In this document: positions 1 through 64,000 of the stretch, piece by piece | Position numbering within the stretch: position 1 is the first letter of the stretch | Layout: each line of letters opens with the position of its first letter | Source: Verrucomicrobiia bacterium | Lineage (GTDB): Bacteria > Verrucomicrobiota > Verrucomicrobiia > Palsa-1439 | Reading direction: 5' to 3' | Assembly (NCBI GenBank): GCA_022072455.1 | Contig: JAJVHY010000023.1 | Coordinates: 1-64,000, forward strand | DNA length: 64,000 nt | Translations under genes and position numbers: made by a program | The notes under the pieces: generated by a model | The model's input: the letters and a program-made list of their open reading frames with translations, nothing else | Told to the model about the DNA's origin: nothing | Databases searched by the model: none

Positions 1-41
1 TTCAGTTCGGCCACGTCAATGCTATGCTTCTGCCGGGTCAT
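1..41 (-). CDS. 5' end of an unidentified gene, cut by the window edge
   Basis: An ATG on the minus strand at 41 is preceded by a good ribosome-binding site (AAGGAG, about 8 bases upstream). It opens a frame reading MTRQKHSIDVAEL before the window ends. Only 13 codons are visible, so no family can be assigned. The clear Shine-Dalgarno sequence is the main reason to believe it is a real start. It would be transcribed in the same direction as the restriction-modification locus but lies downstream of it, across about 590 bases of repeat-rich DNA. Confidence 0.4.
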   Translation of the reverse strand, partial: MTRQKHSIDVAEL

Positions 42-127
42 GGATTGGTTCTCCTTGTGTTTGTTGTTTGGCTAGCAGGGAGAACTACCATGACCCTTCT
101 ATTTGCTGAACCTTTCAGACACTACCA

Positions 128-160
128 GCGACGGCGGGAATGCACGAATGCACACGAAAG
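128..160. repeat. 33-bp direct repeat, copy 1
   Basis: The 33 bases at 128-160 (containing GAATGCACGAATGCACACG) recur without a mismatch at 292-324. The motif alternates GCACGAAT/GCACACGAA and resembles the dispersed 'CACGAAGGCACGGAG' low-complexity family also seen at 194-228 and 563-585. Confidence 0.85.
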
Positions 161-271
161 CCGGCAACCGCGAACTGACAACTGTCCACTGGATTAACCA
201 CCGAAGGCACGGAAGATCACGGAAAGCCGGTAGCAGATGTGAGAAGGCGGAGGGGAAGGGATGAAACCACG

Positions 272-302
272 GCTTGCCCGCCAAAGGCCAGGCGACGGCG
301 GG
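272..302. repeat. 31-bp palindromic element (intergenic copy of the hsdM-inserted repeat)
   Basis: Begins GCTTGCCCGCC and ends GGCGACGGCGGG, with CCCGCC/GGCGGG arms able to form a hairpin. It matches 9442-9472 inside hsdM at about 27 of 31 positions by eye, so the same element exists both between genes and inside a coding sequence. Confidence 0.7.
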
Positions 303-324
303 AATGCACGAATGCACACGAAAG
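292..324. repeat. 33-bp direct repeat, copy 2
   Basis: Exact second copy of the repeat at 128-160. Its left end overlaps the right end of the palindromic element at 272-302, so the two repeat types are abutted here. Confidence 0.85.
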
Positions 325-454
325 ACGAAAAGTGGGAGCGGCCTCGTGGCGAAGAAACCCAAGACCGCACCCGCGAAGCCGACCCGGTACCCAGAATCAC
401 CGGAACGCATCTATTCTGGCAACCCCCTCGATTCCGTCGTGCTGGAGGATCGTC

Positions 455-529
455 TTAGTGGAACGGGCGTCCCGCCCGTTCATTCCCCTGCAAAACCGAC
501 AACAACGGGCGCGCCGCCCGTTCCACTAA
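455..529. repeat. REPIN-like inverted repeat pair
   Basis: Outer arms TTAGTGGAACGGGCG (455-469) and CGCCCGTTCCACTAA (515-529) are exact 15-bp inverted copies. Each is the edge of a smaller palindrome (CGGGCG...CGCCCG), giving the two-hairpin architecture of a REPIN. No associated transposase gene is visible. Confidence 0.75.
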
Positions 530-632
530 ACTGCGTCTACCGCGACGCCGCCGGCGCTGCTGATGGCACGAAGGCACGGAGAACAGGAACGCCGTTACTC
601 ATAGCTATTAGCTGCTCAATCAACGGCGCAGT

Positions 633-4228
<3,596 letters not shown>

Positions 4229-4232
<4 letters not shown>

Positions 4233-4873
4233 GCGCCCGCCCGCCTCTGGCTGCGCACCCGGTAAAGTCTTTCGGTAAAGCCGCCTTCGTTCTCGAAGGC
4301 CGCCGCTTGCGCGGCGAGTTGCCGGTCGAGCAAACTCACCGCCACCAGAATGAGCACCAGCGCCGCATTCGCGGCAATCTCCGGATAGGTGGACATTGTG
4401 GACTTCATGGACTGCTTGGACTTCTCCGGTCGACCCGGTCCACTCTGTCCATCCCGTCCACTTCCCGTCTGTCCATCGTGGATTTCCCGCACCCATGCCG
4501 CCACATCATCCGCGGTAGCGCACCGTCGCGCAATCAGCGCGGCGCGGCGCGGATCTTCGCGCTCCCACAGCGGTAAGCCCCGCTGCCGGAGAAAATCTTC
4601 ATAATCCAGCCGCAGTTCTTCGAGGCTGGCCCGCGCCACATTCGTCAGCTTGAGCTCGGTCTTCTTGGAAGTGCCGGAGGCCTGGCTGCCCTCCGCGATG
4701 TTCTGCACGCCCGACCGCGCCGCCTGCACCATCTGATCGTGGGTGCGGCTGCGCTTCTCAATATAACGGTCACAGAACCGCACCGTGACATCATAAGCCA
4801 GTTGCGCCACCTGGAAGCTCTTGAGTTTGCGGTAGCCCCCATGCAACGGAATGAGTTTCTCCGGCTCAGGCAT
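4229..4873 (-). CDS. Four-helix-bundle suffix domain protein (S23-like)
   Basis: A 214-residue protein. The first half is a 23S-rRNA-intervening-sequence-type four-helix bundle ([43 protein letters not shown]). The C-terminus (LLDRQL...[15 protein letters not shown]) matches the 'four helix bundle suffix' family. I chose ATG 4873 ([16 protein letters not shown]) because family members begin near this motif. The frame also stays open upstream to a GTG at 4945, but that part is leftover hsdS tail plus repeat. Residues about 132-162 are encoded by 9-bp TGGAC repeats and are probably an insertion. The stop overlaps the hsdR start (ATGA), so the two are translationally coupled. The molecular role is not known. 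Confidence 0.75.
4388..4478. repeat. 9-bp-period TGGAC/GTCCA repeat inside the four-helix gene
   Basis: TGGAC starts at 4390, 4399, 4408 and 4417, exactly nine bases apart. Its complement GTCCA then starts at 4438, 4447 and 4456, again nine apart, and once more at 4471. The two halves form a large inverted repeat. Nine bases is three codons, so the host frame is kept. Confidence 0.8.
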
Positions 4874-4894
4874 GGCGTCGTTTAAGTTCTCCCC

Positions 4895-4917
4895 GTCCAC
4901 AAAGTCCATTCCGTCCA
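4895..4917. repeat. Second TGGAC 9-bp-period repeat, upstream of the four-helix gene
   Basis: GTCCA at 4895, 4904 and 4913 (TGGAC on the coding strand) repeats with the same nine-base period as 4388-4478. It lies between the degenerate hsdS tail copy and the chosen start of the four-helix gene. Confidence 0.7.
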
Positions 4918-4938
4918 CAATTGCGTCCGCCTCTGCCG

Positions 4939-4984
4939 CCCGCACTGCCCCCGACAGCAGCTTCGGCGCAGCGCGTCCTGCAGC
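4939..4984 (-). pseudogene. Degenerate copy of the hsdS 3' end (copy C)
   Basis: Aligns with the hsdS tail copy at 5998-6044 over its whole length, with two substitutions and a one-base deletion that shifts the frame. It begins one base beyond the stop of the 332-residue gene. The intact form would encode the HsdS ending [12 protein letters not shown]. Confidence 0.8.
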
Positions 4985-4985
4985 A

Positions 4986-5984
4986 TCATTTGAGCAAGCC
5001 TTTCAGGTTGTGAAATACCGGCGTTTCTCCATTCCACCCAAACGTCAGCACATCGATGCGAAGTTTATCTAGCACCGCTTGTGTTTTGGGCTTTGGTTTT
5101 TCCGGTACAACAAAAATCTTTCGCGGCGCTTTGCCGTCCACTGCACTGTGGTAAAGAAGTTGTCCTATTCCTTGATACACCGCTGTTGTGCTGACGTCCG
5201 GCTTGATCTCGAACAATAATTCGAGCGCATTGTTTTCCGAAAGCAAGAATATGTCCCGAGGTTGGTCTTTGCCGATTCGGTTGTAGCCGAGTTTCCGAAG
5301 GCACTTCTCAAGCTGATTCACAATTTTGCCGTGGTCACAGCTGCTCTCGATGTCGCCGCTAATCCGGTACTTCTTGCGTTTGCCTTCGAACTCAGGTGAA
5401 AAGCCAGGCTCGAAGTCACTTGGCGGAGTTTCTTCCCCGGCCTCGATGTCCCGCTTGAACTTCCGTACTTCACGGATGAATTCGCTGAACTGCTGCGGTA
5501 ATCGCTTGCCGGCAATACTCCCAATAACGATCATCTCGTTCTCAAAACCATCCGGCCACCGGACCTCACACCAATTGCCATGCGGATATGAGTCCACGAA
5601 TGCTGTCTTACCTATACCTTCTCGCCCGCCGCCAATCTTGCCACTGTGCGCGATGAAAATTTTGTTGCCATCAGTGAGAAATGCACCGGCGCAACGGCGA
5701 TCCACTCCGTCGCATGGCGGGTTGCATTCCACCGTTATTTTCAGATTCTGATGAGTCACCGGGTCCCAAGTGCCAAACGGACACCAGTACCGTCCGCCCT
5801 CTCTGGTTGTTTCTTGCGTAAACCAGAATCGCTCTTGAGAATTCCAGTAAACTTCTGTTTCGTAGTTACCTCCCTGCCATCCGATTACGCGCGTGTATGT
5901 CTTGCAGCCCTTCTTCAAGCGCGCGCGTAACGTGTCCAGTGCGCCTTTGATCTCCTTCTCATCAGTCAAAGGAATCAGTGTCAT
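4986..5984 (-). CDS. Putative PD-(D/E)XK nuclease-like protein of the type I RM locus
   Basis: A 332-residue protein of unrecognised family. The C-terminal third has a likely PD-(D/E)XK core: D244 (RDIFLL), E259-x-K261 (LLFEIKPD) and Q271 (YQGIGQLLYH), followed by a strand-rich end. The N-terminal 180 residues include WYCPFGTW-like aromatic/cysteine-rich segments (YWCPFGTWDP, CNPPCDG, GKIGGG) and no motif I can name. The ATG at 5984 has a strong AAAGGAG site and overlaps the stop of an hsdS tail remnant as ATGA. Position between hsdS and hsdR suggests a cargo or accessory gene of the defence locus. The nuclease call rests on motif reading only. Confidence 0.6.
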   Translation of the reverse strand: MTLIPLTDEKEIKGALDTLRARLKKGCKTYTRVIGWQGGNYETEVYWNSQERFWFTQETTREGGRYWCPFGTWDPVTHQNLKITVECNPPCDGVDRRCAGAFLTDGNKIFIAHSGKIGGGREGIGKTAFVDSYPHGNWCEVRWPDGFENEMIVIGSIAGKRLPQQFSEFIREVRKFKRDIEAGEETPPSDFEPGFSPEFEGKRKKYRISGDIESSCDHGKIVNQLEKCLRKLGYNRIGKDQPRDIFLLSENNALELLFEIKPDVSTTAVYQGIGQLLYHSAVDGKAPRKIFVVPEKPKPKTQAVLDKLRIDVLTFGWNGETPVFHNLKGLLK

Positions 5985-6072
5985 GTCTCTCCTTTCACCC
6001 GCACCGCCCCCGACAGCAGCTTCGGCAGCAGCGCGTCCCGCAGCGCGGCCAGCGTCACCAAATCGGGAAAGC
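5981..6072 (-). pseudogene. Remnant of an hsdS 3' end (copy B)
   Basis: After the stop of the 436-residue gene, a frame reads [24 protein letters not shown] and ends in a TGA that overlaps the next gene's ATG. The core 6009-6056 is identical over 48 bases to 7411-7458 in the real hsdS. No start or upstream hsdS sequence is present, so this is a tail without a gene body. It seems to have kept the translational coupling of hsdS to whatever follows. Confidence 0.85.
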
Positions 6073-7383
6073 TCAATTGCCGCCCTCCTTCAGGGTCTTC
6101 TTCACGCCCTTTCGGTCTAACTGAATTTCTGCACCGGTAGGAGTCGTCAGCTTCACGGAGGAAGCCGCACCGAAAATCAGCGACGGAATGTCTGTAGGAG
6201 TTTCCTCGTGGTCTTCAGATCGTGCCGAGTATTTGAAGAGGTTGCGGGTCAAGACATCGACGACGTGTTGAGGTAATTCAGCCTTCTTCTCATCAAGCCA
6301 CTCCGATGCCATTTCCACAACCCAGCTTGCGCGGTTAACGTCAATCTCCATTTGCTTGAACATGAACTCAGCATCGGCGTGCTGGCGTAACCAGCGGTCA
6401 TTCCATTTGACGAAGTACCACGCGCCGAAAAGAAATGCCGCACCGAAGCCTAGTTGTTTCAGGCCAAGAAGACTCAAATGTCCCCACGAGAGTTTCGTCA
6501 GGTCGTTGCCGGCTGCCTCAATAATCTTTGAGGCTTGCAAGAAGTTCAAAACAGTCATCGCGCCGCAAAACGCGAGGAAGACCATGAGAAACATGATTAT
6601 TGGGCGGCGAAGTTTTCTCGTGTTTTCGGTCAGTTGGAACTTCTCATTGAGCGCCCCTAACTGCTTAAGCATGTCCTTGTGATGCTGCCGTCGCAGAGCT
6701 TTACTTGCACGAAGATCAAGCTCTGCTTCGCGCTTCGTAAGTGCATCCTTTTCCTGCCGGACCAAGTCCATCTTTTCATCGAATAGTTTCTGCTGTTCCT
6801 CGCGCTGCTTCGCTAACTCGGAATCCAAGTCTTGGCGTTTCTTTTCGAATTGCTCATCAAGTTGACGCTGTCGCTCGTGGATTCCATAGAGAAGCTCCCG
6901 GTTCATGCCCTCTAGCCGGGAGAGCGTGGCCTCTCGAGCTTCGTAATACTTGGTCATTTCTTCACTGGCGAAGCCGCCGAGGACACCTTCAATACGCACT
7001 TCCTTCAGGATTTTCTTAGCCAGACCCTGCAACTTCGAGAATTGCGCTTCGTTCAGACGAGGCTCATTTCCCGGAAACTGAACATGCACTTCATCAAACA
7101 GTTCTTTGCCGATCCTCTTAATTGTGACGTAATGCCGTCGCTGTTGCGGACCATGGCCAACGAGTGAAATTGAGGTGAGGCTCGCGTCATTCAGCGGTAG
7201 AACCTCCTTCAGAATGGCGTCGTTCTCTAATGCTCCGAACGCAACATATCTGCTACCTCCATCCTCAAAAGGAGCGATGTAAAGCTCCGGTTGTGGGACG
7301 CCGGCCTGACCTGCGAGATTCTGCAATGATTCAATCACCTGACGATCAGGTTGGCGTGGAATCTTGAATATAGTTGCACTCAT
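6073..7383 (-). CDS. Membrane-anchored coiled-coil protein in the type I RM locus
   Basis: A 436-residue protein of unknown function. Residues 1-140 look globular. About 142-258 is a charged coiled coil (RQRQLDEQFEKKRQDLD and similar). Two hydrophobic segments follow at about 261-283 (MFLMVFLAFCGAMTVL) and 303-326 (LGFGAAFLFGAWYFV), with a hydrophilic C-terminus of about 110 residues. The ATG at 7383 has AAGGAG seven bases upstream and overlaps the hsdS stop by four bases (ATGA). Membrane-bound coiled-coil proteins occur as sensors or effectors in phage defence, but that role is inferred from position only. Confidence 0.7.
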   Translation of the reverse strand: MSATIFKIPRQPDRQVIESLQNLAGQAGVPQPELYIAPFEDGGSRYVAFGALENDAILKEVLPLNDASLTSISLVGHGPQQRRHYVTIKRIGKELFDEVHVQFPGNEPRLNEAQFSKLQGLAKKILKEVRIEGVLGGFASEEMTKYYEAREATLSRLEGMNRELLYGIHERQRQLDEQFEKKRQDLDSELAKQREEQQKLFDEKMDLVRQEKDALTKREAELDLRASKALRRQHHKDMLKQLGALNEKFQLTENTRKLRRPIIMFLMVFLAFCGAMTVLNFLQASKIIEAAGNDLTKLSWGHLSLLGLKQLGFGAAFLFGAWYFVKWNDRWLRQHADAEFMFKQMEIDVNRASWVVEMASEWLDEKKAELPQHVVDVLTRNLFKYSARSEDHEETPTDIPSLIFGAASSVKLTTPTGAEIQLDRKGVKKTLKEGGN

Positions 7384-8574
7384 GCTTTGACTCCTTGGAT
7401 TCTGATTTGTCCCGACAGCAGCTTCGGCAGCAGCGCGTCCCGCAGCGCGGCCAGCGTCCGGGATTCGTGGATGTTGGCAATGATGCGCTCAACCAGCGGC
7501 TGGACCACGCCGGTAAGTTTCGCTGCGACTGGTTCTGGCGGAAGTGCAATCTCGTAGCGGGCGATGTCCGCCCAACTGGCGCGTGGCATCTTCGTGCCGG
7601 TCGAGCAGGCGTCGGTGTGGTCAATCAGTTCTTTGCTGCTGAGATGACCGAGCACGAGACCGAACCATGCCGGTTTCTTCGGCGCGATGGTCAGGATGTC
7701 TGTCGAGCACACACCGTCGAGCGGGGCGACGCCGACCTTGTGGAAGTACGGGCGGAGCTTGCCGAAAAGAATCTCGCCACGTTGGAAGCGCGCCTTGCCG
7801 CTTTCCAAATCACCGGCAGTGCCCCACTCGCCAAGCGCGATGCAGCGACGCGGCATGTGCTCCAAGCCAATGTATGGCGTCGACGCGTCAATCTCGCTGG
7901 GGTCAACCGCGCGCTTCGGATTCTCTGCGATCTCTCCGAGCGTACCGGGTCCGCCTTCCTCCATCATCCTTCTGAATTCTGCCTTGGCGATGGCCTCCAG
8001 CGTCTCGTTCATCCGCCGATTCAACTCAATCTTGTCGTCCAGCGCCCCCAACACCCCCGCGATCGCCCGCTGCTCGGGAAGTGGCGGCAGTGTGACCGAA
8101 ATCGCTCGCAGTGATGCGAGCGGAGTAGCGATGCCCGGTGTTCCGACTTGGGACGCGTTCTTTAGCAGCTCATGTCTGCCGAGAGGCGAGCGGAAGTAAT
8201 AAAAGAGGAAAAGCGGGTCTGCGGCCTCTCGGTTGGCCGTTAGCTTCATGAGGCTCGTTGAAAGCATGTAGTGCGCTTTCGTGCCACCGGTCACAATACC
8301 TACTTCACCAATCAAGCCTCGGTGCGGAAAAACGAGGTCACCGTCATAGACATTTGACGAGTTCAGACTCGCCGCAGTGTCGGGGCTGACGCAAACAAAC
8401 TCTCCGGTGAAAGATTTCGTGTCCGAAATGTTGTTGCCACGAATGACCGGTATACCTCGGTCGACGTAGCAATCAGACTTCATACGAGAACCAAAAGGGC
8501 CAATCGCGATGGCAGAGTCCGTCTTCGCTTTGATGTCATCCACTCGGCAGATTCGCCAGCCGTTTGGAAGAGTA

Positions 8575-8582
<8 letters not shown>
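7380..8582 (-). CDS. hsdS: Type I restriction-modification specificity subunit
   Basis: DNA-recognition subunit, 400 residues, with two target-recognition halves. The first ([13 protein letters not shown]... to [20 protein letters not shown]) ends in the conserved central spacer helix ([16 protein letters not shown]). The second ends at [21 protein letters not shown] and the distal helix [16 protein letters not shown]. The start ATG overlaps the end of hsdM by eight bases and its stop overlaps the next gene's ATG. The last 48-bp block of coding sequence is repeated at 6009-6056 and in decayed form at 4939-4984. Target sequence cannot be read from the protein. Confidence 0.93.
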
Positions 8583-10158
<1,576 letters not shown>

Positions 10159-10168
10159 AGCGGGATGC

Positions 10169-10197
10169 AGTGTAGGGAGTCGGTGCGTGTTCGGCAA
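10169..10197 (-). promoter_or_regulatory. Candidate hsdM promoter, near-leaderless
   Basis: On the minus strand TTGCCG (10197-10192) is separated by 17 bases from TACACT (10174-10169). The start codon follows ten bases after the -10 box, so the predicted transcript would have only about three untranslated bases. No Shine-Dalgarno sequence is present. Confidence 0.5.
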
Positions 10198-10263
10198 GCC
10201 GTAGTATGGGAAGGGATGAGTTAAGCAGGCAAAATCCTCCTTCGTCTTACTTTCGCCGTTGCT

Positions 10264-10374
10264 GAATGACAAGCTTTGGCGGGACAGGTCCTCCGTCGCT
10301 GAACGACAAGCTTTGGCGGACAAGGCGGTGAGCAGGCAGCCCGTGAGGGAATGACAAGCTTTGGCGGACAAGGC
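10264..10374. repeat. Three direct repeats of about 25 bp
   Basis: The unit GAATGACAAGCTTTGGCGG(A)CAAGG occurs near 10264, 10301 and 10350 with one or two changes each. In one frame it encodes ALSAKAC-like repeats, which explains the spurious upstream extension of hsdM. Confidence 0.75.
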
Positions 10375-10667
10375 AGTCGGCGGTGAGCAGTCAGCCAGAC
10401 CGGAAAGACGGGAGCCCGTGGCTCTACCGCCGTTCACGAGGCCGATCTGCCGGCGCGCGAAAACGCGCGGACGAGTGCCGGGTTGTTTCGCAGTTGTTGG
10501 AAGAACAAGACCGCGTTCTCAGCAACCGTGAGAATTTCCAACCGCGCCGGGCCCGTGCGATTGCCTCTGAAAATATTTTTAGCGGAAAAACTCTTCGGTC
10601 CAGCACGGGTGATTGAGGCGGTCAGCAGGGCACAAGGGGCAAGCAAGCATCCCAACTGGCGATGGTC

Positions 10668-10800
10668 AGCATTGATGCAGGGTCGGCCAGGCAAGGATGC
10701 TTGGTCGTGCCAGCATCCAGACTTGGTCAAGCGAGCACGCCTGCATGGTCTTGTCAGCACCCATGCTTGGTCAGGCAAGCACGGATGCATGATCCATCCC
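10668..10800. repeat. Degenerate 22-bp tandem repeat array
   Basis: Units begin AGCA and contain a conserved TG(C/G)(T/A)TGGTC-like core. Three consecutive units are exactly 22 bases (10712-10733, 10734-10755, 10756-10777), with partial units of 21-23 bases on either side. There are no spacers, so it is a minisatellite and not a CRISPR array. Confidence 0.6.
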
Positions 10801-11117
10801 GCATGAATACACTGCCAGCCCCGCACGGATGCTGAGTCGGGTCGGCTGACTCGGAGACGAGGTCGTTGAGGGTGCGTGGCGAAGTCGGCGGGGATGCTCG
10901 GTCCACTCGGTGTGAATGCTCAGTCACGGGCACTGGTACACCGTTTGCTTTTCTTCACAAATCAGCCGATGCGCTACCGACGAACATTCTTCAACGGCAG
11001 ATTGGCCGGACGGCGAGGATGAACCTCATACGCTGGGACACACCATCGTTCACTTGGGACTCGGGACTCACCTGGGACCAGTCGTCCAACCCCCTCGGCT
11101 CGCACGAAAGGACTCGT

Positions 11118-11774
11118 ATGCAAAAACTCATCATTACGTTCGACCGATTGAGCCTGCCGAACTTCCTCACGCAGTCGCAGCGCATCGAGAACGCCCTGAC
11201 CTCGGAACCGGCCCTGACCTTGTTCCCGGAGCCGTGGCCCGCCATGTTCCCCTCGCGCGCGAACTTGACCGCCGCCTTCACGGCGTTCGAGACCGCCTAC
11301 GACGCCGAGAACGGCGACAAACACGCCATCGCCATCCGCGATGGCGAACGGAAGAAGTTGACCCGCATCTTGAAACGGCTCGCCCCGTATTTGGAGTCCG
11401 TCGCCGAAGCCGCCGGCGATCCGGCCATGCTCGAAACCACCGGCTATAGCCTGCGGCAACCCATCGTGCATGGCGTGCCGACGGAAAGCGACACATTGCC
11501 GGCGCCCCTCCTGACGGTGCGCCGCGGCACCCTGAGCGGGGTCGTAGTGGGCCGGGTGAAACGCCAGCCCGGCGCGACCGCCTGGAACGGCGAGTACGCC
11601 AGTGGCGACCCGAACGAACCGGCCAACTGGAAAAACGGCATCCTGTCCACCAAGGCCTCGCAAATCATCTTTCCGGGGTTGACGCCGGGCACGATGTATT
11701 ACTTCCGCGTCCGCGCTGTCGGCAAGGATGGCTACGGCGCCTGGTCGGATGTCGCCAACCTGATGGCCGTGTGA
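11118..11774 (+). CDS. Small protein with a C-terminal fibronectin-III-like domain
   Basis: A 218-residue protein. ATG 11118 has GAAAGGA about five bases upstream. The N-terminal ~125 residues (MQKLIITFDRL..., ERKKLTRILKRLAPYLESVAE) look helical and are of unknown family. The C-terminal part is FN3-like (VVGRVKRQPGATAWNGEYA... PGLTPGTMYYFRVRAVGKDGYGAWSD). No signal peptide. A strong hairpin follows the stop, and a second small gene of similar style is next. The pair resembles structural or tail-associated proteins, but no phage hallmark gene is nearby. Function unknown. Confidence 0.65.
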   Translation: MQKLIITFDRLSLPNFLTQSQRIENALTSEPALTLFPEPWPAMFPSRANLTAAFTAFETAYDAENGDKHAIAIRDGERKKLTRILKRLAPYLESVAEAAGDPAMLETTGYSLRQPIVHGVPTESDTLPAPLLTVRRGTLSGVVVGRVKRQPGATAWNGEYASGDPNEPANWKNGILSTKASQIIFPGLTPGTMYYFRVRAVGKDGYGAWSDVANLMAV

Positions 11775-11787
11775 AAGCCGCGCGCGC

Positions 11788-11818
11788 GCCCCGGTCACTG
11801 GGCGGCAGTGACCGGGGC
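11788..11818. terminator. 13-bp hairpin after the FN3-like gene
   Basis: GCCCCGGTCACTG (11788-11800) and CAGTGACCGGGGC (11806-11818) are perfect inverted copies with a five-base loop, starting 14 bases after the stop. No T-run follows, so it may stabilise the 3' end or be a repeat element instead of a classical intrinsic terminator. Confidence 0.5.
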
Positions 11819-11858
11819 GCAGCGAGCCCGGTCGGGCGCTCGCGCCGCGCGCCGCCAC

Positions 11859-11928
11859 GGTAGGGGCGAGCCGCCGGCTCGCCCGAATCCAGAACCCAAA
11901 GTGGACGACCCGGCGGGTCGTCCCTACC
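11859..11928. repeat. REPIN-like double palindrome
   Basis: Two hairpins, GGGCGAGCC-GCC-GGCTCGCCC (11864-11884) and GGACGACCC-GGC-GGGTCGTCC (11903-11923), are bracketed by outer arms GGTAGGG (11859-11865) and CCCTACC (11922-11928). The design matches the pair at 455-529 but the stem sequence differs. Confidence 0.7.
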
Positions 11929-11953
11929 AATATCCTCAGAAAGGAAAATCAAG

Positions 11954-12601
11954 ATGCCTTTTGACCCACTCTTACCGGTCGATCACTCCGAACTCAGTTC
12001 CGCCGAGATGCGCGCGCAATTCACCGGGCTCAAAGACTTGATTGATAACCTGCCGGGGCCGACCCCGGAAACCGATCCGGTGTTCGCGGCGTCGGAAGCG
12101 GCGCAGTTCGTGCCCGGCGACAAGGCGCGGCTCGACGCGGCGTTGACGAGTCCCTTGACCGGGGCGGTGCTGTGCGATGAACACGACATCGTCAATGCCG
12201 GGCACGTCGGAGTAAAAAACTCGGTGAACAATGCCGCGACCAACACGCCGGTCCTCAACACCGCCCAGCATGCCCTCTGCAATGCGGCGGGCCAGCCGAT
12301 TGTCGGGTTCCGCGGTTACATCCCCGGCGTGGACGATCCCGCGGCGCAACTCAACGACGGGGCGGGGCAGGGGTTTCTGAATCCGCAGTTGCGGACGTTG
12401 ATCGGCAGCGATGGATTGACGGTGGCGGCGTCGTGGGCGGATGGGACGTTGAAGGACGGGGCCGGGAATGCGTTCAGTACCGGCGCGTATTCACCCGGCA
12501 ATCCCGGGCATTGGGCCGGCAGTCCGCCCGCGACGGTGGCGGAGGCGATTGACCGGTTGGCGGCGGCGGTGAGTAACAACGGCGTGACGCCGATTGCGTG
12601 A
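11954..12601 (+). CDS. Hypothetical protein, tail/structural flavour
   Basis: A 215-residue protein with an AGAAAGGAAAATCAAG leader before its ATG. It is rich in Ala, Gly, Asn and Pro, with no signal peptide, membrane segment or catalytic motif. The N-terminus (LSSAEMRAQFTGLKDLID) looks helical and the middle and end (VKNSVNNAATNTPVLN, PPATVAEAIDRLAAAVS) resemble phage tail or fibre-associated proteins. I do not recognise a named family. It follows the FN3-like gene on the same strand across a double palindrome. Confidence 0.6.
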   Translation: MPFDPLLPVDHSELSSAEMRAQFTGLKDLIDNLPGPTPETDPVFAASEAAQFVPGDKARLDAALTSPLTGAVLCDEHDIVNAGHVGVKNSVNNAATNTPVLNTAQHALCNAAGQPIVGFRGYIPGVDDPAAQLNDGAGQGFLNPQLRTLIGSDGLTVAASWADGTLKDGAGNAFSTGAYSPGNPGHWAGSPPATVAEAIDRLAAAVSNNGVTPIA

Positions 12602-12612
12602 GGGGGCGGGTG

Positions 12613-12642
12613 TTGTAGCCGCGAGCAGGCTCGCGGCTACAA
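12613..12642. terminator. 13-bp palindrome between convergent genes
   Basis: TTGTAGCCGCGAG (12613-12625) and CTCGCGGCTACAA (12630-12642) are perfect inverted copies around a CAGG loop. It sits between the converging 3' ends of the gene at 11954 and glmS. It may act as a bidirectional terminator; it also looks like a mobile REP unit because it begins and ends with TTGTAG/CTACAA. Confidence 0.55.
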
Positions 12643-12675
12643 GCCGGCTCGCGCCGTATTTGCAATCGCGTCCTG

Positions 12676-14502
12676 CTACTCAACGGTGACGCTCTTGGCG
12701 AGGTTGCGGGGCTTGTCCACGTCGCAGCCGCGCGCGACAGCGATGTGATAGGCGAGTAATTGGAGCGGGATGACAGTGAGTAACGGTTGGAGACATTCGT
12801 TGGTGTCGGGTATGTAGAGGACGTCGTCGGCTTTTTGCGCGGTCGCGGTGTCGCCTTCGGTGGCGACGACGATCACGGGGCCTTTGCGGGCTTTGACTTC
12901 TTCGATGTTGGCCATGGTTTTGTCAGAGACAGAATTGCGCGGGGCGATGAAGACGGACGGGGTGTGCGGGTCAACCAGCGCGATGGGGCCGTGTTTCATT
13001 TCGGCGGCGGGGTAGCCTTCGGCGTGGATGTAGGAGATTTCCTTGAGTTTGAGCGCGCCTTCGAGGGCGATGGGGAAGTTGAATTGCCGGGCGAGGAAGA
13101 GAAAGCTCTTCGCGTCGCAATATTTTTGGGCGACTTTTTGAATGGCGTCGGTTTGCTGGAGGATGCGTTCGATTTTGCCGGGGATGGTTTCGAGTTCTTT
13201 GAGGATTTCGGCGCCGCGGGTGGAGGCGAGGTGGCGCATCCGGCCCATGAGGACGGCAAGCAAGGTCAGGATGGTGATTTGGGAGAGGAAGGTCTTGGTG
13301 GCGGCGACGCCGATCTCGGGGCCGGCATGCATGTAGGTACCGCCATCCACTTCGCGGGCGATCGTGCTGCCGACGCTGTTGACGATGCCGAGGGTTTTGT
13401 GGCCTTTGCGCCGGCATTCGCGCACGGCGGCGAGGGTGTCAATGGTTTCGCCAGACTGGCTGATGGCGAAGACGAGGGTGTGTTTATCAATGGGGGAATT
13501 GCGGTAGCGGAATTCACTGGCGTAGTCGGTTTCGGTAGGGATGCGGGCGAGTTCTTCCAGGACGTATTTGCCAACCATGCCGGCATGGAGGGCGGTACCG
13601 CAGGCGATGAAGATGATGCGGTCGACGGCGCGGAGGTCGGCCGGGGAGAGGTTGAGGCCGCCGAGCCGGGCGGTGGCTTCGTCGTGGACGATGCGGCCGC
13701 GGAGGGCGTTTTCAACGACGCGTGGTTGTTCGAATATTTCCTTGAGCATGTAGTGCGGAAATTTGCCGCGTTCGACTTCTTCGGCAGCATATTCGACTTC
13801 GCGGACTTGCGGGGTAACGGTGGCGGCTTCGATGGTGGAGACTTGGAAGTCGTCGCGGGTGAGCGTGACGAGTTCGAAGTCGTTGAGGTAGACGACGCGC
13901 CGGGTGTGGGCAATGATGGCGCTGACATCACTGGCAAGGAAGTTTTCGTTGCGGCCAATACCAAGCAGGAGTGGACTGCCCCGGCGGGCGCCGACGATGA
14001 TCTCGGGATGGTCAACATGGACACAGGCAATGCCGTACGTACCGACAATATCTTTGAGAGCGAGGCGGACGGCTTCGGTTAGGTCGCCTTTGTAGAAATT
14101 GCCGATGAGGTGCGCGAGAACTTCAGTGTCGGTTTGTGAGAGGAACTGATGACCGGCGGCGATGAGTTTGTCTTTGAGTGACTGGTGGTTTTCGATGACG
14201 CCGTTGTGGACGAGCGCGATTTTGCCAGACTGGTCGAGATGGGGATGGGCGTTGGCGTCGGTCGGGGCACCGTGCGTGGCCCAGCGGGTGTGGCCGATAC
14301 CGGTGTGGCCGTGGGCGGGCGATTTTTTCAGGACGGCGGCGAGGTCATTGATGCGGCCGGTTTTCTTGCGGAGTTCGAATTGGCCGTTGTTGAGCGTGAC
14401 GATGCCGGCGGAGTCGTAACCGCGGTATTCGAGCCGACGGAGACCTTCGAGGATGACGTTGGGGGCGGGTTTGGTGCCGATGTAACCGATGATGCCACAC
14501 AT
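12676..14502 (-). CDS. glmS: Glutamine-fructose-6-phosphate aminotransferase (isomerizing)
   Basis: Makes glucosamine-6-phosphate from fructose-6-phosphate and glutamine, the first step toward UDP-GlcNAc for peptidoglycan and lipopolysaccharide. 608 residues, the usual length. It starts MCGIIGYIG, with the catalytic Cys exposed after Met removal. A class II glutaminase domain is about 2-220 ([18 protein letters not shown]). Two SIS isomerase domains follow ([39 protein letters not shown]-type segment) and the end is AKSVTVE. No glmS ribozyme-like leader is evident in the 197 bases upstream, which it shares with divergent glgC. Confidence 0.97.
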   Translation of the reverse strand: [608 protein letters not shown]

Positions 14503-14663
14503 AGTGGTTCTGCCTTTTTTGAAGTCGCACCGCGGCAGTTCAACCCAATTCTCGGGTGAGAAAGATCAGCGGCTTGGCGAACGACAACGGCGTGGACTTC
14601 GAGGAGCTTTGTTATTTATTGCCGCTGACGCGCGTACCGTAGCACGGGCCGATGTTTTGTCAA

Positions 14664-14693
14664 TTGACGCGGTGAAGTTGTCCTGCTTATCAT
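14664..14693 (+). promoter_or_regulatory. Candidate glgC promoter, leaderless
   Basis: TTGACG (14664-14669), 18-base spacer, TATCAT (14688-14693). The expected start of transcription, seven bases on, coincides with the GTG start codon at 14700. There is no Shine-Dalgarno sequence upstream of that codon. Confidence 0.55.
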
Positions 14694-14699
14694 CGCCCT

Positions 14700-15989
14700 G
14701 TGGATCAGACCTCGAACAAAGTCTTGGCGGTGATCATGGGTGGTGGCGCCGGGACGCGCTTGTTTCCGTTGACGAAGGAACGCGCCAAACCAGCGGTGCC
14801 GATTGGTGGGAAGTACCGGCTGGTGGATGTCCCGGTCTCGAATTGTATCAACTCCAACATCCGGCAGATATATGTGTTGACGCAGTTCAATTCCACGTCG
14901 CTCCATCGGCACATTTATTCCAGTTACGCGTTTGACCGGTTCTCGCGGGGTTTTGTGGAGATTCTCGCGGCGCAGCAGACGACCGGGAGCATGAGCTGGT
15001 ATCAGGGGACTGCCGATGCAGTGCGGCAGAATCTCCGGTATTTTGCTCTTCCTGAATATGATCACATTTTGATTTTGTCCGGCGACCAGCTCTACCGGAT
15101 GGATTTTCGTGCGGTGTTGCAGCAGCACGTCGAGACGCAGGCGGATATCACGATTGCGGCGATTCCGGTCAAGCGGAGTGAAGCGCCGGGGTTGGGGATT
15201 TTGCAGGTGGACGAGAAGCGGAAGATCAATCGGTTTGTCGAAAAACCGAAAGATCCGGCCGTGCTGGATAGTTTGAAGTTGCAGGATCCGCTGTTGTCGT
15301 CGCTGCGGGTGACCACGAGCGAGGATCACATGCTGGCCTCGATGGGGATTTATGTTTTCAAACGGGATGTGTTGGTTGATGCGCTGAAGAATTCCCATGA
15401 AGATTTCGGTAAACACATCATTCCGGAATCCATCTTGAGGCGGCAGGTTTTTGCCTATTTGTATCAGGGGTACTGGGAGGATGTCGGGACCATCCGATCA
15501 TTCTTCGACGCGAACCTCGCGATGTGTGGCTTGAAACCGGCTTTTAGTTTCTTTGATCGGTCGTCACCGGTCTATACGCGGGCGCGCTTTCTGCCGCCGA
15601 CGAAAATCGTGGAGAGTCATATTGGCCGTTCGCTTGTGGCAGACGGGTGCGTGATAATTAAATCGAATTTGGAGAACTGCGTTATCGGTTTGCGGTCGTA
15701 TATTGGCGAGAATTGCGATGTGCGCGATACGATAATCATGGGATGTGATTATTACGCGCCCGGGCCGGAAGCGGCTTCGGAAGAGACCGTGACGATGCCG
15801 CACATGAGTATTGGCCGGGGCACGCGGATTCACCGGGCGATAATTGATAAGAATGTCCACATTGGCGAAGGCGTGACAATTGCCGGTAAGCCTGACGCAC
15901 CGGACATGGATGGTCCGAATTATTACCACCGGGACGGGATCGTAATCATCCCGAAGAACACAACAATCCCTGCCGGAACGATAATTTAG
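14700..15989 (+). CDS. glgC: Glucose-1-phosphate adenylyltransferase (ADP-glucose pyrophosphorylase)
   Basis: Makes ADP-glucose from ATP and glucose-1-phosphate for glycogen synthesis. 429 residues. The nucleotidyltransferase domain has GGGAGTRLFPLT near the N-terminus, KPAVPIGG, WYQGTADAV, ILSGDQLYRMD and VEKPKDP. A C-terminal left-handed beta-helix follows (IGRSLVADGCVI, GENCDVRDTIIMG, IDKNVHIGEGV). It starts at GTG 14700; no better start lies between it and the first conserved strand (KVLAVIMGGG). The length and the YYAPGPEA loop resemble the plant/cyanobacterial class. No other glg genes lie in the window. Confidence 0.95.
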   Translation: MDQTSNKVLAVIMGGGAGTRLFPLTKERAKPAVPIGGKYRLVDVPVSNCINSNIRQIYVLTQFNSTSLHRHIYSSYAFDRFSRGFVEILAAQQTTGSMSWYQGTADAVRQNLRYFALPEYDHILILSGDQLYRMDFRAVLQQHVETQADITIAAIPVKRSEAPGLGILQVDEKRKINRFVEKPKDPAVLDSLKLQDPLLSSLRVTTSEDHMLASMGIYVFKRDVLVDALKNSHEDFGKHIIPESILRRQVFAYLYQGYWEDVGTIRSFFDANLAMCGLKPAFSFFDRSSPVYTRARFLPPTKIVESHIGRSLVADGCVIIKSNLENCVIGLRSYIGENCDVRDTIIMGCDYYAPGPEAASEETVTMPHMSIGRGTRIHRAIIDKNVHIGEGVTIAGKPDAPDMDGPNYYHRDGIVIIPKNTTIPAGTII

Positions 15990-16008
15990 GAAAGAATCGA
16001 AATCATTG

Positions 16009-16036
16009 TTGACAGAAAGCCGCCGGTCACTATACT
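16009..16036 (+). promoter_or_regulatory. Sigma-70-type promoter of the translation super-cluster
   Basis: A perfect TTGACA (16009-16014), a 16-base spacer and TATACT (16031-16036). It lies 20 bases after glgC and about 190 bases before tRNA-Thr, and no other equally good promoter was noticed upstream of tuf. Confidence 0.75.
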
Positions 16037-16091
16037 GCGCGTGCCCATTAAGTTGGGGGTAGTAAAAGTCATAACTGAGGAAGTGCGGTAG

Positions 16092-16137
16092 GGTTCTGTT
16101 GCTCGTTTCACAAAATGAAAGCGGGAACGGGATTTTT
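16092..16137 (+). promoter_or_regulatory. Possible attenuator hairpin in the tRNA-Thr/tuf leader
   Basis: GTTC...CGTTTCA and TGAAAGCG...GAAC can pair imperfectly, followed a few bases later by GGGATTTTT. The arrangement resembles a weak intrinsic terminator inside the ~190-base leader. The stem has bulges, so this is tentative. Confidence 0.25.
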
Positions 16138-16228
16138 GCCGTCTTCGTGTCTTTGGAAGTGCGTAAAGTTTGGTGGTTGGAGATGTTGAGCCAACCTCGT
16201 CAGGGCGGGGCAGGAAAAAATGAAATTT

Positions 16229-16304
16229 GCCCACGTAGCTCAGATGGTAGAGCACGTCCTTGGTAAGGACGAGGTCATCGGTTCAATCCCGATCGTGGGC
16301 TCCA
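16229..16304 (+). tRNA. tRNA-Thr (GGT anticodon)
   Basis: 76 bases including an encoded CCA. The acceptor stem is GCCCACG/CGTGGGC with discriminator T. The anticodon stem CGTCC/GGACG holds the loop TTGGTAA, giving anticodon GGT for ACC codons. The T-arm contains GGTTCAATCC. It is the first gene after the promoter at 16009 and is presumably processed from the tuf transcript. Confidence 0.95.
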
Positions 16305-16359
16305 GATAATTGAGCGTAGTTTAAGCGAGCAAAACAGAAAAAGGAATACGGAGGACAAT

Positions 16360-17550
16360 ATGGCCAAGGATACATTCAAACGCACAAAGCCCCACGCCAA
16401 CGTGGGCACGATCGGTCACATCGACCACGGCAAAACGACATTGACCGCTTCGTTGCTCGCGGTTCTTTCCAAACAAGGCAAGGCGGAAGTCAAAAGCTAC
16501 GCCGACATCGCCAAGGGGGGGACTGTCCGCGATGAAACCAAGACTGTCACCATTGCGGCTGCGCACGTCGAATACGAGTCTGAGAAGCGGCACTATGCGC
16601 ACGTTGACTGCCCCGGCCATGCTGACTACGTCAAGAACATGATTACCGGTGCGGCGCAGATGGACGGCGCGATTCTTGTCGTCAGTGCGGCGGACGGCCC
16701 GATGCCGCAGACGCGCGAGCACATCCTTCTGGCCCGGCAGGTTGGTGTCCCGGCGATCGTTGTTGCGTTAAACAAGGTGGATCTGGTGGACGATCCGGAA
16801 TTGCTCGAACTTGTCGAGATGGAAATCCGCGACTTGTTGAGCAAGTACCAATTCCCTGGCGACAAAACTCCCATTGTCCGGGTTTGCGCCAGTAAAGCGT
16901 TGGCGGGGGATGCGGAAGCGGAGAAGGGAATTCTCGAGTTGGTCAAGGCCGTGGATGAATTCATCCCGCAGCCCGCTCGTGAAGTTGACAAACCGTTCCT
17001 GATGCCGGTCGAAGACGTGTTCTCGATTACCGGCCGCGGCACGGTGGCGACTGGCCGCGTGGAACGCGGCACCATCAAGGTCGGCGAAGAAGTCGAGATC
17101 GTTGGTTTGCGCGACACGACGAAGACGGTGGTTACCGGCGTTGAAATGTTCCGCAAGTTGCTGGATCAAGCGGAAGCGGGTGACAATATTGGTGCGTTGC
17201 TGCGCGGTATCGACAAAGAAGGGATCGAACGCGGTCAGGTTCTCGCGAAGCCCGGTTCAATCAAGCCGCACCGGAAATTCAAAGCGGAAGTTTATGTGCT
17301 CTCCAAGGAAGAGGGTGGTCGCCACACGCCGTTCTTTACGAAATACCGGCCGCAGTTCTATTTCCGCACCACCGACGTGACCGGCCAATGCACCTTGCCG
17401 GCGGGCGTGGAAATGGTCATGCCGGGTGACAACATCCAGATGGAAGTGGAATTGATTACCCCAATCGCGATGGAAAAGACGATGCGCTTCGCGATTCGCG
17501 AAGGCGGGCGAACCGTCGGCGCGGGCCGCGTGACCGACATTCAGGAGTAA
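16360..17550 (+). CDS. tuf: Translation elongation factor Tu
   Basis: GTPase that carries aminoacyl-tRNA to the ribosome; 396 residues. The ATG has a strong GGAGGACA site. G-motifs: GHIDHGKT (P-loop), [12 protein letters not shown] (switch II), NKVD, and CASKAL in the SAL position. Domains 2 and 3 are standard ([36 protein letters not shown]). The odd part is switch I, where the near-universal RGITI is KTVTI inside [17 protein letters not shown]. The Mg-binding Thr is kept. It sits between tRNA-Thr and rpmG, the common tuf-secE-nusG setting. Confidence 0.97.
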
Positions 17551-17556
17551 GTTTTC

Positions 17557-17712
17557 ATGCCGCGCGAATTGATCACGATGGCCTGCACGGAGTGCAAGAG
17601 CCGCAACTATGTTTCGAACAAAAACAAGAAAGGCCCGCAGACGGGCCGGTTGGAGTTGCGGAAATTCTGCCCGAAGTGCGGGAAACATGTGACGCATCGA
17701 GAGCAGAAATAG
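17557..17712 (+). CDS. rpmG: 50S ribosomal protein L33
   Basis: A 51-residue protein, six bases after tuf. It begins [18 protein letters not shown] and has two CxxC pairs (CTEC and CPKC), so it is the zinc-binding form of L33, with the C-terminus [10 protein letters not shown] downstream in-frame ATG (position 8 of the protein) would also leave a plausible L33. tRNA-Trp follows 28 bases after the stop. Confidence 0.95.
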
Positions 17713-17740
17713 GCGGGCAGCGCAGCCACACCAGTTGGAT

Positions 17741-17816
17741 ACGCCAGTAGCTCAATTGGCAGAGCGACGGTCTCCAAAACCGTAGGTTGGGGGTTCAAGT
17801 CCCTCCTGGCGTGCCA
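17741..17816 (+). tRNA. tRNA-Trp (CCA anticodon)
   Basis: 76 bases with encoded CCA. The acceptor stem is ACGCCAG/CTGGCGT with discriminator G. The anticodon stem ACGGT/ACCGT carries the loop CTCCAAA, anticodon CCA for UGG. It lies between rpmG and secE, a placement seen in many phyla, so it is cotranscribed with protein genes and must be cut out by tRNA processing. Confidence 0.95.
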
Positions 17817-17846
17817 GTTAGACAGGAAGTGTAGCGAGACAAAAAT

Positions 17847-18068
17847 ATGGCCGAAGAACTTCAAAAGAAATCGAATCTTGTCACCAAGGTGAAAGAATTC
17901 TGCAACGAGGTCGTTGTCGAATTGAAGAAATCATCGTGGCCGACGCGCAAGGAGTTGATTGACTCAACAGTGATCGTCATCGTGACGATGATTGTGTTGG
18001 GTATCTTCGTTGCCTTTGCGGACGTGGTATTCGTCAAGATTGTCGGGATGCTGACCAAATCGGCGTAA
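17847..18068 (+). CDS. secE: Preprotein translocase subunit SecE
   Basis: Small membrane subunit of the SecYEG channel, 73 residues. It is the one-TM form: an amphipathic helix with the conserved VELKKSSWPTRKEL motif, then a single membrane segment (VIVIVTMIVLGIFVAFADVVF). nusG follows almost directly, the normal secE-nusG pairing. secY is in the same super-cluster at 41568. Confidence 0.95.
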   Translation: MAEELQKKSNLVTKVKEFCNEVVVELKKSSWPTRKELIDSTVIVIVTMIVLGIFVAFADVVFVKIVGMLTKSA

Positions 18069-18078
18069 GGATATGACC

Positions 18079-18651
18079 ATGGCTGTCGAACAAGAAACCA
18101 AAGCTGATTTCCAGTGGTTCGTGCTCCACACGTTGTCCGGTCAGGAGCAGAAGGTTAAGGACAGCATTGAGAAGCGCTTGAAAGTCGAGGAGGTCAGCGA
18201 CCTCATCAAGGAAGTCCTGATTCCGACCGAAAAAGTTGCGGAGGTCAAGAAGGGCAAGAAGACCACGAGCACCCGGAAGTTTTACCCCGGCTACATTCTT
18301 GTGCACATGAAGCTGCTGAATGAAAAGAACCAGTTGATTGACCGCTCGTGGTATTTCATCCGTGAAACCCCCGGCCTGATTGGTTTCGTGGGTGGCGATC
18401 GGCCGGTGCCGCTGAAGACGGACGAGGTCAACAGCATTCTGGCACAGATCGAGGAACGCCAAGAAAAAGTCGCACCGAAAGTCGCCTTCGAGAAGGGGGA
18501 GACGATCAAAATTACCGATGGACCATTCCAAAACTTCACGGGCGTCATTGATGAAATTGATCCCGCCCGCGGCAAACTTAAGATTTCAGTTTCGATTTTC
18601 GGGCGCTCGACGCCGGTGGAACTCGAGTACTGGCAAGTAGAGAGGGCATAA
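18079..18651 (+). CDS. nusG: Transcription termination/antitermination factor NusG
   Basis: Binds RNA polymerase through its N-terminal NGN domain ([19 protein letters not shown]...) and Rho or ribosomal S10 through the C-terminal KOW domain ([25 protein letters not shown]). 190 residues from ATG 18079. An ATG six bases earlier is possible, but the AAGG at 18067-18070 is better spaced for 18079. It links secE to the ribosomal protein genes. Confidence 0.95.
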
Positions 18652-18652
18652 C

Positions 18653-19084
18653 ATGGCAGCAGGCAAACCAGTTACCGGTATAATCAAATTGCAGATCCCG
18701 GCAGGGCAGGCGAATCCAGCCCCGCCGGTTGGTCCGGCGCTTGGACAACAGGGCGTCAACATCATGGCGTTCTGCAAGGAATTCAATGCCGCGACCCAGA
18801 AACAGGCCGGCACGATTCTGCCGGTCATCATCACGGTCTATAAAGACAAAACCTTTACTTTCATCACGAAATCACCACCGGCCAGTTCCTTGTTGAAAAA
18901 GGCGGCCGGGATTGCCACCGCAAGTGGCGAGCCCAACCGCAACAAGGTTGGCAAGGTGACCAAGAAGCAAGTCGCAGAAATCGCGAAAACCAAGATGGCG
19001 GATTTGAATGCGAAGTCGGACGAGGGTGCGTTTCGGATTATTGCCGGTACGGCCCGTTCGATGGGCATCGATGTAGTGGACTGA
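18653..19084 (+). CDS. rplK: 50S ribosomal protein L11
   Basis: 143 residues; forms the GTPase-associated centre stalk base with 23S rRNA. The proline-rich N-terminal domain ([19 protein letters not shown]) and C-terminal rRNA-binding domain ([11 protein letters not shown]) are both present. It starts one base after nusG. The 69-base gap to rplA has no obvious L1-binding mimic that I could identify. Confidence 0.97.
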
Positions 19085-19153
19085 GCGAAACTTAACGGCG
19101 GGAGGTTGCCTGACCGGCGGCCGCCAGCACCGCAGATAAGGAAAAAACGACAC

Positions 19154-19858
19154 ATGGCGAAGCACGGCAAACGTTATCGAGAAGCGCTGAAGTTGGTTGA
19201 CACTCGGCGTGAATACAAAATCGGCGAGGCGGTTGAGTTGTTGAAGAAACTCCCGAAAGCCAAGTTTGACGAAACCGTTGAACTGGGGATCAAACTCGGC
19301 GTGGATCCGAAGCAAAGCGATCAGATGGTGCGCGGTACCTGTCCGTTACCACACGGCTCCGGCAAGAAGGTGCGTGTCCTCGTGTTTGCCAAAGGCGCCG
19401 CCGCCCAAGCGGCCAAGGACGCCGGCGCAGATCATGTCGGCTTTGATGATTTGATCAAAAAGATTCAAGAAGGTTGGCTGGACTTCGACGTGGCTGTGGC
19501 CACCACGGAAGCGATGCAAGAAGTCCGGAAACTCGGCAAGCAACTCGGCCCGAAAGGCCTGATGCCAAACCCGAAAACCGGTACCGTGACAGACAATCCC
19601 GCCAAGGCAATCCAGGAAGTCAAAGCCGGGCGAGTCGAATTCAAAATGGACAAAGCCGGCAACTTGCACATTGCGTTCGGCAAGTTGTCGTTCGAGACAA
19701 AAGCCATTGAAGAAAACGCGAAGTCCATCATCAATGCGGTCATGCATGCCAAGCCGGCCAGCTCAAAGGGCAAGTTCATCGAGAGCTGCACCTTGGCAAG
19801 CACGATGAGTCCGGGACTGCGGATTGACACGCACGAATTTACACCGAGCACGAATTAA
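19154..19858 (+). CDS. rplA: 50S ribosomal protein L1
   Basis: 234 residues; builds the mobile L1 stalk that moves deacylated tRNA and in many bacteria represses its own operon. Start ATG 19154 (MAKHGKRYREALKLVD), with AAGGAAAA upstream. The hallmark GPKGLMPNPKTGTVT is present. rplJ starts one base after its stop, which leaves no room for the usual L10 leader RNA. Confidence 0.97.
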   Translation: MAKHGKRYREALKLVDTRREYKIGEAVELLKKLPKAKFDETVELGIKLGVDPKQSDQMVRGTCPLPHGSGKKVRVLVFAKGAAAQAAKDAGADHVGFDDLIKKIQEGWLDFDVAVATTEAMQEVRKLGKQLGPKGLMPNPKTGTVTDNPAKAIQEVKAGRVEFKMDKAGNLHIAFGKLSFETKAIEENAKSIINAVMHAKPASSKGKFIESCTLASTMSPGLRIDTHEFTPSTN

Positions 19859-19859
19859 C

Positions 19860-20393
19860 ATGAGAGCCGAAAAGAAACTGATCGTTGAAGAGTTGAGCAA
19901 GCAAGTCGGCGCCTCGCCGTTCCTGCTGGTGACAGATTACACCAAAATGACGGTGACGGAGTTCGCCGCGCTGCGCAAGAAACTGCGCGCAGTGCATGCC
20001 GAATGTCACGTCGTCAAAAACACCATGCTCCGGCATGCCGCGAAGGAAGCCGGACTTGGCGAATTTAACGGCTCACTCGCCGGAATGACCGCGGTGGTCA
20101 TCGGTGATGCCAAGGCGGACATCAGCGCGGCCGCGAAGATTTTGAAGCAGTTCACGAAGGACACCGAGAAGGGCAAAGTCAAACTCGGCGTGATGGGCAA
20201 ACAATTGTTGCAGCCGGCCGAAGTGGATGCAGTGGCTGAATTGCCGTCGCTCGACGTCTTGCGGGCCGGACTCATTGGGATGCTCCAGACGCCTGCCACG
20301 CGGATCGCGGTGGTGCTCGGTGCTCCGGCAAGCCAAATTGCGCGCGTCATCAAGGCGCATGCAGATAAGGCCGCCCAACCGGCGGCTGCGTAG
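19860..20393 (+). CDS. rplJ: 50S ribosomal protein L10
   Basis: 177 residues; base of the L7/L12 stalk. Start ATG 19860 (MRAEKKLIVEELSKQ), the family start; the frame is open slightly further upstream inside rplA. N-terminal rRNA-binding domain and a helical C-terminal tail for L12 dimers (SQIARVIKAHADK). Only one base separates it from rplA, so an L10-L12 autoregulatory leader in the E. coli style is not present. Confidence 0.96.
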   Translation: MRAEKKLIVEELSKQVGASPFLLVTDYTKMTVTEFAALRKKLRAVHAECHVVKNTMLRHAAKEAGLGEFNGSLAGMTAVVIGDAKADISAAAKILKQFTKDTEKGKVKLGVMGKQLLQPAEVDAVAELPSLDVLRAGLIGMLQTPATRIAVVLGAPASQIARVIKAHADKAAQPAAA

Positions 20394-20486
20394 GAAAACA
20401 AACCGGTTCCTCGTCGTCCTGCCGGCTGGTGGGATGAAACGGCGCGAAGCTTTGCGTCACGACGATACCAGAAAAGGAAAACGTAG

Positions 20487-20870
20487 ATGCCAGCAGACCT
20501 AGATACATTGGTAGAGCAGTTGAGCGGATTGACCGTCATTGAGGCGGCCGCGCTCTCGAAGAAATTGGAGGAGAAGTGGGGCGTCAGCGCCGCGGCTCCG
20601 GTCGCCGTTGCTGCCGGTCCTGCTGCCGGTGCGGCTGCCGCTCCGGCCGCCGAAGCAAAGTCGACCTTTGACGTTGTGTTGAAGGAAGCCGGCGCGAATA
20701 AGATTGGCGTAATCAAAGAAGTCCGCGCCGTGACCAGCCTGGGCTTGAAGGAAGCCAAGGATCTCGTCGAAGGTGCGCCCAAGACCGTGAAGGAAGGCGC
20801 GTCGAAGGAAGAAGCCGAAGAGATCAAGAAGAAGTTGGAAGCTGCCGGCGCCAAAGTCGAATTGAAGTAA
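20487..20870 (+). CDS. rplL: 50S ribosomal protein L7/L12
   Basis: 127 residues; multicopy stalk protein that recruits translation GTPases. N-terminal dimerisation helix ([24 protein letters not shown]), an Ala/Pro/Gly-rich hinge (about 33-58), and the C-terminal domain ([19 protein letters not shown]). It follows rplJ after 93 bases with a GAAAAGGAAAACGTAG leader, allowing independent high expression. A perfect GC hairpin lies between it and rpoB. Confidence 0.97.
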
Positions 20871-20888
20871 ATCGTCAACGTTGTACCG

Positions 20889-20915
20889 GTCGGGGCGGGG
20901 TCAACCCGCCCCGAC
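20889..20915 (+). terminator. GC-rich hairpin between rplL and rpoB (possible partial terminator)
   Basis: GTCGGGGCGGG (20889-20899) and CCCGCCCCGAC (20905-20915) pair perfectly over 11 bp with a five-base loop, then TAAAAC. The lack of a T-run fits partial termination, pausing or an RNA-processing site that lowers rpoBC relative to rplJL, as known at this spot in E. coli. Confidence 0.55.
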
Positions 20916-20951
20916 TAAAACTTAAACCGGCCGCAAGGTCGAGGAATCATA

Positions 20952-23900
20952 ATGCGCGAGCGCAAATACTACGGCAAGTTGGGTGACGTGATTGAGCCGC
21001 CTCAGTTGATTGAGGCGCAGATCAAATCTTACGAAGAGTTTTTGCAAGCCGACGTTCCGGTCAGTCGCCGGAAAATGGTTGGTCTGCAAACTGTCTTCAA
21101 AGAAGTTTTCCCGATTGAGAGCTATGACGGCCAGTCCATGCTGGACTTCGTCGACTACCAAATCGGCGACATCAAGCTGACATGGCTCGAAGCTTTGCGT
21201 GAAGGCATCACCTACAGTGCCCCTCTGCACGTCACCTTCCGTCTGAAAGACGCGAGTGGCACGAAGGAAGAAAAAGTTTACATGGGCGAAATTCCGCTCA
21301 TGACGCCGTCGGGCAGTTTTGTGATCAATGGGGCGGAGCGCGTCATTGTCAGCCAACTGCACCGTTCACCCGGCATTTGTTTTGAATCAACCATTCACAC
21401 CTCCGGTAAAGTGCTGTTTGGATTCCGGATCATTCCGGATCGCGGTACCTGGCTTGAAACTCAATTCGACCAGCACGATTTACTCAATGTTTACCTCGAC
21501 CGGCGCCATCGCCGCCGAAAGTTCCTGGTCACGACCTTCCTGCGTACGCTGGGCTACAGCAAGGACGAGGACATTCTCAAGTTGTTCTACACCATTGAAG
21601 ACGTGAAGTTGAAAGACTTCACGACCGGCGAAGAGGAAAGCACGAAGGTGCTTGTTGCCGATATTGAAGACAAAGAGAAGGGCGTGGTTGTCGCGCGCGC
21701 GTTCGAGCCGCTTACCAAGACAATGTGCAAGCAACTGCAAGACCTCGGCATTGACAAGGTCAAAGTGGTTGATACCACAGTGGACGACGGCGTCATCATC
21801 AAGTGTCTCCGCAAAGATCCGACGAAAGATACGGAAGAAGCACTCAAGGACATTTATCGCCGGTTGCGGCCGGGTGATCCGCCGACGGTGGCGAACGCCA
21901 ACGCGCTCATCAAGCGCCTCTTCTTCGACGCCCGCCGGTATGATCTTGGTCGCGTCGGCCGGTACAAGATCAACCAGAAGCTCAACCGAAATGTTGATCT
22001 CGAAAATCGCGTCCTCGAAAAGGAAGATTTGATCGAAGCGATCCGGTACGTATGCAACCTCAAGAAGGGCGAAGGTTCAGTCGACGATATTGACCACTTG
22101 GGCAGCCGACGCCTTCGGGCGGTTGGTGAATTGCTCGCGAACCAATGCCGGGTTGGGTTGGCGCGAACCGAACGCGTTGTGAAGGAACGGATGACGCTGT
22201 TTGATGTCACGACCAACGCAATGACGCCGCAGGCGCTTGTGAATCCGAAGGCTTTGTCTGCAGTCATTCGCGATTTCTTCGGTCGCAGCCAGCTCAGTCA
22301 GTTCATGGACCAGACGAATCCGCTATCCGAGATGACGCACAAGCGGCGTCTTTCGGCGCTCGGGCCGGGCGGCCTCTCGCGCGACCGTGCGGGCTTCGAA
22401 GTCCGGGACGTTCATCCCTCGCACTACGGCCGCATTTGTCCGATTGAAACACCTGAAGGCCCTAACATCGGCTTGATCAGCGCGATGTCCATCTACTGCC
22501 GGATCAATGAATTTGGTTTCATTGAAACGCCTTATCGGAAGGTGAAGGATGGCCGGGTGACGGAACAGATTGATTTTCTGACCGCCGACCAGGAAGAGAA
22601 TTATGTCGTTGCCCAAGCGAATATCAGCGTTGACGGCAAAGGACATTTCACGATTCCGAAGGTTTCGTGCCGCTACAAAGGCGACTTCATCGAAGTCGAG
22701 CCGGAGCGCGTGCATTACATGGACGTGTCGCCGAAGCAACTCGTTTCGGTCGCGGCCGGTCTGATTCCGTTCTTGGAGCATGACGACGCGAACCGCGCCT
22801 TGATGGGATCGAACATGCAACGCCAAGCCGTGCCGTTGTTGCAGAGCGAGGCGCCATTTGTGGGAACCGGCTTGGAGGGCGTCATCGCCCGTGACTCGAA
22901 GGTTTGTATTTTGGCGGAGGAAGCCGGGACGGTTGCGTCGGTGACCGCGCAACGCATTGTCATCACGAAGAATGGCGAAATGCCGGAAGGCAAGCGCAAG
23001 CTGGTGACGGATCCCGAGCACCACATTTGGGTTTATGAACTCCGGAAGTTTATGCGCTCAAATGCCGGCACCTGCTTCAACCAGAAGCCGATTGTGCAAG
23101 TCGGCGACAAGGTGAAAAAAGGGCAGGCGATTGCCGACGGTCCCGCGTGTGATGGCGGTGAACTCGCGCTCGGCCGGAACGTCCTCGTGGCGTTTATGCC
23201 GTGGTGTGGTTACAACTTCGAAGACGCGATTCTCGTCAACGAGAAGCTCGTCAAAGAGGACACGTACACCTCGATTCACGTCGAGGAATTTGAAGCCGGC
23301 GCACGCGACACCAAGCTCGGTCCGGAAGAAATCACGCGCGACATCCCCAATGTTGGCGAAGAAGCCTTGAAGAACCTCGGTCACGACGGTGTGATTCGAA
23401 TTGGCGCCGAAGTGAAGCCGGGCGACATCCTCGTCGGCAAGATCACGCCGAAGGGCGAAACCGAACTTGCGCCCGAAGAGCGTTTGCTCCGGGCGATCTT
23501 CGGCGAGAAGGCCGCCGACGTGAAAGACACGTCATTGCGCGTGCCGTCCGGAACCTACGGCATCGTGATGGACGTCAAAGTCTCTTCGCGGAAAGAGCCG
23601 ACACGTCCAAAGTTTACGCAAGGCGAAGTCCGCAAGCAGCGCAAGACGATTGAAGACGATTACAAGACGAAGTCCACGGAACTCCGGGAAGAGTTGACCG
23701 AGAAGCTCTCGAACATTCTCCTCGGTGAAAAAATTCCGCTTGATGTTGTGAACAGCGAAACCGGTGAAATCATCATCCCGGCCAATCGCAAAATCACCAA
23801 GACCCTCCTCCGCAAGCTCGCGAGTGTGTACGACCGGATCGAAATTGATCCGTCGCCGATCCGCATCAAGATTCGCGAGATCATCGGCGAGTTTGAGCAT

Positions 23901-24740
23901 CGGTTCAGTGAACTCAACCTCGAACACGATCGCAAGAGTGAGCAGATTGAAAGCGGGGAAGATGTCGAGCCCGGCATCATCAAGCAGGTGAAGGTCTACG
24001 TCGCCAGCAAGCGCAAGCTGGGTGTTGGCGATAAGATGGCCGGCCGTCATGGAAATAAGGGTGTCATTGCGAAGATTCTCCCCGAAGAAGACATGCCGTT
24101 CCTCGTGGACGGCCAGCCGGTGGACATCGTATTGAATCCACTCGGCGTCCCGAGCCGGATGAACGTCGGACAGGTTCTCGAAACGCACCTCGGCGTCGCG
24201 GCCAAAGCGCTTGGTTTCAACTTCTGTTCGCCGGTGTTCGATGGCGTGACGGAAAAAGAAATTAAGAGCATGTTGACCGACGCACGGAAGCTCGAAAACT
24301 TCGAGTGGGTCACGACGCACGGCAAGACCCATCTGTACGACGGTCGCACCGGCGACCGGTTCGACCAAGAAGTTGTCGTTGGCTACATCTACCTGTTGAA
24401 GCTCCACCACTTGGTGGCCGACAAGATTCACGCGCGCGCGGTCGGACCGTACTCACTCGTCACGCAACAGCCGCTCGGCGGCAAGGCGCAATACGGCGGC
24501 CAACGTTTCGGTGAAATGGAAGTCTGGGCGATGGAAGCCTACGGTGCGGCTTATGCGTTGCAGGAATTGCTCACGGTTAAATCCGATGACGTACAAGGTC
24601 GCACCCGGATTTATGAATCCATCGTAAAAGGCGAAAACATCCTCGAAGCCGGCACCCCGGAATCGTTCAACGTGTTGATGAAAGAAATGCAGAGTCTCTG
24701 TCTCGACGTCCGCGTCGGCCACAACTCAGGTGACAAGTAA
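20952..24740 (+). CDS. rpoB: DNA-directed RNA polymerase subunit beta
   Basis: 1262 residues. Core motifs: the rifampicin region [28 protein letters not shown] (split here as [11 protein letters not shown] and [10 protein letters not shown]) with the usual Asp, His and Ser that confer sensitivity, then [51 protein letters not shown], and the C-terminal [18 protein letters not shown]. No large lineage-specific insert is obvious. Start [13 protein letters not shown] follows a hairpin and a GAGGAATCATA leader. rpoC starts three bases downstream. Confidence 0.97.
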
Positions 24741-24742
24741 AT

Positions 24743-27700
24743 ATGAGCACCATTAAAGCTCCTGCTACCCCCACACCGTCGGCCCCACCGACTTCCGCCA
24801 CCGCGGCCGCCCGTGCCGCGTTGGGGTTGGAAAAATCCGAAGCGTTCGACAATGTCAGCATCGGCATTGCGGCACCGGATGTCATCCGCTCTTGGTCGCA
24901 TGGGGAAGTCAAGAACCCGGAAACGATCAACTATCGGACCTTCAAGCCCGAAAAAGGTGGATTGTTCTGTGAACGAATCTTCGGACCGGTACGTGACTGG
25001 GAATGTAATTGCGGCAAGTACAAACGGATCAAGCATCGCGGTGTCATCTGCGACCGGTGCGGCGTCGAGGTCACACTCGCCCGCGTTCGCCGGGAGCGCA
25101 TGGGGCACATCGAACTCGCGGTGCCGGTCAGCCACATCTGGTTCTTCAAATCCATGCCGTCCCGCGTGGGTTTGATGCTCGACATGACCGCGCGTGAACT
25201 TGAACGCGTGCTTTATTACGAAGACTACGTTGTCATTGACGAAGGGAAAACTCCGCTCCAACCGAAGCAGTTGCTGACGGAAATGGAATGCCGCGAAGCA
25301 CGCGAACAATACGGTGATGGGTTCGTCGCCAAGATGGGCGCGGAAGCGGTCAAGGAATTGCTCACCAAGATTGACCTGCGCAAGACAGCGCACGATTTGG
25401 AGCATCAGCTCGATACAACCAAGAGCAAGCAGATCAAAAAGAAGGTTGCCAAGCGTCTCAAAATCATCAAGGCGTTCATCGCCACCAAGATGCGGCCAGA
25501 GTGGTTGATTCTCGAAGTGTTGCCGGTGATTCCGCCGGATTTGCGCCCACTCGTGCCTCTCGAAGGCGGACGGTTTGCCACCAGTGATTTGAATGATCTG
25601 TACCGGCGTGTCATCAACCGGAACAACCGGTTGAAGAACCTGCTCCAACTCCGCACGCCTGACGTCATCATCCGGAATGAAAAGCGAATGTTGCAGGAAG
25701 CCGTGGATGCGTTGCTCGACAATGGCCGGCACGGCCGCCCAGTGACGGGCGCAGGTGGTCGGTCGCTCAAATCGCTCGCTGATATGCTAAAGGGCAAGTC
25801 GGGCCGTTTCCGGCAAAACTTGCTTGGTAAGCGGGTCGATTATTCGGGCCGGTCGGTCATCGTCATTGGGCCGGAATTGAAGCTGAACCAATGCGGCTTG
25901 CCGAAGAAGATGGCGCTCGTGTTGTTTGAGCCATTCATCATCAAGCGGCTTCGCGAGATGGGCCTCGTTCATACGATCCGGTCGGCAAAGAAGATGATTG
26001 AACGCCAATCGCCGGAAGTCTGGGACATCCTCGACGAAGTCACCAAGGGCCACCCCGTATTGCTCAACCGCGCCCCAACATTGCACCGACTTTCGATTCA
26101 GGCGTTTGAACCGCAGCTTATTGAAGGCGACGCGATCCGTATTCACCCGCTCGTCTGTACTGCGTATAATGCGGACTTCGACGGCGACCAGATGGCCGTC
26201 CACGTTCCCTTGTCAATCGAAGCGCAGATGGAAGCGCGGATGCTGATGTTGGCGACGAACAATATCTTCTCGCCCTCCTCTGGCAAGCCGATCATGACGC
26301 CGACGCAGGATATCGCGCTTGGAATCTATTACCTGACGAACCCTGGCAAGGACAAGGTGGCGGCTGGCGCACGGACGAAACTTTTTGGCAGCGCCGAGGA
26401 AGTGTTTTTCTGTCGCGATGAGAAAGATGTTTCAATTCACGAGAAGATCCGACTGAAGAATCCTGATTATGGTCGGAAGACCGTTTACGGCGATGCCGTT
26501 GCGAAAGTGATTGAGACAACAGTCGGCCGCGTACTCTTTAACGAGATCTGGCCGGCTGAGCTCGGCTTCCATAACAAGACTGTCAACAAGGGGGCCCTCG
26601 GCGAAATCATCTGGCAATGTTACCGGACTGCGGGACAGGCGAAGACTGTTGAGGTGCTCGACAAGTTGAAAGCGCTCGGTTTTGACTCCGCGACCAAAGC
26701 CGGTATCTCAATCGGGATTGACGACATGATTGTCCCGAAGGAGAAAAACGAAGTCATCGGTGCCGCGCAAAAGGACGTGGGTGAAGTCGAGAAGCAATAT
26801 CGGCGCGGGATCATTACCGACGGCGAGCGTTACAATAAGATCATCGATATCTGGACGCACGCGACCGACAAGATCAGTTCGATCATGTACTCTGCGATGG
26901 AGCACAACAGCGGCAAGCCTGAACTCAATCCCGTGTTTACCATGGTGGATTCCAAGGCGCGGGGTTCGAAGCAACAGATTCGCCAATTGGCCGGTATGCG
27001 TGGTTTGATGGCCAAGCCGTCGGGTGAAATCATTGAACGGCCGATTCTCTCGAATTTCCGTGAAGGTCTGTCGGTGCTTGAGTACTTCATCTCGACGCAC
27101 GGTGCGCGGAAAGGTTTGGCGGATACGGCGCTCAAGACCGCGGACTCCGGTTACCTCACGCGGAAGCTCGTGGATGTGGCGCAGGATGTCATTATCCTTC
27201 AGGAGGATTGTGGCACCGTCAACGGGATCATCGTCAAGCCGATTTACGAAGGCGAAGATGAAATCGTCAAGCTCAGTGAACGGATTGTTGGGCGCGTGGC
27301 AGCTGAGGACATTACTGATCCGCTGACCAAGAAAAAACTGCTCAAAGCCGGCACGGAAATTGATGAAGCCGCCGCCGAAGCCGTTGGCAAGCTCGGATTG
27401 GAGCGTATCAAGATTCGGTCGGTGCTGACTTGTGAATCGCGCCGGGGTGTTTGCGCGCTGTGTTACGGTCGTAATCTCGCGACGAGCAAGCCGGTCAAGA
27501 TCGGTGATGCGGTCGGAATTATTGCGGCGCAATCGATTGGTGAACCAGGCACGCAGCTGACGATGCGGACGTTTCACATCGGTGGAACGGCCAGTCAGGT
27601 GTTTAAGCAGCCGCAAATCAAGGCCAAGAACGACGGTATTGTCCGGTATCATGATGTGCGGGCCGTCAAGCGCATTGAAGGCAACTGGGTCGTTCTGAAC

Positions 27701-28915
27701 AAGAACAGTCAAGTGGCGATCTACAATGACGAGGGCCGAGAACTCGAGCGATACACGATTGTTGTTGGCGCGGAAATCAGCGTGCCGGATGGTGGCCGCT
27801 CCAAGAAGGGCGAAATCTTCGTTCAGTGGGATCCCTACAACGTGCCGGTCTTGTCGGAAGTTGCCGGCGTAGTGAAATTCCATGACATCATCGAAGGCAT
27901 CACGGTTAAGCGTGAACTCGACGAAGCGACCGGACTGATGGGAACTGTCGTCATCGAACACAAGGAAGATTTGCATCCGCAGATCAATCTGGTCAACGAT
28001 GCCGGCGAAGTGCTCGCGTTCTACAGCATCCCGGCCGGTGCTCACATCGTTGTCGAAGAGGGTAACAAGGTGCAAGCCGGTGGGTTGATGGCCAAGACAC
28101 CGCGTAAGGTTTTCAAAACGAAAGACATTACTGGCGGTCTACCGCGGGTGGCGGAATTGTTTGAAGCCCGGCGTCCCAAAGATGCTGCGGAGATCGCGAA
28201 GATAGATGGGATTGTGGATTTTGCCGGTACGGCGCGTGGAAAGCGGCGAATCCTCGTCAAAGATGCCAAGTCTGGCGCTGAGGAAGAGCACCTGATTCCG
28301 ATCTCGAAACACATCATTGTATTCCGCGGCGACGCGGTCAAGAAAGGGCAGCAGTTAACGGAAGGACCAGTTGTGCCGCATGAAGTCCTCGAAGTTTGCG
28401 GCCCACAAGACTTGCAGGAATATCTCGTCAACGAAGTCCAAGAAGTTTATCGGCTGCAGGGCGTCGAAATCAATGACAAGCACATTGAAATTATCGTCCG
28501 TCAGATGTTGCGAAAAATTCGCATCATCGAACCAGGGGACACCAAGTTCCTTTGGGATGACCAGGTTGACAAGATTCGCTTTGAAGAAGAAAACAAGCGA
28601 GTCGCGGAAGCGGGCGGCAAACCTGCAGAAGGGCAACCGGTGTTGCTCGGAATTACAAAGGCGTCGCTCTCGACAGAGTCTTTCATTAGCGCGGCATCAT
28701 TCCAAGATACGACACGCGTCTTGACTGAGGCGGCCACGCATGGCCGGGTGGACACGTTGCGAGGGTTCAAGGAAAATGTGATCATGGGGCATCTGATTCC
28801 GGCTGGAACTGGTTACTTCAAGCATCGCAATGTGAAAGTGGTGCAATTGGGTGAGCCCGTCGAACAGCCAATTTTGGAACCAATCACCGAGCAACCAACG
28901 GAGAATCTTAATTAA
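24743..28915 (+). CDS. rpoC: DNA-directed RNA polymerase subunit beta'
   Basis: 1390 residues, catalytic subunit. N-terminal zinc site CNCG...CDRC; the active-site [12 protein letters not shown] with three Mg-binding Asp; the second zinc cluster ([14 protein letters not shown]); the trigger loop [11 protein letters not shown]; and the C-terminal [17 protein letters not shown]. The first ~25 residues ([19 protein letters not shown]) are a low-complexity Pro/Ala/Thr extension before the conserved start. It closes the rpoBC unit; rpsL follows after 84 bases. Confidence 0.97.
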
Positions 28916-28928
28916 GTTAGGAAAGGGC

Positions 28929-28958
28929 TTGCGTAAAAGTCACGGAACGTGATAGCTT
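28929..28958 (+). promoter_or_regulatory. Weak candidate internal promoter before rpsL
   Basis: TTGCGT (28929-28934) and a GATAGCTT box (28951-28958) lie in the 84-base rpoC-rpsL gap. They are followed by a short TTCGGT-GAG-ACCGAA hairpin just before the rpsL ribosome-binding site (GAAGGAA). Matches are modest. Confidence 0.3.
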
Positions 28959-28999
28959 GCGCGCTCTTTCGGTGAGACCGAAGGAACACATTTTAGACA

Positions 29000-29398
29000 A
29001 TGCCAACGATTAACCAACTCATTCGCAAGGGACGGTCACTGCTGAAATCGCGGTCGAAGTCGCCCGCACTAAAGGGGTGTCCCCAACGACGCGGTGTATG
29101 TTTGCAAGTGATGACGCGTACACCGAAAAAGCCGAATTCCGCCTTGCGGAAAGTGGCGAAGGTGCGGCTGACCAACGGCGTGGAAGTGATTGCCTACATT
29201 CCTGACGAAGGTCACAACTTGCAGGAGCACTCGATTGTGTTGATCCGCGGCGGACGGGTGAAGGATTTACCGGGTGTCCGCTATCACATCGTGCGCGGGA
29301 CGCTCGATGCGATGGGCGTTGAGAAGCGCCGCCGCAGCCGGTCAAAATATGGTGTGAAACGTCCCAAGGAAGGCGCTGCCAAACCGGCAGCGAGTTAA
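29000..29398 (+). CDS. rpsL: 30S ribosomal protein S12
   Basis: 132 residues; decoding-centre protein. [10 protein letters not shown] and [16 protein letters not shown] are intact, with the lysines that give streptomycin sensitivity in place. C-terminal tail [19 protein letters not shown]. First gene of the str segment; rpsG follows nine bases later. Confidence 0.97.
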
Positions 29399-29406
29399 TT
29401 TGAGTT

Positions 29407-29877
29407 ATGCGTAGACGTCGCTCTGAAAAACGACCCCGCGTTTTGGATCCGCGTTTTGGCAGTCCGTTGGTGACGCGGATGATCAACACCGTCATGCGCG
29501 GCGGCAAAAAGTCCGTGGCTGAACGCGTGGTGTATGCGGCTTTTGACAAGATCGCCAATAAGAACAAGGAGAAAAGTCCGCTGGAAGTTCTCCAAGTTGC
29601 AATGGACAATGTGCGGCCAAAGCTGGAAGTAAAATCCCGGCGGGTCGGTGGCGCGAACTATCAGGTGCCGGTTGAGGTTTCTAGTGACCGCCAAGAGGCT
29701 TTGGCCTTGCGGTGGATAATTGACTATGCAAAAGCGCGCAAAGGAACAGGAATGACTGATGCCTTGGCCGCTGAAATATTGGACGCAGCCAATAATACCG
29801 GGTCGTCCGTTAAGAAGCGCGAAGATATGCATAAGATGGCGCAAGCCAATCGAGCTTTTGCGCATTATCGCTGGTAG
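29407..29877 (+). CDS. rpsG: 30S ribosomal protein S7
   Basis: 156 residues; nucleates assembly of the 30S head and lines the E site. Typical [19 protein letters not shown] start, [12 protein letters not shown], and C-terminal [21 protein letters not shown]. The 61-base gap to fusA has no recognisable S7-binding mimic to my eye. Confidence 0.97.
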
Positions 29878-29938
29878 TCCGCTGATAATCACGAGAACAA
29901 GAGTACAGGATTCGTTTCGTCAAATTTTAGAACAGACC

Positions 29939-32110
29939 ATGGAAGCCGTCGCTGAAAAAGATAAAACGCAGACCACTGCGAAAAGTCGTTCTGATGTGAA
30001 CCGCAAGGTCACACTCGAACGGACGCGCAACATCGGCATCTGCGCGCACATTGACGCCGGCAAGACGACGACGACCGAGCGCGTGCTCTATTATACCGGT
30101 AAGGTCTACAAGATCGGTGAAGTGCACGAAGGCACCGCCACCATGGACTGGATGGAGCAGGAGCAGGAGCGGGGGATTACAATCACCAGCGCGGCAACGA
30201 CCTGTTTTTGGCGCGACCATCGCATCAACATCATTGATACACCTGGTCATGTGGATTTTACTGTCGAAGTTGAGCGCAGTTTGCGCGTGCTTGATGGCGC
30301 CTGCGCCGTGTTCTGTGCGGTGGGTGGTGTCGAGCCGCAATCCGAAACCGTGTGGCGCCAAGCGAACAAGTACAAAGTTCCGCGCATTGCATTCGTTAAC
30401 AAGATGGACCGGACGGGTGCTGATTTTGAAGCGGCGGTGGCCCAGATGCGCGAGCGGTTGGCAGCGAATGCCATACCGATTCAGTTGCCGATTGGCAAAG
30501 AGGCAGGTTTCAAGGGGATTATCGATTTGGTTCGAATGCAGGCTCACATCTGGACGGGAGAAGAGCTGGGCGCGAAATTCGACATAGCTGACATTCCATC
30601 CGACTTGCTCGAAGCGGCGAAATCAGCCCACAACAAACTCGTTGAGGCCGTTGCGGACAAAGATGAAGCGACGGGTAACCTTTATCTGGAGGGCAAAGAA
30701 ATTTCGCCCGACGCTTTGCAGGCCGGTATTCGGCGTTGCGTCATTTCGAACACGATCGTGCCGGTGATTTGTGGCGCGGCGTTCAAGAACAAGGGTGTTC
30801 AACCCTTGCTCGATGCAGTCATCAACTATCTGCCGTCGCCAGTTGATATTGAGCATGTGATCGGAACGAATCCCGACACGAAAGCTGAAGAGAAGCGTGT
30901 CGCCGATGATAATGCGCCTTTTGCGGCGCTGGCATTTAAGCTTTGGACCGACCCGTACGCTGGGCGTTTAATTTTCTTTCGTACCTACTCCGGTAAGGTC
31001 ACCAAGGGTTCGTCAGTATACAATCCGCGCAACAACAAGCGTGAACGAATCGGTCGCTTGCTGGAAATGCATGCGAATCACCGTCAGGAAATCGAGACAG
31101 TTTATTCTGGTGATATTGGCGCGTTGGTTGGGCTCAAGAATGTGACCACCGGTGACACCTTGTGCGACGAAGACCACCCGATTTTACTTGAGTCAATTAC
31201 GTTCCCAGAACCGGTCATTTCCATGGCCATTGAGCCGAACACGAAGGCTGATCGCGACAAGATGGCGACAGCTTTGCAGCGGTTGGCTGAAGAAGATCCG
31301 ACCTTCCGGCTCAATACAGACCAAGAAACCGGTCAGACGATTATCTCGGGGATGGGTGAGTTGCATCTCGACATCATCAAAGACCGGATGTTTCGCGAAT
31401 TTAACGTTGGTGCAACGGCCGGTAAGCCACAGGTTGCCTACCGAGAAACGATTACGAAAGCTTCCGAGGGTGAGGGAAAATTCATCCGCCAGTCGGGGGG
31501 GCGTGGTCAATACGGTCATGCCTGTGTCACAATGGAGCCGGGTGAAGCAGGCTCTGGCGTTGTAGTTGAGGACAAGGTTGTTGGTGGGGCAATTCCCCGC
31601 GAATTTATCGGCGCCGTGGAAGACGGCATTATTGAAGCCGCGCTAACCGGGGTGCTTGCTGGATACCCGATGGTTGACGTCAAAGTAGCGATTGTTGACG
31701 GAACATTTCACGAGGTGGACAGTTCAGAACTCGCTTTCAAGATGGCTGGGATTTTCGCCTTCAAGGATGCCTGCAAAAAAGCCGCGCCGATCATGTTGGA
31801 ACCGATCATGTCGGTGGAAGCCATTACCCCGGAAGAACACATGGGTGATGTTGTTGGCGACTTGAATAGCCGCCGCGGTCGGATTAGCAGTATCGAAGCG
31901 CGTTCCAATTCCCAAATCATTCACGCGCAGGTGCCGCTCGCGCAAATGTTCGGGTACGCCACTGCTCTTCGCTCGTTGAGCAAAGGCCGCGCGAGTTATT
32001 CGATGGAGCCGTTGAACTTCCAGAAAGTGCCGGAGAATATCCTTCAGGAAATTATGGCCAAGAACGCCGGCCAACCGGCGCAGCGGGCGGGTCAGGAAAA
32101 GAAGAAATGA
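29939..32110 (+). CDS. fusA: Translation elongation factor G
   Basis: 723 residues; GTPase that drives tRNA-mRNA translocation. [12 protein letters not shown] (P-loop), [12 protein letters not shown] (normal switch I, unlike EF-Tu here), [26 protein letters not shown]; domain IV has GGRGQYGHA. Start ATG 29939 ([11 protein letters not shown]) is preferred; the frame is open further upstream but overlaps rpsG. The end overlaps rpsJ by four bases (ATGA), fusing the str and S10 segments. Confidence 0.96.
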
Positions 32111-32415
32111 ACAATCAGCGTATCAGAATCCGCCTCAAGGGCTACGATCACCGGTTGCTCGATCAGTCAGCCCACGAGATCGTCGAAACCGCCAAGCGCA
32201 CCGGAGCGAAGGTGGCCGGGCCGATTCCATTGCCAACCGATATTTGGCGGCATACAGTCAATCGTTCGCCGCATTCGGACAAGAAGTCCATGGAGTCATT
32301 TGAAATGCGAACCCACAAGCGGTTGCTGGACATCATTGATCCAACTGCCAAAACCGTGGACGAGCTCAAGAAACTTAACTTGCCGGCGGGCGTGGATATC
32401 ACGATTAAGATTTAG
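32107..32415 (+). CDS. rpsJ: 30S ribosomal protein S10 (NusE)
   Basis: 102 residues; head protein of the 30S subunit and NusG partner. [23 protein letters not shown] and the [11 protein letters not shown] segment are typical. Its ATG overlaps the fusA stop. In E. coli a long S10 leader, target of L4 repression, precedes this gene; here no leader can exist. Confidence 0.97.
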
Positions 32416-32423
32416 GTTTTGTC

Positions 32424-33062
32424 ATGGAACTTCTCGGTAAAAAAATTGGAATGACACAGGTTTTTGACGCGAAAGGGAACTTCATTGGTGTAACTGTTAT
32501 TGAAGTTGGTCCCTGCACCGTCTTGCAAAAGAAGGATGCGAAGTCGGACGGCTACAATGCGGTGCAGCTTGGATTTGGCACTAAGAAAGAACGCACCGCG
32601 ACGAAGCCGATGCTCGGCCATTGCAAGAAGGCCAACGCGGCCCCGGCGGCCCATATTCGCGAATACCGGACGCCTGAACCGGTTGCGTTTAATGTCGGCG
32701 ACAAAATCACCGTGAAAGAGTTTCAACCTGGCCAATTCGTGGATGTTATCGGCACGAGCAAGGGGAAGGGTTTTCAAGGTGTCGTGCGGCGGCATAAGTT
32801 TGCTGGTGGCGACATGACTCACGGTGCGAAGGGGTGGCACCGGCGGAGTGGTGCAATCGGTCAGCGTCTCTTCCCGGGGCGTGTTTTCAAGAACATGCGC
32901 ATGCCCGGGCATATGGGTCATACGAAAATCACCACGCAAAATTTGAAAGTCGTTCAGGTTCGCGAGGCTGACAATGTTCTCCTGATTCAAGGGGCAGTAC
33001 CCGGCCACACCGGCGCATTGGTCGTAGTGCGGCACGCGATTAAGAAGACAAAGGCGGCATGA
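32424..33062 (+). CDS. rplC: 50S ribosomal protein L3
   Basis: 212 residues; starts at the 23S rRNA assembly origin and reaches the peptidyl-transferase centre. MELLGKKIGMTQVF start, TSKGKGFQGVVRRHKF and the GAIGQR loop, where a conserved Gln is methylated in some bacteria. Overlaps rplD by four bases (ATGA). Confidence 0.97.
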   Translation: MELLGKKIGMTQVFDAKGNFIGVTVIEVGPCTVLQKKDAKSDGYNAVQLGFGTKKERTATKPMLGHCKKANAAPAAHIREYRTPEPVAFNVGDKITVKEFQPGQFVDVIGTSKGKGFQGVVRRHKFAGGDMTHGAKGWHRRSGAIGQRLFPGRVFKNMRMPGHMGHTKITTQNLKVVQVREADNVLLIQGAVPGHTGALVVVRHAIKKTKAA

Positions 33063-33688
33063 AAATTTCAGTAATTACAACGGCCGGTACGGCGAAAGGC
33101 GAAGTCGAAATCGCTGACGAGTTGCTCATCAAAAATGGCAAAGGATCGCAAGCCGTGCATGATGCAGTGACGGCCTACCGGGCCAATCAGCGCCAAGGCA
33201 CATCGAAGGTAAAACAGATCGGGGATGTGCATGGCAGCGGCAAGAAACCGTGGCGGCAAAAAGGCACCGGTCGCGCACGCGCTGGTTCATTTGCTTCCCC
33301 GATTTGGCGGGGTGGCGGGGTCGTGTTTGGTCCGCATCCACGCGATTACACGATTACTGTCCCGAAAAAAGTCAAAGCACTAGCGTTTCGCAAGGCGCTC
33401 AGTGAACGTCTCATTGCCGGTGATGTGGTGGTTGTGGATGAACTCAAGGTCAACAGTCCGAAGACGAAGGATTTTGTTGGGCTGATCAGCAAGATCGTTG
33501 CAGCCAAGGGGGCGACTTTGGTGGTTACCGATGTTGTTGATAAGAATTTGAAACTGGCGGCCCGCAATTTGCCGTCAGTCTTGGTTGAACCGGCAGATTC
33601 AGTCAACACCTATGAGTTATTGCGTTTCGATAAAATTGTGGCGACGCGAGCGGGATTCGAAAAATTGGCGACTCGGGTAAGCAAGTAA
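33059..33688 (+). CDS. rplD: 50S ribosomal protein L4
   Basis: 209 residues; its extended loop (WRQKGTGRARAGSFASPIW followed by RGGG) lines the exit tunnel. C-terminal domain NTYELLRFDKIVATRAGFEKL. In enterobacteria L4 represses the S10 operon, but that leader is missing here. One-base overlap with rplW. Confidence 0.97.
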   Translation: MKISVITTAGTAKGEVEIADELLIKNGKGSQAVHDAVTAYRANQRQGTSKVKQIGDVHGSGKKPWRQKGTGRARAGSFASPIWRGGGVVFGPHPRDYTITVPKKVKALAFRKALSERLIAGDVVVVDELKVNSPKTKDFVGLISKIVAAKGATLVVTDVVDKNLKLAARNLPSVLVEPADSVNTYELLRFDKIVATRAGFEKLATRVSK

Positions 33689-33972
33689 TGAAAACTCCTT
33701 TTCAAGTCATCAAAACATTGCGCGTGACCGAGAAGGCCACTGACCAGCAAAACAAGTCGAATCAATACCAAGTGGTTGTCGAGAAACATGCGAACAAAGT
33801 CGACATCAAGCAGGCGGTGGAGCGTGCCTTCAAGGTCAAGGTATTACGTGTCAATACGCTCCACGTTCGCGGGAAAGCGCGCCGGCAACGAACAGCACAA
33901 GCGGGGTTTGCGCCGGCTTGGAAAAAGGCAATCGTCACGTTGAAGACGGGCGACAAAATCGAAGTGGCATAA
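33688..33972 (+). CDS. rplW: 50S ribosomal protein L23
   Basis: 94 residues; sits at the tunnel exit and docks trigger factor and SRP. VIKTLRVTEKATDQQN start, VDIKQAVERAFKVKVLRVNT core. The ATG overlaps the last base of the rplD stop (TAATG). Confidence 0.96.
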   Translation: MKTPFQVIKTLRVTEKATDQQNKSNQYQVVVEKHANKVDIKQAVERAFKVKVLRVNTLHVRGKARRQRTAQAGFAPAWKKAIVTLKTGDKIEVA

Positions 33973-33978
33973 GACATC

Positions 33979-34815
33979 ATGGGCCTCAAAACTTTCAGAC
34001 CAAGAACGCCATCACTGCGGGGAACGGTATTGCCGGACTTCGCGGAGTTGACAACACACAAACCCGAGCGATCGTTGACGGTTGCGAAACGTCGCACTGG
34101 CGGACGAAACAATCTCGGCCGCGTGACGGCGCGGGGGATTGGCGGCGGGCACAAGCAACGGTACCGTGTCATTGATTTCAAACGCAACAAGCTCGGGATT
34201 CCGGCGGTTGTTGAGAGCATCGAGTATGATCCGAATCGTTCTGCGCGAATCGCCTTGTTGAAGTACGAGGACGGTGAGAAGCGCTACATCATCGCCCCGA
34301 TGGGCTTGACGGTCGGGAGCAAACTGATGAATGGGCCGGACGCTGAGTTGGCGACCGGTAATGCGTTACCGTTGCGAAAGATTTTGCCGGGTCTGCCGAT
34401 TCACAATATTGAATTGCACAAGGGGCGTGGTGGTCAGCTTTGCCGGAGCGCGGCAATGGCGTCGCAGATCATGGGCATTGAGGGTGATTATGCCCTCGTG
34501 AAATTGCCATCGGGCGAAATTCGGCGAATTCACGCAGATTGCTATGCGACGATTGGCCAGGTTGGCAATCCTGATAACATGAATGTGATGCTGGGTAAAG
34601 CGGGGCGGTCGCGGTGGCTCGGAATTCGCGGGATCAGCCGCGGCATGTGCCGCAACCCGGTCGACCACCCGATGGGTGGCGGTCAGGGTAAGAGCAAGGG
34701 TGGCGGCGGGTGGCACCACCCCGTTTCGCCGTGGGGTAAACTCGCCAAGGGTGGCAAATCTCGGCGGAAGAAGAAATACTCTAACGCATTTATCGTGGAG
34801 CGTAGGAAGAAATAA
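33979..34815 (+). CDS. rplB: 50S ribosomal protein L2
   Basis: 278 residues; needed for subunit association and the peptidyl-transferase centre. [39 protein letters not shown], and the C-terminal [17 protein letters not shown] with the conserved His. One-base overlap with rpsS. Confidence 0.97.
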
Positions 34816-35093
34816 TGGGACGTTCCCTCAAAAAAGGCCCGTTTGTTGATGACCACCTCATGGCCAAGGTGGAAAAGATGTCGGCCGGTGAGAAGAAACC
34901 AATTAAAACTTGGTCGCGCCGGTCGGTAATTGTGCCGGATTTTATTGGGCACACCTTTTTGGTGCACAACGGCAAGCAGCACATGCCGGTGTTCGTTACA
35001 GAAAACATGGTCGGTCACAAACTCGGCGAGTTTGCGGCGACGCGGCAGTTCCGGGCACACGGAGCGGCGACTGAGAAAGCCGTCGCGAAGTAG
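34815..35093 (+). CDS. rpsS: 30S ribosomal protein S19
   Basis: 92 residues; forms the S13-S19 head bridge. [55 protein letters not shown]. It is normally followed by rplV; here another gene starts two bases after its stop. Confidence 0.97.
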
Positions 35094-35095
35094 TC

Positions 35096-35809
35096 GTGCA
35101 ATTGGCGCGAGCCAATGCGGTTTTGGGTGTCTTGTTCTTTGTAGTAGCCGGCGGAGTTTGCGGTGCGGATGACGAGTTGCGGCGGGCGCTGGATCAACTC
35201 AGCGCGAGTTATACGACCGTACAACGCCAACTTGTCGAACGCGAGGCGGCTGTACGGACGCTGACTGAAAGCCTGGCGATAGCACGGACGGAAAGTGAGC
35301 TTTTTCAAAAGTTATGGACTGAAGCTCAAGTTCGAGTGCAGACACTCGGGCAGAATATCGCCGGTGCCGACGAAGCTATGCAACAGCGACAGTTTGTGGA
35401 AACACTTCGGGCGTTGTATATCGCGGAAGCCGAACGGCAGCGGTTAACCGAGCGGTTACAGCGGTTAGTGGCCGTGATTGAGTCAAATGGCCAGATTGAC
35501 GCTGAGGTCGAGTTGACCAAGCAGATGCTGGCGGCCATTGAAAAGCCAGTCGCCCCAGCCGGCGGCGGGTCAATCGAAGCAACGCGAGTGTTGGACGTGA
35601 ATCCAAAGCTGCGGTTGGTAATATTGGATTTCGGCGTTCAGCAGGGAGCGCGCATCGGAATGCCGTTGATTGTTTGGCGCGGCAACCGTGGAGTTGCTGA
35701 GTTGCGAATTGTCGAAGTGCGGTCGAAAATTTGCGGTGCATTGGTTGAGAATGTCGAAAACAATATCACGTTGCAAGCGGGTGATGCCGCACGCGTGAGT
35801 AGGAAATAA
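35096..35809 (+). CDS. Exported coiled-coil protein embedded in the S10 cluster
   Basis: A 237-residue, non-ribosomal protein from GTG 35096, two bases after rpsS and ten before rplV. The N-terminus is a signal peptide (about 1-23; hydrophobic VLGVLFFVVAGGV, no convincing lipobox). Residues about 25-150 are predicted coiled coil, with E/Q/R-rich heptads (QRQLVEREAAVRTLTESLA). The C-terminal part (about 160-237: RLVILDFGVQQGARIGMPLIV, VRSKICGALVENVE) resembles the small beta domains of envelope proteins such as MreC. It is likely cotranscribed with ribosomal genes. Function unknown; an envelope or cell-shape role coupled to growth is inference. Confidence 0.8.
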   Translation: MQLARANAVLGVLFFVVAGGVCGADDELRRALDQLSASYTTVQRQLVEREAAVRTLTESLAIARTESELFQKLWTEAQVRVQTLGQNIAGADEAMQQRQFVETLRALYIAEAERQRLTERLQRLVAVIESNGQIDAEVELTKQMLAAIEKPVAPAGGGSIEATRVLDVNPKLRLVILDFGVQQGARIGMPLIVWRGNRGVAELRIVEVRSKICGALVENVENNITLQAGDAARVSRK

Positions 35810-35819
35810 AACCAAATTT

Positions 35820-36155
35820 ATGGAAGTACGAGCGATAACGAAATACGCGCGAATGAGCCCCGCCAAGGTTGGCGAGGTGACACGCATGATTCAGGGCAAG
35901 TCCGCCGCGGACGCGCTTGAGGTGCTCCGTGCGGTGCCGCGCAAATCGGCGCGCATGATCGAAAAGACATTAAAGTCGGCCATAGCGAATGCGACGAACA
36001 ATTTCAAGCTGGCGGCGGATGCCCTCAGTGTGAAAGAGGCGGTGGCCAATGAAGGGCCGCGGTTGAAACGGTTCCAACCCAAAGCGCGCGGCAGTGCGGG
36101 GCCGATCATTAAGCGGACCAGTCACATTCAGATCATTTTGACGGACGGACAATAA
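35820..36155 (+). CDS. rplV: 50S ribosomal protein L22
   Basis: 111 residues; its hairpin reaches into the exit tunnel. Standard MEVRAITKYARMSPAK start (the conserved first helix), KSARMIEKTLKSAIANA, and the loop region FQPKARGSAGPIIKRTSHI. Separated from rpsS by the inserted exported-protein gene. Confidence 0.96.
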   Translation: MEVRAITKYARMSPAKVGEVTRMIQGKSAADALEVLRAVPRKSARMIEKTLKSAIANATNNFKLAADALSVKEAVANEGPRLKRFQPKARGSAGPIIKRTSHIQIILTDGQ

Positions 36156-36158
36156 GTT

Positions 36159-36848
36159 ATGGGACAAAAAGTAAATCCGGTTGGTTTCCGCGTGTCAGTC
36201 ACCAAAGACTGGCTGTCGAAGTGGTATGCCGATAAAAAGGAATACGCGCCATTGTTGCTCGAAGACATTAAAGTGCGCGACATCGTCAAGAAGAAGCTCG
36301 CTGCCGCTGCGGTACCGAAGATCGCTATTGAGCGCTATGCCAATCGCGCGCGCATCACAATTTTCACAGCTCGGCCCGGAATTGTGATTGGTCGCAAAGG
36401 TTCGGAAATTGACAAACTCAAGGAAGAGTTGGGCAAGCTGACCGGCAAAGAAATCTACGTGGACATCGTCGAGATCAAGCAGCCGGAGACGGACGCGCAA
36501 CTGGTCGCCGAAAATATTGCATTGCAATTGGAACGCCGCATCAGTTTCCGCCGGGCCATGAAAAAGTCCGTACAGACTGCGATGGACTTTGGCGCCCAAG
36601 GAATCAAAGTTGCCTGCGGTGGCCGCCTGGGCGGTTCAGAAATTGCCCGTCATGAAAAGTATCGGGTTGGGAAAATTCCGTTGCACACCCTGCGCGCGGA
36701 TATTGATTATGGATTCGCCGAAGCCAATACGGTGTACGGCAAAATCGGCGTGAAGGTTTGGGTTTGTAAGGGCGAGCGCGCCCGGAAAGAGGCTGTACCG
36801 GAAATGAAGCCGGTCGGCGCGCCGGCAACAGTCGCGCCCGCAGCGTAG
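36159..36848 (+). CDS. rpsC: 30S ribosomal protein S3
   Basis: 229 residues; mRNA-entry helicase-like protein. [18 protein letters not shown] start, KH domain ([20 protein letters not shown]), C-terminal domain with [13 protein letters not shown] and an Ala/Pro-rich tail. Three bases after rplV. Confidence 0.97.
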
Positions 36849-36859
36849 AGGAATTTGCT

Positions 36860-37270
36860 ATGCCATTGATGCCATCGAGAGTAAAACATCGCAAGCAACA
36901 GCGGGGCAACCGTGCTGGGATTGCGTGGCGCGGTTCTGCCGTTTCGTTCGGCGAGTACGGCTTGCAGGCGTTGGATCGCGCTTGGATGACGGCGACCCAG
37001 ATCGAAGCGTGTCGTGTTGCTTTGTCCCGTAATATGAAACGGCGCGGCAAGCTCTGGATCCGGATTTTCCCGGACAAGCCCGTGACCAAGCGTCCACCCG
37101 AAACCCGCATGGGCAAGGGGAAGGGCAATCCGGAATTTTGGGTGGCGGTTGTTCGCCCCGGTAACGTTTTGTTTGAAATGGGCGGTGTGACCGAAGTGCT
37201 GGCGCGGGATTCGTTCCGGTTGGCCGCTTCGAAATTACCGATCAAGACCCGCTTTGTGAAGAGACGCTAA
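36860..37270 (+). CDS. rplP: 50S ribosomal protein L16
   Basis: 136 residues; contacts A-site t[20 protein letters not shown] start, [24 protein letters not shown], and [15 protein letters not shown]. The Arg in the position hydroxylated by YcfD-type enzymes (KRPPETRM) is present. One-base overlap with rpmC. Confidence 0.97.
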
Positions 37271-37479
37271 TGAAATCGAAGGAAATTCGCGAATTGACGG
37301 ACGCCGAGGCGCAAGCAAAACTGCGCGACTTGCGGCAAGAACTATTCAACCTCCGCCTGCAACAACATGCGGCGCGGTTGGAGCGCCCGAGCCGGTTGCA
37401 TGACTTGCGGAAAGATGTGGCGCGTATCGAGACGATTTTGCGGCAACGCCAATTGCAGGCGCCGACCGCCAGTAAGTAA
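37270..37479 (+). CDS. rpmC: 50S ribosomal protein L29
   Basis: 69 residues; two-helix protein beside L23 at the tunnel exit. [39 protein letters not shown], and the DVARIETILRQRQ end are all family-typical. Starts in the rplP stop codon. Confidence 0.96.
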   Translation: MKSKEIRELTDAEAQAKLRDLRQELFNLRLQQHAARLERPSRLHDLRKDVARIETILRQRQLQAPTASK

Positions 37480-37491
37480 GAGAGTTTGATC

Positions 37492-37779
37492 ATGGCTGAA
37501 CCAACATTACCTGAAGCGCAGAAAAAAGAAGTCATCGGCGAGGTCGTCAGTGACAAGATGGAAAAGACCATCGTTGTCCAGGTTGCTCGTCGCGTGCGGC
37601 ATCCGCGCTACCACAAGATCATGACGCAGTACAAAAAATTTTACGCGCACGATGAGAAAAGCGAAGCCAATCTCGGCGACCGCGTGCGCATCACGGCTTC
37701 ACGTCCGTTGAGTAAGTTGAAGCGCTGGAGGTTGGTGGAAATTGTGACGAAGGCGCAGTCGGTGGAGAAAGTGGCATGA
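37492..37779 (+). CDS. rpsQ: 30S ribosomal protein S17
   Basis: 95 residues from ATG 37492; early-binding body protein. [18 protein letters not shown] and [18 protein letters not shown], then [15 protein letters not shown]. About ten residues ([10 protein letters not shown]) precede the usual start. A TTG six bases upstream is in frame but less likely. Overlaps rplN by four bases. Confidence 0.96.
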
Positions 37780-38141
37780 TTCAGATCCGTACCAATCTTG
37801 ATGTGGCCGATAACACCGGCGCCCGGCTTGCGTGGGCGATTGGCGTCTTGGGCCACCAGAAACGTTACGCGCGCGTCGGCGACATTATCAAAGCGCACGT
37901 CAAAGAAGCCTCGCCAGACGGCACCGTGAAAAAAGGCGAGGTCGTCACCTGTGTTGTTGTCCGCACCAAGTCACCGTTGCGCCGGGCGGATGGTTCTTAC
38001 CTCCGCTTCGACAGTAACGCCGTGGTGATCATCGACGACCAACACAACCCCAAAGGGACGCGAATTTTTGGTCCTGTCGCCCGTGAGTTGCGTGACAAAG
38101 ACTTTACCAAAATCATCTCGCTCGCGCCGGAGGTGTTGTAA
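37776..38141 (+). CDS. rplN: 50S ribosomal protein L14
   Basis: 121 residues; intersubunit bridge protein and RsfS target. [17 protein letters not shown] start, [19 protein letters not shown], and [17 protein letters not shown]. The ATG overlaps the rpsQ stop (ATGA). It opens the spc-type segment. Confidence 0.97.
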
Positions 38142-38143
38142 TT

Positions 38144-38422
38144 ATGAATTCAATTCACGTCAAAAAGAACGACATGGTTGTCGTCCTTTCGGGTGAACAC
38201 AAAGGCAAAGTCGGCAAAGTCCTCGTCGCAATGCCCGAACGTGGTCGCGTCGTTATCGAAGGTGTCAACTTGATGAGCAAGTCGCTGCGCAAATCGCAGG
38301 ACAACCCGAAGGGTGGGATTATCACCAAGGAATTTCCGATTTACGCGGCCAAGGTCATGCTTCAGGAAAAATTTGAAACCCGCAAGAAAAAGCGCGGCGC
38401 GATCACGACCGATAAGGTCTAG
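38144..38422 (+). CDS. rplX: 50S ribosomal protein L24
   Basis: 92 residues; assembly-initiator protein with a KOW motif ([20 protein letters not shown]). The C-terminus ([20 protein letters not shown]) is shorter than in E. coli. Two bases after rplN. Confidence 0.95.
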
Positions 38423-38430
38423 GCAAAGTT

Positions 38431-38967
38431 ATGTCTCAGCTTCACGAACACTATCAGAAAACGATTGTCGAGCAGCTCCTGCAGAGCGGTAAGTACACCA
38501 ACCGGATGCAAGTTCCGAAGGTGGAAAAAGTCGTCATCAACATGGGCATCAACTCCAAGCACGACAAGGATGTTACCGCCGAGGCCCAGCAGGAACTCAT
38601 GACCATTACCGGCCAGAAGCCGGTGGTCACGCATGCCAAGAAGAGCATCGCCAATTTTCACGTTCGGCAGGGCATGCCGGTTGGCGCCAAAGTCACGTTG
38701 CGTGGCCGGCGCATGTACGAGTTCCTCGAACGCTTTTTCAACGCCGCACTGCCGCGGATTCGCGATTTTCGAGGCGTCAACCCCCGTGGGTTTGATGGCC
38801 GGGGCAGCTACACGATGGGCGTCAAAGACCAGACCATTTTTCCCGAGGTTGAGTTGGACAAGATCAAACACAACCTCGGCATGGACGTAACGATCGTGAC
38901 GACGGCGAACACCGATGCGGAAGCCAAAGAGCTTCTCAAGCTGATGGGCATGCCGTTCAGCAGCTAA
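38431..38967 (+). CDS. rplE: 50S ribosomal protein L5
   Basis: 178 residues; binds 5S rRNA and P-site t[40 protein letters not shown], and [20 protein letters not shown] are all present. C-terminus [17 protein letters not shown]. Confidence 0.97.
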
Positions 38968-38976
38968 AGGAAAGCT

Positions 38977-39162
38977 ATGGCGAAATTAACCTGGGAAATC
39001 AAACAAACGCGACCAGCCAAGTTCTCGTCGCAGAAGTACAACCGTTGTAAAAATTGTGGCCGCCGGCATGCGTACATCCGCCGCTTTCAAATTTGTCGGA
39101 TTTGCTTCCGGGAATTGGCCAGCCAGGGCAAACTTCCCGGCGTCACCAAGGCGAGTTGGTAA
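38977..39162 (+). CDS. rpsN: 30S ribosomal protein S14 type Z
   Basis: 61 residues, the short zinc-binding form. CKNC and CRIC pairs frame [12 protein letters not shown], and the end is [11 protein letters not shown]. With zinc-type L33 and L36 also in this cluster, the organism's ribosome uses zinc-dependent paralogues throughout; no zinc-free copy is seen in the window. Confidence 0.97.
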
Positions 39163-39165
39163 GAC

Positions 39166-39564
39166 ATGAATCAGACTGATCCCATTGCCGATATGTTGAC
39201 GCGGATTCGTAATGCGAACCGCGCTCTTAAACCCGAGACCGCGATGCCGTTTTCGCGCATGAAGGGCGAGATTGCCAAAGTCCTCAAGCGCGAAGGCTAT
39301 ATCTCCGACTTCTACGTTGAAAAGCAAGAAACCGGGCCGCAATTGCTTAAGATTCAATTAAAGATCGTCGGAAAAGAACGCTCCATTGTTGGCATCAAGC
39401 GCATCAGCCGCCCCGGTCTGCGCCGGTATGTGGCAGCACAAGAATTTCCGCGTGTGCTCGGCGGAATGGGGATCTCGATTGTCACGACCTCCAAGGGCGT
39501 CATGACCGGTCATGAGGCCAAGAAGGCCAATTTGGGCGGCGAAATTTTAGCTTACGTTTGGTGA
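39166..39564 (+). CDS. rpsH: 30S ribosomal protein S8
   Basis: 132 residues; central-domain rRNA binder. MNQTDPIADMLTRIRNANRA start, KRISRPGLRRYVAAQEFPRV, and the C-terminal GISIVTTSKGVMTGHEAKKA. Three bases after rpsN and three before rplF. Confidence 0.97.
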   Translation: MNQTDPIADMLTRIRNANRALKPETAMPFSRMKGEIAKVLKREGYISDFYVEKQETGPQLLKIQLKIVGKERSIVGIKRISRPGLRRYVAAQEFPRVLGGMGISIVTTSKGVMTGHEAKKANLGGEILAYVW

Positions 39565-39567
39565 GAT

Positions 39568-40128
39568 ATGTCACGCATCGGAAAACAACCCATTGCCATC
39601 CCGGCCAAGACGAAAGTCGAAGTCAAAGGCCAACTCGTCGCTGTCGAAGGGCCGAAAGGAAAGCTCGAATTCACCGTCCCGCCCCCGATTACAGTTGCGG
39701 TGAAGGACGGCAAAGTTCACGCCTCCACGACGCAACTCGACCGCATCGGCAAGTCCCGCTGGGGATTGACCCGTAGCTTGATCGCCAACATGGTCAAGGG
39801 CGTTAATGATGGTTACACCAAGCAGTTGCTCGTCGAGGGCGTCGGTTTCCGCGCCGCTGTGACCGGTGCGAGTCTCAATCTCCAACTCGGCTACTCCCAC
39901 CCAATAAACTTTACGATTCCGAAAGGCATCAAAGTCACCGTGGTGGACACCGCCGACAAGAAACCGCAAATCACCATCGAAGGCACTGACAAACAACTGG
40001 TCGGCGAAGTGGCCGCCTGCATTCGCCGGTTCTACAAACCCGAGCCGTATAAAGGCAAAGGTATCCGTTTCGTCGGCGAACAAGTTCGCCGCAAAGCCGG
40101 GAAAACGGTCACCTCGGCTGGGGGTTAA
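39568..40128 (+). CDS. rplF: 50S ribosomal protein L6
   Basis: 186 residues; two homologous alpha/beta domains near the sarcin-ricin loop. [19 protein letters not shown] start, [14 protein letters not shown], and the conserved [19 protein letters not shown] near the C-terminus. Confidence 0.97.
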
Positions 40129-40133
40129 TTCTT

Positions 40134-40490
40134 ATGATTCCACGTTCCAAAACCCAATTTCGCGCGCGCCGCCATCTCCGCTTGCGCCAGAAAGTGAGCG
40201 GTACCGCCGCCCGTCCGCGCATGGCCGTCAGTTTTACCGGCAAACACATTTACGTGCAGTTCATCGACGACGTGGCCGGCAAGACGCTGGCCGCCGCCAG
40301 TACCAATGCCGGCGATGGCAAAGGGACCAAGGCGACAGTTGCCGGTGCGAAGAAAATCGGCGCGCTCGCCGCGCAGCAAGCCCAAGCCAAAAACATCAGC
40401 ACGGTCGTTTTCGACCGGGGCGGATTCCGGTTCCATGGCCGCGTGAAAGCCTTGGCCGATGCCGCCCGTGAAGCAGGATTGAAATTCTAG
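40134..40490 (+). CDS. rplR: 50S ribosomal protein L18
   Basis: 118 residues; 5S rRNA-binding protein. Basic N-terminus ([20 protein letters not shown]), [19 protein letters not shown], and [20 protein letters not shown]. Two bases before rpsE. Confidence 0.97.
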
Positions 40491-40492
40491 TT

Positions 40493-41080
40493 ATGCCTCC
40501 AGAACGCAAAAGCCGTAGTCCCAAGCCCGTGCCTGCCAAGGCCAAAGAAGCTGCTCCCGGTGTCGTCACTGACGAGATTGATTTGGAGGGACGCGAAGGG
40601 GAGTTGATTGAGAAGGTGGTTTACGTTAACCGCAGCTCCAAAGTTGTCAAAGGTGGTCGGCGCTTCAGTTTCAGCGCACTCGTTGTCGTCGGCAATCGCC
40701 GCGGCCGGGTGGGCTGGGGATTTGGCAAAGCCAACGAAGTCGCCGATGCGATTCGCAAAGGGACCGAGCAGGCCAAGGGCTCGATGGTGACGATGAATTT
40801 GAAAGACGCAACCATTCCCCACGAAGTGATTGGTAGCTATGGCGGCGGACATGTCATGCTCCGGCCGGCTTCACCTGGCACGGGAGTCATTGCCGGCGGT
40901 AGCGTTCGGGCGGTTTTGGAATGTGTCGGCGTTCGCGATGTGTTGAGCAAGTCGCTGGGGTCGAACAATGCTGTCAACGTGGTCAAAGCGACGCTCGAAG
41001 GTCTGTCCAAATTGCGCCCCAAGTCGGAAATTTTCCGGGTCCGGGGACTCAACCGGCCGGTCGCGGCGGGAGTGAATTGA
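40493..41080 (+). CDS. rpsE: 30S ribosomal protein S5
   Basis: 195 residues; decoding fidelity protein. An extra basic/acidic N-terminal segment of about 35 residues precedes the double-stranded RNA-binding domain ([19 protein letters not shown]). It has [17 protein letters not shown] and [14 protein letters not shown]. rpmD (L30), usually next, is missing: rplO starts two bases later. Confidence 0.97.
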
Positions 41081-41081
41081 T

Positions 41082-41567
41082 ATGACGATGCGTTTGCATA
41101 ATCTCAAACCGCGCCCCGGTGCCAAACACCGCACGAAGCGCCTCGGCAGCGGTGAAAGTTCTGGTCATGGGAAAACTTCTGGCCGCGGTGGCAAAGGTCA
41201 GACGGCCCGGTCTGGTGGCACGATCCGGTTGGGTTTTGAAGGCGGCCAAATGCCGTTACTGCGGCGGATTCCGAAACGCGGTTTCAATAACAAGGCATTC
41301 GGTTTGCACTTGGCGACTGTGAATGTGGGCGTCCTCGACAATTTCGACAATGGCGCCACAGTTACTCCAGAAACTCTCAAAGAACAGGGTGTGCTGAAAA
41401 AACTCCTCGCGGGTGTGAAGGTTCTCGGCGATGGAGATTTGACGAAAAAGTTGACCGTGAAGGCGCAACAATTCAGTGCGACCGCTCGCGAAAAAATCAC
41501 GAAAGCTGGTGGCACTTGCGAAGTGGTGCCATTGCCCGGCATCCGCACGAAGGTCGTGACGAAGTAA
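41082..41567 (+). CDS. rplO: 50S ribosomal protein L15
   Basis: 161 residues; late-assembly protein. [19 protein letters not shown] start, [18 protein letters not shown], and [18 protein letters not shown] kept ATG 41082, nine bases after GGGAG; an ATG six bases later is the alternative. secY starts right at its end. Confidence 0.96.
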
Positions 41568-42914
41568 ATGTTTTCAGCGTTTCTCAATAGCTGGAAGATT
41601 CCAGAACTTCGGAAGCGGATCATCTTCACGCTCGCGATCATCGTGGTCGCGCGGATTGGTGCGAACATTCCGTGTCCGGGGGTTGACTCGTCTTCCCTGA
41701 ATGCCTACATCAATCAGATTCAAAGCCAGGTTGGTGGCAGCTTTGTTGGGTTGGCGATGTTGCTGACCGGTGGCGGGCTGCAGAACTGCGCCGTTTTTGC
41801 CTTGGGCGTCATGCCGTACATCAGCGGATCAATCATCATGACGTTGTTGACGGCAGTTGTTCCGTCGCTCGAACGACTGAAGCAAGAAGGTGAGACAGGC
41901 CGCGCGAAATTGATTCAATACGGCCGGTATCTCACGGTTCTGATTTGCATCGTGCAGGGGTTTTTCTTAGCGAAAGCATTTGAGCATCCGGAACAGCTTT
42001 TCCCTGGCTTTACCGGGGTGTTGGTAAAAAATCCAGGATTTGGGTTTGAAATGTTGACCGTCCTGACCATCACCAGTGGCACCGTGTTGCTGATGTGGCT
42101 GGGCGAGCAAATCACAGTCCGTGGGATTGGGAACGGCATTTCGCTGATCATTACGGTTGGGATTGTGGAACGCTTGCCGCAGGCCGGCGCGCAAGCATGG
42201 GCGCTGTTTTTCGGAGCCGAAAGCGCGTTCAATGCGCTGCATGCCATCTTGCTTCTGGTAATGGCACTCGCAGTGATTGCTGGGATCATCGCGGTCACGC
42301 AAGCCCAGCGCAAGATTCCGGTCCAATACGCGCAGCGCATGGTTGGCCGGAAGATGTTAGGTGGCGGACAGACTTTCATGCCATTGAAAGTCAATTATGC
42401 CGGCGTGATGCCGATCATCTTCGCCCAAGCGATTCTCCTCTTCCCACAGAAAATTTTCTCGATGTCGCATATGTCGTTTTTCAAAAATTTGTCGCGCATG
42501 CTCACCGAAGGTGAAGTGCTGTATCTGACGGTTTATGGGTTGATGATTTTGTTCTTCTCGTATTTCTGGGTCGCGACACAGTTTAATCCGTTGCAGATCG
42601 CGGATGACCTCAAGCGCTATGGCGGTTACGTTCCCGGTATCCGTCCCGGTAAGCAGACGGCCGAATACCTTGATCACACGATGACGCGCATCACCTTGGC
42701 CGGCGCGATCTTTTTAACGATCATTGCCGTGATTCCGTATATTTTGTCGCACAATTTCAAGCTCCCGTATTTGACGGCGAGTTTTTTCGGCGGGACGAGT
42801 ATGCTCATTGTGGTGGGCGTGATGTTGGATACGATGCGGCAGGTCGAGTCGCATCTATTCATGCGCGGGTACGACGGGTTCTTGCGCAAGGGCAAACTCC
42901 GCGGACGGAAATAA
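41568..42914 (+). CDS. secY: Preprotein translocase subunit SecY
   Basis: 448 residues; channel subunit of SecYEG with ten membrane segments. It begins FSAFLNSWKIPELRKRI. Hallmarks: the plug/TM2 region (LMLLTGGGLQNCAVFALG-like, YISGSIIM), GEQITVRGIGNGISLII, the cytosolic loops RKIPVQYAQRMVG and DLKRYGGYVPGIRPGKQT, and the C-terminal MLIVVGVMLDTMRQVES. Starts directly after the rplO stop. Confidence 0.97.
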   Translation: MFSAFLNSWKIPELRKRIIFTLAIIVVARIGANIPCPGVDSSSLNAYINQIQSQVGGSFVGLAMLLTGGGLQNCAVFALGVMPYISGSIIMTLLTAVVPSLERLKQEGETGRAKLIQYGRYLTVLICIVQGFFLAKAFEHPEQLFPGFTGVLVKNPGFGFEMLTVLTITSGTVLLMWLGEQITVRGIGNGISLIITVGIVERLPQAGAQAWALFFGAESAFNALHAILLLVMALAVIAGIIAVTQAQRKIPVQYAQRMVGRKMLGGGQTFMPLKVNYAGVMPIIFAQAILLFPQKIFSMSHMSFFKNLSRMLTEGEVLYLTVYGLMILFFSYFWVATQFNPLQIADDLKRYGGYVPGIRPGKQTAEYLDHTMTRITLAGAIFLTIIAVIPYILSHNFKLPYLTASFFGGTSMLIVVGVMLDTMRQVESHLFMRGYDGFLRKGKLRGRK

Positions 42915-42929
42915 CGAACGGAGGGTGAC

Positions 42930-43583
42930 TTGAGTCACCAGCGGATCGTTTTTCTTGGCCCACCGGCGTCTGGCAAAGGAACAGCGGCGCAGGTTGTAAG
43001 CGCCCACTGCCAGGTGCCGCATGTGTCCACGGGACAGATGTTCCGCGACGCGATTCGCAAAGGCGGACCGTTAAGTGAAGTTGTTCGACAGTTCATTGAC
43101 AAAGGGCAATTAGTGCCCGACGAATTAACGGTGCAGATCGTCCGGCTATGGCTGGACGACCACGGACCGGACGGTGGATTCATCTTCGATGGTTTTCCGC
43201 GCACTTTGCCACAGGCTGAGGCGTTTGATCGCTTGCTGGCGGAGCGCAACTTACCACTGACACTCATCATTTTAATGGAGGTCAAGATGGAGGAAATCCT
43301 TGGTCGGATTCTGGGGCGGTTGAGTTGCGAAAAATGTGGGGCACTATATCATGCGCAAAACATCCTACCGCAGCAGTCCGGTATCTGTGACAAGTGTGGC
43401 GGACAACTGATCCGCCGGCATGATGATACTGCGGCGATTCTGCATGAGCGAATGCAATGGTATGAGACACTGACAATACCGGTTGTTCATCATTATGAAT
43501 CGACGGGGTTGTTGCGACGGGTGAATGCCAGTGGACTGTATGAACGCGGGTTCGTTGATATTTTGGAACTACTCCCGGTATGA
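42930..43583 (+). CDS. adk: Adenylate kinase
   Basis: 217 residues; converts AMP and ATP to two ADP. Starts at TTG 42930, about five bases after a GGAGG site. P-loop GPPASGKGT differs slightly from the common GxPGxGKGT. GFPRTLPQAEAFD is the conserved AMP/NMP region. The LID has a four-Cys zinc site (CEKC...CDKC). It overlaps map by four bases, the common secY-adk-map-infA order. Confidence 0.95.
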   Translation: MSHQRIVFLGPPASGKGTAAQVVSAHCQVPHVSTGQMFRDAIRKGGPLSEVVRQFIDKGQLVPDELTVQIVRLWLDDHGPDGGFIFDGFPRTLPQAEAFDRLLAERNLPLTLIILMEVKMEEILGRILGRLSCEKCGALYHAQNILPQQSGICDKCGGQLIRRHDDTAAILHERMQWYETLTIPVVHHYESTGLLRRVNASGLYERGFVDILELLPV

Positions 43584-44344
43584 TTCCAATCAAGTCAGCC
43601 AGCGAAATACAGCGGATGCGCGCTGCCTGCGCAGCGGCCGCAGAGGTCTTGCACACTGTGGCGGCGATGTGCGTTCCCGGTGTGACAACCGCCGAATTAG
43701 ACGAAGCCGCCGGTGATTTGATTGCAGAGTTCCGGGGTAAGAGTCCATTTCATGGATATAAAGGCTATCCCGGGAATGTTTGTGTCTCAGTCAACGAGGA
43801 AGTTGTGCATGGGATACCGGGCAAACGGCGTGTGCAGTATGGCGACGTTGTAAGTTTGGATGTTGGGATTATTTTGGACGGTTATGTCGGCGATAATGCG
43901 ACGACAGTAGCTGTTGGAGTTGTCAAACCGCGGACACAAGAATTGTTGCATGTGACCGAGAAAGCGTTGTATACGGCCATTGCGAAAGCACGCGCCGGGA
44001 ATCGTGTCGGCGATATATCCAATGCAGTGCAAACGTTGGTCGAAGCGAACGGATTTTCGGTGGTGCGCGAGTTTGTCGGCCACGGCGTTGGACGGAAGAT
44101 GCACGAAGAGCCGCAGATTCCGAATTTTGGACGGGCCGCGGAAGGCCCGAAGTTGAAGCCGGGAATGACGTTGGCAATTGAGCCGATGGTCAATGCCGGA
44201 ACTTATGAAGTTGAGATGCTCAGCGATGGTTGGACCGTCGTGAGCGCGGACGGGCAGCCGAGCGCGCATTTTGAGCATACGGTTTTGATAACGGCTGGGG
44301 ATGCGGAAATTTTAACATGGCCAAAGAAGAAGCCATTAAAGTAG
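43580..44344 (+). CDS. map: Methionine aminopeptidase, type I
   Basis: 254 residues; removes the initiator Met from nascent proteins. Metal ligands in sequence: Asp in [14 protein letters not shown] (two Asp), His in [13 protein letters not shown], Glu in AIEPMV, Glu in FEHTVLI. ATG overlaps the adk stop. Its last 28 bases overlap infA in another frame. Confidence 0.97.
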
Positions 44345-44535
44345 AAGGGACGGTCGTCGAGCTGTTGCCGAACACGATGTTTCGGGTGGAGTTGCCGAAT
44401 AAACATCGCGTGTTGGCCCATATCTCGGGTAAGATGCGGTTGAATTTCATCCGCTTGTTGCCCGGAGACAAGGTCATGATCGAAATGAGTCCGTACGATT
44501 TGAGCAAGGGCCGGATCACATTCCGGCAAAAGTAG
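44317..44535 (+). CDS. infA: Translation initiation factor IF-1
   Basis: 72 residues, an S1-type OB fold ([49 protein letters not shown]). The start ATG lies inside map, 28 bases before its stop. The N-terminal [11 protein letters not shown] matches the family, so the overlap appears real. Confidence 0.97.
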
Positions 44536-44548
44536 GAAGTGCAGAATA

Positions 44549-44662
44549 ATGAAAGTTAAACCATCAGTGAAACGCTTGTGTGAACGCTGCAAAGTTGTGA
44601 AGCGCAAGGGTGTGGTGCGTGTCATTTGCACCAACCCCCGCCACAAACAGCGGCAAGGCTAG
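44549..44662 (+). CDS. rpmJ: 50S ribosomal protein L36
   Basis: 37 residues, [17 protein letters not shown] start and a C-C-C-H zinc site (CERC, CTNPRH). End HKQRQG. Located between infA and rpsM, its usual place. Confidence 0.96.
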
Positions 44663-44671
44663 AGGTCTGTT

Positions 44672-45061
44672 ATGGCACGTATAATCGGTGTTGAAATTCC
44701 AGATGCAAAAAAAGTCGGCGTCTCGTTGCGCTACATCTACGGCATCGGACCGACGACGGCGCAAGAAGTCTGCGCCAAGGCAAAGGTTGATCCCAACGTT
44801 CGCGCCAAAGATTTAAACGACGAGCAACTCGCGCACTTGAACTCCGCTTTGCAGGGCTACCGGATCGAGGGCGATCTGCGCCGCGAGATTCAGACGAACA
44901 TCAAGCGCAAGATGAGTATCAACTGCTATCAGGGCACCCGGCACAAGAAGGGCTTGCCGGTGCATGGTCAACGCACCTCCACCAATGCCCGCACGCGCAA
45001 AGGCCCGCGCAAAACCGTCGGCGTCCAACGCGGCAAAGACGCCAAAGCCGCAAAAGTTTAA
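44672..45061 (+). CDS. rpsM: 30S ribosomal protein S13
   Basis: 129 residues; head protein contacting P-site tRNA and the L5 bridge. MARIIGVEIPDAKKVGVSL start, the helix-two-turn-helix IYGIGPTTAQEVC, and the basic C-terminus GLPVHGQRTSTNARTRKGP. It begins the alpha segment. Confidence 0.97.
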   Translation: MARIIGVEIPDAKKVGVSLRYIYGIGPTTAQEVCAKAKVDPNVRAKDLNDEQLAHLNSALQGYRIEGDLRREIQTNIKRKMSINCYQGTRHKKGLPVHGQRTSTNARTRKGPRKTVGVQRGKDAKAAKV

Positions 45062-45076
45062 TCGTAGAGGAACATC

Positions 45077-45607
45077 ATGGCGAAAGACGCAAAGACCCCC
45101 GACCAACCCCAAGACAAACCAGCTCCGGCGCTTGAAAAAGCCGCCGCCGCTCCGGCCCCAGCCGCTGAAGCCAAACCGACTGGCGTTCCGGCCACTGCGG
45201 CCGACGTTTTGGGCGAGGGCGAAGTTGCCAAGAAGGTCATCAAGGCCAAACACAGCAAGAACGTCATCCAAGGCATCGCGCACATCATGGCGACGTTCAA
45301 TAACACGACTGTTTCAATTACGGACCCGAAGGGGCGCGTGATTGGTTGGTCGAGTGCCGGCCGCGTGGGCTTCAAAGGCTCCCGCAAAAGTACGGCGTAC
45401 GCGGCACAACTCGTCGCCCAAGACGCCGCCCGGCAGGGCATGGCCCACGGCCTCCGGGAAGTCGAAGTCTGGGTCAAAGGCCCCGGCACCGGTCGCGAAT
45501 CCGCCATCCGCGCCCTCCAAGCCGTCGGCTTGGAAATTACCACCATCAAAGATGTCACGCCGGTGCCGCACAATGGTTGCCGGCCGCCGAAGAAGCGGCG
45601 CGTGTAG
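45077..45607 (+). CDS. rpsK: 30S ribosomal protein S11 with a long N-terminal extension
   Basis: 176 residues against about 129 normally. The conserved part ([52 protein letters not shown]) starts near residue 60. The first ~45 residues are a low-complexity Ala/Pro/Lys extension. A ribosome-binding site (AGAGGAACATC) before ATG 45077 supports the long form. C-terminal NG motif (isoAsp site) is kept. Confidence 0.95.
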
Positions 45608-45625
45608 TTAAGGAGACGATTTCAC

Positions 45626-46237
45626 ATGGCACGTTACAAAGGTCCACGAGTTCGTATCAGTCGCAAATACGGCATGCCGATTTTCGGCCCGTCGAAGTAT
45701 CTCGAGCGCCGCGCCTATCCGCCCGGCGTCCACGGTCCGAAGAAGTCGCGCCGCAAGCAAAGCGACTACGGTATCGGCCTCGCCGAAAAGCAGAAGCTCC
45801 GGTATCAATATGGTCTGCTCGAACGGCAATTTCGCCGGATGTTTGAAATCGCCCGCAAAAAGCGCGGCGTTACCGGCGAGACCCTGCTGCAATTGCTCGA
45901 AACCAGGTTGGATAATGTGGTCTTCCGCATTGGCTTCGCGACCACGCGCCCGTTTGCCCGGCAAATGGTCAATCATGGTCACATCCGCGTCAACGGCCGG
46001 AAGGTCAGCGCAGCTTCCTTCAACGTCAAGGCCGGTGACATTGTTGAAGTCCGTCCAACCGCTGTCTCGCAACAACTCGCGAACAAGAGTTTGGAGTCTG
46101 CCCAAGTTCACACCGTGCCGGACTGGATCACCCTGCAAAAGGAAGCGTACCGGGCGCAGATCATGCGCATTCCGAGCCGGGATGACATCCAGCCGATGGT
46201 GAATGAACAGCTGATCGTTGAATTTTATTCTAGGTAG
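45626..46237 (+). CDS. rpsD: 30S ribosomal protein S4
   Basis: 203 residues; 16S assembly initiator and fidelity protein. MARYKGPRVRISRKYG start without the zinc Cys cluster, S4 RNA-binding domain (LLETRLDNVVFRIGF, RQMVNHGHIRVNGRKV), and the C-terminus EQLIVEFYSR. The 73-base gap to rpoA can form a loose GGGTT/AACCC stem but shows no clear regulatory site. Confidence 0.97.
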   Translation: MARYKGPRVRISRKYGMPIFGPSKYLERRAYPPGVHGPKKSRRKQSDYGIGLAEKQKLRYQYGLLERQFRRMFEIARKKRGVTGETLLQLLETRLDNVVFRIGFATTRPFARQMVNHGHIRVNGRKVSAASFNVKAGDIVEVRPTAVSQQLANKSLESAQVHTVPDWITLQKEAYRAQIMRIPSRDDIQPMVNEQLIVEFYSR

Positions 46238-46310
46238 TCAAAAAACTAACCGGGTTGTTGGTCCGTGTTCCTAGAGCGCGGGAAACCCAACCCACTGAAG
46301 GAAGTGTCAC

Positions 46311-47357
46311 ATGCCAGTCCGTCTCGGTCGTTTTGAAATGCCCAAGCGTCTTGTGCGCGAAGAAAGCACAGCGACGTCCACCTACGCCAAGTTCATCGCC
46401 GAACCATTTGAAATCGGGTACGGCCATACCATCGGCAACTCCCTGCGCCGCGTCTTGCTCAGCTCACTCGAAGGCGCCGCTATCTCCTCAATCAAAATCG
46501 AGGGTGCCCCCCACGAGTTTACTGCCATTCCCGGCGTTGTTGAGGATGTGACCGACATCATCTTGAATCTCAAAAAGGTTCTGCTGAAGTCGCACAGCCG
46601 CGAACCGCACACCGTCACTCTTTCCGTCAACAAAGAAGGTGCCGTCACGGCTGGCGACATCAAGAGCGATCAAGTCGTCGAAGTCCTCAACCCGGCCCAA
46701 CACATCTGCACCCTCGACAAAAAGCAAAAGTTCGAAGCTGAATTCGAAGTCAAAGTTGGCCGCGGCTTCTGCCCGGCCGAAGAAAACAAGCAGCTCGAAC
46801 AGACAATTGGCGTGATCGCCATCGATTCGCTGTTCTCGCCCGTCCGGCGCGTCCGCTACGGCGTCGAGGACACGCGCGTTGGTCAGCGGACTGACTACGA
46901 GAAGCTCATCATCGAACTCTGGACCGATGGTCGGATCACGCCCGAGGACGCGATGGTTCAAGCCAGCAACATCCTCCGTCATCACATCGCCGTATTCTGT
47001 GACTACGACAAGGACTTGGTGATCGAGTTTGAAGAAGCGCAGGAAAAAGTCAGCGTCGAGCAAGCCAAACTCAAGAAAGTGCTTGGGATGAGCGTCAACG
47101 AAATCGAACTCAGTGTGCGCGCCGCCAACTGCCTTAATAATGCCAACATTACCACTGTTGGTCAGCTCGCGATGAAATCCGAAGCCGAGATGCTCAAATA
47201 CCGGAACTTCGGCAAAAAATCGCTCAACGAAATCAAAGACAAACTCTCCGCCCTCGGACTGAGCCTGGGCATGAAATTCGAAGGCGCGATTGCGGAAGCT
47301 CCTGCCGACGCGACCGCTGAACTCCTTAGCGCGCCGGCAACTGCCGCGGCTGAATAA
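46311..47357 (+). CDS. rpoA: DNA-directed RNA polymerase subunit alpha
   Basis: 348 residues. N-terminal assembly domain with GYGHTIGNSLRRVLLSS and a C-terminal domain of helix-hairpin-helix type (VRAANCLNNANITTVGQLA, NFGKKSLNEIKDKL). A ~20-residue Ala/Pro/Glu tail follows. ATG 46311 with GAAGGAAG upstream. Confidence 0.97.
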   Translation: MPVRLGRFEMPKRLVREESTATSTYAKFIAEPFEIGYGHTIGNSLRRVLLSSLEGAAISSIKIEGAPHEFTAIPGVVEDVTDIILNLKKVLLKSHSREPHTVTLSVNKEGAVTAGDIKSDQVVEVLNPAQHICTLDKKQKFEAEFEVKVGRGFCPAEENKQLEQTIGVIAIDSLFSPVRRVRYGVEDTRVGQRTDYEKLIIELWTDGRITPEDAMVQASNILRHHIAVFCDYDKDLVIEFEEAQEKVSVEQAKLKKVLGMSVNEIELSVRAANCLNNANITTVGQLAMKSEAEMLKYRNFGKKSLNEIKDKLSALGLSLGMKFEGAIAEAPADATAELLSAPATAAAE

Positions 47358-47376
47358 GCATACCGGGAACACTGTC

Positions 47377-47844
47377 ATGCGACACAAGAAACGCACCGCC
47401 AAGCTGGGGATGAAATCCCAGCATCGTCGGGCTATGCTGGCCAACATGGTCGGGAGCCTGATCAAACACAACCGCATCAAGACGACCATCGCGCGGGCCA
47501 AAGTGGCCCGTCGGTACGCCGACAAAATGATCACCTTGGCCAAAGGCGGCACCCTGCACGACCGCCGGCAAGCCATCGCCTTCTTGGGTCAGAAAGATCT
47601 GGTGACGAAATTGTTTGCCGAACTCGGGAAGCAACACTCCGATCGGCAAGGTGGCTACACCCGCATAATTCGGGTTGGCAACCGCATCGGTGACGCTGCC
47701 GAAATGGCGATCCTCGAATGGACCGGCACCGTCGTGACCGCGCCAGAGCCTGCGGAAGGTGACAAAGGCAAAGAAGCCGCACCGAAAGCCGGCAAGCCCG
47801 GCAAGAAAGCAGCGGCTCCCAAGCAAGAAGCGGCTGCCAAGTAA
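47377..47844 (+). CDS. rplQ: 50S ribosomal protein L17
   Basis: 155 residues. MRHKKRTAKLGMKSQHRRA start (ATG 47377), NHRIKTT-like core NRIKTTIARAKVARRYADK, and RIGDAAEMAILEW. An unusual ~40-residue Lys/Ala/Pro tail follows the conserved domain. Last gene of the super-cluster; an intrinsic terminator starts 21 bases after its stop. Confidence 0.96.
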   Translation: MRHKKRTAKLGMKSQHRRAMLANMVGSLIKHNRIKTTIARAKVARRYADKMITLAKGGTLHDRRQAIAFLGQKDLVTKLFAELGKQHSDRQGGYTRIIRVGNRIGDAAEMAILEWTGTVVTAPEPAEGDKGKEAAPKAGKPGKKAAAPKQEAAAK

Positions 47845-47865
47845 TCCGGCTTCACAACGAATCCA

Positions 47866-47900
47866 GCAAGGGCGAGCCAGCGCGGCTCGCCCTTGCTTTT
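47866..47900 (+). terminator. Intrinsic terminator of the ribosomal super-cluster
   Basis: GCAAGGGCGAGCC (47866-47878) and GGCTCGCCCTTGC (47884-47896) form a perfect 13-bp stem with a five-base loop, followed by TTTT. It closes the run of same-strand genes that begins at 16229. Confidence 0.9.
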
Positions 47901-47917
47901 CTCGCTCACAAATAGAC

Positions 47918-47946
47918 TTTCCACGCCGGGCGGCGGCGCATACAAT
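47918..47946 (+). promoter_or_regulatory. Candidate rdgB promoter, near-leaderless
   Basis: TTTCCA (47918-47923), 17-base spacer, TACAAT (47941-47946). The predicted transcription start is within about two bases of the ATG at 47955, and no Shine-Dalgarno sequence precedes it. Confidence 0.5.
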
Positions 47947-47954
47947 CCTCGCCC

Positions 47955-48560
47955 ATGCAATTGCTTGTCGCCACGCGGAACCGTCACAAATTAAAAGAGA
48001 TTGAAGCCATTCTCGCGGAGCTACAGTTCGATCTGCGCTGTGTGGCCGACATTCCGACTTTGCCGGACATCGTCGAAGATGCGGCCTCGGTGCGCGACAA
48101 TGCGATTAAGAAAGCTGTTGAGACCGCGAAGCTCGCGAAGAAACTTACCCTCGCTGACGATACCGGCCTCGAAGTTGATGCGCTCAATGGTGAACCCGGT
48201 GTTCGGTCGGCCCGCTATGCGGGTGATGAAGCGACGGATTTCGAGAACATCAAGAAACTGCTCGCGAGTCTCAAGGGGATGCCTCTGGAAAAACGTTCAG
48301 CCCGGTTTCGCTGCGTCGTCGCGATTGCCGATGAAAAGGGACTCGTCGACTGCGTTGAAGGCATCTGCAACGGCACGATCATCGACGACGAACGGGGTGG
48401 CGGGGGGTTCGGCTACGACCCGCTCTTTATCCCCGATGGTCAGGTTAAGACATTCGCCGAGCTTTCGCCCGAAGTGAAGAACCGGATCAGCCATCGCGGT
48501 AAAGCCCTCCAAAAAGCCTGGGCCGTCCTCAGCCGCTATCTGCGCGAACACAGTGCTTAG
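47955..48560 (+). CDS. rdgB: XTP/dITP diphosphohydrolase (non-canonical purine NTPase)
   Basis: 201 residues of the RdgB/HAM1 family; hydrolyses dITP, ITP and XTP to monophosphates and keeps deaminated purines out of DNA. LVATRNRHKLKEI (phosphate-binding SxNxxK-type start), LADDTGLEVDALNGEPGVRSARYAG, GGGGFGYDPLFIP, and SHRGKALQKA. Stands alone after the ribosomal terminator. Confidence 0.95.
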   Translation: MQLLVATRNRHKLKEIEAILAELQFDLRCVADIPTLPDIVEDAASVRDNAIKKAVETAKLAKKLTLADDTGLEVDALNGEPGVRSARYAGDEATDFENIKKLLASLKGMPLEKRSARFRCVVAIADEKGLVDCVEGICNGTIIDDERGGGGFGYDPLFIPDGQVKTFAELSPEVKNRISHRGKALQKAWAVLSRYLREHSA

Positions 48561-48580
48561 CCGCCAGTCTTCGCTCGAAA

Positions 48581-49456
48581 TCAATGCGTCCGGTCGTACT
48601 CGGCAATCTTGGCGCGGACCGCGGCTTCGGCTTCGTTGTACATGTCGCGGATCATCTCGTCTTGGAAGCTGTACACGCGCTCGTCGAAGGTAGTCGTCGC
48701 GAGCCGGTCGAAGAGGCGTTGCTTCGCGTCGGCGATGTCTTTGCCGTAAATGTGATACGAGTCGGCGTGCCAGTGAAGCCGGCCGAGCTGGACGGGCTTG
48801 CCGGTACGCTGTTGGATGCCGGCCGCGATGATTTCCTTGTTGAACATCACGAAGCCAAACATGTTCATGAAGTTCGCGCCCCAAGCATCGTTGCTGCGGA
48901 AGCGGACGTTACAGTTAAGCCAGTCCGCGCCGGCCTCGTCAGTCACGAGCCGGTACCACAGCGATTGCAGGCAGGGCGGGTCGTAACAATCGAGGTCGAT
49001 GTTCGGCATCCACGTGATCATCTGGGCTTGCCGGGTGAAGGGTTGCTTCGCGAGCTTGGTGATGACGGCGTCGATCTGGTTAATGCGGAACGGGCCGACG
49101 CGCTGGCCGGCTTCCTGCCACGTGCCGTAGTTCGCAAGCCGGCCGTGGTAGGTGTATTCCCAACGCGTGTCCTTCGGGTCATCCATGTTTTTGACCCAAT
49201 GATCTTTGACACCCTGGACTTCCATCACATACTCGCGCAAGTCTTCGATGCCGCCGGGGAACGCCTTGTGAATCATCGGGTCGGCCAGCGGTTCAAGCAC
49301 AGTGAGGCTCATTGTGCAATCGAGGCTGCGCGGGTCGCCGGGCTTGTCGTACTGCGTTTGGAAGGCGACGCCGTGTTGGAAGAGGCTGATCAGAGCATTT
49401 TCGTAGGCGGAGGCTAGAGTTTGTCCGGTCACATGCAACACTGGGATGTCGTGCAT
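48581..49456 (-). CDS. Thymidylate-synthase-family protein
   Basis: 291 residues from ATG 49456 (MHDIPVLHV). The catalytic segment is DPPCLQSLWYRL with Cys162, and a nucleotide-binding FRSNDAWGANFMNMFGF where the Asn in the dUMP-selecting position (N198) is kept, which favours dUMP over dCMP as substrate. RLHWHADSYHIY resembles the conserved H-x-Y end. The first 100 residues and overall sequence differ clearly from standard ThyA. It could be dTMP-forming or a relative such as a deoxynucleotide hydroxymethylase. It is the last of a same-strand run starting at the kinase gene, but 236 bases separate it from the ACT gene. Confidence 0.75.
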   Translation of the reverse strand: MHDIPVLHVTGQTLASAYENALISLFQHGVAFQTQYDKPGDPRSLDCTMSLTVLEPLADPMIHKAFPGGIEDLREYVMEVQGVKDHWVKNMDDPKDTRWEYTYHGRLANYGTWQEAGQRVGPFRINQIDAVITKLAKQPFTRQAQMITWMPNIDLDCYDPPCLQSLWYRLVTDEAGADWLNCNVRFRSNDAWGANFMNMFGFVMFNKEIIAAGIQQRTGKPVQLGRLHWHADSYHIYGKDIADAKQRLFDRLATTTFDERVYSFQDEMIRDMYNEAEAAVRAKIAEYDRTH

Positions 49457-49692
49457 GCCAGTCAGTCTAGTGCAATTCGCTGGCCAAGCCAAGCCGTGAG
49501 TGTGGTAGCCGGCTTCTCGGCGAGAAACCCGTGATACGAGTCGGCGGCCCATTCGACCGAGCTTGAAATCTTCCGGACCTTCATTGCTGATCTAGACCTC
49601 GATTTGAGCAACTGCAGCGCCACTGGTAGGAAATGATCATTGACGGTGTGAGTCATGGTCGGTGACTGCCGGGGATATCATTGGGACGATGA

Positions 49693-50115
49693 TTAGGCCG
49701 CATGCTGGAGTTTATTATGGGTGATGGTTTGGAGTGCCGCAGTGTTGTCGGATGTCAAGAGGACGACGACACAGCCTTGCCCGGCAAGAGTGGAGACGTA
49801 AACGCGTTGAAGGTTGATCTTCATCTGACTCAGGTCCTGGCAGAGCAGGGCGACGACTCCGGGATGATAGTTATCGTAACGCGCCCAGAGGACATCGTTG
49901 CGTTCGCAGATATAGCCAGCGGTTTCCAACACGGATCGCGCCCGCTGGTGATCATCCGTCAACAGCAGTAGGCTGCAACCACGCCGGTCGGTAAGCATGC
50001 TGCGGGCAAAAACCTTGATTCCACGACTGGCCAAGATCGTAAGCACCGGGTCGAGAGCTTCAAGGACGTTGTTTAATCGAACTGCCAGCTCGGTGCCTCG
50101 GCGAATAGCCTTCAT
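49693..50115 (-). CDS. Protein with ACT-like domains
   Basis: 140 residues. It looks like two tandem ACT folds: GTELAVRLNNVLEALDPVLTI with ASRGIKVFARSM, then NYHPGVVALLCQDLSQMKINL with STLAGQGCVVVLLTSD. Such pairs usually bind small molecules such as amino acids to regulate a partner. ATG overlaps the stop of the DUF2934 gene (ATGA). The ligand is unknown. Confidence 0.65.
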   Translation of the reverse strand: MKAIRRGTELAVRLNNVLEALDPVLTILASRGIKVFARSMLTDRRGCSLLLLTDDHQRARSVLETAGYICERNDVLWARYDNYHPGVVALLCQDLSQMKINLQRVYVSTLAGQGCVVVLLTSDNTAALQTITHNKLQHAA

Positions 50116-50351
50116 GGGGTGTTCTTTCGCGCACGCACTGGTGGTCGCTTGGCGTGCTTGGTTTGATTACTGGGGTTGGTGCCGATCACGGTTACCGGAT
50201 TGCGGTGAGTGAGGTTGCGTAGCTGTTCTTCGGCTTCTCGCCAGTGAATCCTGTCGCGTCCGTGTGGACGGCCTTCGTGTTCCCAAATCAGATAGGCGTA
50301 GGTCGCTATTTGCTCGGTAGTGATGTCAGATGCGGGTTGCGTGTCAGTCAT
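50112..50351 (-). CDS. DUF2934 domain protein
   Basis: 79 residues. ATG 50351 has GGGAGGAG upstream; the open frame continues further but lacks a comparable site. DUF2934 core: IATYAYLIWEHEGRPHGRDRIHWREAEEQL (in two parts: YLIWEHEGRPHGRD and HWREAEEQL). The tail is basic (KHAKRPPVRARKN). The domain's function is not established. Coupled to the ACT-like gene. Confidence 0.75.
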   Translation of the reverse strand: MTDTQPASDITTEQIATYAYLIWEHEGRPHGRDRIHWREAEEQLRNLTHRNPVTVIGTNPSNQTKHAKRPPVRARKNTP

Positions 50352-50422
50352 GGGTAACTCCTCCCGACAGGCGACAATGAGGTGTGGCTGCCACTGAGTT
50401 GAAGTGAAAGCGATGGGGATGG

Positions 50423-50875
50423 TCATGATACATGCGGCCGTCTTGTTGCTAGTGGCATTGGGCTGGCAATTGTCGCGCGGATTTTCTGGACAAGTTCTTC
50501 GAGATGAAACGGCTTGGGCAGAACGCCGATTTGCCGTTCTTGGATCAAGGACTCGACCTCCGCGGCCACGTAACCAGTAACAAGGATGAAGTGGACTTTG
50601 GGATTGATTGCGCGAAAGTATTCGTAGAGCCGGTCGCCCCGAATGGCCGGCATCGCCAGATCCGCGAGCACCATAACAATCTTTGGCCAGTTGTCCCGAT
50701 ACACCTCAAGCCCGTGTTGAGCGCTGGTAGTACCGCAGACAGCGTACCCTGCCATTTCAAGCGTGTCGCGAATCAGATTGACAATATCGGCCTCGTCATC
50801 GACTACGAGGATCGTTCCCGGCTGCAGGCCGTCATGCCCCACAATCTGTTCCGGCGGTTTTAATTCAATAGCCAT
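50423..50875 (-). CDS. Stand-alone response regulator receiver
   Basis: 150 residues, start ATG 50875. CheY-like REC domain: acidic pair in VVDDEAD, phosphoacceptor D72 in VLADLAMP, T100 in LVTGY, K121 in LPKPF. No output domain, so it probably signals by protein contact or phosphotransfer. It lies between the DUF2934 gene and the NarL-type regulator. Confidence 0.85.
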   Translation of the reverse strand: MAIELKPPEQIVGHDGLQPGTILVVDDEADIVNLIRDTLEMAGYAVCGTTSAQHGLEVYRDNWPKIVMVLADLAMPAIRGDRLYEYFRAINPKVHFILVTGYVAAEVESLIQERQIGVLPKPFHLEELVQKIRATIASPMPLATRRPHVS

Positions 50876-51145
50876 AACCACATCGCCGTGATGGCCGCCA
50901 GACAGACGACCCAGAGAACTGTTGCTATTGCACTCGTTGCATCTCGCGTTGGTTGCTTCATTATCTGATCGCTCCTTAACGATACAACTCACCCCTAGCC
51001 GGAAATAACTCACTCTCTCAATCTGCGTTGAGTTTACGAGCGCGATGCTTGAGCAGCAATCGGAAGAACTTCTGATTCTGGAGGGCAGGGCACTGCGTTA
51101 TGAAAACAAGACAACCCGCACGCCGGCCAGTTGTTGGTTTGGGTT
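50876..51145. other. Intergenic gap between two response regulators
   Basis: About 270 bases without a convincing gene. An open frame extends the receiver upstream but is low quality. No strong promoter or hairpin was recognised. Confidence 0.5.
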
Positions 51146-51781
51146 TTAGAGCGAATTTCGGTTTTGCATCCATTCCACAGCGCGCTGGAGCACCGCTGCG
51201 GAGTTTGCTAGGCCGAGTTTATGTTTGATATGTTCGAGGTGCGTGTCTACCGTCTTGCGGCTCAAGTACAACCGCGCCGCGATATGATCGCCGGTCAGTC
51301 CTTGGCCGCGCAGTTCGAAGACTTCCAGTTCCCGGTCGGTCAGTTTACCGAGAAGCAGGCTGGCAACAGCCTCACTAACCTTTGTCCGTGGCCGAGTGGC
51401 TGCCGTCCCATGGACGGCCTGGCGGAGCGCTTTCAACAACACCATCGTCGGTTGCTGTTTGGTCACATACGCATTGGCGCCGTCCGCACGGGCGCGTTCG
51501 GCGTAGAGGGCCTCCTCGTGCATGGTGTAGATCACGACCGGTAATTTCGGAAAATTGGCGCGCAGACTCTTGAGCAATTCCAAGCCGCTGCGTCCCCCGA
51601 GGCTCAGGTCAACTACGACCACATCGGGTTTGGCTCGGGGGATGCCACCCAACGCCTCAGCCGCGGTTGCGACCGCGCCGCAGAGCGTTAGATCAGGTTC
51701 TTGATTAATGACTTTCGCTGTGCCTTCCCGGATCATCGGGTGGTCGTCAACGACGAAAACGCGTTTCTTCGCAGGTTTCAT
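51146..51781 (-). CDS. NarL/LuxR-family response regulator
   Basis: 211 residues. Receiver with VVDDHP, phosphoacceptor D58 (VVVDLSLGG), and IYTMHEE; C-terminal HTH (LTDRELEVFELRGQGLTGDHIAARLYLSRKTVDTHLEHIKHKLG) seen as LTDRELEVFE and SRKTVDTHLEHIKHKL. The ATG overlaps the kinase stop by four bases, a strong sign of a cognate pair. Target genes unknown. Confidence 0.93.
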   Translation of the reverse strand: MKPAKKRVFVVDDHPMIREGTAKVINQEPDLTLCGAVATAAEALGGIPRAKPDVVVVDLSLGGRSGLELLKSLRANFPKLPVVIYTMHEEALYAERARADGANAYVTKQQPTMVLLKALRQAVHGTAATRPRTKVSEAVASLLLGKLTDRELEVFELRGQGLTGDHIAARLYLSRKTVDTHLEHIKHKLGLANSAAVLQRAVEWMQNRNSL

Positions 51782-54105
51782 GGCGGGGGACCCCTTAATT
51801 TGCAGGTGACGGTTGTTCCGTGACCGCGCCGTGTATCAAACGTCAACAGTGCGCCGATCAGATTAGCCCGGTACCGCATGATGTTCAGCCCCATGTCGCT
51901 TGTCACAAGTCGCGCTTCGGGCACGCCAACGCCGTCATCCTTGACCGTCAAAGTCAACCACTGTTTCGACTGCCGGAGCGCTATCCAAATATTTCGCCCA
52001 CGACTGTGCTTGGCCGCGTTGAACACAGCTTCCTGTGCGATCCGGAACAACTGGCGTTCCAGGTTCGGATCGGCCAGCCGCCACCCGTTGCTTTTGCGGC
52101 ACTGGCACCGGATTGGGAACAGCTTCACAACCAAGAGAGTCAGCTCCTTCAGTGCCGTGGACAACCCACTGATCTGCAGGCTGGTCGGGTAAAGAGCGCG
52201 GGCCAGATCATGTGCCACGGTCATCGCATCACGGGCATCATTAGCCAGCCGGGCTGCTTGTTTGGCTTCAGCGGGCAACCGTGACTGAAGCGTGCGGGTG
52301 AGCGAATCCCCAAGCATCGACATGGCCGCGAGGTGTTGACTCAATCCATCGTGCAGGTCGCGTCCGAGACGTTGGCGTTCCATTTCGCTGACGCGTTCGA
52401 CTTCGCTTTGTAAGCGTTTCTCTTCGGTGACATCCCGTGCCACACCGGCGATGCGGTAGACGCGGCCGGACTTGTCACGTAGCGCACAACCCCGGTCAGC
52501 GATCCAGCGGCATGTACCATCAGGCCGGACAATCCGGTATTCCCCTTGCAGAATATCCCCACTCGTTCGGTCACGGAGAAACATGCGGCGCACTCGTTCT
52601 TGATCCTCAGGATGAATGGCTTCGATCCAAGCGCGTGGGTTCTTATATAATCTTTCGCAAGGTTGTCCCCAGATGGTCTCGAAGGCTGGGCTGACGTAAT
52701 GCATCTGGCTCAGGTCCGCATCGGCCAACCAGAACACTTCCCGCACATTTTCAGCCATCTGCCGAAAGCGCTCTTCGCTGGCCTGCAAGGCTGCCGTCCG
52801 TTCAGCAATCCGCTGTTCGAGCGTTTCGTTGAGTTTCTTCAGTGCTGCTTCGGTCTCTTTGCGATCCGTGATTTCTCGGTTGCTGCCACGCACTCCGAGA
52901 TACTGCCTGTGTTCATCGAAAACCGGCTGGCAGGCGTGAGCAACCCAGCGATAAGTGCCGTCGGTGTGGCGGATGCGCCACTCCCCTTCGCCGGGTTTCC
53001 GCCTCAACTCGCACTCCCGGATGTGCCGGTCGTATCGTGGCAGATCCTCAGGGTGAACCAGTCCATGCAGCCCGTCAACACTCAGCAGTTTATCCGCCTT
53101 GCGGCCCGTGATTTTTTCACAAGACGGTGAGCAGTAGACAAATTCTCCCTGCGGATTGAGCCAGAATTCCCAGTCGTACGTAAAATCCACCGCCAGCCGG
53201 TAGCGCTGCTCGCTGGCACGTAATGCGTCTTCGGCTTGCTTAAACTTCGTTGTCTCGCGCAAGGATAAGACCAGGCTGATGACTTTCCCTTCTGCATCCT
53301 TTGTCGGCGCCAGACTCCAATCCCAATAGGTCACGCCGCGTTCGGGTTGGTCCGGGAATTTGAATGGCTTGTCCTTGTAGAAAACCCCCTCGCCCGTATT
53401 GCGGACCCTGCGAAAGATCGCCTCATTTTCCGCGTGCGCATACAAGGCAAAGTGGTTCTTGCCGACCATTTCTGCCGGTCTCATCCCACAGGTCTTGGCA
53501 TAGGCCTCGTTGACCCACACGAAATCGAACTGCGGGTCCAACAACGCCAACATCACGTCGGTGGTCTGCATGACGCTTTCCAACAATTGTTGTTGGCGGG
53601 CATAATTTTGTTCGGCCTGTTTGCGACTCGTAATGTCGGTGAGCAGTCCGAGTGCCCCGATAAACTTGCCCTGCTCGTCCTGTAAAGCGCTGGCCGTTAC
53701 GATGGTCCACAGATCACGACCGTCTTTTCGACGAAACCGGAAATCATGCTGTGTGGATGTGCCGTGCCGGCGCTCACGAAAAAGCCGACGGGCCTCTGGG
53801 CGGACGTGCCCATCCATGAAGTCAAACAGCAGCCGGCCCTGCATCTCCTCCTGCGTGTAACCAAGCATGGCGGCCATGGCCGAGTTGGTATATGTCGTCC
53901 GCCCTTCGGCATCGGTTTGCCAGATGCCTTCATGTGCAGTTTCAACAATTAGCCGGTAGCGCGCTTCGCTTTCGGCAAGAGTCGCAGTGCGCTCGTAAAC
54001 CCGTCGCTCCAATTCCTCCTGCCAACGACGTAACGCCTGCTTGTTCTGTCCGTCCGACCTCGTGTCTGCTGTCGATTTCCGCCTTATATTTTCCCAAGGC
54101 TTCAT
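51778..54105 (-). CDS. Multi-PAS sensor histidine kinase (HisKA_3 type)
   Basis: 775 residues, soluble (no membrane segment seen). Starts with a coiled region, then about four PAS/PAC modules: near 45-165 (ANYRLIVETAHEGIWQTDAEG-like, ARYRLIVETAHEGIW), 175-295 (TDVMLALLDPQFDFVWVN), 300-425 (YRLAVDFTYDWEFW) and 450-570 (FRQMAENVREVFWLAD). HisKA_3 phosphoacceptor H585 in GRDLHDGLSQHL, and a NarX-type ATPase (EAVFNAAKHS, DDGVGVP, GLNIMRYRA, GHGTTV). The signal is not evident. Coupled to the NarL-type regulator. Confidence 0.9.
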   Translation of the reverse strand: MKPWENIRRKSTADTRSDGQNKQALRRWQEELERRVYERTATLAESEARYRLIVETAHEGIWQTDAEGRTTYTNSAMAAMLGYTQEEMQGRLLFDFMDGHVRPEARRLFRERRHGTSTQHDFRFRRKDGRDLWTIVTASALQDEQGKFIGALGLLTDITSRKQAEQNYARQQQLLESVMQTTDVMLALLDPQFDFVWVNEAYAKTCGMRPAEMVGKNHFALYAHAENEAIFRRVRNTGEGVFYKDKPFKFPDQPERGVTYWDWSLAPTKDAEGKVISLVLSLRETTKFKQAEDALRASEQRYRLAVDFTYDWEFWLNPQGEFVYCSPSCEKITGRKADKLLSVDGLHGLVHPEDLPRYDRHIRECELRRKPGEGEWRIRHTDGTYRWVAHACQPVFDEHRQYLGVRGSNREITDRKETEAALKKLNETLEQRIAERTAALQASEERFRQMAENVREVFWLADADLSQMHYVSPAFETIWGQPCERLYKNPRAWIEAIHPEDQERVRRMFLRDRTSGDILQGEYRIVRPDGTCRWIADRGCALRDKSGRVYRIAGVARDVTEEKRLQSEVERVSEMERQRLGRDLHDGLSQHLAAMSMLGDSLTRTLQSRLPAEAKQAARLANDARDAMTVAHDLARALYPTSLQISGLSTALKELTLLVVKLFPIRCQCRKSNGWRLADPNLERQLFRIAQEAVFNAAKHSRGRNIWIALRQSKQWLTLTVKDDGVGVPEARLVTSDMGLNIMRYRANLIGALLTFDTRRGHGTTVTCKLRGPPP

Positions 54106-54173
54106 CTTCCCGTTTGTCTTGATTATCCACCGCCTCGCGCACTTGTCCAGTGAATGAAGCCGACCACCGCCGG

Positions 54174-54623
54174 TTACGTGACGTTGTTCACTGCCGCGCG
54201 CGATGCCGAATCGAGTGCGGCCAACGATGGGATTTCAAACCGATTGCCGAGGGGATCGCGTAACACCAAGTGATCATCGCTCAACCAGATGATGTCGTGA
54301 TTCGGGTTGCGGACAACAAACCGCCGGACACCATGGTTTGTTTCAACGTGCCAATACCGCGTGCCGAAGTGTGACCGGGTTTGCAGGACGCGCGTGATAC
54401 GCGGCAGGAGATACCGGCGGCGCAATTCTTCCTCGGCGATTTGGCGCGACGTCGGGTCGAGGGCGTCCAAGCCCGGCAGCAGCGCGACCTCCCGCTTTTT
54501 CTCGTCGAGCAGGGCGATTTCACGGCCGGCAGTGCTGATCGGCCGCGCCCAGACGAGCCGGACGACCTTTGTTTCACCGTCGAGTTCGGCGTGGATTTGA
54601 TCGCCGTGCCGGAGAAGTTTCAT
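54174..54623 (-). CDS. DUF1854 family protein, partner of the ABC exporter
   Basis: 149 residues; the DUF1854 pattern (VRLVWARPISTAGREIALLD, ELRRRYLLPRITRV, RYWHVETNHGVRRFVVRN). The ATG overlaps the ABC transporter stop by four bases, so the two are coupled. This DUF1854-ABC pair is known in other bacteria and has been linked by annotation to cyanophycin genes, none of which are in the window. Function unknown. Confidence 0.8.
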   Translation of the reverse strand: MKLLRHGDQIHAELDGETKVVRLVWARPISTAGREIALLDEKKREVALLPGLDALDPTSRQIAEEELRRRYLLPRITRVLQTRSHFGTRYWHVETNHGVRRFVVRNPNHDIIWLSDDHLVLRDPLGNRFEIPSLAALDSASRAAVNNVT

Positions 54624-56821
54624 GCCCAGACCACCGTTTGTGACCGGAGTTGATTGATTTCAGATTGCAGGCGCACAAGCTTCGCATAGGTGCCGTCTTT
54701 CGCGATCAGTTCATCGTGCGTGCCTTGTTCGACGATCTTGCCGTCGTCAATCACGACCAGCCGGTGGGCGTTGCGCAACGTCGCCAGCCGGTGGGCAATG
54801 GCGATGGTGGTGCGGCCCCGGGTAAGATTGGCGATGGCTTCCTGAATCGCTTTCTCCGTTTCGCTGTCCACGCTCGACGTGGCTTCGTCGAGAATCAGGA
54901 TCGGCGGGTCGTGGAGGATGGCGCGCGCGATGGCGAGGCGTTGTTTCTCGCCGCCGGACAGCATCGCGCCTTTCTCGCCGATGATCGTGTCGTAGCCATC
55001 TTCCTTGTCGAGAATGAAGTCGTGCGCGTTGGCCGCCCGCGCGGCGCGGACGACTTCCGCAAAGGTTGACTGCGGCCAGCCGTACCGGATGTTGTCGAGG
55101 ATGCTGGCGTTGAAAAGAAACGGGTCTTGCGGGACGATGCCGATTTGCCGGCGGAGTTGTTCGAGTTTGAATTTCGGGAGGGGATGCCCGTCGACGGTGA
55201 TGCGTCCGGAGTCCACGTCGTAAAACCGGCAGATCAGATTGATGATCGTACTCTTGCCGGCGCCGGACTTGCCGACGAGGCCGATCATCTCGCCCGCGCC
55301 GACGTCCAAGCTGATGCCCTTGATGACTTCCTTGTCACGTTCGTAGCTGAACCGCACGTCGTCGAACCGGATCGTTCCGCGCAACTTCGGCACGTCAATC
55401 GCATCGGGCGCGTCGTAGAGTTCGGGCTTGGAATCAAGCACATTGAAAATGCGTTCCGCACCGGCAAAGGCATTCGTCATCCAATTCATGATCGCCGTGA
55501 ACCATTGCAGCGGTCCGTAAAACAACCAGATGTAGCCGACAAACGCCAGCAGACTCCCGAGCGTAAACGTCGGATCGCCGGCGCTGATCCGGCGGGCCGC
55601 AAAAAACCACACGGCGGTCACGCCGAGTGTCATGATCCAAAACATCACTTCGCTGAACCCGATGAACGTCTGCTCAATACTGAACCGGGCATTGGTCAAG
55701 GCGGCGTTGGTGCGGTTGAACTTGCGCGACCGGCTGTTCTCCTGCGCAAATGCCTTGATGATCTTGATGCCGTAAATGGACTCGTTGAGGATCGAGTGCA
55801 ACGCGCCGATCCGTGAGCCATGCCGGTGAAACATGGGCACGAGCCGCCGCCAAAACCACCGGCCGCCGCCGACCAAAAACGGCACCGGCACGAACACCAG
55901 CAACGCCAGCTTCGCATCGAGCGACAGCAGGATGCCGGCGATCACGACGAACGAAAACGTGTTCACGAGAAAATAGGGGAACCCGTCCGTGAGAAACCGC
56001 TGCAACTCGCCGGTGTCGTTCATCACCCGGCCGACAAGCTCGCCGGACTCGCGCCGTTGAAAGTAGCTCATCTGCAGCCGCTGCAACTGCGTGTGCAACT
56101 GCGCCCGCAAATCCGCGACCACCTGCGCCCCGAGCCACGACGTCAAGTTGCCGGCGACCAACCGCGACGCCAGCAGCATCAGCCCGCACCCGACCATCGC
56201 CGCAATCCACCCCGGCAAGCGTTCGGGGTGGCTGCCCTTGATCACATCGTCCACGATCATCTTCGTGATGTAGGGCGGCCCCATCTGCGCCCCGACCGTG
56301 ACCACGGTGGTCGCCATCAGCAGCAGCGCCTTCCCCCGGTGCGGCTGCAGCAGTCCCAGCAACCGTTTGAACACCTGCAACCGCTGGACGCACAACACGC
56401 AGGTCGCCCCGCGTTCCGGCAATGGCGCCTGACAACGCGGACAATACGCCGGTTCCACCTTGTCCGGTAAGACGGCGGGCCGGCCTTCTACGAGATCGTT
56501 GAGCGCGCGGCTCACGCCGGCAAAATGCGGGACGCAGGCCTTGCTGTAGTAGATCAAATGCCGGTCGCCGTCCGGTGTCTCCGCGACCAACCGCGCGCTG
56601 CCGAAGAGTTCGTCAATGCGGACTTTCTTGAGCGTCGCGACCGGCGCGGCGAACGCCAGCTTGCCGGCATCGAAGACCAACACCCGCGCATCGGTGACGA
56701 CCAGATGGCTTGTGCCGAAACGCCGGTCGAGCGTCAGATCGCTGGGTTGCGCGATGTGGACGGTTTCGCCGGGCTGAAGTTGCCGGGCGAGTTCGACTGG
56801 AAGTTCACCGTTACTGGCCAT
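54620..56821 (-). CDS. ABC-type exporter, fused membrane and ATPase domains, with zinc-ribbon N-terminus
   Basis: 733 residues. About 150 extra residues at the N-terminus: a PH-like beta region (SHLVVTDARVLVFDAGKLA) and a zinc ribbon with Cys at 127, 130, 141 and 144 (CPRC...CVLC). A six-helix exporter membrane domain follows (about 155-450), then the ATPase: GLVGKSGAGKST, signature LSGGEKQRLA, Walker B ILILDEATSS, and AIAHRLATL. Probably a homodimer. Substrate unknown. Cytosolic N-terminal domain may regulate it. Confidence 0.9.
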   Translation of the reverse strand: MASNGELPVELARQLQPGETVHIAQPSDLTLDRRFGTSHLVVTDARVLVFDAGKLAFAAPVATLKKVRIDELFGSARLVAETPDGDRHLIYYSKACVPHFAGVSRALNDLVEGRPAVLPDKVEPAYCPRCQAPLPERGATCVLCVQRLQVFKRLLGLLQPHRGKALLLMATTVVTVGAQMGPPYITKMIVDDVIKGSHPERLPGWIAAMVGCGLMLLASRLVAGNLTSWLGAQVVADLRAQLHTQLQRLQMSYFQRRESGELVGRVMNDTGELQRFLTDGFPYFLVNTFSFVVIAGILLSLDAKLALLVFVPVPFLVGGGRWFWRRLVPMFHRHGSRIGALHSILNESIYGIKIIKAFAQENSRSRKFNRTNAALTNARFSIEQTFIGFSEVMFWIMTLGVTAVWFFAARRISAGDPTFTLGSLLAFVGYIWLFYGPLQWFTAIMNWMTNAFAGAERIFNVLDSKPELYDAPDAIDVPKLRGTIRFDDVRFSYERDKEVIKGISLDVGAGEMIGLVGKSGAGKSTIINLICRFYDVDSGRITVDGHPLPKFKLEQLRRQIGIVPQDPFLFNASILDNIRYGWPQSTFAEVVRAARAANAHDFILDKEDGYDTIIGEKGAMLSGGEKQRLAIARAILHDPPILILDEATSSVDSETEKAIQEAIANLTRGRTTIAIAHRLATLRNAHRLVVIDDGKIVEQGTHDELIAKDGTYAKLVRLQSEINQLRSQTVVWA

Positions 56822-56921
56822 GCGTGTTTCTACCGGCCGAAGTGTTCAATCAACTGGGTGGAATTGTCGAGCACCAACACTTGCCGGGGCGGGGCGGGGG
56901 TGTAATCATGGCGGCGTGCCT

Positions 56922-58634
56922 ATGAAATTGGGCGTGCTCATTGTTGCGCTTCACTTGTCGTTCCTCGCGACCGGGTTTGGGGCGTCAACCAACGCGCCGC
57001 CGGGCGCTTTGGCGCGGCGGTTGGTGCAGGAGTTGGGGGCCACGGAGTTTCGGGTTCGCGCGCGCGCCGCCGAACAGTTGCGCGCCCTGGGTGGCGAAGC
57101 AGTCCCGGCCTTGGAGGAAATGGAGAACGCGCCGGATCCTGAGGTGCGGCTGCAGGTGCAGGAGCTGTTGGGAGATTTGCGGTTGGGAATTGCGCCCGAC
57201 TGGCCGGCGGATTTGGCGACGACGGTGCGGAGACTGGCCGAACGCCCGCCAGCCGAGCGGTTGGATGTTCTGCGGCGTGTGGCGACGGCCTTGCAGATGC
57301 GCGCGGTGCCGTTTTTGATGACGCGATTGGCCAGCGAATCGCGAGAAGAACAGGAGGCGGCGGTCAAGTTGATCTGCGAAGTCGAGCCGCGGGAACAGGC
57401 CGCCCGCGAAGTCCTGCGTTGGCCGAAGCCAGCGGCAACTGCTGCCCAGCGGCGTGTGCGGGGTTGGGCGCTCGGTGAGTTGGGGCAGACGGTGGCCGGC
57501 GTGCAGGCGTTGGGAGAACAGCCGGCAGATGACGCCATCCGCCGTGATTTGGTCGAGAAAGCGGTCGGGGAATTGCAGGCGCGACTGCGGCAGGAGCCCC
57601 CGCTCGATGTGGCGAAGATCGCGCGGCAGTTGGCGGAAGCGGTGCCGAATGACTCGCGGTTTGTGCACTTGCACGGACTGGCGTTGGTGCAAGGAGGTGA
57701 GGTCTGCGCCGGGCAGGCCCTGGCGGATCAGGCGCTGGCGCTCAATCCCGAGAATGAAGCCGCGCATTTTGCGGCCGCAGAGTTTTTGATCGAACTCAAG
57801 CAAGCCGCCATGGCGGAACAGGAGTTGGAGTTGGTCTTGCAGATTCCGCCGGCCGACGATGTGTATGATTTGAATGCGTACTTCAGGCTGGGCCCCCTTC
57901 AGGCGCAAGCCCACCGGTATGCCGAAGCGGCTGAATCGTATACGAAAGGCTTGGCCGTGTATCGCCAAGCCCGCGCGGCCGGGCGGGGGATGGGCTTGAT
58001 CGGGGCGGAAGAGAGCCAGGTCGAACAGCAGATCGCGGAGTTGCGCCGGCTGGCGGGCAAGGTGGCGCAGCAGGATTTAACCGTGCGCCTGGAACTGGTC
58101 CTGAAGGATTTTGATGCGGCCAACTGGCGGGCGGCAACCGATGGCGCGGACGTGGTGATGACGGTGCGCGTGCAACCGCTGGGGTTCCGCTTGTTTGACT
58201 TGGAAGAGGCCGGGCTCCGGTACGACCGACAGAAGAAGCAACTGGTTCCGCTCTTGCGCAACGAGCCGGCCGGCGATCCACTCCCCGTGGCGCTGCCGGA
58301 AAAGTCCACCCGCATCCTGGTCAATTCGTTGGACTGCTACTACGTGTATGAAATTGAGGGGCCGACGGGCGCGGCGCGCCGACTCGCCCGACTGGAGCGA
58401 GATTACCGGGTCCACGTGCTTCCCGGCCCGCGTGTGCGGGCGTTGCGTGAAACGGTGGTGACAATCAACGGCGAAACCAACGACTGGGCGCGGTTGCAAG
58501 CCGGAGCGATTTTCGACTACCTGCCGGAGAAAATGGCATTCGAGGTTCGCGGGCTGACCACCAACGGAACTTGGGAAACGATCCGCCAAGTCGTCCCCAT
58601 CAAAGAGCCGCCGTTGCAGTTGTTGAACCGGTAA
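56922..58634 (+). CDS. Exported repeat protein (HEAT- and TPR-like)
   Basis: 570 residues, start ATG 56922; divergent from the ABC transporter across 100 bases. Signal peptide about 1-21 (MKLGVLIVALHLSFLATGF). Residues 25-200 are HEAT-like helices (RLVQELGATEFRVRARAAEQL, ALEEMENAPDPEVRLQV). About 215-400 is TPR-like (NDSRFVHLHGLALVQG, LALNPENEAAHFAAAEFL). The C-terminal ~170 residues (LVLKDFDAANWRAATDGA..., VHVLPGPRVRALRE) are of unknown type. Periplasmic protein-interaction scaffold is the simplest guess. Confidence 0.75.
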   Translation: MKLGVLIVALHLSFLATGFGASTNAPPGALARRLVQELGATEFRVRARAAEQLRALGGEAVPALEEMENAPDPEVRLQVQELLGDLRLGIAPDWPADLATTVRRLAERPPAERLDVLRRVATALQMRAVPFLMTRLASESREEQEAAVKLICEVEPREQAAREVLRWPKPAATAAQRRVRGWALGELGQTVAGVQALGEQPADDAIRRDLVEKAVGELQARLRQEPPLDVAKIARQLAEAVPNDSRFVHLHGLALVQGGEVCAGQALADQALALNPENEAAHFAAAEFLIELKQAAMAEQELELVLQIPPADDVYDLNAYFRLGPLQAQAHRYAEAAESYTKGLAVYRQARAAGRGMGLIGAEESQVEQQIAELRRLAGKVAQQDLTVRLELVLKDFDAANWRAATDGADVVMTVRVQPLGFRLFDLEEAGLRYDRQKKQLVPLLRNEPAGDPLPVALPEKSTRILVNSLDCYYVYEIEGPTGAARRLARLERDYRVHVLPGPRVRALRETVVTINGETNDWARLQAGAIFDYLPEKMAFEVRGLTTNGTWETIRQVVPIKEPPLQLLNR

Positions 58635-58643
58635 GCGAAAAGT

Positions 58644-59324
58644 TTACGCGAAGTGGTCCGTCAACCGCGCGAAATTATCGAGCACCAATGTCTCGCTGCC
58701 ATTCGGTGTGATCTCTTCCATCTCATGTTGCCATGTCGTGTGATATGGGATGAATACCGTGTGTAAGCCCGCGGCCTTCGCGGGATTGATATCAGACCGC
58801 GGCGAGTTGCCGATCATCCATGTTCGCGCCGGCACTAATCCGTGTTTGGCCACGGCCTCCCGGTAGGTGTTGACGTTCTTCTCAAACACGACTTCTGTGG
58901 CGTGAAAAAACTGCGCCAATCCCGACCGGTTCAACTTGCCGAGTTGCTCCGCCGGTTGGCCTTTGGTCAGCACGATGAGCCGGTTGCACTCGGATAAGTC
59001 GGGCAACGCTTCAGCCACGCCCGGCATCAATTCAATCGGATGGTGAAAAATCCACCTCTCGCGTTCCTTGATCCACGGCTCGAGGCCCGGCGCACCGAGC
59101 TCTTGCGCCGCTTGGTGGAGCGACGCGCAGAACGCCTGACTGCCGTAGCCGGACGTCTTGATGTTGCGCTGTTCAGTCTGCCACAACACGGTTTGTGCTC
59201 GCGGCTCCGGCACGCCGGCTTCGGTGAGCTTGGCAAAAAATTCCTGTGCGACCCGCTCGAAGTAGATGTTGTTTTCCCAGAGCGTATCGTCGGCATCAAT
59301 CAGGAGAGTTCGGGTGGTTGACAT
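58644..59324 (-). CDS. HAD-family hydrolase
   Basis: 226 residues. Motif I DADDTLWENN (two catalytic Asp), motif II LTKG, a Lys in the motif III region (FEKNVNTY), and motif IV IGNSPRSDINPAKAAG. The cap is helical. Probably a small-molecule phosphatase of the YjjG/phosphoglycolate type; substrate not predictable. Its start codon overlaps the -35 box proposed for frr, so the two genes are divergent and tightly packed. Confidence 0.88.
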   Translation of the reverse strand: MSTTRTLLIDADDTLWENNIYFERVAQEFFAKLTEAGVPEPRAQTVLWQTEQRNIKTSGYGSQAFCASLHQAAQELGAPGLEPWIKERERWIFHHPIELMPGVAEALPDLSECNRLIVLTKGQPAEQLGKLNRSGLAQFFHATEVVFEKNVNTYREAVAKHGLVPARTWMIGNSPRSDINPAKAAGLHTVFIPYHTTWQHEMEEITPNGSETLVLDNFARLTDHFA

Positions 59325-59346
59325 TACCGTGGGGAGTTTCTAATCT
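59318..59346 (+). promoter_or_regulatory. Candidate frr promoter, leaderless
   Basis: Perfect TTGACA (59318-59323), 17-base spacer, TAATCT (59341-59346). The predicted start of transcription falls at or one base before the frr ATG (59354), and there is no ribosome-binding site. The -35 overlaps the first codon of the divergent HAD gene. Confidence 0.55.
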
Positions 59347-59353
59347 TTCTGCC

Positions 59354-59914
59354 ATGAGCCTTCAAGACGCTTTGGACGCGATGGAAGAAAAAATGATGAA
59401 GTCGCTGGACTTCGTGCAAAACGAGTTCGCCAAAATCCGCACTGGCAAAGCCTCAACCTCGCTGGTCGAAAACATCCAAGTCGAAGCCTACGGCACCCAC
59501 ATGCGCCTCCGCGAACTCGCCGGCATCGCCACGCCGGAGCCGCGCCTGATTGTGATTCAGCCGTGGGATGTCACCGTTGTGCAGGCGGTGGTTCACGCCA
59601 TTCAGAAGTCCGAGCTGGGCATCAATCCGGTCGTGGACGGCAAACTCATCCGCATTCCGATTCCGCAACTCGACCAGGAACGCCGCAAGGAACTCGACAA
59701 AGTGATCAAGCACATGGCCGAAGAAGGCCGCGTCGCGATCCGCAGCGAACGCCGGCACGGCCTCGATGCCGTCAAGAAGTTGGAGAAAGACGGCAAGATC
59801 ACGGAAGACGATCTTGCCCACGCCGAGAAAGAAATCCAGAAAAAGACCGACGAATATATCAAAGAGATCGACACCCTCTTGGCGAACAAAGAAAAAGAGA
59901 TCCTCGCGGTCTAA
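59354..59914 (+). CDS. frr: Ribosome recycling factor
   Basis: 186 residues; splits post-termination ribosomes together with EF-G. MSLQDALDAMEEKMMKSLDFV start, KIRTGKASTSLVENI, VEAYGT, IRIPIPQLDQERRKEL, and the long helix bundle to the C-terminus. lipA begins one base after its stop. Usually beside pyrH or tsf; that context is absent here. Confidence 0.97.
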   Translation: MSLQDALDAMEEKMMKSLDFVQNEFAKIRTGKASTSLVENIQVEAYGTHMRLRELAGIATPEPRLIVIQPWDVTVVQAVVHAIQKSELGINPVVDGKLIRIPIPQLDQERRKELDKVIKHMAEEGRVAIRSERRHGLDAVKKLEKDGKITEDDLAHAEKEIQKKTDEYIKEIDTLLANKEKEILAV

Positions 59915-59915
59915 G

Positions 59916-60788
59916 ATGGAATCGGTGCTTCTCACCCCCCGGCCACGCATCCCGGCGTGGATCCGCATGCGCCCGGCTGGCGGGGAGCGCTTCACGTATC
60001 TCAAGAACGTGATGCGCGAGTACAACCTCCACTCCGTCTGCGAAGAAGCCAAATGCCCGAACATGGGCGAATGCTGGAGTCACGGCACTGCGACGTTCAT
60101 GTTGATGGGCGATGTCTGCACGCGCCGCTGCAATTTTTGTTCGGTGGAAAAAGGTCGGCCGGGTGCGCTCGACGCCAGCGAGCCGGAACACATCGCTGAA
60201 GTCGTCGCCGCGATGAAGCTCGATTACTGCGTCCTCACCTCCGTCAACCGCGACGACTTGCTGGACCAAGGCGCGAATCACATCGCAACGACCATCGAAG
60301 CGATTCATCGCCGATTGCCGACATGCAAACAAGAGATGCTCATCCCGGATTTCCGCGGTGAGGTGGCCTGTGTCCGCCGGGTGGTTGAAACGCCGTTGCT
60401 GGTTCTCGCGCACAACATAGAAACCGTTCCGCGTCTTCACAAGGAAGTTCGCAACGGCGCGCAATACGACCGGTCACTCTCCGTTTTGGCGCTCGCGAAG
60501 GAAATCCGGCCGGACATCATCACCAAGTCCGGTCTGATGCTCGGGTTCGGCGAAACCCGGGAAGAGTTGCTTGCTGTCTTTGCCGATCTCCGCCGGCACG
60601 GCTGCGATATTCTGACGCTTGGTCAGTATCTCCAACCGTCACCGGAACAATTGCCAGTGCGCGCGTTCATCACGCCGAAGGAATTTGCTGATTTGCGTGA
60701 AGACGCGCTAAAGCTCGGTTTCCGGCATGTCGAAAGCGGGCCGCTCGTGCGCAGTTCCTACCACGCGTGGGAACACGTTCAAGAGTGA
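59916..60788 (+). CDS. lipA: Lipoyl synthase
   Basis: 290 residues; radical-SAM enzyme that inserts two sulfurs into octanoyl-lipoyl domains of PDH/OGDH and GcvH. Auxiliary cluster Cys in CEEAKCPNMGEC, radical-SAM CTRRCNFC, and the C-terminal RSSYHA Ser ligand. It follows frr by one base, so it is likely cotranscribed. The last 10 bases overlap the convergent methyltransferase gene. Confidence 0.96.
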   Translation: MESVLLTPRPRIPAWIRMRPAGGERFTYLKNVMREYNLHSVCEEAKCPNMGECWSHGTATFMLMGDVCTRRCNFCSVEKGRPGALDASEPEHIAEVVAAMKLDYCVLTSVNRDDLLDQGANHIATTIEAIHRRLPTCKQEMLIPDFRGEVACVRRVVETPLLVLAHNIETVPRLHKEVRNGAQYDRSLSVLALAKEIRPDIITKSGLMLGFGETREELLAVFADLRRHGCDILTLGQYLQPSPEQLPVRAFITPKEFADLREDALKLGFRHVESGPLVRSSYHAWEHVQE

Positions 60789-61561
60789 TCCTTGACGTAG
60801 TAATCGATCTGCTGGCAGATCCGGTGTAGCACGTTCACATCGCGTTTCTCTAGCGGGGCGCGACTAATCACGCGGCGCAACGCCCGCAGGAATGTATCCG
60901 GGTTGCCTTGGTGGGGGACAAACCCAACTTTCGCCAACGAGGTCGCCATGTGTTGCAGCATTGATTCGACTTCGTGAACCGTCGCCAGGTTGTAGTGTTG
61001 CCGGGCAACTTCGCCGAGGCTCGCGAGAAAAACCTCGTACGCGAAGATCATCACGGCTTGCGATAGATTCAACGACGGATGCTCCGCGCTTTGGGCCACG
61101 CTGGCAATGTCATGGCATTTCCGCAGCTCCGCATCGGTCAGACCGGTTTCTTCGCGCCCAAACACAAGCCCGACCCGGTGTTTCTCACTGAGACTGGCAA
61201 CCTTCACGGCCGCCTCACGCGCCGGGATCATCTGCGGATATTGTGCCCGGCGTTTCCGGTGGGTTGTGCCCACCAGCCAGTGGATACCGGCGGTCGCTTC
61301 TTCCCACGTCGGTAATTCGCGTGCTGAGTCGAGTAAATCACCGGCACCGTGCCCCATCATGGCGGCTTGGACGGTGCCCTTGAATTTGACCCCGTTGACG
61401 ACGACGAGATCGCTCAACCCCATCGTCTTCATCGCCCGCGCCGTCGACCCGATATTGCCGGGCGTCGCCGGTTCGACGAGGATAACGCTGACGTTGACGA
61501 GGTTCGGCAGCGCGCCGTAGGTCATGACCGGCTCGGGATGTTGTTCAGTTGGTTTTCTCAT
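60779..61561 (-). CDS. TrmH/SpoU-family RNA 2'-O-methyltransferase (TrmJ-like)
   Basis: 260 residues. SPOUT motifs: VILVEPATPGNIGSTARAM (motif 1), LVFGREETGLTDAEL (motif 2), and PSLNLSQAVMIFAYE (motif 3), the pattern of TrmJ, which methylates position 32 of tRNA. A ~70-residue helical C-terminus follows. The ATG overlaps the dtd stop, so the two tRNA-quality genes are coupled. Confidence 0.88.
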   Translation of the reverse strand: MRKPTEQHPEPVMTYGALPNLVNVSVILVEPATPGNIGSTARAMKTMGLSDLVVVNGVKFKGTVQAAMMGHGAGDLLDSARELPTWEEATAGIHWLVGTTHRKRRAQYPQMIPAREAAVKVASLSEKHRVGLVFGREETGLTDAELRKCHDIASVAQSAEHPSLNLSQAVMIFAYEVFLASLGEVARQHYNLATVHEVESMLQHMATSLAKVGFVPHQGNPDTFLRALRRVISRAPLEKRDVNVLHRICQQIDYYVKDHS

Positions 61562-61998
61562 CGCTCCAACACAATTGTTACCGGTCCATCGTTCACCAGT
61601 TCGACTTCCATCATCGCGGCAAATTGCCCTTCGGCGACCGGTAAACTTGACGCGGCGCGCAGTTTTGTCATGAACTCCCGGTAGAACTTCTCAGCCTCCG
61701 CTGTCGGCATTGCGTCGGAGAAACTCGGGCGCGTGCCTTTTTCCAATTCGCCGTAGAGCGTGAATTGCGAGACGATCAATAGTCCACCGGCGATGTCGGT
61801 GACCGACAAATTCATCTTGCCGGCGGTATCGGGGAAGATTCTCAACTTCAGAAGTTTATCGATCATCCATTCGCTGACGGCCGGGGAGTCGGACTTGCCG
61901 ATGCCGAGGAGCACGAGGAGGCCGCGGCCAATTTCGCCGACGGTTTGGCCGTCCACACGCACGGCGGCGCGGGAGACGCGTTGGATGACAATTCGCAC
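61558..61998 (-). CDS. dtd: D-aminoacyl-tRNA deacylase
   Basis: 146 residues from GTG 61998; removes D-amino acids (and Gly from tRNA-Ala) from tRNA. MRIVIQRVSRAAVRVDG start, catalytic-edge SQFTLYGE, and the cross-subunit NDGPVT near the C-terminus. A weak promoter-like pair (62029-62034 and TACACT at 62012-62007, minus strand) would give a near-leaderless message. Confidence 0.96.
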   Translation of the reverse strand: MRIVIQRVSRAAVRVDGQTVGEIGRGLLVLLGIGKSDSPAVSEWMIDKLLKLRIFPDTAGKMNLSVTDIAGGLLIVSQFTLYGELEKGTRPSFSDAMPTAEAEKFYREFMTKLRAASSLPVAEGQFAAMMEVELVNDGPVTIVLER

Positions 61999-62017
61999 GG
62001 GGGCGGAGTGTAGCCGG

Positions 62018-64000
62018 CTATTGCGAAATCTTCACGCGGTAAAATCGCTGGGGAACGTCGTCCACCGGCCACTCCAGCAGTGAACCATCACCGTCGACCG
62101 GGTCACCGCTATCCGTCCAGTCGCCGGTCAGGAGATCGTCCCGGTATTGGAGTTGGTACGTCCGGCCTTCCACGGAATGAATCGTGACCGGCGCGCCTTT
62201 GATAATTCGTGGCGCTGAGGTGGAATCGAGTGGATCGGTACCGGCAGCGAGTTCGTCTTGGGTACTGGTACCGTCGCCGTCGGGGTCATCGCCCGGCGCG
62301 AGATGCCGGTAGGTGATTTCGTTGGAACAGGGAGAGAGGTTGCCGGCGGTGTCGGTGGCTTGGACTTGGAAGGCGGTGAGCGAATTGGGTTCGACTGTTG
62401 CCGGGAAACTGAAGTTGCCGGCTTCATTCGCCACTGCGACCACGGCGCCGGTGCAGTTGGCAACCGTCGCGAGTGGTTCGGTCGTGCCGGTGAGGAGAAT
62501 GGTCAAGTTGGTGGCGGGGGTGGCCGGGCCGGTCAATGTCGGGGCGGGCGGGGTGCGGGTGAAAAGTATGGCTTGGTTATTTGTAATGAGGGTGCTGCCG
62601 TTGTAGGTGATTTGCCGAGCGAGGGTGCCGGTACTGTTCTCGATACCAATGGTGGCGGCGTTGCCATTGGCATAGCTGGGATTTGCCGGTGTGATGTCGA
62701 GGTATTGAAAGACGATGTCGTGGGTGGTTTCGTGGAGCTGGACTTGGAAGGTGTAGGTGATGGTGTTGGTGTCGAAGTGAGGAACGTTGAGCCAGGTGAT
62801 GACGGTGACCCGGTTGGGCGCAGCGCCGGTGGTGCCGACAGAGATGGTGCCGCCGCTGGTGGGGTCGAGGTCCGCCCAGTAGGAGTAGAGCGCATGGTTG
62901 GGCGCGGTCGTGGCGGGGAGTTTGCGGTGGACCGCATTGGTGGCGGTGGTCGGCGTGAAGACGAGCAGGCCGTTGGAGCCGACGTAGAATGTGGTGTTGG
63001 TCTGGCCGTAGTACGTGAAATCGAATGGTAAGGTTTGGCCGCTGCTGAAGGAATCATCGGTCAAGGTGAGGGGCGTCAGGCCGGTGGGGTCAATCCAATC
63101 GAAAGTGGCCGGGCGTGTGTAGTAGTTGTTGTTGACGGTGAGGGTGCGAGTGCGGGCATGTTCGCCGCCGGGGCCGGCGACAGTAAGTGTGACGTCGTAG
63201 GTGCCGGTGTTGGTGTAGGTGTGAGTGGGGTGGGGCGCGCTCGTTTGGCTGCCGTCGCCGAAGTCCCAGACGAGATTGGTCACTGCGCCCAAAGCGAGAT
63301 TGGTGAAATTGACCGCGGTGCCACCGACTTGGGTGAACGCAAAATCCGCGAGTGGTTTCGGTTCAGCGGTCAGAGCACGGTGGACGTTGAGTCGCCCGCC
63401 GGTGACGGTGAGGTTGGAAAGCGTGGCAATCGGATCCACGGTGCCGAGGACGCGATGGATCAACTGCGTGAAGCTCTCGCTGGGGAATTCGGCTTTCAGC
63501 AATGCGAGCGCACCGGCGACGTGCGGCGCGGCCATTGAGGTGCCGGTGCTGTACCCGTACGAATTGGTGGCACTGCGCGTGGTGGAGTAGATGCTGACTC
63601 CCGGCGCGCCCAAATCCACGCTGGTCCGGCCATAGTTGGAAGAGCCCCAGCGATTGTCAGAGGAGTCCGTTGCGGCGACGGAGACGATGTTGTCGAGGTC
63701 GAACACCGCCGGCAGGAAGGGATTGCCGTCAATGTCGGTGTTGTTGTTACCGGCGGCGGCGACGAAGATGATGCCGGCATCGCGGGCGTGCCGGATAGCG
63801 TCGTATATTGCCGGGCTGTCGCCGTAGCCGCCCCAACTGTTGCTGAGGATGTCAGCGCCTTTGGCAATGGCGTACTCGATGCATTCGACGGCGTCGGAAT
63901 CGTAGCCGTTGCCATCAGCGGCAATGAATTTGAGCGGCATGATCTGGACGCGCCACGCGACGCCGCAGACGCCGCGACTGTTGTTGCCGGTGGCGCCGAC
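62018..64000 (-). CDS. Subtilisin-like (S8) secreted serine protease, 3' part
   Basis: At least 661 residues; the 5' end, with the signal peptide, Asp and catalytic His, lies beyond the window. The visible frame begins VGATGNNSRGVCGVAW, just after the catalytic His motif. Oxyanion-hole Asn region (ILSNSWGG), AAAGNNN, and the catalytic Ser in GTSMAAPHVAGALAL are present. A PKD domain follows (LVWDFGDGSQTSAPHPTHTY), then beta-rich modules, a DPDGDGTSTQDELAAGTDP calcium-type segment, and a C-terminal domain ending RFYRVKISQ, the style of Verrucomicrobial exported proteins. Confidence 0.93.
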   Translation of the reverse strand, partial: VGATGNNSRGVCGVAWRVQIMPLKFIAADGNGYDSDAVECIEYAIAKGADILSNSWGGYGDSPAIYDAIRHARDAGIIFVAAAGNNNTDIDGNPFLPAVFDLDNIVSVAATDSSDNRWGSSNYGRTSVDLGAPGVSIYSTTRSATNSYGYSTGTSMAAPHVAGALALLKAEFPSESFTQLIHRVLGTVDPIATLSNLTVTGGRLNVHRALTAEPKPLADFAFTQVGGTAVNFTNLALGAVTNLVWDFGDGSQTSAPHPTHTYTNTGTYDVTLTVAGPGGEHARTRTLTVNNNYYTRPATFDWIDPTGLTPLTLTDDSFSSGQTLPFDFTYYGQTNTTFYVGSNGLLVFTPTTATNAVHRKLPATTAPNHALYSYWADLDPTSGGTISVGTTGAAPNRVTVITWLNVPHFDTNTITYTFQVQLHETTHDIVFQYLDITPANPSYANGNAATIGIENSTGTLARQITYNGSTLITNNQAILFTRTPPAPTLTGPATPATNLTILLTGTTEPLATVANCTGAVVAVANEAGNFSFPATVEPNSLTAFQVQATDTAGNLSPCSNEITYRHLAPGDDPDGDGTSTQDELAAGTDPLDSTSAPRIIKGAPVTIHSVEGRTYQLQYRDDLLTGDWTDSGDPVDGDGSLLEWPVDDVPQRFYRVKISQ

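Follow-up and report, generated by a model that had tools for sequence, protein, structure and literature searches.

A boxA-like core within the codons of an exported protein in the S10 operon of Verrucomicrobiota

In the S10 operon of a Verrucomicrobiia bacterium, the gene lying between rpsS and rplV, which we call X, carries within its signal-peptide codons the heptamer GTTCTTT, the core of the boxA element found in ribosomal RNA (rrn) leaders and spacers. boxA is an RNA signal that recruits ribosomal protein S10, together with NusB, to RNA polymerase in ribosomal RNA operons, and its usual place in bacteria is the rrn leader and the 16S-23S spacer. Analysis of the window (the whole stretch of 64,000 nucleotides under study) and of related loci makes this core a well-supported conserved nucleotide feature, as judged from sequence comparison. 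It went unnoticed in the first-pass annotation of the same DNA, and it ties X to ribosome supply more concretely than co-transcription would by itself. The reading that we put forward, and which we consider evenly poised between right and wrong, is that X, an exported protein, belonged to the rplV unit ancestrally, and that in most lineages with a long X its 5' end serves to load NusB-S10 onto RNA polymerase in mid-operon.

Gene X, its product and its bond to rplV

The genes around X are tightly packed in the order fusA-rpsJ-rplC-rplD-rplW-rplB-rpsS-X-rplV-rpsC-rplP. X starts 2 nt 3' of the rpsS stop (35093) and ends 10 nt 5' of the rplV ATG (35820), and the open reading frame of 237 residues on the plus strand was found just as the first-pass annotation had described it (Table 1). 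Compared with the gene of a congener, X was about 59% identical, versus 86-87% for rpsS and rplV, with a dN of 0.32 and a dS of 1.88, indicating that X evolves fast yet is under purifying selection. A single strong match to X was found within its own genome, no viral homologue was confirmed, and an Rfam scan of the window returned only two tRNAs. The GTG start of X has the weakest Shine-Dalgarno pairing among 18 genes of the operon, which suggests that X in the window may be translated less than its neighbours; production in proportion to ribosomes, as expected in the first-pass annotation, is thus a supposition. A weak start is not a general feature of the gene, since in relatives of family f4 X begins with ATG and a good Shine-Dalgarno sequence.

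Table 1. Positions of the features discussed in the text (window coordinates, except for the paralogue loci)
Feature	Position	Strand	Basis or remark
rpsJ (S10 = NusE, boxA-binding partner of NusB)	32107..32415	+	about 2.7 kb 5' of the boxA core, same gene run
rpsS (S19), 5' neighbour of X	34815..35093	+	
Gene X (exported coiled-coil protein, 237 aa; GTG start, TAA stop)	35096..35809	+	open reading frame, homologues, structure model, dN/dS
Signal-peptide region, residues about 4-24 (predicted cleavage site)	35105..35167	+	sequence; helix 4-19 in model
boxA core TGTTCTTTG (GTTCTTT at 35134-35140)	35133..35141	+	within signal-peptide codons, 40 nt past the rpsS stop
Long helices / coiled coil, residues 25-85, 91-130, then 136-149	35168..35545	+	model; missing from short forms of other families
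C-terminal beta domain, residues 160-237, FlgT_C-like fold	35573..35806	+	model, alignment; retained by all aligned homologues
rplV (L22), 3' neighbour and lasting partner of X	35820..36155	+	
X paralogue loci	L163:2260-3036, L164:1823-2650, L165:1884-5360, L166:2235-3005, L167:1856-2662, L168:1659-2441		

A profile built from 60 homologues matched 216 of the 289 sampled genomes of the phylum, some of these matches being paralogues of X, and a direct search recovered X homologues in 42 of 57 relatives. A scan of contigs with a narrow alignment gave 16 loci, mostly from Verrucomicrobia MAGs, with a few records under other titles. Synteny in other Verrucomicrobia, which the first-pass annotation had proposed as a check, was clear: the 30 loci that were inspected first all had X between rpsS and rplV. 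Sixty further loci revealed three states within the home class, namely a long X (rpsS-rplV gap of 700-960 nt), a short X made of the signal peptide and the C-terminal domain only (gap of about 400 nt; families f8, f26 and f12), and no X (gap of 9-150 nt in f7 and part of f12, and of 148-313 nt in f14). X homologues at the rpsS-rplV junction were also found in other classes, in families f34, f39, f42, f44, f51, f57, f59, f60 and f63.

The junction itself had been taken to be highly conserved, but it is less so in this phylum, many other classes of which have the cluster interrupted at precisely that point. In families f30, f35, f36, f40, f41, f46, f48, f54 and f55, no rplV was present within about 1.5 kb after rpsS, and the gene was found on another contig or at a distance of tens of kb to Mb. 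The open reading frame directly 5' of rplV was nevertheless an X homologue in 12 genomes with a split cluster (HMM E 1e-20 to 5e-7; hhalign 99%); no X was detected 5' of rplV in the split genomes G208, G088, G114, G221 and G224. Since an X homologue still precedes rplV where the cluster splits after rpsS, it is rplV to which X is bonded, the rpsS side being loose. The best reading of these distributions is that the rplV transcription unit of Verrucomicrobiota ancestrally included X, the gene of an exported protein, and X ahead of rplV could serve as a marker of the phylum. Splitting of the S10 cluster after rpsS was observed at L075-L078, L085-L089, L094-L096, L101, L105, L109 and L110 with L115-L135; in these loci rplV opens a new cluster elsewhere, usually with an X homologue at its head.

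Together, synteny and purifying selection strongly support the view that a real gene for an exported protein sits in the S10 operon and that its seat is not accidental. The first-pass annotation had considered that the gene might be lacking from other members of the lineage and decaying here; relatives keep X, and its conservation and the purifying selection acting on it rule out a chance insertion or a decaying copy. We found no report of this insertion or of its conserved seat in a literature search that covered a minority of the subscription journals. Paralogues of X, with an export signal, a coiled coil and an FlgT_C-like head, were also observed, some close to tgt-yajC-secD, others close to prfB, and about four together in a tandem array. 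Some S19 matches lay in open frames of 119-236 aa versus about 92 (G115:C2:38477-38719, G271:C4:28952-29194 and others), reflecting either an extension or merely an open upstream frame.

An AlphaFold2 model of X calculated with 60 sequences (mean pLDDT 85) placed helices at residues 4-19, 25-85 and 91-130, with a beta domain that begins near residue 160 and is preceded by helices and linkers only, in agreement with the signal peptide and the long coiled coil reported earlier. The coiled coil probably oligomerises, and X, in our reading an exported periplasmic protein, may have a role in the envelope. When modelled alone, the beta domain reached a pLDDT of 91. Its best match in the PDB was the C-terminal domain of FlgT (3w1e and 8z5n; VIA-align Z 12.3, rmsd 2.1, 77-79 residues), the next being the beta barrel at the N-terminus of F1-ATPase subunits (Z 10.3-10.7); MreC of Listeria was among the structural matches of the full-length model. 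At the sequence level, PF16538 (FlgT_C) weakly matched 6 of the 60 X members, with a best E of 3.5e-4 that falls short of the Pfam cut-off, and gave no hit in the genome of the window. The existence of short forms, including that of locus L022 in the home family, suggests that the beta domain and the export signal are the minimal kept unit.

The boxA core and its conservation

In the 30 loci, GTTCTTT was found on the sense strand 22 times in the 3.9 kb that follow rpsS versus once in 104.7 kb elsewhere, and the lone outside copy has the corresponding position in a gene whose N-terminus is extended. The heptamer was present in 22 of the 30 loci, 34-135 nt after rpsS. The copy in X is also the single sense-strand GTTCTTT of the window between 17.4 and 50.1 kb. 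Families fetched later, f42 and f63, and five more f44 loci carry the heptamer, which was absent from six f23 loci. Its presence followed the form of X: the core was found in 11 of 16 families with a long X and in none of 8 with a short X (Fisher p 0.002, uncorrected for relatedness), and within family f1 the short X of L022 lacks it and the nine long members have it. Some long-X lineages are without the core (f3, f10, f18, f23 and f34), as are most split-cluster genomes ahead of rplV.

The heptamer is read in two frames, as Leu-Phe-Phe in the signal peptide of family f1 and mostly as Ser-Leu after the signal peptide elsewhere. GTTCTTT occurred in 8 of 20 families, whereas 2000 rounds of synonymous shuffling gave it in 1.8 families on average and never in more than 5. 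In family f1 (9 sequences), 43 columns are invariant in amino acid and only 4 of them in codon; the sole adjacent pair among these four is the TTC TTT of the element. Six families with Ser-Leu at this place always use TCT TTG, for which local codon usage gives a joint probability of about 1e-10. These results point to selection on nucleotides rather than on amino acids at the element.

We then compare this element with boxA. The published search consensus, GYTCTTTAANA (PMC5725501), is gamma-proteobacterial, and the window copy conforms to its core heptamer GYTCTTT (GTTCTTT at 35134). In the rrn operon of the same genome (G000), GTTCTTTGANAAYTG occurs exactly in the 16S-23S spacer (C8:112491) and with one mismatch in the leader (C8:110369); allowing one mismatch at most, it was matched 4 times in 4.8 Mb, and the reversed control gave 0 matches. 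The rrn leaders of many relatives carry GTTCTTTGA, and a NusB gene is present in the genome. The window copy reads GTTCTTTGTAGTAG and is without the GANAAYTG extension of the rrn element; for this reason we call it a boxA core, or boxA-like, and not a full rrn-type boxA.

A strict co-occurrence of boxA in rrn and in X was considered and rejected. It fits the putatively Akkermansia-like family f3, in which GTTCTTT is absent from both the rrn leader and X, and is broken by f9, with the core in X and none in the sampled rrn leader, and by f34, with boxA in the leader and none in X. In the f3 rrn leaders (L033-L035, L049 and L053) no recognisable GYTCTTT boxA was observed, so the rRNA antitermination signal of this family may differ. 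In f9 (L045, G018), the leader upstream of 16S reads GTCAGCGAAAATTG where f4 relatives have GGTCTTTGAAAATTG, and X keeps GTTCTTT.

A possible action of S10 on its own operon

Once RNA polymerase has passed rpsS and begun to transcribe X, a nascent boxA would be exposed and could be bound by NusB and free S10 (NusE). NusB-S10 would then modify the polymerase, as in rRNA operons, and the modified enzyme would read through X and the many ribosomal-protein genes downstream without Rho-dependent polarity. A long and poorly translated X would expose the genes behind it to such polarity, and a boxA at its entry would thus protect them. The polarity part of the proposal is conjectural, because poor translation of X, the source of the supposed polarity, is not found throughout, family f4 having good starts and yet keeping the element, and because the poverty of X in C is mostly a matter of composition. 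The C/G of X is lower than that of both flanks in 28 of the 30 loci, and at fourfold sites in only 13 of 30, which points mostly to amino-acid composition and led us to discard selection against Rho sites as its cause. Also speaking against the mechanism is the position of the element in a frame that is translated, since ribosomes there could push NusB-S10 aside. The missing GANAAYTG extension of the window copy, the long-X lineages and split clusters without the core, and the disagreement between rrn leader and X in f9 and f34 count against it as well. We propose only tentatively, with rather less than even confidence, that S10, with NusB, acts on its own operon during transcription by way of a boxA concealed in the coding sequence of an exported envelope protein, that the modified polymerase transcribes the essential genes behind rplV, and that X persists ahead of rplV partly as the carrier of this switch. 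If true, S10 supply, antitermination of the rRNA type and the output of ribosomal proteins would be linked in one place. We found no report of boxA control from within the coding sequence of a ribosomal-protein operon in this phylum, in a search covering few of the subscription journals. The case of X offers a target for asking why an envelope gene lives in a ribosome operon.

The same RNA element could instead serve as a feedback brake of the kind known at suhB, in which free S10 and NusB would bind the mRNA, block the translation of X and trigger Rho termination, so that surplus S10 lowers the downstream ribosomal-protein genes. The element is the same, the operon itself encodes the partner, S10, further upstream, and boxA-like sites have been described upstream of rpsJ in several genera (PMC5725501). 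However, the boxA of suhB lies in the 5' UTR, before the start codon, whereas the element of X lies 3' of the start, in the coding region, and a brake at this position would leave the upstream rpsJ itself unaffected, barring mRNA decay. The location downstream of the X start codon makes a brake less likely than antitermination, and we regard it as unlikely. On both readings S10, whose gene lies upstream, would act on the remainder of its own operon. More doubtful is the idea that the heptamer is some other nucleic-acid signal, such as a piece of a promoter within the operon that serves the rplV genes, or a site of pausing or processing: X does remain ahead of rplV when the cluster splits, so that the region could carry a promoter, but the split clusters, which need one, are mostly without the heptamer, and the element of rrn leaders and spacers has this same heptamer as its core. 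We find this quite improbable. The reading according to which the element is a conserved protein motif without any role in RNA can draw on the Ser-Leu encoded in most cases outside f1; it is largely refuted, and the least probable of all, as the same heptamer recurs in two frames that yield different peptides, the codons used at saturated sites do not vary, and synonymous shuffles fail to reproduce it.

A different explanation concerns the protein: X could work as an MreC-like scaffold of the envelope, and its expression together with ribosomes would then tie wall growth to growth rate. An exported coiled coil followed by a beta domain, a conserved seat in the operon and weak matches to MreC are consistent with this; the NCBIfam MreC model matched X with an E of 7.7e-6 and 25 bits versus a cut-off of 343, and one MreC model matched 8 of the 60 members. 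The window protein, however, was not among the matches of PF04085 (MreC), which reached 1 of the 60 members at E 0.003, short of its cut-off; X has one beta domain, not two, and its short forms are without a coiled coil. The true mreC of the same genome lies at G000:C13:64386, the canonical mreB-mreC pair being away from X, and in L031 MreB precedes the true mreC. This separate mreC, the PF04085 result and the want of an mreB neighbour rule out X as an MreC orthologue, and we judge the scaffold explanation to be unlikely. Because the sequence matches are weak, the best fold is that of FlgT and the canonical mreB-mreC lies elsewhere, the label 'MreC-like' given earlier to the C-terminal domain denotes resemblance, not membership: a fair likeness and a weak match to MreC stand, and the fold is closest to the FlgT C-terminal domain. 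The link between growth rate and envelope building is a guess, and the first-pass interpretation as a whole is partly supported.

Comparison with known systems

As a protein, X can be set beside FlgT and MreC. With FlgT, a flagellar H-ring protein (PF16538), it shares the fold of the C-terminal domain, but it lacks the N-terminal and middle domains, having a coiled coil instead, and it stands in a ribosomal context. With MreC it has in common a membrane-targeted N-terminus, a coiled coil, a beta domain and weak sequence matches; it differs in its single beta domain, where MreC has two, and in not adjoining mreB.

The element finds its closest counterpart in the rrn boxA, since X has the core GTTCTTTG in common with the rrn leader or spacer, be it of its own genome or of relatives, and the core is constrained at the nucleotide level. 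Unlike the rrn boxA, the copy in X lies in the protein-coding sequence of a ribosomal-protein operon and, in the window, is without GANAAYTG. The boxA sites of suhB and rpsJ (Baniulyte et al. 2017, PMC5725501) are attached to an mRNA, like that of X, and in the rpsJ cases NusE/S10 is likewise encoded in the same operon. These sites precede the start codon of the regulated gene, whereas the copy in X lies 3' of rpsJ, within the reading frame of an exported protein.
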